Assembly: GCA_903891095.1 (NCBI GenBank)
Contig: CAITDI010000046.1
Coordinates: 1-64,000 of the forward strand
DNA: 64,000 nt
Origin: an uncultured bacterium
GTDB lineage: Bacteria; Planctomycetota; Phycisphaerae; Phycisphaerales; SM1A02
Direction: 5' to 3'
How positions within the stretch are numbered: position 1 is the stretch's first letter; each line of letters begins with the position of its first letter. The notes below the pieces were generated by a model, which saw only the letters and a program-made list of their open reading frames with translations, was not told the DNA's origin and did not search any database. Position numbers and translations under genes: made by a program. Below are positions 1 to 64,000 of this stretch, piece by piece.

Positions 1-880
1 AGCTTCCGAACTGCACCACGTACAGGAGCTTGCCGTCCTTGCCTTCGGAGGTCACCACCCGCGGGGCATCGATCTTGGCGGCGGCCGCGCGCGCCTCGAA
101 ATCCTTGGCGATGCGCTTCGCCGTCGCGAGCTTCTCGTAGGTTCCCGCCTGGATCGCGAACCGCACGGACCGTGCGCTGATGCCGTTGCGGGTCGCGGGC
201 TTCTCGGTCGCGTCGGCCTTTCGCGGCTGCGGCGTTGCGATGCTCGGCTTCTCACCCGACTTCTCACCCGGCTTCTCACTCGCAATCGCATCGTTCGGAT
301 CGACCGTGTCTGCTTCGGACATCTCCTGCGTGGCCGGCGCGGGCGGAGCAGCTGCAACGAGCACGCGAGGCTCGCCCGCTGAAACGCGCGCATTCTCCGC
401 GAGCTTTGGCAGTCCCGCCGCGTCAAAGCAACGCGCCGCGTTGGAGTACGCGCGGCCGCGCTCCCCGCCGTCGAGCAACTTCGCCGCGCGGTCGAAGGCG
501 TAGCCTGCCGCGTCGTACTGCTTGCGCGCGACCTCGACGCTCGCGAGCGTGACGTTCGCCTGCGCGCCGAGCCATCGGTCGCTCGTGGCGCGCGCCTCGT
601 TGAGCGCCTTTGCCGCGGCGTCAAACTCCGACAGCTTGTAATGCGCGAGGCCCTCGAGGTAGCGCGCCCGCTCGTGCTCGAGCCCTTGGGTCCGATCCGC
701 AGCGATTCGCGCGAGCGTGACCGTGCGTCGGTAGTCCGCTGAGGAGTAGCTCGTCGTCGCTTCGGCGAGCGAGGTTCCGCCGCCTTCCGGCGTGCAGGCG
801 GGGAGCAACGCCCCAGCACCAAGCATGAGCAGCAAGGTTGCGGCGATCACCGTGGCGCGACGGGCGGCGGAATTCGGCAT
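1..880 (-). CDS. SPOR-domain lipoprotein, C-terminus cut by window edge
   Basis: The frame stays open to the window edge, so only the first 293 or so residues are present. The N-terminus is a lipoprotein signal: a basic start, a hydrophobic stretch and the lipobox LLPAC with Cys at residue 29. A helical, Ala-rich, TPR-like region follows (about 45-165), with ALNEARA- and AAGYAFDRAA-type helices. Next is a charged linker with KPGEKSGEKP repeats, then the start of a SPOR-like fold (VRFAIQAGTYEKLATAKRIA, then VVQFGS). SPOR domains bind denuded septal peptidoglycan, so an envelope or division role is inferred. ATG 880 is the first start before the lipobox. It is transcribed divergently from the acyl ligase, with about 53 bp between the starts. 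Whether a second SPOR repeat follows is not visible. Confidence 0.8.
   Translation of the reverse strand, partial: MPNSAARRATVIAATLLLMLGAGALLPACTPEGGGTSLAEATTSYSSADYRRTVTLARIAADRTQGLEHERARYLEGLAHYKLSEFDAAAKALNEARATSDRWLGAQANVTLASVEVARKQYDAAGYAFDRAAKLLDGGERGRAYSNAARCFDAAGLPKLAENARVSAGEPRVLVAAAPPAPATQEMSEADTVDPNDAIASEKPGEKSGEKPSIATPQPRKADATEKPATRNGISARSVRFAIQAGTYEKLATAKRIAKDFEARAAAAKIDAPRVVTSEGKDGKLLYVVQFGS
247..282. repeat. 12-bp tandem repeat, 3 copies
   Basis: Three consecutive 12-mers of the form (g/a)cttctcaccc(g) differ at one base each. They encode the GEKS/GEKP linker of the SPOR lipoprotein. Confidence 0.85.
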
Positions 881-933
881 TCGGGTACTCTACGGAACCT
901 CGCCGTTCAGCGACGACGACCCGGAGCAAGCCC

Positions 934-2409
934 TTGGAACTTCTCTCCTCCATCCGCCGCCATCTGCTTGTTCGCCCGCTCCGTCCGACCATCGTCGACG
1001 ACTTTCGAACCTGGCGCGGCATCGACCTCATGGTCGCGTCGTGGCATATCGCCCGCGCCATCGACAAGGCAAGCGAGGCGCAGCGGGTGGGCGTCATGCT
1101 GCCGACTTCGGGTCTCTTTCCCGCCGCGGCCATCGCGGCGTGGACGCTCGGCAAGACCATCGTCCCGCTCAACTACCTGCTCTCGCGCAGCGATCTCGAG
1201 TATGTCGCGCGCGACGCGGGCCTCGACTGCGTCGTGACGGTCGGCCCGATGATCGACCTCGTGGGCGGCTCGATCCCGGGCCTCAAGGAAGTCCGCCTCG
1301 ACCAGCTCAAGTTCACGGGCATCCCGCCCGTCCGGATGACCAACCCGCTCCGGCGCGACGATGTCGCGGTCGTCCTCTACACGTCGGGCACCAGTGGCCG
1401 CCCCAAGGGCGTGATGCTCACCGCCGGCAACATCGGCGCCAACGTCCGTCAGTGCCAGGAGTGGGTCGACTTCGACGCCAACGACAAGATCCTCGGCGTC
1501 CTCCCGCAGTTCCATTCGTTCGGGCTCACGATCCTCACGATGCTGCCGCTCGCGACGGGCGCTACCGCGGTCTATACGGCGCGCTTCGTGCCGCGCAAGC
1601 TCATCGACCTCGCGCGTACGCACCGGCCGACGGCGTTTGTCGCGATCCCCTCGATGTACAACGCACTCCGCCTGCTCAAGGACGCGACGCCCGACGACCT
1701 CAAGTCGCTTCGCTTCGCGGTTTCGGGAGGCGAGCCGCTGCCTGAGGCGGTCTTCGAAGGCTTCCGCGAGAAGTTCGGGCTCGACATCAACGAGGGCTAC
1801 GGCCTGACCGAGACGTCGCCCGTCACGCACTGGTGTCGGCCCAACGAGCAGCGGCGCAAGTGCGTCGGCCGCGCGCTGCCCGGCATCGAGCAGCGCATCG
1901 TGGGCCCCGACGGCAAGACGCTCGGCGCCAACGAGGACGGCGAAGTCCGCATGCGCGGTCCGAACATCATGAAGGGCTATCTCAACCTGCCCGACGAGAC
2001 CGCAGCGGTGTTCGACGAACAGGGCTTCTTCAAGACCGGCGACATGGGCCGCATCGACGAGCAGGGGTTCCTCTCGATCACCGGCCGTATCAAAGAGATG
2101 CTGATCATCGGCGGCGAGAACGTCTTCCCGCGCGAGATCGAGGAGGTCCTCAACCGCCACGAGTCCGTCAAGGACTCCGCGGTCATCGGCATGGCCGACG
2201 GCATGCGCGGCGAGGTCGCGATCGCGTTCGTCGAGCTCAAGGATGGCGCGAAGTTCGACGAGTCCGCGCTCAAGGCGCACTGCCGCGACAACATCGCCGG
2301 CTTCAAGGTGCCGCGCGAGATCCGGTTGATCCGCGAACTGCCCCGCAATCCGACGGGCAAGATCATGCGTCGCAAGCTCACGCCAGAGATCGCGTCGGAA
2401 GCCGTCTGA
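934..2409 (+). CDS. AMP-dependent acyl-CoA/acyl-ACP synthetase
   Basis: This is an ANL-superfamily ligase of 491 aa. It activates a carboxylate, probably a fatty acid, with ATP to an acyl-adenylate and transfers it to CoA or ACP. Motifs in order: A3 YTSGTSGRPKG (149-159), LPQFHSFGLT, A5 GYGLTE, A7 FKTGDMG, A8 hinge GRIKEM, and the C-terminal A10 NPTGKIMRR with the catalytic Lys near 476. HSFG after A3 resembles the synthetase half of Aas-type 2-acyl-glycerophosphoethanolamine enzymes, but no acyltransferase domain is attached. An in-frame ATG at 838 would overlap the divergent lipoprotein. TTG 934 has a GGAG 7 nt upstream and gives a natural N-terminus (MELLSSIRRH), so it is preferred. Chain-length specificity cannot be read from the sequence. 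Confidence 0.88.
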   Translation: MELLSSIRRHLLVRPLRPTIVDDFRTWRGIDLMVASWHIARAIDKASEAQRVGVMLPTSGLFPAAAIAAWTLGKTIVPLNYLLSRSDLEYVARDAGLDCVVTVGPMIDLVGGSIPGLKEVRLDQLKFTGIPPVRMTNPLRRDDVAVVLYTSGTSGRPKGVMLTAGNIGANVRQCQEWVDFDANDKILGVLPQFHSFGLTILTMLPLATGATAVYTARFVPRKLIDLARTHRPTAFVAIPSMYNALRLLKDATPDDLKSLRFAVSGGEPLPEAVFEGFREKFGLDINEGYGLTETSPVTHWCRPNEQRRKCVGRALPGIEQRIVGPDGKTLGANEDGEVRMRGPNIMKGYLNLPDETAAVFDEQGFFKTGDMGRIDEQGFLSITGRIKEMLIIGGENVFPREIEEVLNRHESVKDSAVIGMADGMRGEVAIAFVELKDGAKFDESALKAHCRDNIAGFKVPREIRLIRELPRNPTGKIMRRKLTPEIASEAV

Positions 2410-2434
2410 CGCGCGTCTCGCCCAAATGAACAGA

Positions 2435-2462
2435 CAGACTTGCAGGCAGACTTACAGGCAGG
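2435..2462. repeat. 12-bp tandem repeat over a stop codon
   Basis: Two 12-mers, cagactt(g/a)cagg, with a partial third copy. The TAA stop of the minus-strand Cys-rich protein lies inside the second unit. Confidence 0.8.
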
Positions 2463-4281
2463 GGCCCCACGCATTCAGCAGCGCTGCGACGTCGAGCGCG
2501 TTGGTGGTGCCGTCGCCGTTGATGTCGCCGCTGCTCGAACCCCAGCCATTGAGCAGGATGGTGATGTCCTGCGCGTCGACGCCGCCGCTGTGATTGAGGT
2601 CGGCCGGACAGGCTGGCGCGCACGGCACAACCTGGCCAACGCCAATGTGCAGCACCGTGTCGCCGCCCTGAAGCGAGTCGGATCCCTTGTTGAACTTTGG
2701 CCCGACGCGAATGAGGTATCGAACGCCGCACTCGGCGACGATCGAAAGGCGGCTCGCGCTGTTTCCGGCGCAGATGGTTCCGTTGTCATTGCACGCGATC
2801 TGCGTCAGTGCGCCGCAACTGCCCGTGTACACGCCGATGAGCGTGTCGTACCAAGAGCCGCAGGTCCCGATGTCGATGACGCCCGAGACATTGGCGGTGT
2901 ACGCAAACCAGACATCACGCGCGTAGCCAGCTGGCGCGCACGGCGCCGCAAGCGCGCCAAGCTCATTGCCCGACCGCATGGTGTTGAAGGGCGTGTCGCC
3001 GACGGCGACCGCAATCGCGTTGGCGCAGAGATCGTTGGCGGGCGCCGATGTCACGCAAAGCGCCGCGGACGACGCGACGCAGCCGGTGTCCCAGGTCGAG
3101 TCGCAGCAGAAGGGGTCGTTCGAGCACACGGCAGCGCAACAGGTCGCCGTGCGGCAGCCGCCCGTCGTGTGCGGCACGAAGCAAGACGGACCATTCGGCG
3201 AGCAGGCCACGCAGCTCTGCGTGACGATCAGCTTGACGTTGTAGCGATTGGCGCTGAGGCACGAGATGTCGCCGCCACCAAGCTGCGGATACGCGCCGCC
3301 CGACACAACGATGCGGTACGCGCCAGCAGGAACGCACGTTGGCGTGGACCCGACCTCGACGCAAAGGCTTGTAGAGACATGCGCCAAGCTCGACGCGATC
3401 GGCGCGCAGTTGGAGTCGGCCACCAGCGCCGCCCACGCCTGCGGCGAGGATGCGAACGTGAGCTGCACCTTGGCGATGCCGTCGCCGTCGGTGTCAGGAA
3501 CGATCACGCGGTACACGTCGACGTCCGGCCCATTGATGGAGCTCGGCGGCCTACCAAGCCTGCCGGAGATCTGGATGTTGGCCGTCATCGCTTCAGGAGC
3601 GCCGCCCGTCGTGCCGTAGCACGGGTCGTTCGTCCGCTGGTCGCAGTCCTCGACCTCGGCAACCGCATTGTCGTCGGGCGTTGGGTAGCAGCCCGAGACG
3701 CAGGTCTGCTCCGCTGCGTAGACGCAGAAGAAGTCCCAAGCCGACTCGCAGCACGTGGGGTCGATCGTGCACACCGCGGTGCAGCAGGTCGCGTCGTTGC
3801 ACGCGCCTTGCGAGTGGGTCGTGTAGCAGTCGCCGCTCGCCTGTCCGCAGGTCCCAGGCGTGCCAGGGCACGCGAAGCCGGCGTACTGCACGCAGGTCAG
3901 GTCCCATGTGGTCTGGCAGCAGAACGCGTCGATCGCACAGACAGCGTTGCAGCACGATGCCGTGTCGCACGCGGGGTTCGCGTGAGGCGCGTAGCAGCTG
4001 CCACTCGCAGCCGAACCGCAGTAGCCCGCGCAGGAGATGTTGGCGAGCGCGACGCAGCCAGCGTCCCAGCTCGAGAAGCAGCAGGTCGGGTCGGCCGCAC
4101 AGACGCTCGTGCAGCACGCTTGGCTATCGCAGCCTCCGCCAGAGTGGACGGCGATGCAGGATTGCGTGCTGACGCACTGCGCCTGCGCGGCGGTCGGCAG
4201 CAGGGCGGCCACCGCGATGGCAAGAACGACGACAAGGAAACGAAAGCGTGCTGCGGGCATGACTAGGGTCAAAATACGCAC
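2452..4281 (-). CDS. Secreted Cys-rich repeat protein with dockerin-like C-terminus
   Basis: A 609-aa exported protein with a signal peptide (FLVVVLAIAVAALLPTAAQA, then QC). Three tandem modules of about 45 residues follow, each reading C-x-x-x-H...C-x3-CC-x2-VC-x2-D-x2-CC-x4-WD-x2-C. After a beta-rich spacer there is a fourth module. Next is a beta-sandwich module (NDLCANAIAV...DVWFAYTAN...YDTLIGVYTG...CNDN) of the kind common in planctomycete exported proteins. The C-terminus has two dockerin-like Ca-binding repeats, DLNHSGGVDAQDITILLNGW and DINGDGTTNALDVAALLNAW, ending GPCL. GTG 4281 has GAGG 4 nt upstream. ATG 4260 is the alternative and lacks one. The function is unknown; many disulfides and surface or extracellular attachment are inferred. 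Confidence 0.85.
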   Translation of the reverse strand: MRILTLVMPAARFRFLVVVLAIAVAALLPTAAQAQCVSTQSCIAVHSGGGCDSQACCTSVCAADPTCCFSSWDAGCVALANISCAGYCGSAASGSCYAPHANPACDTASCCNAVCAIDAFCCQTTWDLTCVQYAGFACPGTPGTCGQASGDCYTTHSQGACNDATCCTAVCTIDPTCCESAWDFFCVYAAEQTCVSGCYPTPDDNAVAEVEDCDQRTNDPCYGTTGGAPEAMTANIQISGRLGRPPSSINGPDVDVYRVIVPDTDGDGIAKVQLTFASSPQAWAALVADSNCAPIASSLAHVSTSLCVEVGSTPTCVPAGAYRIVVSGGAYPQLGGGDISCLSANRYNVKLIVTQSCVACSPNGPSCFVPHTTGGCRTATCCAAVCSNDPFCCDSTWDTGCVASSAALCVTSAPANDLCANAIAVAVGDTPFNTMRSGNELGALAAPCAPAGYARDVWFAYTANVSGVIDIGTCGSWYDTLIGVYTGSCGALTQIACNDNGTICAGNSASRLSIVAECGVRYLIRVGPKFNKGSDSLQGGDTVLHIGVGQVVPCAPACPADLNHSGGVDAQDITILLNGWGSSSGDINGDGTTNALDVAALLNAWGPCL

Positions 4282-4351
4282 GGCACCTCGCGAGGTCGGA
4301 TCGTGCTTTCAGTTTTCCGCGGAATCGAGACCAACGATGTTCGAGCGTCCG

Positions 4352-4390
4352 CAAAGCAGAGCCCCCCGACCCTTGCGGATCGGGGGGCTC
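4352..4390 (-). terminator. Rho-independent terminator downstream of the 959-aa exported protein
   Basis: An 11-bp perfect stem (gagccccccga, 4359-4369, with tcggggggctc, 4380-4390) lies between the two Cys-rich genes. On the minus strand it is followed by TCTGCTTTG, a weak T-run. Confidence 0.6.
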
Positions 4391-4454
4391 GATGGAACTC
4401 ATTGCCAGCGATGACTGAGAGGCAATCCTCTCAAGCACCCGCTGTATCGAACAC

Positions 4455-7334
4455 TTACGGGCACGCGCCCCAGCTGCTCAGCAGGACAGTGATGTCCTGC
4501 GGACCAGTGATGCCGTCGCCGGTGAGGTCGGCGGCCGGGGTACCCCAGGCGCCGAGCAGGACGGTGATGTCCTGCGGACCCACGACGCCGTCGTGCGTGA
4601 AGTCAGCCGGGCACGACGGAGCGCAGGTGCCGCTCGGCGTGACCGTGATCTGACCCGTGCCGAACACCGCAGCGCTGAACGAACCAACCGACAGGTAGTA
4701 GGTCTTGCCGCAGACCGGGGTGAAGTTCACCTCGGACTGGAGCGTACCCGCGCAAGTCGCCGGCGCATCGGCATCGTCGTCGCAAGCGACGAGCGCGCCG
4801 GTGCAGGAGTCCTCGAACACCGCGATCTTGGTGTCGAAGAGCGATCCGCAGAGCGAGATCTTGAGGTTGGCATTGCCCGTGGCGACATACTTGAACCAGA
4901 GGTCGTTGTACACGTTGCCGCTGCCGAACTTGGTGCACGCCGGGGTGGTGCCCGTCGCACCGAGGGTGCTGAACGGAGTCACGCCTGAAGTGATGGTCAC
5001 CGCGGCAGCGCACTCGTCGTTCACCGGCGGGGGAACCTGGCAGTTGCTGCAGGCAGCGATGGCCGCGTTCGCGCAAACGTTGTCCCACTGCGTGTCGCAG
5101 CAGAACGCGTCAGCGGCGCAGATCTGCGAGCAGCAAGCAGCGTCGGCGCAGAACGGAGTCGCGTGACCCGTGCAGCAGTCGCCCGTACCTGCGTCGCCGC
5201 AGCTCGGAGCGTCGCCGACGAAGGTGATGACGAGGTCGGTCGCACCCGTCGCACCGGCGAAGCCGCCGACGCGAATGGTGTACGTCGTGCCAGCCGTCAT
5301 CGGGACGATCAGCTTGGAAGCAAACGCCGTGCAGCCAGCGCCGTCGTCGTTGCAGCCGAGGAGGACGCCGCCCTGTTCGGGGCAGTTGTCATAGGCCTCG
5401 ACGCCCGTATCGAACGGAGCCGGACCCGAGCAAGTCTGGAGCTCGTAGTCGCCGGTCTGGGTCGCCGTGAACTTGAACCAAACGTCCTTCGTGAACGGAG
5501 CTGCAGAGCAGGTCGCGGTCGCGATGTCCGTCGAAGCAAACGTGTTGTCGAACGGATTCGCGCCTTCGACAGCGACCTGCGCGTTGGCGCAGAGGTCGTT
5601 CGGCGGAGCAGCCGCATCGCAGGCCACGCCGGTCACCTCGAGGGTGTAGTCGTTGCCAACCGGTCCACCGCAGGGGTAGCCCGAGAAGACGCTCGGGAGA
5701 GCGACGATGTAGTAGCTACCCGGAGCGAGGCAGACGGTCGAGGTGCCAGGGCACTGACCAGCGGTCACGCTACCCGTGATGATGCCACCGCACGCGGTGT
5801 CGACCATCGCAGCGAAGCAGTTAAGGCTCGAGCGGATCGTGATGGTGACCGACGTTCCCTGCGCGATGGTCAGGGTGTACCAGTCGGTATCGCGCGTACC
5901 GCCGTCAGCCCAGAACGAGCCGGCGACCGTCTGACCGACCGAGATCGGCTCGGACGGGCTACCACCGGCTGCGTTGTTGCAGCCACCGTTGGCATCTTCG
6001 CCGCAGAGCTCGACCTCGGCAGCGTTCGACTGCGCGAGTTCGCACGGGACGAAGGGCGAGATGTCGACCTGGCCAGAGCCAGAGTCGGTCGAGCCATAGC
6101 CACCGACCACGATGATGTACGGGACGCCAGCGAGCAGTTCGACCGCTTCAATGCGGCTCGAGAATGCAGCGCAGGTGTTCGGACCGTCGTCGTTGCAACC
6201 GAGCACGCCGTCAGCCGGCGAGCAGGTGTTCATGACCGCGAGACGCGTGTCGAACGGAGCGAGATTGCAGGTCGACACCGAGTACAGGCCATCGGCCGTC
6301 GGGGTGAAGCGCAGGAACGTCGCGTTGTAGATGAGGTCGTCGCCGAACGGACCCGGGTCGCACGCGCCGGTCAGGTCGACGATATCCGTCGCGCCGACCG
6401 TCGTGAACGAGTTGAGTCCCGCCACGGCGTCGGGCGCGGTCTTGCAACCGCTCGAGCCACCGCCGCCGTTGAGGCTGACGGTGAGGGTGCCGGTGCCGGC
6501 CGCGGTTCCGGCCGCATAGCCACCGACCGCCACGAAGTACGTGGTGCCCGCAGTGAGGTCCACAGCAGCGATCACGCTGGTGAAGCCGGTGCAGCCAGCT
6601 CCGTCGTCGTTGCAAGCGAGCACGCCGTTGGCGGGATCGCAGCTGTTCATGACGGCGATCTTGGTGTCGAACGTCGCAGTGTTGCACATCGAGAATCGGT
6701 ACGAGCCCGACTCAGCCGGCGTGAAGCTGTAGAAATTCGCGTTGTAGATCTCCTGCGTGAACTGCATCGTGCACTGACCAGTGACATCAACGATCGTGCC
6801 CGAGGCCGTGTTGCTGAACTGGTTGTCGCCGAGCGAGAGCACCGTCGGCGAGCCGCAGCCGCCGCCACCACCACCGCCGCCACCGCCACCGGACACCGTC
6901 AGCGTGCCAGCGCCGCCGTTGGTCGCTGCGTAGCCGCCGATCACAACCTTGCAGGTCTGGCCCGCGGCCAGGGTGGCAGCCGTGGAGCTCGCGAGACCGC
7001 ACGAGTCATCGTTGCAGGCGAGAACGCCGTTCACGGGATCGCAGTCATTGAGGATCGCAATACGCGTGTCCCAGGTCGCGCCGCAAAGGCTGAAGTTGTA
7101 CGAACCCGCCTCAGTCGCGGTGAACGTGAAGAACGTCACCTTGTAGATGCTGTGCGCAAGCGCGCAGCCAGTCGCGGCAGGCATCGCAAAGGTGCCGGTG
7201 GCGTTGGTGGTGTCGAACGCGTTTGCGCCGACCACCGCCGCGGGGGCCGTCGCGCAATCCTGCGCGGAGGCGACACAAGCGACGAAGGCCGAAGCCACCG
7301 CGCTACAAACAAATGTCCAATTCTTCGCTCGCAT
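4455..7334 (-). CDS. Large secreted multi-module protein with dockerin-like C-terminus
   Basis: This 959-aa exported protein starts at ATG 7334 behind AAGGAGA at good spacing. The signal peptide runs from MRAKNWTF to about SAFVACVASAQ. The body is a string of about six beta-sandwich modules of roughly 130 residues with shared wording: ...FDTTNATG..., Y-x-F-x-F-TATEAGSY, F-S-x-C, (F)DT-x-IA-V-x-N-x-CDP, GVLACNDD. They resemble bacterial pre-peptidase C-terminal domains. A run of 11 or so Gly separates modules 1 and 2. One Cys module (CC-x2-IC-x2-D-x2-CC-x3-WD-x2-C) near residue 770 is shared with the neighbour at 2452-4281. Two dockerin-like repeats (DFTHDGVVGPQDITVLLGAW, DLTGDGITGPQDITVLLSSW) end in GACP. 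No catalytic motif was seen. A structural, adhesive or scaffold role is inferred. Confidence 0.87.
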   Translation of the reverse strand: MRAKNWTFVCSAVASAFVACVASAQDCATAPAAVVGANAFDTTNATGTFAMPAATGCALAHSIYKVTFFTFTATEAGSYNFSLCGATWDTRIAILNDCDPVNGVLACNDDSCGLASSTAATLAAGQTCKVVIGGYAATNGGAGTLTVSGGGGGGGGGGGCGSPTVLSLGDNQFSNTASGTIVDVTGQCTMQFTQEIYNANFYSFTPAESGSYRFSMCNTATFDTKIAVMNSCDPANGVLACNDDGAGCTGFTSVIAAVDLTAGTTYFVAVGGYAAGTAAGTGTLTVSLNGGGGSSGCKTAPDAVAGLNSFTTVGATDIVDLTGACDPGPFGDDLIYNATFLRFTPTADGLYSVSTCNLAPFDTRLAVMNTCSPADGVLGCNDDGPNTCAAFSSRIEAVELLAGVPYIIVVGGYGSTDSGSGQVDISPFVPCELAQSNAAEVELCGEDANGGCNNAAGGSPSEPISVGQTVAGSFWADGGTRDTDWYTLTIAQGTSVTITIRSSLNCFAAMVDTACGGIITGSVTAGQCPGTSTVCLAPGSYYIVALPSVFSGYPCGGPVGNDYTLEVTGVACDAAAPPNDLCANAQVAVEGANPFDNTFASTDIATATCSAAPFTKDVWFKFTATQTGDYELQTCSGPAPFDTGVEAYDNCPEQGGVLLGCNDDGAGCTAFASKLIVPMTAGTTYTIRVGGFAGATGATDLVITFVGDAPSCGDAGTGDCCTGHATPFCADAACCSQICAADAFCCDTQWDNVCANAAIAACSNCQVPPPVNDECAAAVTITSGVTPFSTLGATGTTPACTKFGSGNVYNDLWFKYVATGNANLKISLCGSLFDTKIAVFEDSCTGALVACDDDADAPATCAGTLQSEVNFTPVCGKTYYLSVGSFSAAVFGTGQITVTPSGTCAPSCPADFTHDGVVGPQDITVLLGAWGTPAADLTGDGITGPQDITVLLSSWGACP

Positions 7335-7741
7335 CTGAGTCTCCTTAAAGGAAGTACAACACGTTCTCGAACGCCGATTTTGAATGGCGCTCGCGCCTGC
7401 CAGCACCATTCGACTCGCCGACACACGCTCTCGAGAGTCCTCTCGAGAAGGCCTCTCTTCAAAGCATGCGTGCAGCACGAAGAGACAATCCTCACGCAGG
7501 ATTGATCAAAGTGCGTGTGCAAAGATAACTCGCTGTGGCGGCTTGCCAAGAACGAACATGACGGAAGGAGGCAACTCGTAAGTTTCGATGGACCCGACCC
7601 CAAGGCGGGTCCGAGTCGTGCACGTCGTCCGTCGATTTGGCTACAGTCCGCCGTTCGCCGCAGGGCGGACGGACGTGTTGTCGGACCAAAGGCGGTCCGG
7701 GTCTGTGCGCCCGAGCACCAAGCAACTTCCCGAGAGAAACC
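7335..7741. other. 407-bp intergenic region with three GC hairpins
   Basis: No convincing gene was found. The left part carries the ribosome-binding site of the minus-strand exported protein and a repeated ctctcgaga motif (7428-7451). The right part, ahead of the peroxiredoxin, has three short perfect stems at 7590-7612, 7646-7670 and 7682-7699. Two related 20-bp blocks, gcgggtccgagtcgtgca and gcggtccgggtctgtgcg, suggest an old duplication. It probably holds divergent promoters, but none could be assigned securely. Confidence 0.5.
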
Positions 7742-8212
7742 ATGTCGCTTCCCGTTGGATCCATCGCTCCGTCCTTCAAGCTCCCATGCAAGCCCGGCGA
7801 AGAGGTCGACGTGGGCGCCTCGCTCGGACGCGAGAAGGTCCTGATCCTGTTCTTCCCTAACGCCTACAGCTCGGTCTGCACGGAGGAGATGTGCCATCTG
7901 CGCGACAACTGGGCTGACTGGGGCGCGCTCGGCTGCAAGATCTTCGGCGTCTCGATCGACAGCCCGTTCGTGACCGACAAGTTCCGCGCCGACCTCGGCG
8001 TGCCGTTCCCGATCCTTTCCGACTTCAACAAGACGGTGAGCGCGAGCTACGACGCGCTGCACGCGGATCTCATGGGGCTCAAGGGCGTCACCAAGCGCGC
8101 CGCGTACGTCGTCGGCAGCGACGGCAAGATCACCTACGCGTGGGAAGCGGAGATCCCCAAGACCCAAGTCGACTTCGGCGCGATCAAGGCTGCCGTCGCC
8201 TCGACGCGCTGA
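7742..8212 (+). CDS. Peroxiredoxin, BCP type
   Basis: A 156-aa thiol peroxidase of the thioredoxin fold that reduces H2O2 and organic hydroperoxides in the cytosol. The peroxidatic Cys is Cys46 in AYSSVCTEEMC. A second Cys five residues on (Cys51) is the arrangement of alpha2-helix atypical 2-Cys BCP enzymes. The usual P-x3-T-x2-C motif is altered: Ser occupies the Thr position, giving FPNAYSSVC. Further family marks are FGVSIDSPF, FPILSDFNK and the C-terminal RAAYVVGSDGKI. ATG 7742 follows a GAGAGAAACC purine stretch and gives the standard N-terminus SLPVGSIAPSF. It sits alone on the plus strand between minus-strand exported-protein genes. The next gene ends 5 bp beyond its stop. Confidence 0.9.
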   Translation: MSLPVGSIAPSFKLPCKPGEEVDVGASLGREKVLILFFPNAYSSVCTEEMCHLRDNWADWGALGCKIFGVSIDSPFVTDKFRADLGVPFPILSDFNKTVSASYDALHADLMGLKGVTKRAAYVVGSDGKITYAWEAEIPKTQVDFGAIKAAVASTR

Positions 8213-8217
8213 GCGCG

Positions 8218-9903
8218 TCAGCCTGCCTTCTTCTGAACATCCTTCTTAAGAACATCCACGGCGCCGTCGGTCTGCTTGACCGGCGGCGCTGTCGTTTCTG
8301 CCCTGAGCGGAACCTTTAGCATCAGAACATGCTGTCGACGTGCCTTGTCGCCGCCTTCGAACACCAGCAGCGTTTGGCCGTCGAGCGTCGTGGAGCACGA
8401 GCTGCCCGCTGCGCCGCCCCAGAGAACACGGGCAACGCTCCAGGTCGCGCCGAGGTCGGTCGATGTGAGCTCGCGCATCGGATTGGGAAGGGCGCCTTCT
8501 GGCTGCGCAATCGAGAGCGTCCCGTTTGGCGCAAGCAGGGCGGTTCCAGCAAGTGCGCCGCCTTCGTACTTGCTCGCAACGGTGAGAGCGCCATCATGAA
8601 GCACGCTCCGTTCCGTGCTTCGAGGAGTGCGGATCAGCGTGTTGGAAGCGTTCAGCCACACTGGCTCGCAGCCGATGTTTGCCGCAATGTTCGCGCCAAC
8701 GTTCGCACCAACGCCCGCGCCGATGTCGCGCGCGGTCCACTTGCCGTCACGGCCGCGCTCAATCGCGCATGCGTGCGGTTCGCGATTCGAGATCCGCGTG
8801 GCAAAGGCAACTGGATTGCCCTCGGCGGTTGATCGAATGGCGCCAGTCACAAGCTGAAGCGGCGCTCCGCTCGAATCGACTTCGGCGACCTTCTGAAAGT
8901 GGGCGCCGTCGCTGGATTCAAAGACATCGAGCTTCTCCACGAGCCGCTGCGGCGAGGGCGCCTGGACGATCAGCATCCACGCGCCGCCCGTGGAGTCCGC
9001 GCGCCAGCCAAGGAGCGCAAGGTCGGGCTGCACGCCGCCGAGATCAACGACGCTCGGCACGGCATCGACGTTGATGCCACGCACGTGGAGTTCGCTCTTG
9101 GAGGAGCCGTCGGCGGCCGTGCTGACAGCAATTGCTCCGACGAGCACGCGCTTGCCGTCAGACGCGACGGTGGGGTCGCGAAACTCATCGATGTCGCCAT
9201 CCGCGCTGGTGAACAGCGCAATGGGCCGAGGCTGCAGCGAATGGTCACCCTCCACCGAGCAGGCTTGGACTCGCATCACGCCGCCGCCGAGGTCGAACCC
9301 GACGCGACCAAGCGCGATGTCCTTGACGCCAATCGTGCCCATCTCGACGTCATTGATCCGAACGGCCAGTACGCCGTTGGCGCGAGCGATCTCGATCGAG
9401 ACCGGCGCCCCTGGGCGAGCCGTTGAAGGCCGCGAGTTCTCGAGCGGGAACTTGCCGCCGCCGAACAGACGGCCAGTGAGCACCGCGCCCCATTCGGGAT
9501 CGTCGAGCACGACACTGCCGCCGTCGAACGCGATCCCCGCGCCACGGCCGGTCGGCTCGTCGAACTCAATCGTCGCCGTCAGCTTGAAGTCGCCTTTGCC
9601 GATGCAGACCGTCGAATGCTGCCGCAGCCCTCTGCGTGCAGGGGAGACGTCGGTCGAATCGGTCGTGACGTGCCCTTGCGCTGCCTCGAGGCTGGTTCCA
9701 CGGAGGTCGGCGACATCGGCGGGCGCGCCAGGGCGCACGAGGACCGTCTCCTCACCAGCGAGCGGTGCAGCCGAGGAACGCGCACATGGGCTTGGGGTTG
9801 GGCTTGCGGCTGGGCTTGCGGTTGGGCTTGCGGTTGGGCTCGCCGTGGCACAGGCCACAAGAACGGTCAACGCGAGAACGATGGCGGATGTGCAGCGCGG
9901 CAT
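8218..9903 (-). CDS. BNR/sialidase-like lipoprotein
   Basis: A 561-aa lipoprotein. The lipobox is LVAC with Cys18, followed by a low-complexity ASPTASPTASPAASPTPSP spacer encoded by a 12-bp tandem repeat. Residues from about 45 to 210 look like a concanavalin-type jelly roll (FKLTATIEFDEPTGRGAG, VSIEIARANGVLAVRINDVE). The rest reads like a beta-propeller: RDPTVASDGKRVLVGAIAV, DLALLGWRADSTGG, and an Asp-box, S-T-D-L-G-A-T-W, near residue 480. Asp-boxes mark the BNR fold of sialidases and related glycan-binding proteins, but the Arg triad of true sialidases was not identified. ATG 9903 is the start nearest the signal peptide, and ATG 9915 is an equally possible start. An outer-membrane or periplasmic carbohydrate-related role is inferred. 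Confidence 0.75.
   Translation of the reverse strand: MPRCTSAIVLALTVLVACATASPTASPTASPAASPTPSPCARSSAAPLAGEETVLVRPGAPADVADLRGTSLEAAQGHVTTDSTDVSPARRGLRQHSTVCIGKGDFKLTATIEFDEPTGRGAGIAFDGGSVVLDDPEWGAVLTGRLFGGGKFPLENSRPSTARPGAPVSIEIARANGVLAVRINDVEMGTIGVKDIALGRVGFDLGGGVMRVQACSVEGDHSLQPRPIALFTSADGDIDEFRDPTVASDGKRVLVGAIAVSTAADGSSKSELHVRGINVDAVPSVVDLGGVQPDLALLGWRADSTGGAWMLIVQAPSPQRLVEKLDVFESSDGAHFQKVAEVDSSGAPLQLVTGAIRSTAEGNPVAFATRISNREPHACAIERGRDGKWTARDIGAGVGANVGANIAANIGCEPVWLNASNTLIRTPRSTERSVLHDGALTVASKYEGGALAGTALLAPNGTLSIAQPEGALPNPMRELTSTDLGATWSVARVLWGGAAGSSCSTTLDGQTLLVFEGGDKARRQHVLMLKVPLRAETTAPPVKQTDGAVDVLKKDVQKKAG
8675..8722. repeat. Degenerate 12-bp tandem repeat, 4 copies
   Basis: Four diverged 12-mers of the form a(t/c)gttcgc(g/a)cca. 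They encode a GANVGANIAANIG stretch in the BNR-like lipoprotein. Confidence 0.7.
9789..9848. repeat. 12-bp tandem repeat, 5 copies
   Basis: Five 12-mers, ggcttgcggttg, of which two are identical and the outer ones diverged. They encode the SPTA/SPAA spacer after the lipobox. Confidence 0.9.
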
Positions 9904-9978
9904 CTGACGCAACATACCCGAGCACAGCGTGGCGGTTGAGCCGCCCACGACCGCGCCGCGAGCCGGTGCCCAGCCGGC

Positions 9979-10947
9979 TTACGGATTCCAGGCGTTGAGG
10001 ATCTGAGCGATGTCCGAAGCGTCGACGAAGCCGTTGCCGTCCACGTCGCCGGCGGTGCCAGTGGTACCGAAGGAATTCAGCACCAGTGCGAGGTCGGTCG
10101 CGTTGACGCGCCCATCCTGCGAGAGATCGCCGAGGATGACGTTCACAAACACGCGCTGCGTGTCGCTCGTGCTTCGGCCGCACTCGTCGGTCACGGTCCA
10201 GGTGATCGTGACCGGGCTGTTGATGCGGTCATAGCCCGCGCTGATGTTGGTCTCGCCGTCGCTTCGAACGAAGCTCAGTCGGAGCACCGGCCCGCAGCCA
10301 GAGGCCGTCACCACGCCGACGCTGGTAAACAAGGTCATGGTGTTGTACGCAGGAGTGCCGACGACGTCCGGCGGAACAGTGATCTTCGGCGCTGCGCCGA
10401 CGTTGATCTCGTTCAAGGCCGCAAGTGCGGGCAAGATTGCCGTGCCTTGCGAGTCCGTGAGCAGGTTCCGAATCTTCGTGTTGTGACGGAACTGGATCAG
10501 CTCATCCGGGGTGCAATCGGCGGGCACGCGCAGAACGGTAAAGCGAAGTCGCTTGGCGACCACGTTGCCCGTCGTGGGCTGGTTGGTCGGGGAAATACCC
10601 ACGGCCATGTCGATGAAACCATCGACCGGGCTCGCCGAGAAGTAGATCGGCAAGTCAAATGGCTGGTCGCCGGGCTCAGCTCCCACAAAGTGGAGCACCG
10701 AGGCGTCGTACTGAAGCGAACTCTGAACGCCCACGATATTCGGGGCGTTGGGCCCAACGCGAACATCGACGATGAGATCCTGACCGACCTCTGCGCACCG
10801 ATTGGTCTTCAGCTGAAGCACCGAGGGCGTTCCGCCCGCGAATGCAGAGGCACTTGCAAGCAGCGCCAGGCAGCAAGACATGCAGCCAGTCATGCAGCCA
10901 GTCATGAAGCGAGGAAACATATGCGATCGCCATCCAGATTGAAGCAT
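9979..10947 (-). CDS. Secreted cohesin-like / HYR-like / dockerin-like protein
   Basis: A 322-aa exported protein. The signal peptide holds an unusual MTGCMTGC duplication before CLALLASASAFA. Residues of about 45-185 resemble a cohesin-type beta-sandwich (VGQDLIVDVRV, IVGVQSSLQYDASVLHFVGA, AKRLRFTVLR). A HYR-like Ig domain comes next (PKITVPPDVV, VTITWTVTDECGRS). Two dockerin-like repeats end the protein: DLSQDGRVNATDLALVLNSF and DVDGNGFVDASDIAQILNAW, then NP. ATG 10947 lies 1 bp after the stop of the upstream gene and behind AGGA, so translational coupling is likely. The two proteins share architecture, suggesting a duplicated pair. Carrying cohesin-like and dockerin-like modules on one chain could allow polymer-like assembly; this is inference. 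Confidence 0.82.
   Translation of the reverse strand: MLQSGWRSHMFPRFMTGCMTGCMSCCLALLASASAFAGGTPSVLQLKTNRCAEVGQDLIVDVRVGPNAPNIVGVQSSLQYDASVLHFVGAEPGDQPFDLPIYFSASPVDGFIDMAVGISPTNQPTTGNVVAKRLRFTVLRVPADCTPDELIQFRHNTKIRNLLTDSQGTAILPALAALNEINVGAAPKITVPPDVVGTPAYNTMTLFTSVGVVTASGCGPVLRLSFVRSDGETNISAGYDRINSPVTITWTVTDECGRSTSDTQRVFVNVILGDLSQDGRVNATDLALVLNSFGTTGTAGDVDGNGFVDASDIAQILNAWNP
10879..10902. repeat. 12-bp perfect tandem repeat in a signal peptide
   Basis: Two identical copies of catgcagccagt. They produce the MTGCMTGC duplication inside the signal peptide of the cohesin-like protein. Confidence 0.9.
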
Positions 10948-10948
10948 G

Positions 10949-11710
10949 TCACGTTCCTGGGCAGGGGCCCCAGTTAGAGAGGATCATTGAGAGATCGTTG
11001 GCGTTGACGGTGCCGTTTCCGTCAAGGTCGGCCGAACCAGGGCCACCCCATTGGCTCAGCAGTGCCGCCATGTCCTGCGCGTTGACCGCGCCGTTGCGAT
11101 CGATGTCGCCGACGCACGGAGGAGTCTGAACGATCGTCGCAGGATGAACCGCGCCGAGCACGTTCAAGCCCGGGACCGTGCCGTCGTAGACGATGGTGTC
11201 GGTCGGTGTGAAGATGTTGAGCGTCGGGAGAATGCTCACCGACGCAGACGTGAAGGCGGTCTTGACCTTGAATCGGAACGTCGTGACCTGCACGCCCGCA
11301 GCCGAGACCTGGACAGGATTGCCGAGCGGCGCAAGCGCGTAGTACAGCGCGTCGCCGTCGGTCGGCGGAGCGGCTTCATTGATGCCGGTGTAGTCGGACG
11401 CGGGCGTCGGAAAGTACGAACTGAGCAGCGGGACCGATCCAGTGGTGGTGAGCCCCATCAGCTGCAGTTGCTTTGGATTCCACTTGATGATGCAGTCGAT
11501 GGCGACGAAGCTCGTGCCCGTGAACGACTGGTTCACCTGGTTTGCGCGCAGCTTGACGTCGATGATCTGGTTGACCGCCACGGGAGCCGTCGGACCCACG
11601 AGCGTCAGATCGATCACGGACTGCGCGAACGATGCCGATGTCGCCACCGCACAGGCGAAGCCTGCGGCCAGAGCGCGCGCGATGACGATGGTCCGGTTTC
11701 CAAAAAGCAT
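10949..11710 (-). CDS. Secreted cohesin-like plus dockerin-like protein
   Basis: A 253-aa exported protein and first gene of a two-gene unit with the coupled 322-aa protein downstream. The signal peptide is MLFGNRTIVIARALAAGFAC through TSASFAQ. The body resembles a cohesin-type beta-sandwich: APVAVNQIIDVKLRA, FVAIDCIIKWNPKQLQL, VTTFRFKVKTA. Two dockerin-like repeats follow (DIDRNGAVNAQDMAALLSQW, DLDGNGTVNANDLSMILSNW) ending GPCPGT, the same WGPC ending as the large Cys-rich proteins nearby. ATG 11710 is chosen because it begins a clean signal peptide behind a purine-rich GGGGAAGAG. The longer in-frame extension upstream has atypical composition. It is likely secreted and Ca-stabilised; the binding partner is unknown. 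Confidence 0.83.
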   Translation of the reverse strand: MLFGNRTIVIARALAAGFACAVATSASFAQSVIDLTLVGPTAPVAVNQIIDVKLRANQVNQSFTGTSFVAIDCIIKWNPKQLQLMGLTTTGSVPLLSSYFPTPASDYTGINEAAPPTDGDALYYALAPLGNPVQVSAAGVQVTTFRFKVKTAFTSASVSILPTLNIFTPTDTIVYDGTVPGLNVLGAVHPATIVQTPPCVGDIDRNGAVNAQDMAALLSQWGGPGSADLDGNGTVNANDLSMILSNWGPCPGT

Positions 11711-11886
11711 TTGTCGTCTCTTCCCCCAGAATGAAGGGGAGGGCGATCCCAAGATGACGCCCCGATTCCCCTGATCTAGTTGGGTGATGATGACACCGCC
11801 CGCAGGTCCTGCAAGCGTGGCCAAGTGATTCTGGAGATATTGATGGCTTCGCGTCCGGCGATAACGTCGAGCGAAACTCCGCGCCG

Positions 11887-12705
11887 ATGACGGAATCGAA
11901 AATGGCTGATCCCGCCGCGCGGAGCAGGGGTTACACGGACTCTGCATCGCTTCACCGGACCGCAACCAGCGGATTCGCGCATCGCATCCTTGCGAACTAC
12001 CGTGCAAGCTCGATGCCCGATATCAATCAGCACCACGTCCCAGGCTTTGGTCCCGACAGATGTGCGGCCTACCTCAATGGAACCGAGGGGGCGCCGCCCC
12101 GTGAGCTGCTCGTGCGAACGATGGATTCGCTGCGCAGCAAGCATGCAGGCGACGCGCGACTGCGCGCACTCGACCTCGGTTGCGGTCCTGGTCGCGAGTG
12201 CGTCGCGATGCTCCAGCGCGGATTCCGCGTGATCGCGATCGACCCATACGAAGAGATGCTCGTGCGAGCCCGTGCACTCATAGCGTCCGATTGCGCTGAA
12301 CTCGCGGACCAGATCGTGTTCGTCAAGGCGACACTCGAGCAGCACGCGCCCACCATCACGCCGGACTCCCTCGATCTGGTGCACGCAGGATTCGTGCTGC
12401 CGTTCGTTGCGCCTGCCGAGTTTGCGCGGTCGTTTGCGCTGCTTCGGTCTGGAATCGCGCCCGGTGGCTACTTCGTGGGGCAGTTCTTTGGTCCCGACGA
12501 CGAGTTCATCCGAACGAGCCCGAAGTCGGCCATGACCTCGCACGGCGCTGCTGACATCCCAGTCCTCTTCGACGGATTCGATCTATTGGAGCACGAGGAG
12601 GTCAACCGCGAAGGCCGAATCGGCCAAGGTCGCACCGGTCGCACCGGCCGCACCAAGTGGTGGCATGTGCACCATGTCGTCGCTCGCCGCCGTTCAGACG
12701 GCTGA
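11887..12705 (+). CDS. SAM-dependent class I methyltransferase
   Basis: A 272-aa protein with a Rossmann-type methyltransferase core. Motif I is RALDLGCGPGRE (about residues 93-104), motif II acidic is VIAIDPYEEML, and post-I LDLVHAGFVLPFV precedes a typical GIAPGGYFVGQFFG strand. The C-terminus ends with KWWHVHHVVARR after a Gly/Arg repeat (GRTGRTGRT) coded by 9-bp tandem repeats. The GRFD-like overall shape resembles TehB-type small-molecule methyltransferases, but the substrate is unknown. The start is uncertain. ATG 11887, ATG 11902 and ATG 12013 are all in frame and none has a strong Shine-Dalgarno. The conserved fold begins after 12013, so the true protein may be as short as 230 aa. Confidence 0.75.
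   Translation: MTESKMADPAARSRGYTDSASLHRTATSGFAHRILANYRASSMPDINQHHVPGFGPDRCAAYLNGTEGAPPRELLVRTMDSLRSKHAGDARLRALDLGCGPGRECVAMLQRGFRVIAIDPYEEMLVRARALIASDCAELADQIVFVKATLEQHAPTITPDSLDLVHAGFVLPFVAPAEFARSFALLRSGIAPGGYFVGQFFGPDDEFIRTSPKSAMTSHGAADIPVLFDGFDLLEHEEVNREGRIGQGRTGRTGRTKWWHVHHVVARRRSDG
12628..12654. repeat. 9-bp tandem repeat, 3 copies
   Basis: ggtcgcacc occurs twice, followed by ggccgcacc. It encodes the GRTGRTGRT segment near the end of the methyltransferase. Confidence 0.85.
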
Positions 12706-12720
12706 CGGCACCTCGTCAGA

Positions 12721-12792
12721 AGCGGGCGAAGGGGATCGAACCCTCGACATTCAGCTTGGAAGGCTGACGCTCTACCACTGAGCTACGCCCGC
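12721..12792 (-). tRNA. tRNA-Gly (anticodon TCC)
   Basis: The minus strand folds into a full cloverleaf. The 7-bp acceptor is GCGGGCG/CGCCCGC and the D-arm is GCTCAGTGGTAGAGC. The anticodon stem TCAGC/GCTGA holds loop CTTCCAA, and the T-arm is GAGGGTTCGATCCCCTT. The anticodon TCC reads GGA and GGG. The 3' CCA is not encoded. Confidence 0.96.
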
Positions 12793-13039
12793 AATGGGAG
12801 CGAGAATATAGCGCATGGGGCCGCATGCTGCAGGAACATGCGCCTATTCAGGCACCCCAATTCGGGGCAACAATCGCTATCATCTCGCCCCCTCGCCGAC
12901 TTCGGTCGCGCGGGAAGCGGCTGGACGTCGCCGGGCGGAGGATCCCGGCGCGACAACCGCTCAACGTTGCAAGAGTCAGAGACCTTTTTTCAGTCCTAGT
13001 GGCGTAATGACTACTCCACGCAATAGGAAGACAGCCCAT

Positions 13040-15535
<2,496 letters not shown>

Positions 15536-15560
15536 GTCCTTCGATCAAGCAAACAATCAC

Positions 15561-15597
15561 GGGCCGCTCGGATCTCCGAGCGGCCCGTTTCTTTTTT
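15561..15597 (+). terminator. Rho-independent terminator of hppA
   Basis: A perfect 12-bp stem (gggccgctcgga with its complement, 15561-15586) around a short loop, followed by gtttctttttt. Confidence 0.9.
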
Positions 15598-15628
15598 CGC
15601 CAGCTGCTGACTTCGCTGGCCGCTGCGC

Positions 15629-16381
15629 CTAGCGCTCTTCGTTGAAGCCGAGCCCAACTCCCGCGAGGAGCTCGGTGAACTTGCGACTCGGCGGCGCGGA
15701 CGCGTCGACGCGGGTCCCGTTGGGATGCGCGAACCCGAGCCTCCACGCGTGCAGGCCCAGCGTGCGATCATCTGGCTTGTGCGGCGGGAGAACCTTTGCG
15801 CCGACGCCGTAGACCTGATCGCCGGCGACGGGGAACCCGAGATGCGCGAGGTGCACGCGGATCTGATGGAGTCGACCGCTGTGCGGCTCGCACGCGACAA
15901 GCGTGTGCGTGGTGCTGGTCGCAAGCACCTCGACATCCGTCTTGGCGGGCTTGCCTGCGCGAGCGACCACGCTCACGAGCCGCGTGCCCTCGGCCGACGG
16001 GACGCGCTGTTCCTCGAGGTTGAGCTCGATCTGCTGCGTGCCTGCGCGCATGCGGCCCTTGACGATCGCCAGGTAGCGCTTCGCAACGGTCCTCGCCTCG
16101 AACTGCGCGCGGATGAAGTCGTAGGACTCAGGCGTGACCGCACAGGCGACGCAGCCGCTGGTCTGACGATCGAGCCGGTGCAGCAAGCCGTAGTCGCGGC
16201 GCTCGCCCAATCGAAGCAGCTTGCCCCCGTAGCGCGCAACCAACGCGTTCAGCAGGCTGTCCTCGCGATGCGAGGCGCCTGGTTCCGTGACCATGCCCGG
16301 CGCCTTGTTCGCGACGACCACGCTCTCGTCCTGGTAGATCAGTTCGAGTCGCAGTCGCGGATTGGGAGCGGGTTGGGCCAC
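15629..16381 (-). CDS. RluA-family pseudouridine synthase
   Basis: A 250-aa RNA pseudouridine synthase of the RluA/C/D family, which isomerises uridines in rRNA or tRNA. The catalytic loop is YGLLHRLDRQTSG with the essential Asp in HRLDR. Other marks are NKAPGMVTEPG, the KRYLAIVKG strand, and GRLHQIRVHLAHLGFPVAGDQVYG. There is no N-terminal S4 domain; the protein starts directly with the catalytic fold, as in RluA or TruC rather than RluC/RluD. The target uridine cannot be told from sequence. It is divergent from the aminotransferase gene, with only 43 bp between the starts, so the two promoters must overlap. Confidence 0.92.
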   Translation of the reverse strand: MAQPAPNPRLRLELIYQDESVVVANKAPGMVTEPGASHREDSLLNALVARYGGKLLRLGERRDYGLLHRLDRQTSGCVACAVTPESYDFIRAQFEARTVAKRYLAIVKGRMRAGTQQIELNLEEQRVPSAEGTRLVSVVARAGKPAKTDVEVLATSTTHTLVACEPHSGRLHQIRVHLAHLGFPVAGDQVYGVGAKVLPPHKPDDRTLGLHAWRLGFAHPNGTRVDASAPPSRKFTELLAGVGLGFNEER

Positions 16382-16424
16382 GCGAGCACTCTACCGATCG
16401 CGCGGCGATAGGTACGATCCATCG

Positions 16425-17615
16425 ATGCGCACACTCGGCGTCAACTCCCGGCTGAAACCATTCGGTGCAACGATCTTCGCGGAGATGACGGCGCTGGCCG
16501 TCAAGCACAACGCCTTCAACCTGGGGCAGGGCGCGCCGGATTTCGACGGGCCTGAGTTCCTCAAGGAGGCCGCGATCAAGGCGATTCGCGATGGTCGCGG
16601 GCAGTACGCGCGCATGACGGGACTGCCCGAGCTCACCAAGGCGATCGCGGAGCGATTCCACAAGACAAGCGGGATGTCGTACGACCCCGAGCGCGACATC
16701 GTCGTGACATGCGGCGCGACCGAGGCGATCGTCGACTGCATGATCTCGCTGATCGAGCCGGGCGACGAAGTGCTGATGTTCGAGCCGTTCTACGACTCGT
16801 ACCCGGCCGCGGTCGCGATGGCCGGCGGTGTTTCCAAGGTCGTCACGCTCGAGGCACCTGCGTTCCGCATCGATGAAGCGGCGATTCGCGCGGCGATCAC
16901 GCCCAAGACCCGCGTGATGCTGGTCAACAGCCCGCACAATCCCAGCGGACGCATTCTCGACGACGCGGAGCGCGCGATCGTTGCGCGCATCGCCAACGAG
17001 TTCGACCTGATCGTGATCAGCGACGAGGTCTACGAGGAGCTGTGGTACGAGACGCGGCACCGCACGCTCGTGCTCGAGCCAGGCATGCGCGAGCGAACGA
17101 TCGTGCTCGGTAGCCTCGGCAAGAGTTTCTCCTTCACTGGCTGGAAAGTCGGCTGGGCGATCGCGCCCGCGCCGCTCGCAGCGGCGGTGCGATCCGCGCA
17201 TCAATTCGCGAGCTTCTGCGCGGCTACGCCGCTGCAGGTCGCCGCGGCCGCCGCGCTCACAGCGCCCGAGACCTACTTCGACGAGTTCCGCGCCGAGTAC
17301 CGCGCGCGCCGTGATCGAATGGTCTTCGGCCTGCGCGAGTGCGGTTTCACTTGCGATCTTCCGCAGGGCAGCTACTTCGCGCTCGCCGATCACTCGTCGT
17401 TCGGCTTTGCCGATGACTTTGCGTTCTGCCGCCATCTGGTCGAGCACGGCGGCGTCGCCGCAATTCCGCCAGGCGCGTTCTATGCGAACAGGTCGAAGGC
17501 GAAGTCGCTCGTGCGCTTCGCGTTCTGCAAGAAGGACGCGACCATCGACGGCGCGCTCGAGCGTCTTGCGAAGTACCGCGCGAAGTTTGAGTCCGGCGAA
17601 CTCGCGGCGACGTGA
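16425..17615 (+). CDS. PLP-dependent class I aminotransferase (KAT/methionine-aminotransferase-like)
   Basis: A 396-aa fold-type I aminotransferase. Family marks in order: FNLGQGAPDFDGP near the N-terminus, QYARMTGLPEL, TCGATEAI, LVNSPHNPSG (substrate/PLP Asn), ISDEVYEELWY (Asp and Tyr to PLP), SLGKSFSFTGWKVGW with the Schiff-base Lys in S-L-G-K, and the C-terminal VRFAFCKKD with the substrate Arg. The QGxPDF and SFSFTGWKVG wording is typical of kynurenine-oxoglutarate and methionine (YbdL) aminotransferases. Amino-acid specificity is therefore a guess. ATG 16425 gives the usual N-terminus (MRTLGVNSRLKPFGATIFAEM). The gene stands alone, with a shared hairpin before convergent rplU. Confidence 0.9.
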   Translation: MRTLGVNSRLKPFGATIFAEMTALAVKHNAFNLGQGAPDFDGPEFLKEAAIKAIRDGRGQYARMTGLPELTKAIAERFHKTSGMSYDPERDIVVTCGATEAIVDCMISLIEPGDEVLMFEPFYDSYPAAVAMAGGVSKVVTLEAPAFRIDEAAIRAAITPKTRVMLVNSPHNPSGRILDDAERAIVARIANEFDLIVISDEVYEELWYETRHRTLVLEPGMRERTIVLGSLGKSFSFTGWKVGWAIAPAPLAAAVRSAHQFASFCAATPLQVAAAAALTAPETYFDEFRAEYRARRDRMVFGLRECGFTCDLPQGSYFALADHSSFGFADDFAFCRHLVEHGGVAAIPPGAFYANRSKAKSLVRFAFCKKDATIDGALERLAKYRAKFESGELAAT

Positions 17616-17639
17616 GCCTGATCACGCGCGGCAGTTTCA

Positions 17640-17671
17640 AAACGACAAAGGCCGTGACTTTCGTCACGGCC
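17640..17671 (-). terminator. Terminator of rplU
   Basis: An 8-bp perfect stem, ggccgtga/tcacggcc (17650-17671). On the minus strand it is followed by TTTGTCGTTTTG. It could also slow the convergent aminotransferase transcript. Confidence 0.75.
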
Positions 17672-17768
17672 CTATGAACGTCGCGGGTCAACGGGGCGCA
17701 CTGCAGGCTCGAACCTCAGACGCCCTCGTGAGGCACTGAGGAATCGGCGCAGCGCGCTGCGCCAACGA

Positions 17769-18089
17769 TCACGCGTTGATCGAGAGAACTTCGATGCGGG
17801 TGTAGTGCTGCTTGTGGCCGATCGTCTTGCGATAGCCCTTGCGGCGCTTGTACTTGCCGACGAGAACCTTCGGACCATCGGACTCGCCGAGGACCTTCGC
17901 GGTCACCGTGGCGCCCGAGAGGTAGGGGAGGCCAATCTTGGCCGCCGAACCAGCAGCGACATCGCCAACAGCGAGCACGCGGTCAAAGGTGATGGTCGAG
18001 CCGTCTGCCGCCTCGCGGAGGTCAACGTCGATGACGTCGCCCTTCTGGAGCTTGATCTGGGTACCGCTGTCTTCGATGATCGCGTACAT
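17769..18089 (-). CDS. rplU: 50S ribosomal protein bL21
   Basis: A 106-aa ribosomal protein of the large subunit that binds 23S rRNA domain V. The sequence matches bL21 throughout: MYAIIEDSGTQIKLQKGDVI, RVLAVGD, VTAKVLGESDGPKVLVGKYK, then the basic RRKGYRKTIGHKQHYTRIEV signature. ATG 18089 has AGAAGGAA upstream at proper spacing. In most bacteria rplU is followed by rpmA (bL27). Here it is followed by a terminator and the convergent aminotransferase, so rpmA must be elsewhere. It is divergent from rnpB. Confidence 0.97.
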   Translation of the reverse strand: MYAIIEDSGTQIKLQKGDVIDVDLREAADGSTITFDRVLAVGDVAAGSAAKIGLPYLSGATVTAKVLGESDGPKVLVGKYKRRKGYRKTIGHKQHYTRIEVLSINA

Positions 18090-18171
18090 GTCGTGGGGTT
18101 CCTTCTGACCTCGGGTGCGCCGAGGCGAATGGAGGAGGATACCAAATCCGCCCGAATCCTCAAGTCCTTCT

Positions 18172-18200
18172 TTCGATACGGGTACCCCTGCGCGTAAACT
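18172..18200 (+). promoter_or_regulatory. Candidate sigma70 promoter of rnpB
   Basis: A -10-like taaact (18195-18200) lies about 6 nt before the predicted 5' end of RNase P RNA, at the correct distance. The -35 (ttcgat, 17 nt upstream) is weak. Confidence 0.4.
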
Positions 18201-18204
18201 CCGC

Positions 18205-18614
<410 letters not shown>

Positions 18615-18622
18615 GCAGCAAT

Positions 18623-18661
18623 GGGTGGCCCGCCTGAGATGGTGGGCCACCCTCCTTTTTG
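18623..18661 (+). terminator. Terminator of rnpB
   Basis: The stem gggtggcccgcc/ggtgggccaccc-like (18623-18652) is followed by tccttttt. Confidence 0.85.
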
Positions 18662-19011
18662 TGGTTTCTCGCGCACCGAGCGCTACATATTGGTGGCGGA
18701 TCGGGCGCGGACGCGATCGATTGCGTGCGCGAGGCGCGGATCTTTGGGTTTTTCGCTTGTCTTTCGGCTCCGAGTCGCCAAGATACGCCTCCTTCGGAGC
18801 GGAAACGCCCGACGGCAGGCGCCGAGCACGGGCCTGAGGAGCGCGGCACACGCAAGGCAGCGGCCGCGGCTGCAGTCCTAGGAGAGTTGTTTCGGCGCTC
18901 CAGGCCCGACCTTTTGAGTCGGCCACGAGCGCCCTCCAGGAAGAACTCCAGGAAGAACTCTAGGAAGAAGTTGGGTGACCGGCACCTCCGGTCGAAAGCA
19001 CGCAGGAAGCC
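18662..19011. other. 350-bp region without a recognisable gene
   Basis: No frame here has plausible protein character. Its right half is full of short direct repeats: three ggaagaac 12-mers at 18935-18970 and two gcaggaagccat at 19002-19025. The latter supply the start region of the next gene. No clear promoter was found. Confidence 0.5.
18935..18970. repeat. 12-bp tandem repeat, 3 copies
   Basis: tccaggaagaac occurs twice, then tctaggaagaag. It lies in the non-coding leader of the 250-aa unknown protein. Confidence 0.9.
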
Positions 19012-19025
19012 ATGCAGGAAGCCAT
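19002..19025. repeat. 12-bp tandem repeat duplicating a start site
   Basis: Two perfect copies of gcaggaagccat, each followed by g. Each copy creates an AGGAAG-CC-ATG unit, and the two ATGs (19012 and 19024) are in the same frame. Confidence 0.9.
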
Positions 19026-19764
19026 GCACAACGACAATCAAGAGTCCAACGGCAGCAACGCAAGCCCATTCGCATCGAATACGGGCGCGCAGGCGAGCGG
19101 CGGTACGCCCAGCTTCAGCGCGTCCTCGAATGCGTCTGCCTCATCGGGCACGGCCTCGAAGGCCTCAAGCCTCCAGAACTATCACATGCTCGCGTTCCGC
19201 AAAGCGCTGCATCCCGAGTTCTTCGGGATCGAGTCGCGCCAGCGCGTCCAGCATGGCGACTACGAGACCGAAGCTTGGATCTTCCGCGGTGGCCACAGCC
19301 TGCGGTTCCAGCTCAACGGCTTCTGCATGTCGGAAGTCGTGGTCGAGCACATCGACCAGATCCCGGATCGCGGCCTCATCGCTGCGCTTCCGTGCGCGGG
19401 CGAGCGCGACTTCGAGGAGAAGGTCGCCGAAAACCTCATGTACATGACGACGATGCAGACCGAGACCCTCTCGGATCACCTGTATGTCGGCACCTACAAG
19501 GAGATGCTCCAGCACGCTCGCGAGAACGACTCCCTGATGGCCGCGTGGACCGACGCCGTCGGAAAGCCGAATCTCTCGCTGATCGACGTGCAGCACTTCC
19601 GCAATGAAGTCCACGTGCAGGGCTATCACCTGCGATCGGATTGCGGCCTCGTGCTCCGCACGCAGTCGATGGTGCAGATCGTCGCTCCTAAGGGTGCGAA
19701 GGCCGGCGTCAAGGTCGACGTGAAAGCCAAGCCTTCGACGCGCGACGGTGGACGCAAGCGCTGA
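19012..19764 (+). CDS. Conserved protein of unknown function
   Basis: A 250-aa cytoplasmic protein that I do not recognise with confidence. The first 55 residues are a Ser/Ala/Asn-rich low-complexity tail (NASPFASNTGAQASG). The folded part (about 57-230) begins LQNYHMLAFRKALHPEFFGIESRQRVQHGDYETEAWIF. It has a beta-rich section (GGHSLRFQLNGFCMSEVVVEH), ALPCAGERDFEEKVAENLMYMTTMQTETL, and ends VQGYHLRSDCGLVLRTQSMVQI before a basic tail. No transmembrane segment or catalytic motif is evident. Two in-frame ATGs, 19012 and 19024, lie in duplicated 12-bp units, each with its own AGGAAG; either may be used. Codon pattern and frame length support a real gene. It is followed 38 bp later by the uracil-DNA glycosylase. 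Confidence 0.72.
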   Translation: MQEAMHNDNQESNGSNASPFASNTGAQASGGTPSFSASSNASASSGTASKASSLQNYHMLAFRKALHPEFFGIESRQRVQHGDYETEAWIFRGGHSLRFQLNGFCMSEVVVEHIDQIPDRGLIAALPCAGERDFEEKVAENLMYMTTMQTETLSDHLYVGTYKEMLQHARENDSLMAAWTDAVGKPNLSLIDVQHFRNEVHVQGYHLRSDCGLVLRTQSMVQIVAPKGAKAGVKVDVKAKPSTRDGGRKR

Positions 19765-19802
19765 GCCGCTCAGCGGATTGAGCACTGCTGGGAATCACAA
19801 GC

Positions 19803-20846
19803 ATGACGGACCTCCTCCGACGCGGAAGGCTTGAGGTTGAAACCGACCTCTTGCTCGGCGTGGAGGAGGTTCTGCTTTTGGAGCACGTCGCGGTCGCGGT
19901 GGACGAAAGCGGGGCGGTTCAGGCGCGCAGTGTGACTGCGACCACTGCTGCCACAGTCCCCGTCGATGCCAAGCCTGCACAGCGCGGGTTCGACGCTGCA
20001 CTGTTTGCGACGGGCGGCGCAGGCTCCCGCACGGCGCCGGCGCCGAGTGCCTCGGCATCGCCGCCGACTCCACGGCCCGCCACGCCCAAGCTGTCTTCCA
20101 CGCCGTCTTCCACGCCGTCTTCCACGCCCTTTCCCGCACAGACTTCGACTTTCTCAACCGCGCCGCAGTCCGCTGTTCCGCCCACCGGCGCACCGCTCGT
20201 ACCCATCGCGGACCGCATTGTTCCGCCCAGCGCAGGCTCGAAGGCCGAGCAACTTGCCTTGCTGGACGCCATGCACGCGCGCGAGTGCCCGCACTGCGCG
20301 AGCGCAACCGCACATACGAGGCTCGTCTTTGGCGAGGGCAACGCTGATGCAGAACTCGTCTTCATTGGCGACGCACCCACCGAGGCGGAAGACCAACTCG
20401 GAAAGCCCTTCGTCGGCCGCGCAGGCGACAAGCTCAACGAGATGATCTCGGCCATGGGGCTTACGCGCGACGACGTCTACGTCGCGAACGTCCTCAAGTC
20501 GCGCACGCCGGAAAACCGCACGCCGCTCCCACAAGAGATCGAACGGTGCGGACCGTATCTGCTCGCGCAGCTCGCCATCATCTCTCCCAAGGCGATCGTG
20601 ACGCTCGGCGGACCGGCGACCAAGTTGATGCTGGCGAGCGAACTGGGCATCACCCGCCTCCGCGGCGTCACCGCGAACATTCGAATCGGTGCGGCCGCCG
20701 GCGAGCCTGTGGATGTGCCCGTGATGCCGACCCTGCACCCCGCGTACCTCCTTCGCAACTACACGCCGGAAACGCGCATGCAGGTCTGGGAGGATCTCAA
20801 GAAGGTCCTGGCGATCTTGGGTCGCCCCGTGCCGCAGCGCAAGTAG
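19803..20846 (+). CDS. Family-4 uracil-DNA glycosylase with long N-terminal tail
   Basis: A 347-aa protein whose last 200 residues are a family-4 (UDGa) uracil-DNA glycosylase, which excises uracil from DNA in base-excision repair. Motifs: VFIGDAPTEAEDQLGKPFVGRAG (water-activating region), YVANVLKSRTPENRTP, VTLGGPA, and MPTLHPAYLLR. Family-4 enzymes bind a 4Fe-4S cluster with four Cys. Here Cys162 and Cys165 (ECPHC) and Cys249 (ERCGPYL) are present. The third ligand, normally in a KCRPP motif, is Ser233 (KSRTP). The first 140 residues are Ser/Thr/Pro-rich low complexity, including a 12-bp-repeat-coded SSTPSSTP. It ends 1 bp before convergent dtd. Confidence 0.87.
   Translation: MTDLLRRGRLEVETDLLLGVEEVLLLEHVAVAVDESGAVQARSVTATTAATVPVDAKPAQRGFDAALFATGGAGSRTAPAPSASASPPTPRPATPKLSSTPSSTPSSTPFPAQTSTFSTAPQSAVPPTGAPLVPIADRIVPPSAGSKAEQLALLDAMHARECPHCASATAHTRLVFGEGNADAELVFIGDAPTEAEDQLGKPFVGRAGDKLNEMISAMGLTRDDVYVANVLKSRTPENRTPLPQEIERCGPYLLAQLAIISPKAIVTLGGPATKLMLASELGITRLRGVTANIRIGAAAGEPVDVPVMPTLHPAYLLRNYTPETRMQVWEDLKKVLAILGRPVPQRK
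20091..20126. repeat. 12-bp tandem repeat, 3 copies
   Basis: ctgtcttccacg followed by two identical ccgtcttccacg. It encodes the SSTP repeats in the linker of the uracil-DNA glycosylase. Confidence 0.9.
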
Positions 20847-21299
20847 TCACGCAGCGTCGACGCGGACGATCAGCGTGACGGGGCCATCGTTGAGGATGTC
20901 GACCTTCATCTCGGTGCGAAACCGACCCGTCTCGACGTGCAGTCCCGCAGCGCGGATGCCTTGCACGACTTCTTCGACGAGCGGCTCTGCGACTTCGGGA
21001 CGGGCGGCGTTGATGAAACTCGGGCGATTTCCGCCCGAGCAGTCGCCTGCAAGCGTGAACTGACTGATCACGAGCACCGTTGCGCCGACGTCGGCGGCCG
21101 CGAGGTTCATCTTGCCCGCGGCGTCCTCGAAGATGCGCAGCTTCGCGAGCTTGTCCGCCATCTTCTTCGCTTGCGGCGAGCCGTCGCCGACTTCAACGCC
21201 GAGCAGCACCGCAAGCCCGCCGCGCTCGCCGAGCGCGCCGACGCGCGCGCCGTCGACGCGCACTTCGCCACGGCTACAACGTTGCACGACAGCGATCAT
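20847..21299 (-). CDS. dtd: D-aminoacyl-tRNA deacylase
   Basis: A 150-aa enzyme that hydrolyses D-aminoacyl-tRNAs (and Gly-tRNA-Ala), protecting translation from D-amino acids. It matches DTD along its whole length: MIAVVQRCSRGEVRVDG, GLAVLLGVEVGD, KMADKLAKLRIFED, the active-site SQFTLAGDCSGGNRPSF, and the cross-subunit NDGPVT near the C-terminus (the usual Gly-cisPro motif is GP). Only 9 bp separate it from the upstream MEMO-family gene on the same strand, so they are probably co-transcribed. Confidence 0.96.
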   Translation of the reverse strand: MIAVVQRCSRGEVRVDGARVGALGERGGLAVLLGVEVGDGSPQAKKMADKLAKLRIFEDAAGKMNLAAADVGATVLVISQFTLAGDCSGGNRPSFINAARPEVAEPLVEEVVQGIRAAGLHVETGRFRTEMKVDILNDGPVTLIVRVDAA

Positions 21300-21308
21300 C
21301 GGCGGAGG

Positions 21309-22511
21309 TCAGGCCAGCATGACCATCGAGGCGCTGGAAACGAGCGCAGAACCCTGCTCGTCGACCGCCTGGCGGTAGTCGATGAGCTCGATGCTCGACG
21401 GCTTTGCCAGACGCGCGGCCGCAGTCATGCAGCCGATGGAGCACCAACGGGTGGCGTTCCGCGCCTCGCGCATGCTGGAGACGAGCGACTCGCCGCCGGC
21501 AATGAAGGCCTTCATCATCGCGCGGTCATGCGCCTCAACCTCGCGGCGGCGCTGGTCGTTGACGGGATCCTTCTCGCCGAACGCGGGGCCGACGTGCGAC
21601 ATGTCGGCGCTGGCGATGAAGAGCGTGCGACCGCCTTCGGCCGCGAGCGCTGCACCAAGCACATTTACGAACTCATCGACGCCCATGCGCGCGCCATCAT
21701 CCGAGATCAGCCCGACCACGGGATCGGGCACGAGGGCCGACACGATGGGGAGGTTGCCGAAGATGTGCTGGATCCAAGGCAGATGCAGCTGGATCGAGTG
21801 CTCGGGAACGTGATCGAGGATGTCGATGAACAGCTTGTCGCCGCTCGCGGCCTTGACGCGGTTGATGATGCCCGAGTCGACCGGCATGCGGCCGAGCGGC
21901 GAGTCGAATCCGATGTCCGACATGACCACGCCGTCACCGAGCCCGAAGTGGTTGGTGCCGAGCACGACGACGCGGTCCGGCTTAGGACCCTTGGCGATCG
22001 CGCGGTAGCTCGAGGCGTACACGGGGTGGCCGCGGTTGTAGTCGAGGTGGCACGCAACGAGTCCGACGATCGGCTCCTCGATCTCCGCGTCCTCGGCGGC
22101 ATCGAGCCACTTCTCGATCTGAGCGCGGATCACCGCGGGATCCTCGCCAAGGCTCTTCGACGCGGTCGAGGGGAACGCGCCGGCCGTCAGCAGCTCGGCC
22201 TTCTTGCGGTCCTCCATCGCGGAGCAGGTGGGCCCCCAGAGCAGGCCGAACTCGTCGAGCTTCTTGATCAGTTCAACAAGCGGGGCGGCATCCGGCAGCT
22301 TGAGCCCTTCCACGAGCTCATCCACGGAGCGCTCGCCGTTGAAGTACTGCATGACCTGGAACGCCGGCGCGGGCACCACCATCATCTGCGGCGACAGCAT
22401 GCAGGGGTCCTGCAGTCCGAGAAACACCTGGTTGTCCTTCTGCAGCGGCACGGGGTGGACGCGACGAAGGGCGGGGCGCTGGAGATGCTCGGCAAGATCG
22501 GCGGTGCTCAT
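21309..22511 (-). CDS. MEMO-family protein (AmmeMemoRadiSam system B)
   Basis: A 400-aa protein. The C-terminal 270 residues are the MEMO fold, related to class III extradiol dioxygenases: GLVACHLDYNRGHPVYASSYRAI, RVVVLGTNHFG, PVDSGIINRV, EHSIQLHLPWIQHIFG (His pair), and FIASADMSHVGP (metal-site His). The N-terminal 110 residues (VHPVPLQKDNQVFLGLQDP, YFNGERSVDELVEGL) resemble a PqqD-like winged-helix clip, seen in some planctomycete members. MEMO proteins often co-occur with AMMECR1 and radical-SAM partners. Those are not visible here; the neighbour is dtd. The molecular function of bacterial MEMO is unsettled, and Fe/Cu redox chemistry has been proposed for the human homologue. Confidence 0.85.
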   Translation of the reverse strand: MSTADLAEHLQRPALRRVHPVPLQKDNQVFLGLQDPCMLSPQMMVVPAPAFQVMQYFNGERSVDELVEGLKLPDAAPLVELIKKLDEFGLLWGPTCSAMEDRKKAELLTAGAFPSTASKSLGEDPAVIRAQIEKWLDAAEDAEIEEPIVGLVACHLDYNRGHPVYASSYRAIAKGPKPDRVVVLGTNHFGLGDGVVMSDIGFDSPLGRMPVDSGIINRVKAASGDKLFIDILDHVPEHSIQLHLPWIQHIFGNLPIVSALVPDPVVGLISDDGARMGVDEFVNVLGAALAAEGGRTLFIASADMSHVGPAFGEKDPVNDQRRREVEAHDRAMMKAFIAGGESLVSSMREARNATRWCSIGCMTAAARLAKPSSIELIDYRQAVDEQGSALVSSASMVMLA

Positions 22512-22719
22512 GGTGTTTCGGTGACCTCGGAAGGGGAGGCAGTGTATCGAGGTCTCGACCTGCTCCGCATCGATTGAGAGAACTTCGCCGCGAGAATCGC
22601 GTTTGGCTCAACTCCTCTCAAAGCAAGGCGGTATGCCGTCCGATACAGTCCCCTCCCGGCCCGGGATCCGACCAAGACAAAGACCGTGGATGGCCGAGGT
22701 TCAAACAAAGGATTACGAC

Positions 22720-24465
22720 ATGCGACGCGACAGCCTCAACTGGATTGCTGCTTGTGCCTCGACTGCTCTTGCTCTCGTCATCGCGACGGGCGTCAACGCG
22801 CAGACGGTGGTGCAGAAGAACAACGCTCCCACCACCATTCCCGCTGCCAAGCCTGACAAGGTCGGAGCCACGGGTGGCACGCAGGCCGATCTCCCGGTGC
22901 GTGAGCTCATCGGCAGCACTCCGCCGGCTGGCGCGAAGGACAAGCCCGGCCAGGAGCCGCAGAACTTCGATCCCAACGAGCCGCCGGCGATTGCGTTCGA
23001 GCCGCCGATCGCCGACATGGGCGAGATGATCGCCGACACGCCGAAGACGATCACCATCAAGGTTCGCAACGTCACCGACAAGCCGATCCGCATCTCGAAG
23101 GCGATCCCCGGCTGCGGCTGCACGACGCCGACCTGGCCGAAGGATCCGATTGCCCCAGGCGGTAGCGGCGATTGCGAGATCACGCTGCGCCCCGGACCGA
23201 AGCAGGGCATCAAGCTCAACAAGAAGGTCACGTTCCAGATCGAGAACCACGCGCCCGTGACGCTGAGCGTCGAGGGCGAGGTCATCGCCTACGTGACCGT
23301 GAACCCCGACATGATCGACGCGCCCGCCGACGCTGCCTCGGCCGCCGCTGGTAAGCCGACCGAGATCACGCTCGAGTCGACTGAAGGCGTCGCCTTCAAG
23401 GTCACCGAAGTCGTTCCGCCGGTCGTCAAGAACCCCCCGATGGACGCCAAGACCAAGCACGTCCTCATCGTCGACTGGGCGAGCTGGGAAGAGTCCGGCC
23501 GCCAGCCGAAGATCATGATCAAGACCGACAACCCGAAGGCCCTGAGCACGACCATCCTGGTCAAGCGCTCGATGACGGGCAACGCGCCGACTCCGCCGAG
23601 CGCCGCAACCCCGCCGGCTGGTCCTGGCACCACCGATCTCATCAACGCGGTTCGTGCGGGCGACGTGGCCAAGATCAGCGCGCTCATCGCGTCGGGTGCC
23701 GATGTGAACGAGCGCGATCGCGCCGGCCAGCGCACCGCGCTGCACTGGGCTGCCAAGAGCAACAACCGTCCCGCGATGGAAGTGCTGATCGCCGCCAAGG
23801 CCGACGCCAACATCAAGGACCGCCAGGGCCGTACCCCGCTCTGGGGCGGCGTTGAAACCGACCTCGAGACGGTCAAGTTCCTCGTCGAGAAGGGCGCGGA
23901 CGTCAACGCCCGCGACCAGATCAATTCGAGCCCGCTCCTGTGGGCCGCCGGCTTCGGCAAGCCCGAGACCGTCGCGTTCCTCCTCACCAAGGGCGCGGAC
24001 GTCAAGGCGACCGACGACAATGGCTGGACTCCGCTGATCTGGGCCGCTGGCCTCGGCCAGCCCGCAACCGTGGACATCCTGGTCAAGTCCAAGGCTGACC
24101 TCAACGCTGCCGACAAGCAGACCGGCGATACGCCGCTCCTCCGCGGCGCGCGCACCGGCAAGGTCGAGAGCCTCAAGATCCTCATCGTCTCTGGCGCTGA
24201 CGTGAAGGCGAAGAACAAGGCCGGTCAGACCGCGCTTCACCTCGCGGCCGCAAGCGGCTCGGCCGACAAGGTCAAGCTCCTCCTCGACGCGAAGGCTGAC
24301 CCCAACGCGCTCGACGAGAAGGGCTGGGCCCCGATCGACCACGCCATGAACCGCACCACCGGCGACAAGGCCAAGCTCCTCGAGGTGCTCAAGCCCGTCA
24401 GCCCGGCCCCCAAGGTGACCGCCGGCACGCCGGTCGCTCCGGGCACGCCCGCTGCGAGCAAGTGA
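22720..24465 (+). CDS. Exported DUF1573-ankyrin repeat fusion
   Basis: A 581-aa exported protein. The signal peptide is MRRDSLNWIAACASTALALV to NAQ. A Pro-rich linker leads to a DUF1573 domain (about 92-190) with the hallmark FEPPIADMGEM and ISKAIPGCGCTTP. This Ig-like fold is common in Bacteroidetes and planctomycete periplasmic proteins. A second beta-domain (190-300) follows. About eight ankyrin repeats (about 307-560) complete it: RTALHWAAKS, RTPLWGG, SSPLLWAAGFG, WTPLIWAAGLG, DTPLLRGARTG, QTALHLAAASG, WAPIDHAMN. ATG 22720 has AAGGA 7 nt upstream. The tail is Ala/Pro-rich. Ankyrins suggest protein binding in the periplasm; the partner is unknown. A strong terminator follows. Confidence 0.87.
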   Translation: MRRDSLNWIAACASTALALVIATGVNAQTVVQKNNAPTTIPAAKPDKVGATGGTQADLPVRELIGSTPPAGAKDKPGQEPQNFDPNEPPAIAFEPPIADMGEMIADTPKTITIKVRNVTDKPIRISKAIPGCGCTTPTWPKDPIAPGGSGDCEITLRPGPKQGIKLNKKVTFQIENHAPVTLSVEGEVIAYVTVNPDMIDAPADAASAAAGKPTEITLESTEGVAFKVTEVVPPVVKNPPMDAKTKHVLIVDWASWEESGRQPKIMIKTDNPKALSTTILVKRSMTGNAPTPPSAATPPAGPGTTDLINAVRAGDVAKISALIASGADVNERDRAGQRTALHWAAKSNNRPAMEVLIAAKADANIKDRQGRTPLWGGVETDLETVKFLVEKGADVNARDQINSSPLLWAAGFGKPETVAFLLTKGADVKATDDNGWTPLIWAAGLGQPATVDILVKSKADLNAADKQTGDTPLLRGARTGKVESLKILIVSGADVKAKNKAGQTALHLAAASGSADKVKLLLDAKADPNALDEKGWAPIDHAMNRTTGDKAKLLEVLKPVSPAPKVTAGTPVAPGTPAASK

Positions 24466-24514
24466 AATACGCAGACGCGGCCTGAGGATCAGGTCGCTGC
24501 AGTGAATCCAACAT

Positions 24515-24547
24515 GCGTCGCGCCCCTCGGGGCGCGACGCTGTTTTT
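24515..24547 (+). terminator. Terminator of the DUF1573-ankyrin gene
   Basis: A 12-bp perfect stem, gcgtcgcgcccc/ggggcgcgacgc (24515-24540), with a 2-base gap is followed by tgttttt. Confidence 0.9.
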
Positions 24548-24569
24548 GCTGTCTACTTTTGCTGTCTAC
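24544..24569. repeat. 13-bp perfect tandem repeat
   Basis: Two identical copies of ttttgctgtctac between the terminator and the carboxypeptidase start. The T-tract of the terminator is part of the repeat. Confidence 0.9.
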
Positions 24570-24608
24570 ACTGCGCGCCCGCTTCGCCCCGAAGCGCAAG
24601 AGGACCTT

Positions 24609-26129
24609 ATGACGACCACCGCGACCAACCCGCTCGATGCCCTCGTGACGCACCTCCAGGAGACTGCACTCCTGTCGACCTCGAACAACCTGCTCGACTG
24701 GGATCAAGAGACGATGATGCCGGGGGGCGGCCTCGAATGGCGCGCGCGCCAGCAGGCGCTGATCGCGCGCATGGTGCATGAGCGCGCCTCGTCGCTCGAG
24801 CGAGGCGATCTGATCGCAGCGGTCGAGTCCAACGCCAAGTTCATGGCCGAGCCGCAGACTGCGGCGCTCGTGCGCGAGGCAAAGCGCGACTACACCAAGG
24901 CAACCAAGCTCCCGTCGAGCCTCGTCGAGGAGATGGCGAAGACCTCGAGCATGGCCAAGCATGAATGGGCCGAGGCGCGCGCCGCAAGCGATTTCAAGCG
25001 ATTCGCGCCGTGGCTTGAGAAGCTCGTCGGGCTCCTTCGCGCGCAGGCTGACTGCTACGGCGTTCCCGCCGGTGGCGAGCGCTGGGACGCGCTTGCCGAT
25101 CTGTACGAACCAGGCTGCACCGCGAAGTACGTCGCTGGCGTGTTCGAGCCGCTGCGCCCGCGCCTGCAGAAGCTGATCGCGGACATCAAGTCGGCGCCGC
25201 GCAAGCCGGCCGATGGATTCAACGACTACTTCGTCGGCATCGATCAGCAGGAGGCGCTGTCGAAGCTCGTCGCGCAGTCGATCGGGTTCGACTTCAACCG
25301 TGGCCGGCTTGACCGCTCGACGCATCCGTTCTGCGGCGGCACGCACTGCAACGACGTGCGCATGACCACGCGCTACAACGAGCGCTGCGTGAACGACGCG
25401 CTCGGGTCGACCATGCACGAGTCGGGACACGGAATCTACGAGCAGGGGCTCGACTTCAGCCGCATCGGCACGCCGCTCGGCGAGAGCGTTTCGCTGGGCA
25501 TCCACGAGAGCCAGAGCCGCATGTGGGAGAACCAGGTCGGCCGCAGCCGCGCGTTCTGGTCGTGGCTCGCGACCAAGCTCCCGTCCACGATCGGCGCCGA
25601 CGCGTCGCGCTTCACGCTCGACGAACTCTACGGCGCGGCAAACGTCGTGGAGCCAGGCTTCATCCGCGTCGAGGCCGACGAGGCGACGTACAACCTGCAC
25701 GTGATGGTGCGCTTCGAGATCGAACGCGCCGTGATCGGCGGCTCGCTGGAAGTCGCGGGCATCCCTTCGGTCTGGAACAAGCTCTACAAGGATCTCCTCG
25801 GCCTGGAGGTTCCCGACGATCGCCGCGGCTGCCTCCAGGACATCCACTGGTCGATGGGCGCGATGGGCTACTTCCCGACGTACACGCTTGGAAATCTCTA
25901 CGCGTCGCAGCTCTTCGAGGCCGCGTGCGAGCAGATGCCTGGGCTCGTCGACGGCTTCTCGCGCGGCGAGTTCGCCGGCCTCAAGAAGTGGCTCAACGAG
26001 AACATTCACGTGCATGGCCGCCGTTATGCGCCGTCCGAGCTCGTGCAGCGCGTGACCGGAAAGCCACTCTCCGCCGAGCCGCTGATGCGCCATCTCGAGG
26101 GCAAGCTGCGCCCGCTGTACGGAATCTGA
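24609..26129 (+). CDS. M32-family metallocarboxypeptidase
   Basis: A 506-aa Zn-dependent carboxypeptidase (Taq carboxypeptidase family), cytoplasmic and broad in specificity. The metal motif is MHESGH (about 268-273) with the third ligand Glu in LGIHESQSRMWEN. Other M32 marks: LLDWDQETMMPGGG, DALADLYEPG, FDFNRGRLDRSTHPFCGG, DVRMTTRYNE, EPGFIRVEADEATYNLHV and IHWSMGAMGYFPTYTLGN. Full length for the family. ATG 24609 is preceded by AGAGGA at 6 nt. An in-frame upstream extension would run through the terminator hairpin and is rejected. It is followed after 94 bp by typA with its own promoter. Confidence 0.94.
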   Translation: MTTTATNPLDALVTHLQETALLSTSNNLLDWDQETMMPGGGLEWRARQQALIARMVHERASSLERGDLIAAVESNAKFMAEPQTAALVREAKRDYTKATKLPSSLVEEMAKTSSMAKHEWAEARAASDFKRFAPWLEKLVGLLRAQADCYGVPAGGERWDALADLYEPGCTAKYVAGVFEPLRPRLQKLIADIKSAPRKPADGFNDYFVGIDQQEALSKLVAQSIGFDFNRGRLDRSTHPFCGGTHCNDVRMTTRYNERCVNDALGSTMHESGHGIYEQGLDFSRIGTPLGESVSLGIHESQSRMWENQVGRSRAFWSWLATKLPSTIGADASRFTLDELYGAANVVEPGFIRVEADEATYNLHVMVRFEIERAVIGGSLEVAGIPSVWNKLYKDLLGLEVPDDRRGCLQDIHWSMGAMGYFPTYTLGNLYASQLFEAACEQMPGLVDGFSRGEFAGLKKWLNENIHVHGRRYAPSELVQRVTGKPLSAEPLMRHLEGKLRPLYGI

Positions 26130-26161
26130 ACGCGCACGGACACGGAAGATCGCCTGACGCT

Positions 26162-26190
26162 TTGGTGGAAGCGAGGGAGTGTGCTACACT
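26162..26190 (+). promoter_or_regulatory. Candidate sigma70 promoter of typA
   Basis: The -35-like ttggtg (26162-26167) is 17 nt from the -10-like tacact (26185-26190). The predicted start is near 26197, just before the typA ATG. Confidence 0.5.
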
Positions 26191-26223
26191 TTCCCTCTTC
26201 CCCTGTTTTTCCGCGACTTCCAC

Positions 26224-28089
26224 ATGGCTGACAAGAACCTCCGCAACATCGCAATCATCGCCCACGTTGACCATGGCAAGACGACTCTCGTCGATGCGAT
26301 GCTCTCTCAGTCCGGCGTCGTCGAGATCAACTCAGACACCGGCGAGTGCGTGATGGACTCGAACCCGCTCGAGCGCGAGCGCGGCATCACCATCCTCGCG
26401 AAGAACTGCGCGGTGACCTACACGATCCGCGGCGGTCCGCGCCGCGGCGAGGTGTATCGCGTGAACATCCTCGACACGCCAGGCCACGCCGACTTCGGCG
26501 GAGAGGTCGAGCGCGTGCTGCGCATGGCCGACGGCTGCCTCCTGCTCGTCGATGCGCTCGAAGGGCCGATGCCGCAGACGCGCTTCGTGCTGTCGAAGGC
26601 GCTCGAGCTCGGCCTCAAGCCGATCGTCGTCATCAACAAGTGCGACCGCCCCGAGGCGCGCATCCAGGGCGTCGTGAACGAAGTGTTCGACCTGCTCGTC
26701 GACCTCGGCGCCGACGACCACGCGCTGGACTTCCCGATCATCTACGCATCGGGCCGCGACGGCTGGGCTGCGCGCGACATCGACACCCGCGACAAGGGCG
26801 TGGACGAGCTCTTCCAGGACATCGTCGAGCGCGTGCCGCCGCCGAACGCCGACGAAACTGCGCCGCTTCAGGTGCTGGTCACGAACCTCGCGTGGAGCGA
26901 CTACGTCGGCCGCATCGCGATCGGCCGCGTCTACGGCGGCATCCTCAAGGGCGGCTCGCAGGTCTCGATCTGCTGCGCGGACGGCAGCGTCCGCAAGGCG
27001 CGCGTCCTCAAGGTCAACCGCTTCGAAGGACTTGCCCGTCGCGAAGCGGCGGAGATCCTCGCGGGCGACCTGTGCGCCGTGGAGGGCCTCGGCAAGATCG
27101 ATCTCGGCGACACCATCTGCGATCCCGACAATCCGCTTCCGATGGCGCGCGTCAAGGTCGACGAGCCCACGCTGCACATGGTGTTCCGCATCAACGACGG
27201 CCCGTTCGGCGGCAAGGAAGGCAAGTTCGTCACCAGCCGCCAGATCTCCGAGCGCCTCGACCGCGAGCTCGAGACCAACGTCGCGCTGCGCGTGAGCCCC
27301 GGCGATTCGGCCGACGAGTTCCACGTGTCCGGCCGCGGCCTGCTGCACCTCGGCGTTCTGCTCGAGAACATGCGCCGCGAAGGCTTTGAGCTCACCGTCG
27401 GCAAGCCCGAGGTCATCGAGCGCGAGATCGACGGCGTCAAGTGCGAGCCGTACGAGCGCCTCTCGCTCGATGTCGGCGCGAACGGCCTCGGGGCGTCGCT
27501 CGAACTGCTCGGCTCCCGCGGCGCTGAGATCCTCAAGATGGAGGAACGCGCTGGCCGCATGCACGTCGAGGCAGAGATCCCCGCGCGCGGCCTGATCGGC
27601 ATGCGCACGCGCATCCTCAACGCCAGCGGCGGCGAGGCGGTCATGCACCACACCTTCTCGTGCTACAAGCCGCTCCGCGGCGTCATGCAGCAGCGGAAGA
27701 ACGGCGTGATGATGTCGCTCGAGACCGGCCGTGTGACCGCGTACGCCATCGAAGGCCTCGCGGACCGCGGCGTCATGTGCGTCCGCCCGGGCGACCAGGT
27801 GTACGCCGGTCAGATCGTCGGCGAGCACAACCGCGACAACGACCTGGTGATCAACATCACCCGCATGAAGCCGCTGACCAACTTCCGCGAAACGAGCAAG
27901 GATCAGACGGTCGTCCTCCGTGGCGCCCGCGACTACTCGCTCGAAGCGGCCCTCGAGTACATCGAGAACGACGAGCTGGTGGAGATCACCCCGTCGTCCA
28001 TCCGCATGCGCAAGCGCATCCTCGACGAGAGCGCCCGCAAGCGCGCCGAGCGCGCCGAGCGCGACAAGCTCGCGGCAGCCGAAGCCTGA
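26224..28089 (+). CDS. typA: Ribosome-associated GTPase TypA/BipA
   Basis: A 621-aa translational GTPase of the EF-G family that assists 50S assembly and stress growth. The G1 motif is AHVDHGKTT, the switch I region RGITI ([12 protein letters not shown]), G3 [13 protein letters not shown]4 NKCDRPEAR, and G5-like YASGRDGW. Domains II, III and V follow, and the TypA-specific C-terminal domain includes [27 protein letters not shown] 26224 gives [18 protein letters not shown]. The unmatched extension upstream is non-coding leader. It lies 49 bp before the aspartate kinase on the same strand; co-transcription is possible but there is no functional link. Confidence 0.96.
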
Positions 28090-28138
28090 CGCACGGCGAA
28101 AAACCGTGTAGTCTCCGCGGTGCAAGGATGCACCTCCC

Positions 28139-29404
28139 ATGGCGACGTTTGTCCAGAAGTTCGGCGGCACATCGGTCGGAGACCCACAACGCATTGCGCG
28201 CTGCGCTGCGCGTGTGAAGCAGCGCCGCGACGAAGGTCACTCCGTCGTCGTCGTCGTGAGCGCGATGGGCCACACGACGGATGAACTGATCGAACTCGCC
28301 GGCCGCGTGAGCGAGAAGCCTTCGCGTCGCGAGCTCGACATGCTGATGGCGACGGGCGAGCAGGTTTCGGTCGCGCTCGTTGCGATGGCGCTTGAGAAAC
28401 TGGGCGTCCCCGCGATCAGCCTCACGGGCGGCCAAGCCGGCATCCTGACCGACGGCGCGTTCGGCCGCGCGCGCATCATCCGCGTGGTTGGCGACCGTCT
28501 CGAGCAGGAACTCGCGGCAGGGCGCGTGCCCGTCGTCTGTGGTTTCCAGGGACTTTCGCTTGAAGGCGAGATCAACACGCTCGGCCGCGGCGGTTCCGAC
28601 ACGACCGCTGTTGCGCTCGCCGCCGCGCTTCGCGTGGGCGAGAAGGGCGGTTGCTGCGAGATCTTTACCGATGTCGACGGCGTCTACACCGCCGACCCGC
28701 GGCTCGTACCCAACGCGTCCAAGCTCGCGCGCATCAGCTACGAGGAAATGCTCGAGCTCGCGTTGCTCGGCGCACAAGTCATGCACCCGCGCGCCGTGCT
28801 CTTCGGCGAGCGATACGGCGTTCCGATTCATGTCCGACACAGCCAGCGTCCCGACGAGGGGACGATGATCTGCAGGGAGACTCCCGAGATGGAAGATGTC
28901 ATGGTCGTCGGTGCGGCGCTCAAGCCGGACCTTGGTCGCGTGAGCCTGCGCCGCATCCCCAACAACCCCGGCGTGCAAGGCATGCTGTTCGACGCCGTCG
29001 CCAAGGCGGGGATCATGGTCGACGACATCATGCAGACGGAGTTCGGCGAGATCGCATCGATCTCGTTCACCGTCGACCACGGCGACCTCGCCGACGTCAA
29101 GATCGCGGCCTCGCAGGTGCTCGATCGCGTCGGCACGGGCGAACTCGCGATCGAGATCGGCCTCGCGAAGATCTCGGTCGTCGGCACGGGCATGAAGAGC
29201 CACTCCGGCGTCGCGAGCCGCATGTTCGTGGCGCTCGGCGCAGCGGGAATCCCGATCCACAACATCACGACCAGCGAGATCAAGATCTCCTGCATCCTCG
29301 GCAAGGAACACGCTCAGAAAGCGCTCGCGATCGCGCACGAGGTGTTCGGTCTCGACAAGATCGGTGCGTCGCGCACCGAGCAAGCGGCCGCCGCGGCGCG
29401 CTGA
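28139..29404 (+). CDS. lysC: Aspartate kinase
   Basis: A 421-aa enzyme that phosphorylates aspartate, the first step toward Lys, Thr, Met and diaminopimelate. The N-terminal kinase domain has KFGGTSVGD (7-15), VVVVVSAMGHTTDELIELA, ATGEQVSVALVA, GRGGSDTTAVALAAAL and ADPRLVPNA. Two C-terminal ACT domains (about 265-410) carry GVQGMLFDAVAKAGIMVDDI and MKSHSGVASRMFVALGAAGI, so feedback inhibition by Lys and/or Thr is expected. It is the monofunctional class with no fused homoserine dehydrogenase or DapG-type alternate start evident. The start ATG follows GCACCTCCC. No lysine riboswitch fits the 49-bp leader. Confidence 0.95.
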   Translation: MATFVQKFGGTSVGDPQRIARCAARVKQRRDEGHSVVVVVSAMGHTTDELIELAGRVSEKPSRRELDMLMATGEQVSVALVAMALEKLGVPAISLTGGQAGILTDGAFGRARIIRVVGDRLEQELAAGRVPVVCGFQGLSLEGEINTLGRGGSDTTAVALAAALRVGEKGGCCEIFTDVDGVYTADPRLVPNASKLARISYEEMLELALLGAQVMHPRAVLFGERYGVPIHVRHSQRPDEGTMICRETPEMEDVMVVGAALKPDLGRVSLRRIPNNPGVQGMLFDAVAKAGIMVDDIMQTEFGEIASISFTVDHGDLADVKIAASQVLDRVGTGELAIEIGLAKISVVGTGMKSHSGVASRMFVALGAAGIPIHNITTSEIKISCILGKEHAQKALAIAHEVFGLDKIGASRTEQAAAAAR

Positions 29405-29513
29405 GTCGCACCCGCCGTCGACCGCGCGCGACGTCTACGCAGGCAAGTCCGACACTTTTTCCGCGTGTGGTCCCAGCCACATTTGGAAGCAGGAGGGCTG
29501 CGGGTACATTCCT

Positions 29514-29533
29514 CGCGTGGCATCGCGTGGCAT
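29514..29533. repeat. 10-bp perfect tandem repeat
   Basis: Two copies of cgcgtggcat in the leader of the Ser/Thr kinase gene. Confidence 0.75.
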
Positions 29534-29560
29534 CGCCACAGTCAGGACGTAGAGCGCACC

Positions 29561-32047
29561 ATGGATCCAGGCGAGCAGAACCTCGCGACGGACTTTCTCT
29601 TCGGCAACGTGGACAAGGGCCTTCTGGCCCAGCCTCCGCGCGTCCGTGGTGTCCGCTTGGACAAAATGATCGGTGAAGGCGCGTTCGGCATCGTCTGGAA
29701 GGGCGAGCAGTTCGAGCCGGTCACGCGTCTGGTCGCCGTCAAGATCCTGCGCATGGGCGCGCTCACCTCGCATGCGCTCCGTCGCTTCGAAGCGGAGAAG
29801 ATCGCGCTCGCGCGGCTCGAGCATCCGCACATCGCCCACATCCTCGACGCCGGCACGACGCAGGAGGGCGCTCCGTACCTCGTGATGGAGTACGTCGACG
29901 GCATGCCGTTCGACGCGTGGTGCCATCGCAACCGCGACTCGCTCGAGGCGCGCGTGCGCATGCTCGTGCTTGTGTGCCGCGCGATCGGATACGCGCATCG
30001 GCAGGGCATCCTGCATCGCGACCTCAAGCCCGCGAATGTGCTTGTCCGCTGCGTCGGCGCCGGAAGCGATGCTTCGGCAACCGACGAGCCGCGCATCATC
30101 GATTTCGGCGTCGCGAAGCTGGTCGGCTTTGACGCGCTGCGCACCGAGACGATGCAACGGCCGACCGCCGCGACGCCCGCGTACATGTCGCCAGAAGTTG
30201 CGTCTGGATCCGCCGAGATCGACGGACGCGTCGACGTCTGGTCGCTCGGCGTGATGCTGTTTGAAGCGCTCGTCGGATCGCGCCCGTTCCGCAGCGAGCG
30301 CGACGGCATGGCTGGCGCGCTCGACCTGCAGAAGCAGATCACGGAAGGCCGCATCCCGCGACCGAGCCAGTTGCTCGCACCTGGAGCGCCGCGCAGCGTG
30401 CGTGCCGCGCTGGAAGACGAACTCGACTGGATCGCGGTGCGCGCACTCGAACGTTCGCCCGCGCGCCGCTACGTCACGCCCGACGAGCTCGCGGATGACC
30501 TCGAGCGCTGGCTTGCGGGTTCGCCGGTTTCCGCACGGCCTGCGACGGCCGCGTACCGCCTGCGAAAGTTCACGCGTCGCCATCGTGGCCCGATCCTCGT
30601 TGCGCTGACGGTGAGCGTCGCGGGTGCCGTGGCCATCGCCGGCCTCACCGCGGGCTACGTGCAGAGCCGCAGGCAAGCGAGTCGCTGGCAGGAGATCGCG
30701 CGTCTCAACCGATCGATGCTCACGGCGCTCGACCCAGCGGTCGCGCAGGGGCTTGATCCCCGCCTGCTCAAGCTTGTCCTGGTCGAAGCCGAGCTCGAGC
30801 TCGAGCGACAGCAGCGCGACCCGATCGTCGAGGCCGAAGTGCGCTCCGCGCTGGGTCTGGCGCACGCCGCGACGGGCGACTTTGACGCAGCGCTCCTGCA
30901 GTTCAAGCGCGAACGAGAAGTGCGACTTGCTGCGGGTCTCGCCGAAACCTCGCCGGACGTGCGCGGCATCGACAACGCGATCGGCCATGCGCTCGTCGAG
31001 TCGCACGCACTGGACCAGGCGCAGGCGCCGCTCGAGCGCGCTGCACGAGGAAACGACCTCATCGCCGCGAACGCGATCCACAACCTCGCATCGCTCGCCC
31101 GCGCACGCGGCGACTCGGCGCGTGCCGACGCGCTGCTGCGCGACGCTCTCGCGCGCAAGGCGATGCTCCCCGACGTCCCTGTCACGAGCAAGCTCGATAC
31201 CGAACAGGAACTGGCGCTCGTGCTCGCGGAAAGCGGCCGCTACTCCGATGCGGAGCCGATCGCGCGATCGCTTTACCGATCGAAGCTGCAGATGCTTGGC
31301 GCACGTCATCCCAGCGCGCTTCGCGCCGCGAACAACCTCGCTGAATCTCTCCTCGCGCTCGGGCAGGCGGCGGAAGCCAAGGCGCTCCTTGAGGCGAGCA
31401 TCGCGCCATTGGCAGAAGTGCTCGGCGACCTGCACGAGGACACGCTCTCCGCGCGCAACAACCTTGCCGAGGCGGTGCTTCAACTCGGAGACGCAAAGGC
31501 AGCGGTCGGGCTGTACACGCAGAACCACGAGGCCTTCCTCAAGCGCTCGGGACCGAACGACGCGCGCACGATCCTGGCCGCCGCGAATCTCGCGCAAAGC
31601 CTTGCGCTTGCCAACGAGGATGCGACGGCCGAGACGATGTTCAAGCAGACGACGGACTCCGCGCTCCGCGCGCTCGGGCCGTCCAACCGCATCACGCTCG
31701 CGAACGACGCCAACTACGCGGCGTTCCTCACCGAGCACGCGCGGTTTGCCGAGGCTGTCGTGGTGCTTGAACGCGCGGCGCCGCTGATCGAGCGAGAACT
31801 TGGCAGGGCGCATCCGCAGTGCCTCGCGGCGCGGACGTCGCTTGCGCGCGCGCGCATCGGACTCGGGCAGCCGGCACGCGCACTCGAGGCGCTCGCCGAC
31901 GCCGAGTCGCTGGCCGTGCCTGGTCAGCCGTTGACGAGCATGCACCGTCGGTCGATGGAGATCGCGATGCAGGCTGCGGTTGCCGCCGGCGACAACGGGC
32001 GCGCCGATCGACTCAAGGCGCTGCTGGCCTCCGCGAAGACGCCGTGA
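29561..32047 (+). CDS. Transmembrane Ser/Thr protein kinase with TPR tail
   Basis: An 828-aa Hanks-type kinase. Kinase domain about 28-320: Gly loop IGEGAFGIVWKG, VAIK-type Lys in LVAVKILRM, catalytic HRDLKPANV (152-160), DFG in IIDFGVAKL (about 179-187), and MSPEVASG for APE. A transmembrane helix at about 343-367 (PILVALTVSVAGAVAIAGLTAG) leads to an extracytoplasmic region of 460 residues built from tetratricopeptide-like repeats (ALGLAHAATGDFDAALLQF, NNLAESLLALGQAAEAKALL, NNLAEAVLQLGDAKAAVGLY). The architecture is that of planctomycete receptor-type kinases. The unit is apparently monocistronic. Substrates and ligand are unknown. ATG 29561 is the first start near the conserved part. Confidence 0.93.
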   Translation: MDPGEQNLATDFLFGNVDKGLLAQPPRVRGVRLDKMIGEGAFGIVWKGEQFEPVTRLVAVKILRMGALTSHALRRFEAEKIALARLEHPHIAHILDAGTTQEGAPYLVMEYVDGMPFDAWCHRNRDSLEARVRMLVLVCRAIGYAHRQGILHRDLKPANVLVRCVGAGSDASATDEPRIIDFGVAKLVGFDALRTETMQRPTAATPAYMSPEVASGSAEIDGRVDVWSLGVMLFEALVGSRPFRSERDGMAGALDLQKQITEGRIPRPSQLLAPGAPRSVRAALEDELDWIAVRALERSPARRYVTPDELADDLERWLAGSPVSARPATAAYRLRKFTRRHRGPILVALTVSVAGAVAIAGLTAGYVQSRRQASRWQEIARLNRSMLTALDPAVAQGLDPRLLKLVLVEAELELERQQRDPIVEAEVRSALGLAHAATGDFDAALLQFKREREVRLAAGLAETSPDVRGIDNAIGHALVESHALDQAQAPLERAARGNDLIAANAIHNLASLARARGDSARADALLRDALARKAMLPDVPVTSKLDTEQELALVLAESGRYSDAEPIARSLYRSKLQMLGARHPSALRAANNLAESLLALGQAAEAKALLEASIAPLAEVLGDLHEDTLSARNNLAEAVLQLGDAKAAVGLYTQNHEAFLKRSGPNDARTILAAANLAQSLALANEDATAETMFKQTTDSALRALGPSNRITLANDANYAAFLTEHARFAEAVVVLERAAPLIERELGRAHPQCLAARTSLARARIGLGQPARALEALADAESLAVPGQPLTSMHRRSMEIAMQAAVAAGDNGRADRLKALLASAKTP

Positions 32048-32132
32048 CCACATTGGTCATAGAGCGCCGTACTCTGTGACTGAAATCGTCACGCCGCGAA
32101 CCCGTGCAGCTCGGCCGATCCGAAACCCAGGC

Positions 32133-32345
32133 TCAACTGCGATTCGAACGGCGTCTGCGCCGGGCTTCGGCGACCAGGATGATCGAGAGCACGAGAACGG
32201 CCGCGCCAACCGCGAACACGCCCATCAAGATTGCGCCGACGACCACGACGAACAGCGCGGCAACTACAACGGCGCCGATCGCGATCGCGCCGAGTGCAGC
32301 AGCGGCAGCGAGCGCAGCAAGGAAGTACAGCAAGAGGCCATGCAT
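32133..32345 (-). CDS. Small hydrophobic membrane protein
   Basis: A 70-aa protein that is almost entirely hydrophobic. Two transmembrane helices (about 4-28, LLLYFLAALAAAAALGAIAI, and 30-58) end in a basic cytoplasmic tail, VAEARRRRRSNRS, fitting the positive-inside rule. ATG 32345 has GGAG upstream. I do not recognise a family. It stands between the kinase gene and the convergent tsaE operon and is transcribed toward the kinase 3' end. It could be a minor membrane peptide with no known function. The composition, basic tail and Shine-Dalgarno make a chance frame unlikely but not excluded. Confidence 0.5.
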   Translation of the reverse strand: MHGLLLYFLAALAAAAALGAIAIGAVVVAALFVVVVGAILMGVFAVGAAVLVLSIILVAEARRRRRSNRS

Positions 32346-32546
32346 CAGGATCCGGCTCCCCTCCAAGTCGCCCTGATACCCCACTTAACAGAATATGCAT
32401 TATCAGACTTTGGATCTGTAGCTCAAAGCGGGGCTTTGCCAGCACGCCAACCGAGCGATCCATGATCGGCATGCTGCTGCCAGCAACCCCACAGAACACA
32501 CGACCTCTTGGCGTGGAGCCCATGCCGTTCAGTCATCGCCGCCGGC

Positions 32547-33236
32547 TCACTCGTCGAACTCAGGCGTGTCCTTGCCCGCGATGCGATGGCGCATCAGCAG
32601 CCAGTCGCCGAGATCCGCAAGTTTGCAGCGGGGCGAGCAGAACGGGACGTGGGTCGCCGAATCCCCCGCCGCCGACTTGCCGCAAACCGGACAGGCAGGG
32701 GCCGTGAGCTTCGGGGCGCGCACCAGGAGCGAGAGCCCCTCGGCAAGCCGACGCTGCTGCCGGTCGTCGAAGCCGTGAACATCGATGGTCAGGGCCCTGC
32801 CTGGTTCACCATCGAGTTCCGCCGCCTCGGCATGATCAAGTCGGATGCGAAGGCTGCGTTCCGGAAGGGCGCCTGCGATGCGCTCAGGCCATTCGATCGC
32901 GATCACGGCGTTGCCCGCGAGCAATTCGTCGAAGCCGAGCGACTCCAGGTCGTCGGGGCCGATTCGCCACGAGTCGATGTGCGTCAGCGTGCGGTCGGCG
33001 CCGCGATGGTCCATCCGCAGGGTGAACGTCGGACTCGCGATCGCGGTGTCTTCGGCGCCCAGGCCCTGAGCAAGTCCGCGCACCAATGTCGTCTTGCCTG
33101 CGCCGAGATCGCCGGACAGCAACAGCACGATGGCGCCGGGGTGCGCGGTTGTCGACGAGAGAAGATCGCCAAGCACGGCGCCAAACTGCTCGGTCTGTTC
33201 GCGATCACGGAGATGGAAGGACAGGGGGAATATCAC
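32547..33236 (-). CDS. tsaE: TsaE ATPase fused to a YacG zinc-ribbon domain
   Basis: A 229-aa protein. Residues 1-160 are TsaE, the ATPase of the t6A37 tRNA modification complex: P-loop SGDLGAGKTTLVRGLAQ (42-50), ASPTFTL, and HIDSWRIGPDDLESLGFDEL. Residues 178-222 match YacG, a small zinc protein known as a gyrase inhibitor: Cys182, Cys185, Cys200 and Cys204 in CPVCGK...PFCSPRCKLADLGDWL. YacG is normally a separate protein of about 65 aa. It is the last gene of pgsA-pgpA-thiL-tsaE. Its ATG overlaps the thiL stop (ATGA). Whether the zinc domain regulates gyrase or binds tRNA here is unknown. Confidence 0.92.
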   Translation of the reverse strand: MIFPLSFHLRDREQTEQFGAVLGDLLSSTTAHPGAIVLLLSGDLGAGKTTLVRGLAQGLGAEDTAIASPTFTLRMDHRGADRTLTHIDSWRIGPDDLESLGFDELLAGNAVIAIEWPERIAGALPERSLRIRLDHAEAAELDGEPGRALTIDVHGFDDRQQRRLAEGLSLLVRAPKLTAPACPVCGKSAAGDSATHVPFCSPRCKLADLGDWLLMRHRIAGKDTPEFDE

Positions 33237-34486
33237 GGCGCGACTCCCCCGCCATCATGCTCGAAACCTCGGCGCGTTGCATCGAATGTGAAGCCGCCAT
33301 CGCGGACGATCACGACACCGCCCCCCTCTCGAACGGTTCCGATGCGCGTGACGGCGATGCCCGCCACCTCGCGCGGCACCTCGCCGCGGGCGGTGAACAC
33401 GAGTTCGTAGTCCTCGCCTTGCCCGATCGCGGCGCGCGGATCGCATCCAGCCGAGACGGGTACCGCGGCGAGCTCGACGTCGATCCCAACCCTGGACATG
33501 CTGGCGATGTGCCCGAGATCGCGCCCGAGCCCGTCACTCACGTCGATCATCGCGCCCACGCGGGTTCCGAGCGCATCGCACAGTCCGTGCGCCACGGCGA
33601 GGCGCGGCGTGAAATCGAGATGTCGCCCGAGACCGGTCACGGCGTCCCACGCGCCGCCAATGGTGCCGGTCACATAAACGCCGTCGCCTGGGCGCGCATC
33701 GCTGCGAAGCGCGAGCGTCGACGACGCCGCACGCTTGCCGGCCACAATCGCGACGCACGCGATCAACGGCGCGTCGGGGGCGGAGCCGATGTGTTCGCGC
33801 TCATCGATCGCGATCAGCGGCACGCCCCATCGTTCGGCGGTTTGACGGATTCCATCGAGGAGACGCGCGCGTCGATCAGCCGAGCAGCCGCGCGCGCGCA
33901 CCACGCCCGCCGCGATCGCGAGCGGGACCGCGTTGCCCATCGCGGCGACATCGCTGAGGTTCCGCAGCACCGCCTTGCGGCCGATGATGAACGGATCGCA
34001 GCCGCGCGGCGCATGTCGGCCTTCGATCGCACTGTCGCACGCGATGAGGAGCGAGTGCGGGTTCTGTGTGCCAGCGCGCAACTGCGCGGCGCAGATCACG
34101 GTCTCGGACGACTGCGGGACTTCCGACACCGCGACATCGCCGCCGACGATAGGCACGCCGATGCGGTCCGACTCATCGCGAAGTCCCGCGTGCAGCGCGA
34201 GCGCGAATTCGCCTGCGATTCCGTTCGGGAGCACGACACCGACGACGCTGCATCCGCCGTTGCTCGGCGTGGACCCAGCGCCACAGATCGCGCGACGGCC
34301 CATCGATCTCCACGCGGCCTCATCGCTGGACGCGATCTCGACCGCAACGCCGACGGTCAACTGCAGCCGCTCGGGATCCGCGCACATCTCGACGACGGCC
34401 ATGTCGTCGCCCGGCGGCACGGTCACATGCGCAGGCAGGCGTGCGTTGTCGCGGAACACATGCGCGAGCAGCTCGAATTCGCGCAT
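33233..34486 (-). CDS. thiL: Thiamine-monophosphate kinase with apparent N-domain duplication
   Basis: A 417-aa enzyme that phosphorylates thiamine monophosphate to the diphosphate cofactor. ThiL is usually about 320 aa. The Mg/ATP marks are spread over two successive AIRS-N-like segments. Segment 1 (about 26-137) has GDDMAVVE and GVPIVGGDVAVSEV. Segment 2 (about 143-250) has LIACDSAIEGRHA, IIGRKAVLRNLSDVAAMGN and GVPLIAIDE. The C-terminal AIRS domain is canonical: RPGDGVYVTGTIGGA, MIDVSDGLGRDLGHIA, GQGEDYELVF. Functional residues thus seem shared between the two segments. It is the third gene of the operon, with its ATG 1 bp after the pgpA stop and its stop overlapping the tsaE start. The order with phospholipid genes and tsaE is a recurring bacterial pairing for thiL. 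Confidence 0.88.
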   Translation of the reverse strand: MREFELLAHVFRDNARLPAHVTVPPGDDMAVVEMCADPERLQLTVGVAVEIASSDEAAWRSMGRRAICGAGSTPSNGGCSVVGVVLPNGIAGEFALALHAGLRDESDRIGVPIVGGDVAVSEVPQSSETVICAAQLRAGTQNPHSLLIACDSAIEGRHAPRGCDPFIIGRKAVLRNLSDVAAMGNAVPLAIAAGVVRARGCSADRRARLLDGIRQTAERWGVPLIAIDEREHIGSAPDAPLIACVAIVAGKRAASSTLALRSDARPGDGVYVTGTIGGAWDAVTGLGRHLDFTPRLAVAHGLCDALGTRVGAMIDVSDGLGRDLGHIASMSRVGIDVELAAVPVSAGCDPRAAIGQGEDYELVFTARGEVPREVAGIAVTRIGTVREGGGVVIVRDGGFTFDATRRGFEHDGGGVAP

Positions 34487-34487
34487 C

Positions 34488-34994
34488 TCAGCCCCAGAGT
34501 GCGCGCACGATGAGCTGGGTTGCGACGAGCGCGTAGAAACCAGCGACGAGGTCGTCGATCAGGATTCCGAGTCCGCCGGGGAACCGTTGCCAACCGCGCG
34601 CCGGCGGCGGCTTGATGATGTCGAACACGCGGAACGCGAAGAACGCGATGGCGCAGGTCGCGATGATGCGCGCGCTGTTCGTGCTCCACGGCAGCCACAT
34701 CAGCGCAAGCGACTGCCCTGCCACCTCGTCGGCGACCACCGCGCCGGGATCCTTCTTGCCGTAGCGGCGTTCGGCCATCTCGCCCCAGACGAGGCAGCCG
34801 ATGCCGAACACCAGGCCCATCGCCGCGAGCGCCATGTCGATCGTGCGCCCATCCGTCCGTGCAAACGCAAGCAGCATCGCCAGCGCGACCGGCGGAAGCG
34901 AGCCCCACGTGCCTGGCGCAGGCCGCATCAATCCCAGGCCCATGCCGGTCACGATCCAGTTGCCGATGCCTTCGTTGTTGCCTCGCGCGCTCAT
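34488..34994 (-). CDS. pgpA: Phosphatidylglycerophosphatase A
   Basis: A 168-aa inner-membrane enzyme that dephosphorylates phosphatidylglycerol phosphate to phosphatidylglycerol. Family marks: GMGLGLMRPAPGTWGSLP near the N-terminus, ADEVAGQSLALMWLPW, FRVFDIIKPPPARGWQRFPGG and LGILIDDLVAGFYA. Four hydrophobic segments. The start ATG overlaps the pgsA stop (ATGA), so synthesis is coupled to the enzyme that makes its substrate. An in-frame upstream extension is only an antisense-like reading of pgsA and is rejected. Confidence 0.94.
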   Translation of the reverse strand: MSARGNNEGIGNWIVTGMGLGLMRPAPGTWGSLPPVALAMLLAFARTDGRTIDMALAAMGLVFGIGCLVWGEMAERRYGKKDPGAVVADEVAGQSLALMWLPWSTNSARIIATCAIAFFAFRVFDIIKPPPARGWQRFPGGLGILIDDLVAGFYALVATQLIVRALWG

Positions 34995-35692
34995 GCCTTT
35001 GCTCCCCTTGTTTTTGGCGGCACGGTCTTTGGCGGCATGGTGTTCGGCGGCATGGCCTCCGGCGGCATGCGCAGCGCCCGATGGATGTAGGTGATCGAAC
35101 TCAGCACGGTCAGCACGACCGTCGCCCACGTCGAGCTGTCGCGAAGGAACACCTGCCAACCGTACGGCTCGATGCGCGTTGCGACGTACACGCAGCAGCC
35201 AACGCAGAACGACTGGACGAACATCTTGATCTTGCCAGACCAATCCGCGGGGAACGCGATGCCACGCGACTCCGCGTACGAGCGGATGCCCGTCACCAGA
35301 AGCTCGCGCACCAGGATGACCACGACCATCCACGGCGCGATCCCCGACCCGATCATCGAGTTGGCCGGGATGAGATCGCTCTGCGGAATCGGCGAGAAGA
35401 TCGGCGAGGCGAGGAAGATGAACCCGCCCAGGACCAGCGTCTTGTCAACCAACGGATCCATGATGCGGCCGAACACGCTGACCACACCCCAACGGCGGGC
35501 GAGGTAGCCGTCCAGAATGTCGGTCAGTGCCGCAACCGCGAAGAGGTACATCGCCCACGCGCCGGTTCGGGCGATCTCCTCGGCGGGGGCGCCGCGGTCC
35601 AGCCGCGCGAGGATCACGAAGAACAGCACCGCGAGGGCCAGGCGCACCATCGTGATCGCATTCGGAAGAGCCCGCCGAAACGGCGTCTGCAT
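34991..35692 (-). CDS. pgsA: CDP-diacylglycerol--glycerol-3-phosphate phosphatidyltransferase
   Basis: A 233-aa membrane enzyme that makes phosphatidylglycerol phosphate from CDP-diacylglycerol and glycerol-3-phosphate. The CDP-alcohol phosphotransferase signature is exact: Asp61-Gly62-x2-Ala65-Arg66-x8-Gly75-x3-Asp79-x3-Asp83 in DGYLARRWGVVSVFGRIMDP. The N-terminus LPNAITMVRLALA is typical. Several transmembrane helices follow. The C-terminal tail is a Met/Pro repeat (MPPEAMPPNTMPPKTVPPKT) encoded by a 15-bp tandem repeat. First gene of the pgsA-pgpA-thiL-tsaE operon, divergent from nuoJ. Confidence 0.94.
   Translation of the reverse strand: MQTPFRRALPNAITMVRLALAVLFFVILARLDRGAPAEEIARTGAWAMYLFAVAALTDILDGYLARRWGVVSVFGRIMDPLVDKTLVLGGFIFLASPIFSPIPQSDLIPANSMIGSGIAPWMVVVILVRELLVTGIRSYAESRGIAFPADWSGKIKMFVQSFCVGCCVYVATRIEPYGWQVFLRDSSTWATVVLTVLSSITYIHRALRMPPEAMPPNTMPPKTVPPKTRGAKA
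35016..35069. repeat. 15-bp tandem repeat, 3.6 copies
   Basis: Units begin ggcggca(t/c)gg and differ at their ends. They encode the MPPxx/VPPxT tail of PgsA. Confidence 0.9.
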
Positions 35693-35738
35693 GGGTCGGA
35701 TGCTAGCGACTCAACCCCCGCTCTGAGTTCGACCTTGG

Positions 35739-35767
35739 TTGCGGGAAACCCCCGTCAGCCCTACATT
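35739..35767 (+). promoter_or_regulatory. Candidate sigma70 promoter of nuoJKLMN
   Basis: ttgcgg (35739-35744) and tacatt (35762-35767) are 17 nt apart, in the 158-bp gap divergent from pgsA. Confidence 0.45.
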
Positions 35768-35850
35768 CCCGAACTCGGCGGTCGGCTGTCGACCGCCCCT
35801 TGGCCGTGACCAGCAATGGTCACGGTGGTCATTGCCTCATCGCAGGGGCG

Positions 35851-36927
35851 ATGACCGAGAACCTCAGAGACCGCGGCATGGATTGCGCCTTGTACTCCTC
35901 GTACTCCTCCCCCATCGCCACCGTCACGCTGCTTGAAGCAGCCCCCGCCGTTTCGCCCGCGCTTGCGCTGACCGTTGCAGCAGCGATTTCCGCTGCTGGA
36001 CTCGCGATGCTCATGCAGCCTGGACGCCGAGGCTTGCGCCTCGCAGGAACCGTCATCGGCCTCGCAGGCTTTGCGATGCTGATGGTCGAGGTGCTCAAGC
36101 GGGCAACTGCCGGTGCGCCCGAGGGCGGCTTCCCGCCGGTGTTCCCGGTGATCTTCGGGTTCCTCGCGATGGTCGGCGCGGTGCGCATGATCACGAGCCC
36201 GAGGCCCGTGTTCGCCGCGCTCTACTTCATCCTGGTCGTGATCGCGACAGCGGGCATGTTCCTGCTGCTTGGCGCGGAATTCATGGCGTTTGCGCTGGTG
36301 ATCGTCTACGCGGGCGCAATCCTGATCACCTACATGTTCGTGCTCATGCTCGCGCAGCAGTCGCCGGTCGCGGGCGAGGGCGACGCGTGGTACGACCGCG
36401 TGCCGCGCGAGGCAATCTCCGCGGTGATCGTCGGCTTCGTGATGCTCGCGACGCTCGGCGACGCGTACTTCTCGCCGGCGGCGCAGCGTTTCCGCGACGA
36501 CACGTCGATCGTGAGCGCGCGCGCGGGCGAGCAGGCCGCATGGCAGCGCCTCGAGTCGATGCCCAAGCTGCTGCTCGAGACGGCGCGCAAGGCCGAGCCC
36601 AAGACGGCGGCGGTCGTGTCGACCAACTTCGATGAACTCTCGAACCGCTCGAAGAACGCGACGCTCAAGGTGACGCTCGACGACGGCACCTCCAAGGACA
36701 TCGCGCTGGACGCGGCGCTGCTCCCGGAGAACAGCCGCCAGGTCGGCGTCGACCTCGTGTCGCGCTACCCGGCCGGACTGGAAATCGCGGGCGTCGTGCT
36801 GCTGATGGCGCTGTTCGGCGCCGTCATCCTCGCGCGCAAGCAGATCGAGCTCGGCGAAGACGAGCGCCGCGGAATCGCGGGCATGCGTCGACTGACCGTT
36901 GACGGCGAGGCAGGAGGTTCGCGATGA
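35851..36927 (+). CDS. nuoJ: NADH-quinone oxidoreductase subunit J with large insertion
   Basis: A 358-aa membrane subunit of complex I; the usual NuoJ is about 170-200 aa. The core is recognisable by helices around PVFPVIFGFLAMVGAVRMITSPR, ALYFILVVIATAGMFLLLGAEFMAF and IVYAGAILITYMFVLML. A soluble insertion of about 110 residues (VARPRE-like WYDRVPREA, then FRDDTSIVSARAG to SRQVGVDLV) precedes the last helix, GLEIAGVVLLMALFGAVILARK. The start is uncertain. TTG 35800, ATG 35851 (weak AGGGG) and ATG 35878 are in frame. First of nuoJKLMN, a block that lacks nuoA-I. The stop overlaps nuoK (ATGA). Confidence 0.88.
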   Translation: MTENLRDRGMDCALYSSYSSPIATVTLLEAAPAVSPALALTVAAAISAAGLAMLMQPGRRGLRLAGTVIGLAGFAMLMVEVLKRATAGAPEGGFPPVFPVIFGFLAMVGAVRMITSPRPVFAALYFILVVIATAGMFLLLGAEFMAFALVIVYAGAILITYMFVLMLAQQSPVAGEGDAWYDRVPREAISAVIVGFVMLATLGDAYFSPAAQRFRDDTSIVSARAGEQAAWQRLESMPKLLLETARKAEPKTAAVVSTNFDELSNRSKNATLKVTLDDGTSKDIALDAALLPENSRQVGVDLVSRYPAGLEIAGVVLLMALFGAVILARKQIELGEDERRGIAGMRRLTVDGEAGGSR

Positions 36928-37280
36928 GCAACATGATGGCACAGACGATCAACACACTTGCCGTGACCGACGCACAGACCGTCAACGCGGCTCTTCTCGT
37001 GAGCGCGATCCTGTTCGCGTGCGGACTCATCGGCTTCCTCAGCCGCCGCAACATGATCATCATGTTCCTCTGCACGGAGCTCATGTTCCAGGCGGCGGCG
37101 CTCGCGATGATCGCGTTCGGCAACATCCATCACGACATCTCCGGCCAGGTGTTCGTGATCTTCATCCTGACCGTCGCAGCCGCCGAGGCTGCGCTTGCGC
37201 TCGGCCTCGTGGTCCTGCTCTACCGCCGCCGCGAAACCCTCGACAGCGAGGCGTGGAGCGAGCTGCGGGAAACCGCCTGA
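36924..37280 (+). CDS. nuoK: NADH-quinone oxidoreductase subunit K
   Basis: A 118-aa subunit with three transmembrane helices. Family signature: LLVSAILFACGLIGFLSRRNMIIMFLCTELM with the conserved Glu of helix 2 in TELMFQAAAL, and the second Glu in FILTVAAAEAALALGL. These Glu residues line the proton path toward NuoL/M/N. The N-terminal 17 residues extend beyond the usual protein. Its ATG overlaps the nuoJ stop, so it is translationally coupled. Confidence 0.95.
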   Translation: MSNMMAQTINTLAVTDAQTVNAALLVSAILFACGLIGFLSRRNMIIMFLCTELMFQAAALAMIAFGNIHHDISGQVFVIFILTVAAAEAALALGLVVLLYRRRETLDSEAWSELRETA

Positions 37281-37362
37281 CCACGCGACGCAACGAGCCA
37301 CAGCAACCGAACCGCGAACGACCGACCGATCCGCGACCACCAGCGCACTCCGAGTGATCGAC

Positions 37363-39600
<2,238 letters not shown>

Positions 39601-39669
39601 ACTCCTGCGCCAACGCCTGATCTCTCCTCCGAACTTTCGAATCGACATCTTCAGCCAACGGACCGGCCG

Positions 39670-41346
39670 ATGCTTTCAACCCTCACTTCGCTCCTTCTGA
39701 TCCTTCCCCTGCTCGCGGCGGGCCTCGTGGCACTGTCGCCTGAGCGGCTCTCCAAGTGGATCGCCACGGCGGCGACGCTCGTCATCTTCGCCGTCTCCAT
39801 CGCGTTTGCGTGGAGCTTCACGGGCTGGACCGACGGCTCGATCGCTCCGCGCGAACTGGGTCTGTCGATCATGCCGTCGCTCGGCGTGAACCTCAGCCTC
39901 GGCGCAGACGCCGTCGGCGCGATGCTGATCCTGCTCACGACGTTCCTCATGCCGCTCGCGATGATCGGCTCGTTCACCGCGGTCAAGGAGCGCGAGCGCG
40001 AGTACTACGCGTGGTTCCTCCTGCTGCAGGCGGCGATGCTCGGCGTGTTCCTCGCGCGCGATGCGATCGTGTTCTACACGGCGTACGAGTTCACGCTGGT
40101 GCCGATGTACTTCCTGATCGCGATCTACGGCGGCGCCGAACGGCGCGCGGCTTCGATCAAGTTCTTCCTGTACACGTTCTTTGGCTCGGTGCTCACGCTC
40201 TCGGGCGTGATCTACATCGCGGCGCAGAATGCGGCCGCGGCAGGCAGCGCCTGGTCGTTCGACCTCGCAACGCTCGCGGACTTCGCCTCGACCAAGCTCA
40301 GCCCGACGCAGCAGTACTGGGTGTTCATCCTGCTCATGTCCGGCTTTGCGGTGAAGGTGCCGCTCTTCCCCGTGCACACATGGCTGCCGCTCGCGCACGA
40401 CCAGGCGCCGACGGCGGGCTCGGTCATCCTCGCAGGCACGCTGCTCAAGCTCGGGACGTACGGCATCTATCGGATCGCGCTTCCGGCCGCGCCCGTGGGC
40501 GTGGTCGAGCTCAATCAGTTCTTCGCGATCCTGTGCATCATCGGCATCGTGTACACGGCGCTCATCTGCTGGGTCCAGCATGATGCGAAGAAGCTCATCG
40601 CGTACAGCTCGGTGAGCCACCTCGGCTTCTGCATGCTCGGCCTGTTCTCGCTGAACTCGATCGGCGCGACGGGCTCGGTGATGTACATGATCAACCACGG
40701 TCTCTCGACCGGCGCGTTGTTCCTCTGCATCGGCATGATCTACGAGCGCTACCACACGAAGGACATGGACCAGCTGGGCGGCCTGTTCAAGCGCATGCCG
40801 GTGTGGTCGTTCTTCATGGTGTTCTTCACGCTGGCGAGCCTCGGCCTGCCGGGTCTGAACGGCTTCATCGGCGAGTTCCTCTGCCTGATGGGCTGCTTCA
40901 CGGCGGAGCCGCACTCGGTGAGCGGATATCCCGGCGTGCTCGGACCGTGGTACGCGCTGGTTGCTGGCTCGGGCCTCGTGCTCGCAGCCATGTACCTGCT
41001 GATCATGCTCGGCAAGCTGGTTTGGGGACCGCTGAAGGAGCCGCATGGTCACGATCATGGTCACGGTCATGGTCATGGCCACGATCACGCAGCCCACAGC
41101 GACTCGGGACTCCCGACCGACCTTTCGGCGCGTGAGGTCGGAATCCTCGTTCCGCTGGCTGTGGTGTGCCTCGCGATTGGCTTCTTCCCGAAGCCGATGC
41201 TGACCGCGATCGCGCCGAGCGTCGACCAGACCCTCGCCAAGTACCCCAAGCTCGTCGAGCAGTACGCGCACGATGGTTCGCTGATCAAGCCGACCACCGC
41301 GAAGGACCCGAGAGTTGCCATGGCGCAGCCCTCTAGCGACAAGTGA
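39670..41346 (+). CDS. nuoM: NADH-quinone oxidoreductase subunit M with His-rich loop
   Basis: A 558-aa antiporter-like subunit of complex I. Marks: FYTAYEFTLVPMYFLIAIYGG (helix 5 Glu), FAVKVPLFPVHTWLPLAHDQAPTAGS with the key Lys and His, DAKKLIAYSSVSHLGFCMLGLF, LASLGLPGLNGFIGEFL, and the C-terminal helix LVPLAVVCLAIGFFPKPML. A His/Gly loop of about 18 residues (EPHGHDHGHGHGHGHDHAAH) precedes the last helix. It matches the loop in NuoL, down to the DNA word cacgcagcccac. The neighbour nuoN starts 61 bp downstream on the same strand. Confidence 0.94.
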   Translation: MLSTLTSLLLILPLLAAGLVALSPERLSKWIATAATLVIFAVSIAFAWSFTGWTDGSIAPRELGLSIMPSLGVNLSLGADAVGAMLILLTTFLMPLAMIGSFTAVKEREREYYAWFLLLQAAMLGVFLARDAIVFYTAYEFTLVPMYFLIAIYGGAERRAASIKFFLYTFFGSVLTLSGVIYIAAQNAAAAGSAWSFDLATLADFASTKLSPTQQYWVFILLMSGFAVKVPLFPVHTWLPLAHDQAPTAGSVILAGTLLKLGTYGIYRIALPAAPVGVVELNQFFAILCIIGIVYTALICWVQHDAKKLIAYSSVSHLGFCMLGLFSLNSIGATGSVMYMINHGLSTGALFLCIGMIYERYHTKDMDQLGGLFKRMPVWSFFMVFFTLASLGLPGLNGFIGEFLCLMGCFTAEPHSVSGYPGVLGPWYALVAGSGLVLAAMYLLIMLGKLVWGPLKEPHGHDHGHGHGHGHDHAAHSDSGLPTDLSAREVGILVPLAVVCLAIGFFPKPMLTAIAPSVDQTLAKYPKLVEQYAHDGSLIKPTTAKDPRVAMAQPSSDK

Positions 41347-41407
41347 ATTCAGAGACGAACCCCGCGCGCAGGCCTACGAAACGGCTGCAGAAACCACCGC
41401 GAATCCC

Positions 41408-43021
41408 ATGATGACCCTGGCAACTTCAGTCCCCATGTCGGCGAGGCTCACCCTCATTTCGCCCGAGATCCTGCTCTTCGCAGGCTCGGTCGTCGTGGCG
41501 GTGCTCGGACTTGCCCGCAATCCCGCGATGCGACGCGCTGTGCCGTTCGTGACGGCGCTCTTCCTGCTGGCATCGATCGGCGTGACCGCGTACGTCTACC
41601 GCAGCGATGCAGTCGAGACTTCCGGCCTCATGCTCCCGCACCTCGGCGGCTACGCGAAGGCGCTGCTTGCGTCCATCGGCATTCTGCTGGTGATGCTGGC
41701 CGGCCCCACCATCGATCGTCGTCTCGAGGAGGCGTTCGACGCTGGACGCGCGAGCTTCGACCCGATCCGCGTGATGCGCGGCGAGTTCTTCGCGTTCTTC
41801 CTGCTTTCGATCGCGGGAACGATGCTGATCGCGAACGCGGCCGACTTGATCTGGCTGTTCCTCGCGCTTGAGCTCGCGAGCCTTCCGACATACGTGATGG
41901 TCGCGGTCAGCCGCGGCACGCGTCGCGCGCAGGAAGCGGCGATCAAGTACTTCTTCCTCGGCGCGCTTTCGGCGGCGACGTTCCTCTACGGTTTCGCCCT
42001 GCTCTACGGGGCAACGGGAACGCTTGAGCTCTCCAAGATCGCCGAAGTCCTCGCATCGCAGTCTGCGGCAGGCGGCATCTCGACCCTCGCGATCGTCGGC
42101 GGTGTGTTGTCGGTGCTCGGCATCGGCTTCAAGCTTGCGGCGGTGCCGATGCACTTCTACGCGCCCGACGTGTACGAAGGCGCCAGCTCGGCGACCACCG
42201 CGTTCCTGGGCTTCGTGCCCAAGGTCGCGGGCGTGATCGCCCTGATGGTGCTGCTCGCGGTGTTCGGGTTCGATGGCCACACCGTCACGGCAGGCGGCTC
42301 GACCATCGTCATGCCGGGACTCCCCGCGCCGCTCGCTGCGGTGCTGTGGATGGTCGCGGTGCTCACGATGACGCTCGGCAACATCGGCGCGCTCCTGCAG
42401 CGCAACGTCAAGCGCATGCTGGCGTACAGCTCGATCGCGCAGTCGGGATACCTGATCATCGGTCTGCTCTCCGGCCCCGAGGCGGGCTGGAGCGCCGTGC
42501 TCTTCTACCTCATTGGCTACGGCGTCACCAATACGGCGATGTTCGCGGTGCTGGCGTCGCTCGAGCGCAACGGCGAGGACGTCGAGACTCTCGACGATCT
42601 CGCTGGTCTCCGCACGCGGCACCCCGTGCTCGCCTGGATGCTCGCGGCATCTGCCATCAGCCTGATCGGCATGCCGCCGCTGATCGGCTTCTTTGGCAAG
42701 CTCTCGCTCTTCTCGGCGGCGCTCGGTGCGGGACACACGCAGCTCGTGATCATCGCGGCTGTCAACAGCGCGATCAGCGCGTTCTACTACCTGCAGCTTG
42801 TTGCGGTGCCGATGCTCGGCCAGCCGAACGCGCGCACCGAGACGGTTCAGGCCGTGCCCAGCGCTTGGCCGCGCATCGCTGCGGTCGTGTGCGGCGTTGG
42901 CGTGATCGTCATGCCGATCGGCGTGAGCAAGCTCGTGGCGGCTGCGGGCAGTTCGCTGCCGGAAGGCAAGATCGTGGCTTCGACGCCTTCGGCTGCTGAG
43001 ACCGCGATCGCCAAGCGCTGA
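41408..43021 (+). CDS. nuoN: NADH-quinone oxidoreductase subunit N
   Basis: A 537-aa third antiporter-like subunit. Marks: ISPEILLFAGSVVVAVLGLA, LIWLFLALELASLPTYVMVAVSRG (helix 5 Glu), EAAIKYFFLGALSAATFLYGFALLYG, FKLAAVPMHFYAPDVYEGASS (Lys and His), NVKRMLAYSSIAQSGYLIIGLL and LIGMPPLIGFFGKLSLFSAAL. It has no His-rich loop, unlike NuoL and NuoM. ATG 41408, ATG 41411 and ATG 41435 are all possible starts and none has a strong Shine-Dalgarno. Last gene of the operon; a hairpin follows. Confidence 0.93.
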   Translation: MMTLATSVPMSARLTLISPEILLFAGSVVVAVLGLARNPAMRRAVPFVTALFLLASIGVTAYVYRSDAVETSGLMLPHLGGYAKALLASIGILLVMLAGPTIDRRLEEAFDAGRASFDPIRVMRGEFFAFFLLSIAGTMLIANAADLIWLFLALELASLPTYVMVAVSRGTRRAQEAAIKYFFLGALSAATFLYGFALLYGATGTLELSKIAEVLASQSAAGGISTLAIVGGVLSVLGIGFKLAAVPMHFYAPDVYEGASSATTAFLGFVPKVAGVIALMVLLAVFGFDGHTVTAGGSTIVMPGLPAPLAAVLWMVAVLTMTLGNIGALLQRNVKRMLAYSSIAQSGYLIIGLLSGPEAGWSAVLFYLIGYGVTNTAMFAVLASLERNGEDVETLDDLAGLRTRHPVLAWMLAASAISLIGMPPLIGFFGKLSLFSAALGAGHTQLVIIAAVNSAISAFYYLQLVAVPMLGQPNARTETVQAVPSAWPRIAAVVCGVGVIVMPIGVSKLVAAAGSSLPEGKIVASTPSAAETAIAKR

Positions 43022-43051
43022 CAGAAGCGCCGATCCTCTCCAAGACACACC

Positions 43052-43085
43052 CAGCGCGGGGCCTTTGGGCTCCGCGCTGTCTTTG
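43052..43085 (+). terminator. Terminator-like hairpin after nuoN
   Basis: An 8-bp stem cagcgcgg/ccgcgctg (43052-43079), extendable through gg/cc, followed by tctttgg. Confidence 0.6.
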
Positions 43086-43132
43086 GTTCCTGCGATCTGG
43101 CAGTGAGGAACGGGGTCGGAGATGAGGTCCAA

Positions 43133-43162
43133 AACGACCACCGCCTCGCGTGAGCGAGGCGG
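43133..43162 (-). terminator. Terminator of tRNA-Arg
   Basis: A 9-bp perfect hairpin ccgcctcgc/gcgaggcgg (43141-43162). On the minus strand it is followed by TGGTCGTTTTG. Confidence 0.65.
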
Positions 43163-43169
43163 CGAGAAG

Positions 43170-43243
43170 CGCGACCGGCAGGAGTCGAACCTGCAACCCC
43201 GAGCTTCGTAGGCTCGTGCTCTATCCAATTGAGCTACGGTCGC
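43170..43243 (-). tRNA. tRNA-Arg (anticodon ACG)
   Basis: The minus strand forms a cloverleaf: acceptor GCGACCG/CGGTCGC, D-arm TAGCTCAATTGGATAGAGC, anticodon stem CGAGC/GCTCG with loop CTACGAA, and T-arm GCAGGTTCGACTCCTGC. A34 would be deaminated to inosine by TadA. CCA is not encoded. Confidence 0.96.
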
Positions 43244-43420
43244 ACACGGGGCGAGGAGTATAGCGAAACTTCCGCGCCCGTAAAGGGCATGGATCGCCTG
43301 CGGAATGGGCGTCCGATCATCTTTGCTACGGCCTGCGGTCCACTCGCGGCACTAGCATCCGCGGACCTTCGGAATTCGCCACTTCATGGCGCTTCGGCCC
43401 ATGAGGCGTGGACCCGCAAC

Positions 43421-43729
43421 ATGGCTGAGCAGGTCATTCCATCGCCCCGACCCGACCCGCTGGCCACCGAGTTGTTCCCCCCGTCGGCGCCGAATGGGTC
43501 GAGATTCAAGCGAGCCGCGATGGCGACTGGCGGCGCGCTGCTGGTCGTCGTCGGAATCGTGCTGGGGATCCTCCCGATCGTGCCCGGCATACCGCTCATC
43601 GTCGTCGGCGTGCTCATGCTCGCCGCGTCCTGTGAGCCAGCGCGACGCGTGCTCAACCGACTGGACGAGCGGCTTCCGCGCAGGGCGCGATTGCTCTGCA
43701 GGCGATTCCTCCCAGGCGCGGCGCGGTAG
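43421..43729 (+). CDS. Small membrane protein (DUF454/PGPGW-like)
   Basis: A 102-aa protein. A hydrophilic N-terminus (MAEQVIPSPRPDPLATELFP) leads to two close hydrophobic segments, GGALLVVVGIVLGILPIVPGIPLIVVGVLMLAAS. A basic tail follows: CEPARRVLNRLDERLPRRAR. The ILPIVPG...IVVG turn and following ARRVL are characteristic of small inner-membrane families such as DUF454 (YbaN) and PGPGW. Which one cannot be decided without a profile search. Function unknown. ATG 43421 is chosen from the hydropathy pattern; an in-frame start at 43229 would run into the tRNA. Confidence 0.65.
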   Translation: MAEQVIPSPRPDPLATELFPPSAPNGSRFKRAAMATGGALLVVVGIVLGILPIVPGIPLIVVGVLMLAASCEPARRVLNRLDERLPRRARLLCRRFLPGAAR

Positions 43730-43738
43730 AGTCCGTGC

Positions 43739-44374
43739 ATGCCCGAACGCGTCACGCAAGCAGACCCAGCGAACCAGAACCTCGATGCCGCCGATCAAGC
43801 GTGGCTTCGGCGGCGTTTCGCTGGCGCGCCGCTGCTGTTCGGTGCTGCGGGCATCGTGACCGCGCCGCTGCTCATCGGACTGCTGCTCGGACCGCTGGGC
43901 TTGCGTGCCGGCGTCGATCTCTGGCGCGCGGGGGCTCGGCGTGGGATCGTGGCCGCCGGCATCGCAGTGAGCTTCATGGCGATCGTTGCCAGCGTGATCG
44001 CAGCGCTCATCTGGGGTTCGGTCCTCGCGACCGTGCTGCTTGGGCGCGATGCGATGCGCGAGACCGAGCGCTGGCGCACGCGCGAAGTGGAGCAGCGCGC
44101 ATTGACCGTGATCAGCGCCGACGGCGCGGCGCTGGGCGCACAACTCGTGCCGACCGGACCGTGGGAGCGCACTGTGGTGCTCTTCGTGGCTGGCGGCGGG
44201 GATTTCACTGCGGCGGCCATCGCGCACACGGCCGCGGCCGCGCGCGCACCCGACCTGCAGGCTGATCGTGGCGGATCCGACGATTCCGTCCGACGAACTG
44301 CGCGCGTTTGTCCGGCGCATCGGCGTAACCGTCGACGTGCTCGGCGAGGGCGCCGCCTTTCCTGCCCCGCTTGA
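43739..44374 (+). CDS. Membrane protein, N-terminal part of a probable frameshifted gene
   Basis: As read, 211 aa. Two strong hydrophobic segments (APLLFGAAGIVTAPLLIGLLLG and GIVAAGIAVSFMAIVASVIA) resemble the DUF4190 arrangement. A soluble part, WERTVVLFVAGGGDFTAAAI, then follows. After about residue 172 the frame turns into Arg-rich nonsense (GGSDDSVRRTARVCPAHRRN). A coherent continuation, CRLIVADPTIPSDELRAF, lies in the +1 frame at 44256-44522. A single-base indel near 44240-44260, in a run of gcgcgc/ggccgcgg repeats, would join the two into one protein of about 260 aa. It may be a sequencing or assembly error or a genuine mutation. Confidence 0.6.
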   Translation: MPERVTQADPANQNLDAADQAWLRRRFAGAPLLFGAAGIVTAPLLIGLLLGPLGLRAGVDLWRAGARRGIVAAGIAVSFMAIVASVIAALIWGSVLATVLLGRDAMRETERWRTREVEQRALTVISADGAALGAQLVPTGPWERTVVLFVAGGGDFTAAAIAHTAAAARAPDLQADRGGSDDSVRRTARVCPAHRRNRRRARRGRRLSCPA

Positions 44375-44522
44375 CGCCGTGGCCGCGTTTCCGACGCTCG
44401 TCGTGATTGGCCGCGACGGCCGCATCGAGAGCGCCCTCGTCGGAGATCGAACCGAGGCGGAGCTGGAGCGCGTCTTTTCAGGCGTTGCCGCGCCGAGCGC
44501 TCCGCCCGAATCGCCGAAGTGA
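44268..44522 (+). CDS. Thioredoxin-fold-like C-terminal part of the frameshifted gene
   Basis: An 84-aa reading from GTG 44268 that overlaps the previous entry in another frame. FPTLVVIGRDGRIESALVGDRTEAELERVF looks like the last two strands and helix of a thioredoxin/TlpA fold; no CxxC is present. The frame is coherent from about 44256, before the GTG. This and the lack of a ribosome-binding site argue that it is the tail of the upstream gene rather than a separate one. Confidence 0.5.
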   Translation: MADPTIPSDELRAFVRRIGVTVDVLGEGAAFPAPLDAVAAFPTLVVIGRDGRIESALVGDRTEAELERVFSGVAAPSAPPESPK

Positions 44523-44588
44523 CGCAGACGCGGGTTCGCGGCCGCTCGGACTGCTGCGCATCGCGCCGCTTTCGGCGACACTCACTGC

Positions 44589-45185
44589 ATGCCATCCCGC
44601 GCACCTCGAGTCCCGCGTGTTGCCGCGCCGTTCGGCGGACCGATCGTCGGCATCGACGTGGAGACTGCCTGCCCTGAGAACGGCGCGGTGTGCTCCATCG
44701 GAATCTCCGTGGTGCTGCGCGGCAAGGTCCATCGCGAGCAGCACTGGTACGTGGATCCTGGAACGCGATTCGACCCGAGGTTCATCCAGATCCATGGGAT
44801 CACTCCCGACATGGTCGCGGGCTGTCCACGCCTGCGAGGCGCTTGGGGCGAGGTGGGAAGCTTCATCGACGAGTCGCTGCAGGCGGCGACCGAGCCCAAA
44901 CTCTTTGCGGACTTCAGCGATGGCGATCCCGCCGCGCTCTACGTCGCACACAACGCGTCGTTTGATCGAATGCAGATCGAGCGCGCGATCGGACACGTCT
45001 TGCCGTTCCGCCTTGCGTGCACCGTGGCGATGTCGCGGCGGGCCTTTCCACGGCTGGAGCGCCACAACCTCGCGACGGTCTCGGCGCACCTCAAGATCCC
45101 GCTCAAGCACCACGATGCGCTGAGCGACGCACGCGCGTCGGCGCTGATCGCACACAGCTGCATCGCGCTCGGCGCAGGCGCGTGA
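44589..45185 (+). CDS. DEDDh 3'-5' exonuclease (DnaQ-like)
   Basis: A 198-aa exonuclease-fold protein of the DNA polymerase III epsilon superfamily. ExoI: GIDVETACPENGAVCSIGI (Asp23, Glu25). Then IHGITPDMV, ExoII VAHNASFDRMQIE, and ExoIII-epsilon HHDALSDARASALIAHS (His and Asp). All four acidic residues and the His are present, so activity is expected. It is a stand-alone domain without BRCT or polymerase parts. It could be a proofreading subunit or a repair or RNA nuclease; epsilon proper is usually longer. It is convergent with the unknown gene that ends at 45217. Confidence 0.88.
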   Translation: MPSRAPRVPRVAAPFGGPIVGIDVETACPENGAVCSIGISVVLRGKVHREQHWYVDPGTRFDPRFIQIHGITPDMVAGCPRLRGAWGEVGSFIDESLQAATEPKLFADFSDGDPAALYVAHNASFDRMQIERAIGHVLPFRLACTVAMSRRAFPRLERHNLATVSAHLKIPLKHHDALSDARASALIAHSCIALGAGA

Positions 45186-45216
45186 AGCACGCGTGATCTC
45201 GAGAGCCCGAGCTCTC

Positions 45217-45642
45217 TCACCGCTCCGGCAACCGGTCGCCGACCAGCGCTCGGACCATGAAGTGCAGGATGCTGGAATGTCGCGCGATCTCGCCGCTGCC
45301 GCGCGGGGACCACGTCGCGTCGAGGATCACGTCTCCGCTGCCGTCGCCCGCGATTCGCACGTCGAGTTCCTCGGGCTCGCAACGGATCCGCCAACCGCCG
45401 AGTGCATCGTCCATCGCCTCGCCCTCGGAGAGGAAGAACCTCAGCCCGAGCTCGACGAACTCGACGGAGTGGCAGCTGCTCCGCAGACGGCGGAAGACGG
45501 GACCGCCGAGTTCGCTCGGCCCTCCCACCGCGCGCTCCGTGACGATCGCGCCGCGGGCGACAAGCAGCTCGAAGGCGCGCTCGACGTCAATGAGCGGCCG
45601 CTCCGCGAAGTCGAGAAAGACGATGTCTGGGTGGTCCGACAC
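45217..45642 (-). CDS. Hypothetical protein
   Basis: A 141-aa acidic, cytoplasmic-looking protein that I do not recognise. It begins MSDHPDIVFLDFAERPLIDVERAFELLVARG and ends ARHSSILHFMVRALVGDRLPER. The middle, LGLRFFLSEGEAMDDALGGW followed by RIRCEPEELDVRIAG, reads as a beta-rich fold. GTG 45642 has no clear Shine-Dalgarno. The complementary plus-strand frame (45193-45858) is longer but has the Arg/Pro-rich look of a shadow. Convergent with the exonuclease gene and downstream of the candidate RNA's terminator. Confidence 0.6.
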   Translation of the reverse strand: MSDHPDIVFLDFAERPLIDVERAFELLVARGAIVTERAVGGPSELGGPVFRRLRSSCHSVEFVELGLRFFLSEGEAMDDALGGWRIRCEPEELDVRIAGDGSGDVILDATWSPRGSGEIARHSSILHFMVRALVGDRLPER

Positions 45643-45690
45643 GACCGCAGTCTAGAGCCATGCCGAAACCGCTCGGTCGCATCGATACGC

Positions 45691-45845
45691 CCAAAAAAGA
45701 AAGCCCCCGCCCGCGGGGCCCCGCGGGCGGGGACTGGGTTGGAGCTGCGGCAACCGCTTTCGCGGGTCGTCCTGCCATCACGCCCCAAGTTCGTAGTGGT
45801 AGACGCGCCTTGCAGCGTTGCCAACCACCATTCGATTGTCTTGGC
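45691..45845 (-). ncRNA. Candidate structured small RNA with strong terminator
   Basis: No good protein frame covers this 414-bp gap. The minus strand ends in a very strong terminator: a 12-bp stem ccccgcccgcgg/ccgcgggcgggg (45705-45732) followed by CTTTCTTTTTT. Upstream, GGTTGG plus GCTGC (45812-45826) pair with GCAGC plus CCAACC (45737-45748), closing a domain that contains a CCGC-GAAA-GCGG tetraloop hairpin (45754-45765). A TTGACA word lies further upstream at about 45933-45938. It does not match SRP RNA, tmRNA or 6S RNA as I know them. A terminated leader or sRNA is inferred, not proven. Confidence 0.4.
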
Positions 45846-46056
45846 TTGTCTTGTCTAGCCTCGCATCGCGATACACGCGGCCGAGGCATCACTGCAGTAG
45901 AGCGGAGTGATCACAATCTGATACTGCATTCCTGTCAAGATGGAATTGATTCAAAGCCAACAAACCCAAGTGGCGCTGGCAGTTTGAAGCGCGTTTTCAC
46001 GCGGTTTTTGCCGCCCACGTGAGGTTGCCACGGCGAAGGCTCTTTGAACGCGGCAC

Positions 46057-46893
46057 TTACGCTCCGGAGTTCGAACCCATCACGCCCAACTCTGCTTGCG
46101 TCATGCGTGCTTTGAAGACATCCAGACCCTCACCATAACCAACGCGAATTCTTGGCAGCCTGAGCAGCCCATCGGGCGTCGCAGAGTGTTCGGCGTCGGC
46201 TCGAACCGCTAAGTCGTAGCCCGCAGCAGCGGCAGCCTGCATGACATGCTCGTCGTGCGCTCCAAACGGATACGCAAGCACACGCGCCGGATGACCGAGC
46301 TGCGCTTCGATGATGGCTCGGCTCTCGCGAAGTTCGCGATCGAGCGCTGGCTGCTGGACATCCGTCAGGCGGGGATGGGTGAGCGTGTGCGATTGCACTT
46401 CGCTGCCGTTGGCCTCGAGGTCCAGCAACTCGAGCCAGCTGATGTAGCCGCCGCCGTTTGGCGTTCGCGCAATTGCGCCGGGATAGACAAAGAGCACGCC
46501 GCGCATGCCGCGTGGCTCCAGCTCCTGATGAATCACCACGCCCTGGTACGACCAACCGTCGTCGAAGCTGATGATCACCGACTTTGGCGCCGGCACGCGG
46601 CCAGCTTGCCGATCCGCGAGGAGCTCGCGGAAAGTGATCGTGTGATAGCCGTTGGACTTGAGCCAGTCGAGCTGTTGCGCGAAGTCGGCGGGCTTGACCA
46701 CCCAATCGGACCAGCCCGGGTTCGACGGCCCCCAGTCGCCGATGTGGTGGTACATCAGGATCGGGACCGTCGGCAGCGGCTGAAGCGCAGGGCGCGCTCG
46801 ATCAACGGATCCCGACAAGAGGATCGCGCAAGCCGCGGCAAGCAGGCATCGGGAGCGAATTTCGGGTGAGTGGAGGCTGCCGACAGTGCTCAT
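46057..46893 (-). CDS. Exported polysaccharide deacetylase (NodB domain)
   Basis: A 278-aa carbohydrate esterase family 4 protein. The N-terminus is a signal or anchor (RSRCLLAAACAILLSGS). The NodB fold has VPILMYHHIGD, the metal and catalytic Asp pair in SVIISFDDGWSYQ, the His motif HTLTHPRLT (H-x3-H), and AYPFGAHDE. It probably removes acetyl groups from a cell-surface polysaccharide or peptidoglycan outside the cytoplasmic membrane. Starts at 46893, 46911 and 46953 are possible; 46893 gives a normal signal peptide. None has a clear Shine-Dalgarno. It is a single gene between the candidate RNA and the tRNA-Val region. Confidence 0.88.
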   Translation of the reverse strand: MSTVGSLHSPEIRSRCLLAAACAILLSGSVDRARPALQPLPTVPILMYHHIGDWGPSNPGWSDWVVKPADFAQQLDWLKSNGYHTITFRELLADRQAGRVPAPKSVIISFDDGWSYQGVVIHQELEPRGMRGVLFVYPGAIARTPNGGGYISWLELLDLEANGSEVQSHTLTHPRLTDVQQPALDRELRESRAIIEAQLGHPARVLAYPFGAHDEHVMQAAAAAGYDLAVRADAEHSATPDGLLRLPRIRVGYGEGLDVFKARMTQAELGVMGSNSGA

Positions 46894-47069
46894 GTGCGAT
46901 TGGCGGTGCATTGCCGCGTGCCACGCGCTGTTCCACGACCCGTACCGCGCCATCTACCGCGCGCCGTGCCGAGCGCCTGCAGGTGACGCGCAGCATCACA
47001 AGCCGGCGAAGCACACTGCAACGACCTGAAATGAAACGGGTCCGCCTTGCAGCGGACCCGAATCCTGAG

Positions 47070-47143
47070 TGAACCGTACTGGACTTGAACCAGTGACCTT
47101 CTCCGTGTCATGGAGACGCGCTAGCCAACTGCGCCAACGGTCC
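47070..47143 (-). tRNA. tRNA-Val (anticodon GAC)
   Basis: The minus strand folds as a cloverleaf: acceptor GGACCGT/ACGGTTC with one G-T pair, D-arm GGCGCAGTTGGCTAGCGC, anticodon stem TCTCC/GGAGA with loop ATGACAC, and T-arm ACTGGTTCAAGTCCAGT. CCA is not encoded. Confidence 0.95.
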
Positions 47144-47242
47144 GTGGGCGAGAAGTATATCGGCGAATGCCGCCGCTGCAACCAGTCGCAGCCGAGATTG
47201 CCGCGGCGAATCCGCCGCGTTATCCGCGACCTGCGCCCGCCG

Positions 47243-48940
47243 TCACGCGAGGCTTTCAGCCCACGCGATGCAGCGATCGATCCGCATCAGCGCGCTCGCC
47301 TTGCCCACGAGCACAAGCGTGTCCCAGATCGGCGGGCTCACGGTCGAGCCCGAAACGCCGATCCGCAGCGGCTGCGCGACGGAACCGATCTTGCCGGCGG
47401 CGTGCTCGGCCGCGTAGGCGTTGGCAGCGGCCTCGATCGCGTGCTGGGTCCAGTCGCCAATCCCGCCGAGGATTCCGCGCATGGCGCGAAGGTGGTCGAG
47501 CCCCGTCTTCGCACCGTCCGCGGGTGCCGCGCCGATCCCGAGCGCCTTGCGGACATTCTTGTCGTCCACAAACGGCATCGACGCATCGGCCGCGAGGAGG
47601 AACGCGTTGGACTTGAACGGATCGTCGAGGGTCTTCGAGCGCTCCTGGCAGGCCGTCATGAGCAGCGCGAACTTGGCCTCGCCGAGCTTGGCGAGATAGT
47701 CGGGACGGAACTGCTTGGCGTGCTCGAGGCAGCGGCGCGCAAAGTCCACGGGCGCCATGCCCGTGATCGCGTCGGTGTTGAAGGCGAGCAGCTTCACGCG
47801 GTCGAACTTGGCCGGCGTCTTCATGACGCGGTCGAGGCCGAAGCGCTGCTTGAGGAACTCGTTGTCGAACTTCTCGATGTCGTGGCCGGGGCTCCAGCCG
47901 TTGAGCGCGAGGAAGTTGCACAGCACCTCGGGCAGGTATCCCGAGCGGCGGAAGTCATCGACGTTGATCTCGGGCAGCGTGACCTTGAGCGCCTCCGCCA
48001 TGCGAATCGCGCCTTCGAGATCGAGCTGGACGTTGTCGTCGGTGATCCACTTGGTCCATTCCTCGGCGCTGACCGTGCCCGCCGGAGGAGCGGTCCATCC
48101 GCGCTCCTTCACGGCCTTGCGGAGCACCTTGTCCTTGTCGCGCTTGGACATCTTGGAATCGTCGGGATTCTTGATGATCGAGAGATGCCCGTAGGTCGGG
48201 CGGCGGAAACCAAGCGCGTCCTGCAGCACCATGTGCTTCGCGGTGTTGGTGAAGTGCTCCTGCGCGCGAAGCACATGCGTGACGCCCATCAGCTCGTCGT
48301 CGACCACCACGGCGAAGTGATAGGTCGGAAAGCCGTCCTTCTTGCGGATCACGAAGTCATCGACCTCGCCCGCGGGCAGCGTCGCGTCGCCGAGGACCTC
48401 GTCGTTGATGGTGATCGCCACCTGCGGCGTGCGGAAGCGCACGACAGGCTGACGACCTTCGGCGATGAACTGGGCGCGCTGCGCGTCGCTGACCTCGCCG
48501 CGGAATCGGTAGCGGAACGCCTCCTTGCGGCTCATCGCGTCCTTGCGGAGCGCGTCGAGTTCCTCGGCGCTGTCCCACGCCTCGTAGGCCTTGCCTTCCG
48601 CGATGAGCTTCTGGCAGTAGCGGTTGTAGACCTCGAGCCGCTCGCTCTGGAAGTACGAGCCGTTCGGTCCGCCGCCCACGGTGGAGCCATCGGGCGCGAC
48701 GTACTCGGGGCCTTCCTCCCAGCGGATTCCGAGCCATTCGAGGTCCTTGAGGAAGCCCACGCTCGCGGCGTCGGACGAGCGCTTCTGATCGGTGTCCTCG
48801 ATGCGGATGATGAAGCTGCCGCCGCGCCCCTTGGCGAAGGCCCAGGAAAACAAGGCAGTTCGCGCGCCGCCCACGTGGAGGTGGCCGGACGGAGAGGGTG
48901 CGAAACGGGTGACGGGACGGACTTCGGTGGTGGTGGACAT
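47243..48940 (-). CDS. gltX: Glutamyl-tRNA synthetase
   Basis: A 565-aa class I aminoacyl-tRNA synthetase charging tRNA-Glu (and possibly tRNA-Gln if the GatCAB route is used). The HIGH motif is HLHVG in FAPSPSGHLHVGGARTAL. The Glu-binding region FIIRIEDTDQKRSS and VDDFVIRKKDGFPTYHFAVVVDD are typical. The KMSKS motif is KMSKR near residue 262. A long insertion around AEGRQPVVRFRTP follows the catalytic core, and the C-terminal half is the anticodon-binding cage. Length exceeds the usual 470-510 aa. GTG/ATG choice: MSTTTEVRPVTRFAPSPSG is the expected N-terminus. Confidence 0.95.
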   Translation of the reverse strand: MSTTTEVRPVTRFAPSPSGHLHVGGARTALFSWAFAKGRGGSFIIRIEDTDQKRSSDAASVGFLKDLEWLGIRWEEGPEYVAPDGSTVGGGPNGSYFQSERLEVYNRYCQKLIAEGKAYEAWDSAEELDALRKDAMSRKEAFRYRFRGEVSDAQRAQFIAEGRQPVVRFRTPQVAITINDEVLGDATLPAGEVDDFVIRKKDGFPTYHFAVVVDDELMGVTHVLRAQEHFTNTAKHMVLQDALGFRRPTYGHLSIIKNPDDSKMSKRDKDKVLRKAVKERGWTAPPAGTVSAEEWTKWITDDNVQLDLEGAIRMAEALKVTLPEINVDDFRRSGYLPEVLCNFLALNGWSPGHDIEKFDNEFLKQRFGLDRVMKTPAKFDRVKLLAFNTDAITGMAPVDFARRCLEHAKQFRPDYLAKLGEAKFALLMTACQERSKTLDDPFKSNAFLLAADASMPFVDDKNVRKALGIGAAPADGAKTGLDHLRAMRGILGGIGDWTQHAIEAAANAYAAEHAAGKIGSVAQPLRIGVSGSTVSPPIWDTLVLVGKASALMRIDRCIAWAESLA

Positions 48941-49035
48941 GGCGCGCTCGTGAGCCGTCGGAGGGACGGGGCGCGCAGGGTAGCGGATGCCCGATTCACG
49001 CGGTTTCCTCAGGCATTGCAGGGAAATGCGTTGAC

Positions 49036-49563
49036 ATGCGCCCCGCTCCTGCCACAGTCCTCCTTGTGTCTGAGCGCCTGGGCATCATTTCCGATACGCA
49101 TGGGAAAGCTCCGAGGGCCCGCGCGGCGATCGAGCTGCTGATGGCTCGGGGCGCCACGCGCATCGTGCATCTGGGCGATGTCGGCAGCGAGGCGGTGCTC
49201 GACCTGCTCGCGGGCATCGAGTCCACGGTGGTCTTCGGCAACTGCGACGACGAACGAAGCCTCGCGCGCTACGCGCAACACCTCGGTCTGCACGTCGTGC
49301 ATCCCGGCGCGATCATCGAGATCAAGCAGGGCGCGCGCCACGTCCGTGTCGGCATCACGCACGGCCATCTCGAGGACGAGGTCTGCCGCCTGCTCGAGTC
49401 GCGGGTGGACATTCTGCTCCACGGCCATTCGCACGCGATCCGCGATGAGCTCGTCGGCGCCACGCGCGTCATGAATCCCGGCGCGCTCCACCGTGCGGCG
49501 CGCTACACCGCCCTGCTGCTCGACCCCGCCACCGGACACGCCGAGTGGGTCGAAGTCGAGTAG
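49036..49563 (+). CDS. YfcE/MJ0936-type metallophosphoesterase
   Basis: A 175-aa calcineurin-like phosphodiesterase. Metal motifs: GIISDTHGK (D-x-H), VHLGDVGS (GD), FGNCDDE (GNCD), THGH and LLHGHSHAIRDE (GHSH). These five blocks are the complete dinuclear active site of the YfcE/MJ0936 family, which acts on small phosphodiesters in vitro. The in vivo substrate is unknown. ATG 49036 and GTG 49066 are both possible starts, the second nearer the fold. Confidence 0.88.
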   Translation: MRPAPATVLLVSERLGIISDTHGKAPRARAAIELLMARGATRIVHLGDVGSEAVLDLLAGIESTVVFGNCDDERSLARYAQHLGLHVVHPGAIIEIKQGARHVRVGITHGHLEDEVCRLLESRVDILLHGHSHAIRDELVGATRVMNPGALHRAARYTALLLDPATGHAEWVEVE

Positions 49564-49604
49564 CGCGACGAAACCAAGCGAAGTTGGCCGACGAAAGCGC
49601 GCGG

Positions 49605-50048
49605 ATGCAAGCGGTGCTCCTGGCCAACGTGTTCGCAACGTGCTTCATGACCGGGCTCATCTGGTTCGTGCAGGTCGTGCACTACCCGCTGTTCGCGGCG
49701 GTCGGCGAGGCCGAGTTCCCGAGCTACTCCCGCGCGCATCAGTTCCGAACGACGCTGGTCGTGGGCCCCGTCATGCTCGTCGAGGCGCTCACCGCCCTGC
49801 TGCTTGCGCTGGATGTGCCAGCCGGCACGCCGCCGACGCTTGCCTGGATTGGCGTGGCGCTGCTCGCGATCGTCTGGATCAGCACGGCAGCGCTGCAGGT
49901 TCCTGCGCACACCCGGCTCTTGACGGGACTCGACGGCAGCGTGGTTCGGCGGCTGGTCGCGTCGAACTGGATCCGCACGATCGCGTGGAGCGCGCGTGCG
50001 ATCGTCGCCATCGCGATGCTGGCGCTGGCGATGCGCCACGAGAGTTGA
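49605..50048 (+). CDS. Four-helix membrane protein of unknown function
   Basis: A 147-aa protein with four transmembrane segments: VLLANVFATCFMTGLIWFVQ, TLVVGPVMLVEALTALLLAL, TLAWIGVALLAIVWISTAAL and WSARAIVAIAMLALAM. The motif VQVVHYPLFAAVGEAEFPSYSRAHQFRTT after helix 1 occurs in DUF1772-like small membrane proteins. Function unknown. ATG 49605 is preferred; an in-frame start at 49545 would overlap the phosphoesterase. Confidence 0.72.
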   Translation: MQAVLLANVFATCFMTGLIWFVQVVHYPLFAAVGEAEFPSYSRAHQFRTTLVVGPVMLVEALTALLLALDVPAGTPPTLAWIGVALLAIVWISTAALQVPAHTRLLTGLDGSVVRRLVASNWIRTIAWSARAIVAIAMLALAMRHES

Positions 50049-50112
50049 AGAGGGACGAAGCGGGATGAAGTCGCGCGCATCCGCGCATGCGGAAACCCGC
50101 TAGATTCCCGTG

Positions 50113-51303
50113 ATGAGCCACACGAATCCGCACGACTGGCAGCGCGTCGAACTCTTCGGATGGACCGGCAGCTCCATCGTGAACCGACGATGCGAGTCGA
50201 TCGAGGAAGCCACCTCGTCGCTCCGCGAGTTCCAGTTCGCGTGGATCGACATCGAAGGAGTCTCCTCGGCGGAATGCGTGTCCGAGCTCGAAACCGCGAT
50301 GTCCATCCCCCCGCTCGCCAGCGACACGCTGATCGACGGCGTGCGCAGGCCCGGCGCGGATGACTTCGACGACCTGACCATCGTGACGATGCGATGCCAC
50401 CTGCCCTCGGGAGTCTCGGAGTTCATCGACTTCCTGCTGACCACGAAGGTGCTGGTCACGATCCAGGAGAAGATCGGCGGAGATGTCTTCGACTCCATCC
50501 GCGAACGCATGCGCGCACAGAGCCGCCACCTGCTGCGCGCGGACGCGAACATGGTGTTCCTGCTGCTCGCCCGCGCCGTGTGCGATGGCTACAAGCCGGT
50601 GCTTTCGGCGTACAGCGAGAGCCTGGAGAAGTTCGAGCGCGTTCTCGTTCGTCGCCCCGACTCGTCGATGCTCGACCGCATCCACGAGCATCGTCGGCAG
50701 CTGCTCTTCCTGCGACAGGGGCTGGCGCCGCTCCACGCAGCGCTCGGCAGCATGCAGGGCGCCCTCGGCTCGCGCGGCCAGCACGCGAAGGACGCATGGA
50801 ACCGCATGGCCGCGCTGCGCGAGGTGCAGGACGAGGTCGGCGCGCTGCTCGACGTCGTGGAGTTCCAGACCGACAGCGCGCAACACCTGCTGGACCTCTA
50901 TCTCAATGCCGCAGGCATGCGCCTGAATGAAATCGTGCGGGTGCTGACGATCATCAGCGTGATCTTCATGCCGTTGACGCTCATCGCGGGCATCTACGGC
51001 ATGAACTTCGGCGGCGAGGGCCCGTTCCAGATGCCCGAATTGCGCTGGCAGTACGGGTATCCGTTCGCTCTGGGGCTCATGGTCACGTGCGCTTCGGGGC
51101 TTCTGTACTTCTTCTGGCAGCGCGGCTGGATCGGGGATCCGCTCACGCGGAAGAAGGCGAATCAGTCGGTTGCCGAGCGGTTCGTCCCTGGAGCTGCGGA
51201 GATCGGATCGACGTGGCCCATGTCGCTCATCCTGTCGCGTCGGCAGACAAAGCACCCCCGAGATGGCCACTCGGGAAAGTTCGCACGGAAAATCACCGAA
51301 TAG
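50113..51303 (+). CDS. CorA-family divalent cation transporter
   Basis: A 396-aa protein. The large N-terminal cytoplasmic domain (about 1-285) includes FIDFLLTTKVLVTIQEK and a long helical stalk. The membrane part has VLTIISVIFMPLTLIAGIYGMNFGGEG with the selectivity motif YGMNF (about 294-298), a MPELRWQYGYPFALGLMV loop, and the second helix VTCASGLLYFFWQRGW. The GMN motif defines CorA/ZntB pores for Mg2+ or related ions. The C-terminal extension (about 40 residues) is unusually long and hydrophilic. ATG 50113 preferred; GTG 50110 adds one residue. Confidence 0.9.
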   Translation: MSHTNPHDWQRVELFGWTGSSIVNRRCESIEEATSSLREFQFAWIDIEGVSSAECVSELETAMSIPPLASDTLIDGVRRPGADDFDDLTIVTMRCHLPSGVSEFIDFLLTTKVLVTIQEKIGGDVFDSIRERMRAQSRHLLRADANMVFLLLARAVCDGYKPVLSAYSESLEKFERVLVRRPDSSMLDRIHEHRRQLLFLRQGLAPLHAALGSMQGALGSRGQHAKDAWNRMAALREVQDEVGALLDVVEFQTDSAQHLLDLYLNAAGMRLNEIVRVLTIISVIFMPLTLIAGIYGMNFGGEGPFQMPELRWQYGYPFALGLMVTCASGLLYFFWQRGWIGDPLTRKKANQSVAERFVPGAAEIGSTWPMSLILSRRQTKHPRDGHSGKFARKITE

Positions 51304-51352
51304 GGGCGGAACGCGCCCTTGCGGGCTGCTGCTTTCCGTCCGATACTCGCCG

Positions 51353-51393
51353 CTTGGTTTGAGGGCGCCCTCAGGCCAAGTCGCACCCGACTT
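51353..51393 (+). promoter_or_regulatory. Two mutually exclusive hairpins before glutamine synthetase
   Basis: Stem 1: cttgg (51353-51357) with ccaag (51376-51380), enclosing the perfect palindrome tgagggcgccctca (51360-51373). Stem 2: aagtcg/cgactt (51378-51393). The stems share bases 51378-51380, so both cannot form fully. No known nitrogen riboswitch consensus was recognised. Confidence 0.4.
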
Positions 51394-51464
51394 GCGGGAC
51401 AAAAATCATGCACTCCGGCAACTCATCCCGTTCGGCTTTCGATTCGATTTCCAAGGACCCGTCG

Positions 51465-53579
51465 ATGCCCCATCGCGCTTCTGATTCATTCGGTTCTCTC
51501 GTGTTCGCAGGCGACGTCATGCTCAAGCGGCTTCCGCCTGACGTGTTCATGAACCTGCAGCGCACGGTGAAGAACGGCTCGCCGCTCGACCCGGCGATCG
51601 CCAACACCGTCGCCAGCGCGATGAAGGACTGGGCGCTCGAGCACGGCGCGACCCACTACTGCCACTGGTTCCAGCCGCTCACCGGCACGACCGCTGAGAA
51701 GCACGACGCGTTCCTCTCGACGACCTCCGATGGCGGCGCGATCGAGAAGTTCAGCGGCTCGCAGCTCATCCAGGGCGAGCCCGACGCGTCGAGCTTCCCG
51801 AACGGCGGCATCCGCGACACGTACGAGGCCCGCGGCTACACCGCGTGGGACGCGACGAGCCCGGCGTTCCTCTATCGCTCGGGCGCGCAGACCACGCTGT
51901 GCATCCCGACCGTGTTCGTGAGCTACACGGGCGAGGCGCTCGACAAGAAGACCCCGCTTCTCCGCTCGATCCAGGCCGTCGCGAAGCACGCGATGCGCAT
52001 CCTCAAGATCTTCGGCGCGGATCAGGGCGTGAACATCATCACCACCCTCGGCGTCGAGCAGGAGTACTTCCTCGTCGACACCGAGCTCGCGTCGCAGCGC
52101 CCCGATCTCACGATCTGCGGCCGCGCGCTCGTCGGCGCTCCGGCGCCGAAGGGCCAGCAGCTCGAGGACCACTACTTCGGCGCGATCCCGCAGCGCGTGA
52201 TCGAGTTCATGGCCGAGGTCGAGCAGCGCCTGTTCGAGCTCGGCGTGCCGGTCAAGACCCGTCACAACGAGGTCGCCCCGGGGCAGTTCGAGATCGCACC
52301 GACCTTCGAGAACGCCAACGTCGCCGTCGATCACCAGATGATCACGATGAGCGTGCTCAAGGAGACCGCCGAGCGCCACGGATTCATGTGCCTCCTGCAC
52401 GAGAAGCCGTTCGCGGGCGTCAACGGCTCGGGCAAGCACAACAACTGGTCGATCGCCACCGACACCGGCATCAACCTGCTTGATCCGCGCGACGACACGC
52501 ACACCAACATGCAGTTCCTCACGATCCTCTGCGCGGTCATCCGCGCGGTGGACACGCACGCGGAGCTCCTCCGCGGCTCGATCGCGAGCGCTGCCAACGA
52601 TCACCGTCTCGGCGCGAACGAAGCGCCGCCGGCGATCATGTCGATCTTCCTCGGCGACATGCTGACCGACATCCTCGATCAGCTCGAGTCGGGCAACCCG
52701 AAGAAGACCATGAAGGGCGGCGCGCTCGAGCTCGGCGCCACCACGCTGCCGCAGCTTCCGAAGCACACCAGCGACCGCAACCGCACCTCGCCGTTCGCCT
52801 TCACGGGCAACAAGTTCGAGTTCCGCGCGGTCGGCTCGAGCGCATCGGTCGCGTGGCCGAACACCGTGCTCAACACGATCATCGCCGACAGCCTCGACTT
52901 CATGGCCACGCAGCTCGAGAAGCGCGCGGGCAAGAACCCGACGCAGGCGAAGCTCGAGTCGGCCGTGAAGAGCCTGCTCAAGGAAGTCGTCAAGGAGCAC
53001 CGCCGCGTCTGCTTCGACGGCGACGGCTACTCGAAGGCGTGGCATGACGAGGCCAAGAAGCGCGGCCTCCCGAACCACACCTCGACCGCGGACGCGATCG
53101 CGTGCTTCGGCTCGAAGTCGGCGACCGAGCTCTTCTCGCGCTACGGCGTCCTCTCGAAGCGCGAGCTCGAGGCGCGCTACGGCGTCATGGTCGAGCAGTA
53201 CATCAAGATCCTGCGCATCGAGTCGCGCACGCTGCAGTCGATGGTTCGCACCGCGATCCTTCCCTGCGCGACGCGCTTCCAGGCCGAGCTCGCCGATGCG
53301 GTGGGCGCGACCATGGCGTGCGACATCGAGTGCCCCGGCACTTCCGCGCTGCTGCGCGAGGTCGTCGGCCAGGTCGAGGCGCTGCGCACCGCCGTCGCGA
53401 AGCTCGAGAAGGCCGAGCAGTTCCACGGCGATCACGAGAAGGAGGCTCGCCACTACCGCGACGTCCTCGTTCCCGCGATGCTCGATGTGCGCCGTCTCTG
53501 CGACGGCCTCGAGAAGGTCATGCCCGCGGACCTCTACCCGCTGCCGACCTTCGCGGAACTGCTGTTCTCGACGCGCTGA
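51465..53579 (+). CDS. glnN: Type III glutamine synthetase
   Basis: A 704-aa GSIII enzyme, ATP-dependent amidation of glutamate by ammonia. Family marks: [123 protein letters not shown] and [21 protein letters not shown]. The long C-terminal domain is helical. Type III enzymes are dodecamers typical of Bacteroidetes, cyanobacteria and planctomycetes. ATG 51465 follows AAGGA at 7 nt. ATG 51408 would add 19 residues and follows two hairpins. No glnB or adenylyltransferase lies nearby. Confidence 0.94.
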
Positions 53580-53616
53580 GCGCGACGACGGCATCTGGAT
53601 CGTTCCTTGCATCTCC

Positions 53617-53653
53617 CGCCGGCAGGTCTTCGGACCTGCCGGCGTTGCTTTTG
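53617..53653 (+). terminator. Terminator of glnN
   Basis: A 12-bp perfect stem around a TTCG tetraloop (53617-53644), then ttgcttttg. Confidence 0.9.
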
Positions 53654-53803
53654 CCGCGGGTCGGTCCGTCGCGGGTTGCCCGTGGCGCAGATTCTCCTCG
53701 GACACGCGTCCGCGCGTTTCGCCGTCGGCCCAAAGCCCTGTATACTTCGCCCCCTTCCCTGCACCTTGAGCCCCGAGTTTGGGGCCCTTGACGGAATTCA
53801 ACC

Positions 53804-55192
53804 ATGGCAACCGCGACCGACACCCAGCTCGACGTTCAGATCTCGATCACCGAAACCGCACCCTGCACGAAGCGCATCGCGATCTCCGTGCCCGCCCGCG
53901 CGGTGGATGAGCGTCTCGAGACCGCCATGCAGGCGTTCATGAACGACGCGGCCGTGCCCGGCTTCCGCAAGGGCAAGGCCCCTCGCGCTCTCGTCGAGAA
54001 GCGCGTCGGCGGCGCTCTGATCAACGAGACTCGCAATCAGGTCATGTCCGAGGCCTACTCCAAGGCCATCGAGGACAACAAGCTGCGCCCGATCAGCGAG
54101 CCGCGCCCCGTCGAGGGCGAGGCCGCTCCCGAGCTCGCTCGCGGCAAGGACTTCAAGTTCAACATCGAGATCGAAGTCGCCCCCGACTTCGCGATCCCCG
54201 ACTTCGGCACCATCGAGGTGAAGAAGCCGACGATCGAGGTCGGCGCTGAGCACATCGACGGCGAGATCCTCCGCCAGAGCTACCGCTGGGGCACGCCGGC
54301 CCGCATCGACGGTCCGTTCGAGCACCTCGACCGCATGCTCGGTCACGCCACCGTCGTGGTCGAAGGCCGCGATGGCAACTACTTCGAGACCGACAAGGCG
54401 CTCTGCGTCGTGCCGGCCAAGGAAGATGAAGGCAAGGGCGCCCTGCTCGGCCTCATGATCGACAGCCTCGACAAGGAACTGCTCGGCAAGAAGCCCGGCG
54501 ACACCGTGGTCATCAAGACCACTGGCGCCGCTGGCCATGAGCGCGAGGAACTCCGCGGCAAGGCGATCACGATCACCTACAAGATCACCGAAGCCGAACG
54601 CGTCGCGCCGCGCACCAACAAGGAACTCGCCGAGATGTTCGGCGTGGAGTCCGAGGAGATCTTCCGCGAGCAGATCAAGGACGCGCTCGAGCAGCGCCGC
54701 GACGGCGAGCAGCGCGCCGCGATGCGCGAGCAGATCGGCGAGCAGCTGGTCGGCATGGTCGACTTCGCGCTTCCGTCGAAGCTCACCGAGCAGCAGGCCT
54801 CGCGCACGCTCGAGCAGCAGCGCATGGAAATGCTCTCGCGCGGCATGGACCCGGCCGCCGTCGAGAACCGCCTTGCGGAACTCCGCGGCACCAGCGAGAA
54901 GGCTGCGAAGGATCGCCTCAAGCTCTTCTTCATCATGGCGCGTCTCGCCGAGCACTTCGGCGTCCAGGTCACCGAGCAGGAGCTCAATGGCCGCATCTCG
55001 CTCATGGCCGCGCAGCAGAACATGCGCCCCGAGCAGATGCGCCAGGAGATCGAGAAGTCCGGCCGCATGAGCGAGGTCATCACGATCATCCGCGACGCGA
55101 AGGTCAGCGACCGCATCATCTCGCAGGCGAAGGTCACCGACATCGCCGCCGAAGAGTGGAACAAGATGGTCGAAGCCCGCGCGAAGGGCTGA
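53804..55192 (+). CDS. tig: Trigger factor
   Basis: A 462-aa ribosome-associated chaperone. The N-terminal ribosome-binding domain has TKRIAISVPARAVDERLETAM and the exit-tunnel signature PGFRKGKAPRALVEKR. The FKBP-like PPIase domain (about 150-250) is diverged, and the C-terminal helical arms follow (LAEMFGVESEEIFREQIKDAL, RLKLFFIMARLAEHFGVQVTEQEL). ATG 53804 is preceded by a weak purine run. A -10-like tatact lies about 60 bp upstream. Usually tig is followed by clpP-clpX; here a SHOCT-like membrane gene separates it from clpX and clpP is missing. Confidence 0.95.
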   Translation: MATATDTQLDVQISITETAPCTKRIAISVPARAVDERLETAMQAFMNDAAVPGFRKGKAPRALVEKRVGGALINETRNQVMSEAYSKAIEDNKLRPISEPRPVEGEAAPELARGKDFKFNIEIEVAPDFAIPDFGTIEVKKPTIEVGAEHIDGEILRQSYRWGTPARIDGPFEHLDRMLGHATVVVEGRDGNYFETDKALCVVPAKEDEGKGALLGLMIDSLDKELLGKKPGDTVVIKTTGAAGHEREELRGKAITITYKITEAERVAPRTNKELAEMFGVESEEIFREQIKDALEQRRDGEQRAAMREQIGEQLVGMVDFALPSKLTEQQASRTLEQQRMEMLSRGMDPAAVENRLAELRGTSEKAAKDRLKLFFIMARLAEHFGVQVTEQELNGRISLMAAQQNMRPEQMRQEIEKSGRMSEVITIIRDAKVSDRIISQAKVTDIAAEEWNKMVEARAKG

Positions 55193-55210
55193 TGCGTCAA
55201 GCATTCAAGC

Positions 55211-55250
55211 AAGACCCGAAGGATCGCACCCGCGTCCTTCGGGTCTTGTC
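55211..55250 (+). terminator. Terminator of tig
   Basis: The 13-bp stem aagacccgaagga/tccttcgggtctt (55211-55247) surrounds an 11-base loop, followed by gtcg. The T-tract is short. Confidence 0.7.
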
Positions 55251-55267
55251 GTAAGATCGCCAAACCA

Positions 55268-55741
55268 ATGCAGGACCCTGCGCCAGCAACCGACACGCTC
55301 GCAACCGCGGACTTTGCGGGGTTGTTCCAGAGCGTGGGCGGACCACTGCTCGGGCTCATCGTCGTCGTGGTGATCGGCTGGTTCGGGATCGTCCGCATCC
55401 GTCGCTGGATGAAGGGCGAGGCGGAGAGCAACGAGCCGTTCACGCTCAACGACCTCCGCACGCTGCGAAGCCAGGGCAAGCTCTCCGAGGAAGAGTTCGT
55501 CAAGGCGCGCGACGCGATGATCGGCGCGGTTCGGTCGAGCTCGAAGCCCGTTGCGGCCACGAAGCCCGCTCCAACCGGCAAGCATCAGGTGGTCGACGCG
55601 GACAAGCCAGCCGCGCCTCAAGCTCAAAGGCCTCAACCTCAAAGGCCTCAACCTGACGGCGGCATTCCGCCGATGACGCCGCCGACGCATGACGGCACGA
55701 GCCCTCCCAAGTCCCCCAAACGGCCTCCGCAACTCGGCTGA
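55268..55741 (+). CDS. Single-pass membrane protein with SHOCT-like domain
   Basis: A 157-aa protein. One transmembrane helix (GGPLLGLIVVVVIGWFGIV, about 24-43) is followed by a SHOCT-like short helical domain, FTLNDLRTLRSQGKLSEEEF, then VKARDAMI (about 58-85). SHOCT modules are found at the ends of many small membrane proteins and are thought to mediate oligomerisation. The rest is Pro/Gln/Lys low complexity with a 15-bp-repeat-coded QRPQPQRPQP and a PPPT-rich end. It lies between tig and clpX, where clpP would be expected, but has no protease feature. A terminator lies upstream, so it may have its own promoter. Confidence 0.75.
   Translation: MQDPAPATDTLATADFAGLFQSVGGPLLGLIVVVVIGWFGIVRIRRWMKGEAESNEPFTLNDLRTLRSQGKLSEEEFVKARDAMIGAVRSSSKPVAATKPAPTGKHQVVDADKPAAPQAQRPQPQRPQPDGGIPPMTPPTHDGTSPPKSPKRPPQLG
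55623..55652. repeat. 15-bp perfect tandem repeat
   Basis: Two identical copies of ctcaaaggcctcaac. It encodes the QRPQPQRPQP tail of the SHOCT-like protein. Confidence 0.9.
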
Positions 55742-55843
55742 GCCGCGATTTCAAGGGCCTCAGGGGCCGCGCTCACGCCTCTTTCGCAACAGGCGATAGA
55801 GTCCCGTCACCAGTATTTCCGACCCATCGAGGCGTTCACAGTC

Positions 55844-57312
<1,469 letters not shown>

Positions 57313-57316
<4 letters not shown>

Positions 57317-57930
57317 GCCCGGGTCGGAACGGGGACGGGAGCCAGGACGGGAGCCAGCACCGGAGCACGGACGGGCTTCGACGCCAGTGCGGCGACGAGG
57401 CCACCTACGCCCGGCTGAGGGCCGAAGCGTTCCGACTCACGCTGGTGCACGCCGAGGCGCACGATCGCTTGGCGCCGCTCTGCGATGCCCTGTGGGCAGC
57501 GCTGGCGCCCGCAGGCGTCAGCTGGGTCGGCTTCTACCTTGAGGACCCTGAGCAACCTGCCGTGCCCGCGACCCGCGAGGGACAGTTGTTGCTTGCGGCA
57601 CGACGCGACAAGCCTGCTTGCTCGCCGATCGGGCTCCACGGAGTCTGCGGACAAGGGTTTCTGGAGGAGTCGGTCCGGGTCGTTGAGGATGTCGCCCTGC
57701 TCGGTGCGGGCTACATCGCCTGCGATCCTCGCGATCGATCCGAGATCGTGATCCCCGTTTATCGGAACGGAATCCGATGGGGCGTGCTCGATGTCGACAG
57801 CCATGAGCTGGCGTGCTTTGGCCGGCCCGACGTGGACGGCCTGAACGGCGTGCTGCGCGCCGCGGGTCTGCTCGACCGAGACCTTCCACTGCGAGAAGAC
57901 CGCTTGCATGAACCGCAGGCTTCGCTATAG
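57313..57930 (+). CDS. Free methionine-(R)-sulfoxide reductase (GAF domain)
   Basis: A 205-aa protein. The GAF domain matches the fRMsr/YebR family: [27 protein letters not shown] with Cys103 and Cys112, [16 protein letters not shown] with Cys137, and [18 protein letters not shown]. The three Cys of the redox cycle are present, so reduction of free Met-R-sulfoxide is likely. The first 30 residues are a low-complexity extension encoded in part by a 12-bp tandem repeat. GTG 57313 overlaps the clpX stop (GTGA), suggesting coupling. rpmB starts 40 bp after its stop. Confidence 0.87.
57334..57357. repeat. 12-bp perfect tandem repeat
   Basis: Two copies of gacgggagccag. It encodes the GSQDGSQ start of the fRMsr-like protein. 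Confidence 0.9.
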
Positions 57931-57970
57931 TGCGGAACTCGCCCCGTTGGGCGTTGAAACGAGAATTCCT

Positions 57971-58249
57971 ATGCCACGCGTCTGCCATTTCACCGGTGCC
58001 TCTACTTCTTCTGGTTGGGTTTGCAAGTATCGCGGCAAGGCGAAGTACCTTGGCGGCGTCGGCATCAAGACCACTTCCCGCAAGAAGCGCACGTTCAAGC
58101 CGAATCTCCAGGTCGTCACGATCGTGGAAGAAGGCAGCCCGCGCCGCGTGAAGGCTTCGGTCCGCGCGATCCGCGACGGTCTCGTCGTGAAGCCGATCAA
58201 GCGCAAGTTCGCGTACACCCGCCGCATCAAGAACGGCGAAACGGTCTAA
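57971..58249 (+). CDS. rpmB: 50S ribosomal protein bL28
   Basis: A 92-aa ribosomal protein. The fold is recognisable from PRVCHFTGASTSSG, KKRTFKPNLQVVTIVEEG and RRVKASVRAIRDGL. It is longer than the classic 78 aa because of an insertion (YRGKAKYLGGVGIKTT) and a basic C-tail (KRKFAYTRRIKNG). ATG 57971 is the canonical MPRVC start; the longer in-frame form would overlap the preceding gene. A strong terminator follows. Confidence 0.94.
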   Translation: MPRVCHFTGASTSSGWVCKYRGKAKYLGGVGIKTTSRKKRTFKPNLQVVTIVEEGSPRRVKASVRAIRDGLVVKPIKRKFAYTRRIKNGETV

Positions 58250-58290
58250 GACCAAGCTGGCTTTCCAAAGCCGCGACAACACGATCTTCC

Positions 58291-58325
58291 GCAAGGAGCG
58301 CTGCATGGCGCTCCTTGCTGTTTTT
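58291..58325 (+). terminator. Terminator of rpmB
   Basis: The stem gcaaggagcgc/gcgctccttgc (58291-58318) is followed by tgttttt. Confidence 0.92.
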
Positions 58326-58454
58326 CGCTTCAGCGCAGTCCGTTTCGCGTGCAGTGAGTCGCTCATCAACGGTGGCGACACGCACGCATCAATCCGCGGA
58401 CCATTCGCGATAAAGGATTGCAAGCAAAAACCCCCGTAAATTGTTTGGGATTCG

Positions 58455-58482
58455 TTGACCGTCGGCGGTATGGGGCTATTGT
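58455..58482 (+). promoter_or_regulatory. Candidate sigma70 promoter of dnaG-rpoD
   Basis: ttgacc (58455-58460), a 16-nt spacer and tattgt (58477-58482). Best match to a vegetative promoter in the gap. Confidence 0.5.
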
Positions 58483-58841
58483 CTCGGCAGCAGTTCAACC
58501 CGTCCCACGACCCGCATAGTCGGGCAGGACAAATACTCCGAATCTGCTGTCATTCTGCGTTGCCACGAAGTTCGTGAGTCACGACTGGCGGTTGTCCGCA
58601 GTCGCTCGCGGGTGGATTTTCTCTCCTTTTCGGAGATGGGCCCCTCCTCGATACGAGGCGCTTTGCTGTTGCTACCACCAACCTTGTTGGCGGGCAGTAC
58701 TCGCATTGCATCACGACATCAGGGCAGTTGCCAGCAGCGCGTTGGATGCGTGTGTTCTGGACAGTTCTCGTTTGCGAACTTCTCTCGGCCTTTCCGGACG
58801 ACACCGGCAGCAAGGCGCTCTCAGGATCACAGGACCTTCAA

Positions 58842-60917
58842 GTGGCTGGCATCTCTTCCAACGACGACCGCGATCGCGTCCTCGCGGCGACCGACATATT
58901 GTCGATCGTCGGTGAAGTGGTCGCGCTGCGTCCGAAGGGTCGCGAGCATGTCGGCCTCTGCCCGTTCCACGATGACAAGTCGCCGTCGATGGCGGTCGTC
59001 ACGCACAAGTCTGGGTTCGGCGGCGCCGGCTTCTACAAGTGCTTTGCGTGCGGTGCAGGCGGCAACGCCATCGACTTCGTCATCAACTTCCACAAGATGG
59101 AGTTCCGCGAAGCGCTGAAGTTCCTCGCGGACCGCGCAGGCGTCGAGCTCACGCCGTGGGAAGGCGCCCGCGTGCAGCGCGATGGCGAGCCGACGCGCGA
59201 CGATGTGATGCGTGCCAACGAGATCGCGCAGCGGTTCTTCCTACGCACCTACGCCGACGAGGCGAAGGGCGCGAAGGCGCGCGCGGAAGTCGCGCGCCGC
59301 GGGTTCTCCGATGAGATCGTCGCCAACTTCGGCATTGGCGCCGCCCCTGCTTCGCCAGACGCGCTCGTGACCGGCGTGCGGGCGAACCTCGAAAAGGGCG
59401 GAGCGAACTACCCGCAGTTCGAGGCGTTCGTGCAGGCGGGCGTGATTCGTCCGAGCCGCTACGGGCACAGCGACCTGCTGCGCGACCGCCTGGTGTTTCC
59501 GATCCGCGACGAACTCGGCCGCGCGATCGCGTTCGGCGGGCGCAAGCTCGATCCCGAGCAGGAACCGAAGTACCTCAACAGCCCCGAGTCGCCCGTCTTC
59601 CACAAGTCGAAGTCGCTGTACGGCATCGACCGCGCCAAGCGCTCCATCATCGAGACCAAGTCGGTGATCATCACCGAGGGCTACACCGATGTGATCGCCT
59701 GCCATCGCGCGGGCTTTACCAACGCCGTCGCCACGCTCGGCACCGCGCTCACGCGCGAGCACGCGCGCGTGCTGCGCCGCCTGTGCGAGAACGTCGTGCT
59801 CCTGTTCGACGGCGACGAAGCCGGCCAGAAGGCCGCCGACCGCGCGCTCGAGGTGTTCTTCAACGAGCAGGTCGACATCAAGATCTGCGTGCTGCCCGAC
59901 GCGCTCGACCCGGACGACCTGCTGCGCACCGAAGGCGGCGCAGATCGGTTCCGCGCGGCGCTCGAGTCGTCTTCGGACCTACTGCGTTTCATGACCGGCC
60001 GCCTGCGCTCGAAGTTCGCTGGCCGCGGCCTCTCCGCGCGCCAGAAGACCATCGAGGAGACGCTCGCCAAGTTCGTCGATCTCGGCGTCAACACGATGAG
60101 CGGCCTTCGGCGCCATCTCGTGCTGCAGAGCCTGTCGGATCTCTTCGACGTGCCGACGCGCGACCTCGATCGGCTCTGCCAGTCGCTGCGACCCCGCAAC
60201 GCGCAGCCGCGCGATGAAGCGGAGTCGATGGCCGAGCACGACGGTTCTCAGTCCTCCACGGTGATCGAAATCCCAGCCAGCATTGGCAGCACCGCGCGCG
60301 CACGCGCTCGCCGCGACGCCGAACGCAGACTTCTTGCGATTCTTTGCACCGACCCGGCGCTTGCCTCCGTACAGGTGAGCGTCGACGACTGCGGCAACCT
60401 TCCGATCTCCGAGGCGATGGCGCCGTCGGAGTTCGCGGACCAGGGTCATTCGGCAATCTTTGCCGCGATCCGCGACGCGGCCGACAGTGGACGAGCGATC
60501 CGATTCGATGGGCTCCTGAGCGAACTTGCCGATGCACCGCTCAAGCGTCTAGCATCCGACCTTTACAGTTTTGGCGCCGAGCTCCTCGAGGCGGCGGAGT
60601 CACACTCCGCGCAACTTGGACAGCGCCGGACACCGACAGAGGAAGTCGTAGTGAGTTGGCGCGATCTCGAGAACCTCGAGCGTCGCGCACGTAGGAGGAG
60701 TTCAGGCGAGCGAACAGACGAGCCAAGAGATACGGCGTCGGGCACGACTTCCCAATCTCTCGACCCGAACAAGTCAGCCGCCAAGACAGCGGAACAGAGT
60801 GCCGTGGAACGACTCGCGCGCGCGCGCGAGCGTGGTCACGACGCCACAGCAGCAAGTGCACTCTTCAGCCGCCGGGCGTCCTCGGCGAATGGAGTTGGAC
60901 GGAGTAGCAACCAGTGA
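58842..60917 (+). CDS. dnaG: DNA primase
   Basis: A 691-aa primase that makes RNA primers at the replication fork. The CHC2 zinc domain has [12 protein letters not shown] and [16 protein letters not shown]. The catalytic core has [38 protein letters not shown], the [19 protein letters not shown] with [11 protein letters not shown] and the third acidic motif DPDDLLR. The C-terminal helicase-binding region is shorter and diverged, ending in a Lys/Ala-rich tail. GTG 58842 is preceded by AGGA at 8 nt. The extended ATG 58728 form is less likely. The stop overlaps rpoD (GTGA), the common macromolecular-synthesis order, here without rpsU upstream. Confidence 0.94.
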
Positions 60918-62860
60918 GCATGACCCTAGATTCTCTCGATCTCGCATCTCCGGTTCTTCGCGAACTGGTTCAGGAAGGCATCCGCCGTCACTGGATCAGC
61001 TACGAGGAGCTGAATACATGCCTACCCGACGAGTTCGTCGATCCTGAGAAGATCGACGAGCTGCTCGTCTTCATCAGCGAGCACGCGATCGAGATGGTCG
61101 ACGAGGTGGAGATCAGGCGCAACAACTACGTCTGCTTCGACGCGCCGCTCCAGACCAACCTCAAGTTCCAGCGCGACGACCCCAAGAAGCACGGTCGCTC
61201 CGATTCGGGATCCCACGGCCCCGCGCAGCCCTCCGCTGCCGCGCTCGCCGCGGCAGAGCTCGAGATCAAGAAGAACAAGCGCAAGAAGAAGGCCGCCGAA
61301 GGCGAGGCCCGCGGCGAGGAAGACGGTCCGGATCCCGACGACTTCGACGTCGAGGAGGACATCCTCGACGACACCGAGATGCAGGCGGCCGTCGAGAAGG
61401 CGCTCGCCGAGCAGGGCTCGAAGCGCATCGACGATCCGATCCGCATGTACCTCACGCAGATGGGCACGATTCCGCTGCTCACCCGCGAAGAGGAGATCCG
61501 TCTCGCCAAGAAGATCGAGACGACGCGCATGATCTTCCGCCGCAAGGTGCTCGAGAGCGATTACGCCGCGGGCGAGGCCGTGAAGATCCTCAAGGACGTG
61601 CACGCCCAGAAGCTGCCGTTCGACCGCACGATGCGCATCTCGACCGCCGAGCCGCACGCCAAGCAGAAGATCGAGCAGCGCATCCCCGCGAACCTGCCGA
61701 CGATCGAGCGCTTGCTCAAGCTCAATCTCACCGCCTGGGAGCAGATCGAAGCCGGCGGACTCTCCGCCGCGCAGAAGACGCAGCTCCAGCGCGAGATCAC
61801 GCTGCGCCGCCGCCGCATCGGCACGCTCCTCGAGGAGTGCTGCCTGCGCACGGGCCGCATCATCCCGCTGTACCGCAAGCTCCTCGGCATCATCTCCAAG
61901 ATGCGCGAGATGCAGCGCAACCTCGTCAAGGCGGAGAAGCATCCGGATCGCTACGACCCGGAAGACGTCTACGTCATGCAGGAGGAGTTCGACGGACTCC
62001 GCAACCTCGTGCTCGAGTCCATGGAGGACTTCGAGCGCCGCATGCGCGACATCCAGCGCGTGTTCGGCGAGTACGAGCAGGCGAAGCGCGATCTCTCGGG
62101 CGGCAACCTCCGTCTCGTGGTGTCGATCGCCAAGAAGTACCGCAACCGCGGCCTGCCCTTCCTCGACATCATCCAGGAAGGCAACACCGGCCTGATGCGC
62201 GCCGTCGACAAGTACGAGTACAAGCGTGGCTACAAGTTCTCGACGTACGCGACTTGGTGGATCCGCCAGGCCATCACCCGCGCGATCGCGGATCACGCAC
62301 GCACGATCCGCGTCCCGGTCCACATGATCGAGACGATGTCGAAGCTGCGGAACATCCAGAAGGCGCTGCTCCAGGAGCTAGGCCGCGAACCCACGATCGA
62401 GGAAATCGCCATCAAGGCGAAGATGCCGATCGAGGAGACGCGCCGCGTGATGAAGATCTCGCGTCATCCGATCTCGCTCGACCGTCCGGTCGGCGAGAGC
62501 GAGGACTCGCACTTCGGCGACTTCATCGAGGACGAGCGTCAGGCGAGCCCGTCGGACTCGGCGACGAGCGACATGCTGCGCCAGCGCATCAACGACGTGC
62601 TCAAGACGCTGACCTATCGCGAGCGTGAGATTCTCAAGCTCCGCTACGGCATCGGCGACGGCTACACGTACACGCTGGAGGAAGTCGGCCGCATCTTCAA
62701 AGTCACGCGCGAGCGCGTGCGCCAGGTCGAGTCGAAGGCGATCCGCAAGCTGCAGCACCCGGTGCGCCGCCAGCGTCTCGCGAGCTTCCTGCCCGGCCAC
62801 ATGGCCGACCTCGAGGGCGAGCCTGATTCGGACCGCGAGATGAGCAACGCGGACGATTGA
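60914..62860 (+). CDS. rpoD: Primary RNA polymerase sigma factor
   Basis: A 648-aa group 1 sigma70. Region 1.1-like N-terminus (about 1-85), then a charged linker ([17 protein letters not shown], about 121-137). Region 1.2 [20 protein letters not shown] (172-191) and a large non-conserved insert (about 205-385). Region 2 [20 protein letters not shown] to [14 protein letters not shown] (398-457). Region 3 [13 protein letters not shown]. Region 4 [17 protein letters not shown] and [16 protein letters not shown] with the -35-binding helix. GTG 60914 overlaps the dnaG stop and has GGAG 9 nt upstream. Sigma70 promoters such as TTGACA/TATAAT are thus expected in this genome. A terminator follows. 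Confidence 0.95.
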
Positions 62861-62886
62861 GACGCGACAACGCAACTACGTTCACC

Positions 62887-62922
62887 AGCGCGGCACGGTC
62901 CATCCGTGCCGCGCTCTTTTTT
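62887..62922 (+). terminator. Terminator of rpoD
   Basis: The 12-bp perfect stem agcgcggcacgg/ccgtgccgcgct (62887-62915) is followed by cttttttgg. Confidence 0.93.
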
Positions 62923-62930
62923 GGTGCCCA

Positions 62931-62951
62931 GCACCAACCTCGCACCAACCT
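62931..62951. repeat. Short tandem repeat, 11-bp unit
   Basis: gcaccaacct occurs twice with one base between, then ggcacc. It lies between the rpoD terminator and the convergent dehydrogenase stop. Confidence 0.7.
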
Positions 62952-62960
62952 GGCACCGAA

Positions 62961-64000
62961 TTAGGCGCGGACGCGGAGGCTGACGTACTTGAGGTCCACG
63001 TACGCGTCGAGACCGTGGTGACCGCCCTCGCGGCCGAGGCCGGAGTCCTTGCGGCCGCCGAACGGCGCCTCGGCGGTGCTTGGCGCGCCGTCGTTGGCGC
63101 CGATGACGCCGAACTCCAGCGCCTCGGCGACGCGGAGCAGACGATCCGCGTCCTGCGTCATGACATAGCCTGCGAGGCCAAACGGCACCGCGTTCGCCAG
63201 CGCGATCGCCTCCTGCTCGGTCTCGAAGGTCATCGCGGCAACAACCGGCCCGAATGTTTCCTCGCAAGCGCACTGCATCGTCGGCGCGCAGTTCTCAAGG
63301 ATGGTCGGCGCGAAGAATCGCGAGGACAGCCCCGCCACCGCCACGCGCGAACCGCCAACGCGAACGCGTGCGCCGCCGGCGACGGCGTTGCGCACGTGCT
63401 CCTCGACCTTCGCAAGGGCCGCGTCGTTCACGAGCGGCCCGATGCGCGTCGACTCGCTCGCCGGATCGCCGACCACAAGCGCGCGCATGCGCGACTCGAG
63501 TCGCTCGACAAAGTCCTGCGCGATCGACTTCTGCAGCAGGAACCGATTCGCCGAGATGCATGTCTGTCCCATGAAGCGGAACTTCGTGAGCATCGCCTGG
63601 TCCGCGGCGCGATCCAGGTCCGCGTCGGCGAACACGACGAACGGCGCGTTGCCACCGAGCTCGAGCGCGGTCTTGATCAGCCGCGGCGCACACTGCGCGG
63701 CGAGGATGCGACCGACCTCGGTCGAGCCCGTGAAGGTCAGCTTGCGGGTCGCGGGATGCGCGAGCAGTTCGCGCGCGACGGTCGGCGGATCGCCGACGAT
63801 GACGCCGAACGCCCCTGCCGGCGCGCCGCAATCACGCGCGACACGGTCGAAGATCTCGGCGAACAACAGCGCGGTGAGCGGGGTCTCCTCAGCAGGCTTG
63901 ACCATCTGCGAGCATCCCGCGGCGAGGGCGGGCGCGAGCTTGCGCGCGATCATCGCGAGCGGAAAATTCCACGGCGTGATCGCAACCGTCGCGCCGATCG
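62961..64000 (-). CDS. Succinate-semialdehyde-type NAD(P) aldehyde dehydrogenase, N-terminus cut
   Basis: The 5' end lies beyond the window, and the frame stays open to the edge (ITPWNFPLA before [10 protein letters not shown]). About 346 residues are present. Marks: [24 protein letters not shown] (NAD site), [12 protein letters not shown] with the general-base Glu, the catalytic Cys in [20 protein letters not shown], and the C-terminal [25 protein letters not shown] and the C-terminus are typical of succinate-semialdehyde dehydrogenases (GabD), which oxidise succinate semialdehyde to succinate. Other small aldehydes are not excluded. Convergent with rpoD. Confidence 0.9.

Follow-up and report, generated by a model that had tools for sequence, protein, structure and literature searches.

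The closest described system is the planctosome, a hypothetical enzyme-gathering assembly of the freshwater planctomycete family Nemodlikiaceae, whose published model comprises an anchor with LTD, P-domain and TSP3 domains and a cohesin, an adaptor of the composition cohesin-HYR-dockerin, and dockerin-bearing M12B and M14 peptidases (Andrei 2019, PMC6461901). The proposal is based solely on domain content, and the paper presents no assembled surface complex for any member (PMC6461901). A cohesin and a dockerin likewise share one chain in the clostridial adaptor scaffoldins (Acetivibrio ScaA/ScaB, C. thermocellum CipA). Clasps of a non-covalent kind have been described between the termini of dockerins (PMC4728124). 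In dDoc_0689, the double dockerin of a C. thermocellum S8 protease, the first dockerin has a clasp according to a review, which also mentions possible anchoring to a cell-bound scaffoldin.

The locus described here is a real and conserved planctosome-like adaptor locus, a variant of the hypothesised kind and not a new kind of system. It is located in a window of 64,000 nucleotides (the whole stretch of DNA that was analysed, contig C46) from a genome of 3.6 Mb in 131 contigs. Five minus-strand open reading frames, designated P1 to P5, occupy positions 2452-11707; export signals were read by inspection in all five, and the C-terminal module is a dockerin in four of them (P1, P2, P4 and P5). The features of the block are as follows, where "clasped" refers to the putative cysteine clasp considered below.

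2452..4281, minus strand: P1, with four 10-Cys modules, a CNDD-type domain and a clasped dockerin
4030-4173, 3868-4020, 3700-3849 and 3055-3204, minus strand: 10-Cys modules of P1
2455-2610, minus strand: clasped dockerin of P1
4455..7478, minus strand: P2, with repeated GBD_T9SS_assoc/PPC-like domains (Pfam), one Cys module and a clasped dockerin; the likely start is near 7334
5049-5201, minus strand: Cys module of P2
4458-4613, minus strand: clasped dockerin of P2
7637..8212, plus strand: peroxiredoxin (AhpC-TSA) between P2 and P3 (Pfam PF00578, E 7.6e-30)
8218..9948, minus strand: P3, a lipoprotein-like exported protein with a lipobox, LVAC, read from the sequence
9979..10947, minus strand: P4, with a signal peptide, a cohesin-fold domain, an HYR-like domain and an unclasped dockerin
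~10387-10827, ~10138-10386 and 9982-10134, minus strand: cohesin-fold domain, HYR-like domain and dockerin of P4
10949..11707, minus strand: P5, with a signal peptide (residues 1-29), a divergent cohesin-fold domain and a clasped dockerin
11138-11620, minus strand: cohesin-fold domain of P5 (~residues 30-190)
10958-11116, minus strand: C-terminal dockerin of P5

P3 has no dockerin and no Pfam domain above the cut-off. The peroxiredoxin gene is outside the adaptor system, and it is also kept in the corresponding neighborhood of relatives (orthologues in L128 and L133). The stop codon of P5 and the ATG of P4 are separated by 1 bp (TGA-c-ATG), in agreement with the coupling originally predicted for the two small genes; the start of P4 is uncertain and a later ATG may be used.

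The order P1-P2-P3-P4-P5 is kept in relatives G008, G009 and G013 and in part in G005 and G011, and the flanking AMP-ligase and methyltransferase genes are also kept in G008 and G013. Conservation of the full order indicates that the block is more than a chance grouping. The five minus-strand exported genes of the original prediction are all present, and the gene order, which it proposed as a check, proved conserved; its description of the block as an island is overstated, since the genome has about 100 dockerin genes and the block holds four of them. P1 orthologues are 51-58% identical in G005, G008 and G013, and P2 orthologues 63-64% identical in G008 and G013. P3, with orthologues in L123-L127 and L131, is a conserved neighbor of P4 and P5. 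Orthologues of P4 were found in nine genomes, own genome included, always with P5 adjacent; none was found in G003, G011 and G015, though P5 is retained there.

We then compared the two small proteins with known cohesins. AlphaFold2 models, both of medium confidence, were built for P5 from 12 orthologues (pLDDT 72) and for P4 from 8 sequences (pLDDT 78). When the P5 model was compared with the PDB using Foldseek, all 50 matches listed were cohesin or cohesin-complex entries (TM 0.76 to 6kgc_A by target length), and for the P4 model the best 28 matches listed were cohesin-bearing entries (TM by target 0.71 to 3ul4_A and 0.70 to 1aoh_A), with Ig-type proteins ranking lower. The predicted combination of a cohesin-like and a dockerin-like module on one chain is therefore recovered for both P4 and P5, the dockerins by Pfam and the cohesin folds by Foldseek. 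At the level of sequence, P4 scores 19.6 bits against PF00963, under the Pfam cut-off of 24.1, and is matched by hhalign to the PF00963-positive adaptor cohesins of relatives (probability 98.6, E 8e-16). P5 gives no PF00963 match, is not recognised as a cohesin by sequence searches, and aligns weakly with the same adaptor cohesins (hhalign probability 31), so that it is a cohesin by predicted fold and not by sequence profile. Since the PF00963 cut-off is missed by both, we refer to these modelled domains as cohesin-fold domains rather than as members of the curated Cohesin family. The HYR-like domain of P4 was inferred by alignment with Pfam-detected HYR domains of relatives.

P4 resembles the planctosome adaptor in that cohesin, HYR and dockerin lie on one exported chain, the first by predicted fold and the second by homology. 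The models of P4 and P5 also match the cohesins of the clostridial adaptor scaffoldins. In contrast to those, P4 and P5 have one cohesin each and belong to an unrelated lineage; the genome contains no multi-cohesin scaffoldin that we could see, and among the Pfam families listed for the dockerin proteins in two tallies, the second giving 25 of 34 families, there is one amylase and no cellulase. In a profile search of the PDB the best sequence matches of P5 are the serine-protease dockerin entries 8x39/8x3a, presumably the same protein as dDoc_0689. That S8 protease differs in having two tandem dockerins, with a clasp that may not be a disulfide.

The dockerins of the locus were examined with two profiles. 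Pfam Dockerin_1 (PF00404) is above its cut-off in P1, P4 and P5, and the dockerin of P2 was found by NF041540, with a score under the cut-off of that profile. NF041540, which describes the GC-type dockerin, is named "dockerin domain-anchored" in NCBIfam; all four dockerins fall below its cut-off of 29 bits (P1 25.3, P2 28.3, P4 26.9, P5 25.8), and by these scores they are relatives and not full members of that family, with which they share the C-terminal position. Features of type I dockerins are present, namely two EF-hand-type calcium loops, D at positions 1 and 12, and the profile match. The two repeats are pseudo-symmetric, with 58% within a domain as against 51% for repeats of different domains (0/2000 permutations). 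The genome has 80 NF041540 and 91 PF00404 matches with E no greater than 0.01, corresponding to about 100 dockerin proteins, which rules out an isolated island. Only four cohesins are known in the genome for these dockerins, which with few exceptions form the very C-terminus of their proteins. Rare N-terminal or internal dockerins occur in L045, L148, L036 and L154.

Among 97 dockerin proteins encoded outside the window genes, many of them read over the C-terminal ~500 residues, there are five S8, at least five M12B, one M14 and one kumamolisin-type (pro-domain) peptidases, along with amylase, PhoD, arylsulfotransferase, C-type lectins, and RCC1 and FG-GAP propellers. By domain content the dockerin cargo is peptidase-rich (S8, M12B, M14), and the dockerin-bearing M12B and M14 peptidases are a further likeness to the planctosome.

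The dockerins were originally described as ending in WG-x-C in three of four cases. The motif is indeed present in P1 (WGPC-L), P2 (WGAC-P) and P5 (WGPC-PGT) and not in P4 (WNP), but it is followed by one to three residues and so does not form the end itself. A census of 98 dockerin domains, scored with a local profile in the stretches around matches and hence smaller than the full proteome, showed that an N-terminal Cys (C-x-x-D), which precedes the first calcium-loop Asp by three residues, and the Cys of WGxC occur both in 47 domains, neither in 51 and singly in none (Fisher P ~1e-24 for a first-pass count in this genome). The pair is thus absent from about half of the dockerins of this genome, P4 included, which sets them apart from the NF041540 GC-type dockerin. 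Among 74 dockerins of relatives both Cys are present in 51, neither in 20 and one in three, two of which have a nearby Cys and seem to be shifts in the alignment. The pair is also lost jointly within orthologues: P5 of G003 and G011 has neither Cys, and the same holds for the P4 orthologues apart from that of G030, where the two are present. Because the two cysteines occur together or not at all in this genome, the simplest reading is a putative N-to-C disulfide clasp, and the perfect pairing would account for the GC-type ending in simple structural terms. WG-x-C was also considered as a binding code or as a lipid or sorting cysteine, and was rejected as such, the C-terminal Cys occurring in this genome only alongside the C-x-x-D Cys. 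The significance originally suggested for the motif is better explained by a clasp, given the pairing, and WG-x-C probably does not encode assembly.

Additionally, we examined the scaffold genes with which P4 and P5 are associated. The P4/P5 pair adjoins large cohesin-HYR proteins in G001, G006 and G030. In G015 a 2228-aa protein with LTD, five P-domains and TSP3 is followed by a 526-aa cohesin, HYR and dockerin protein and then by P5, and in G003 a copy of the adaptor (59% identical to that of G015) and an anchor part (65% identical) are likewise followed by P5. The planctosome-type anchor, or part of it in G003, and the adaptor are found beside P5 in these two relatives; in the own genome, a fragmented assembly, PF01483 has no match for the P-domain. 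A P5-type cohesin (58-61% identical) is fused to a cohesin-HYR-EF scaffold half in L186 (G005) and L188 (G012). These fusion proteins of ~870-900 aa are encoded at L186:7812-10433(+) and L188:383-3079(+), with a second cohesin in the scaffold half.

The own genome encodes two further PF00963 cohesin proteins, on contigs C127 and C110, both with a cohesin, an HYR-like domain and an EF-hand C-terminus. The C127 protein has 527 aa; adjoining it (L135:1-2428, minus strand) is an RCC1-like protein with repeated DCND...NPGA-EICD motifs. The C110 protein (L136:8604-14639, minus strand) has at least 2011 aa, ends at the contig edge, and carries many short repeats before its cohesin.

We propose that P5 and P4 are exported adaptors of a planctosome-like assembly, with cohesin-fold sockets and dockerin plugs, and assign to this reading a probability of roughly 55%. 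Signal peptides would export all five proteins, and the assembly would be located at the cell surface. The cohesins of P4 and P5 would most probably take up calcium-loaded dockerin tails, both those of peptidases and those of binding proteins like P1 and P2, and the dockerins of P4 and P5 would dock onto the cohesins of the larger cohesin-HYR scaffold proteins of contigs C127 and C110. P1 and P2 would serve as binding subunits without catalytic activity, brought in by their clasped dockerins, and their architecture suggests that their Cys-rich and galactose-binding-like modules contact substrate or surface. The predicted folds, the profile match of P4, scaffold neighbors and fusions, co-inheritance, peptidase cargo and dockerin pseudo-symmetry all argue for such adaptors. 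Compared with the published planctosome, the locus additionally has the divergent P5-type cohesin, the Cys-module dockerin proteins P1 and P2, and clasped dockerins. The original remark that partners and purpose of such proteins are poorly described mostly stands, except that a planctosome hypothesis with the same domain combination has been published (PMC6461901). The conserved locus, the scaffold fusions, the co-inheritance and a divergent cohesin missed by profiles provide genetic support for the planctosome, and P4 and P5 are small proteins that make the idea testable.

Of 16 genomes of the same genus, 12 have both P5-type domains and PF00963 cohesins and four (G002, G004, G007 and G010) have neither, a pattern with a chance of 1 in 1820 under random placement and uncorrected for relatedness. 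Two of these four genomes are 93-97% complete (G004 97%), with G007 at 82% and G010 at 78%. Beyond the genus P5 seldom occurs (7 genomes among the 151 of an order sample, in five genera). Co-inheritance, the order conserved in several genomes and the scaffold fusions make it very unlikely that the modules are folded spacers without a specific partner, clustered through duplication of common exported modules, even if such modules are abundant genome-wide. The presence of both modules on one chain in P4 and in P5, and the coupling of their genes, would also fit head-to-tail polymerisation of the two proteins into a fibre or mesh. This is unlikely, however, as their dockerins differ in clasp status, P5 occurs without P4 in G003, G011 and G015, and the adjoining scaffolds suggest tiers and not a homopolymer. 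The original prediction allowed for scaffold-type or head-to-tail assembly; no evidence favors the latter, and the former is to be preferred, since in relatives these genes adjoin genes for planctosome-type scaffold proteins or are fused with them.

A possible but less favored account is that the GC-type dockerin at the C-terminus serves chiefly for surface sorting or anchoring by way of a receptor other than these cohesins, the adaptors being an optional later addition or binders of few dockerins. GC-type dockerins are found in 46 of 61 genomes and a PF00963 cohesin in only 18, and the extreme C-terminal position and the NCBIfam name are in keeping with anchoring. Dockerin counts are undiminished where PF00963 cohesins are absent (57 in G002, 71 in G004, at least 81 each in G037, G042, G046 and G050). 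The four cohesin-negative genomes of the genus and the near-complete order-mates G037, G042 and G046, in which neither a PF00963 cohesin nor P5 was found, have 31 to at least 81. From these counts, dockerins do not require cohesins of the P5 or PF00963 type, and because relatives in which no cohesin was detected are as dockerin-rich, a further receptor or role for the tails is probable. Against this account, dockerins that bind cohesins have the same pseudo-symmetric form with two repeats, and cohesins may be undercounted: P5 escapes PF00963 and P4 falls short of its cut-off, which makes hidden cohesins in the dockerin-rich relatives possible. It is because these relatives are dockerin-rich, and may hide cohesins, that we weigh the adaptor reading against the other-receptor account as we do. 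Tentatively, the two could be combined, with the putatively clasped dockerin as a general C-terminal surface tag for a non-cohesin receptor, and the P5/P4 cohesins and scaffolds as an overlay, inherited together, through which some of the tagged proteome is drawn into peptidase complexes. In dockerin-rich relatives without recognised cohesins the receptor question is now directly testable.

The remaining modules of P1 and P2 are as originally described in outline. The beta-sandwich CNDD modules were identified by Pfam as GBD_T9SS_assoc/PPC-like, and the Cys-rich module is real, in the form CC-x3-C...CC...WD...C, with four copies in P1 and one in P2. It spans ~50 residues with ten conserved Cys (C-x7-C-x3-H-x4-C-x4-CC-x3-C-x2-D-x2-CC-x3-WD-x2-C-x7-C) and has no match in Pfam or, when searched with the N-terminal part of P1, in the PDB; a PHROGs search of P1 and P2 gave no match. 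In a phylum sample of 294 genomes, matches to the module were confined to the genus of the window; a restriction to the genus was rejected, as 109 of the 121 genomes sampled from the window's family carry the module. A 994-aa protein of the own genome (L212:2010-4994, minus strand) carries 17 copies of it.
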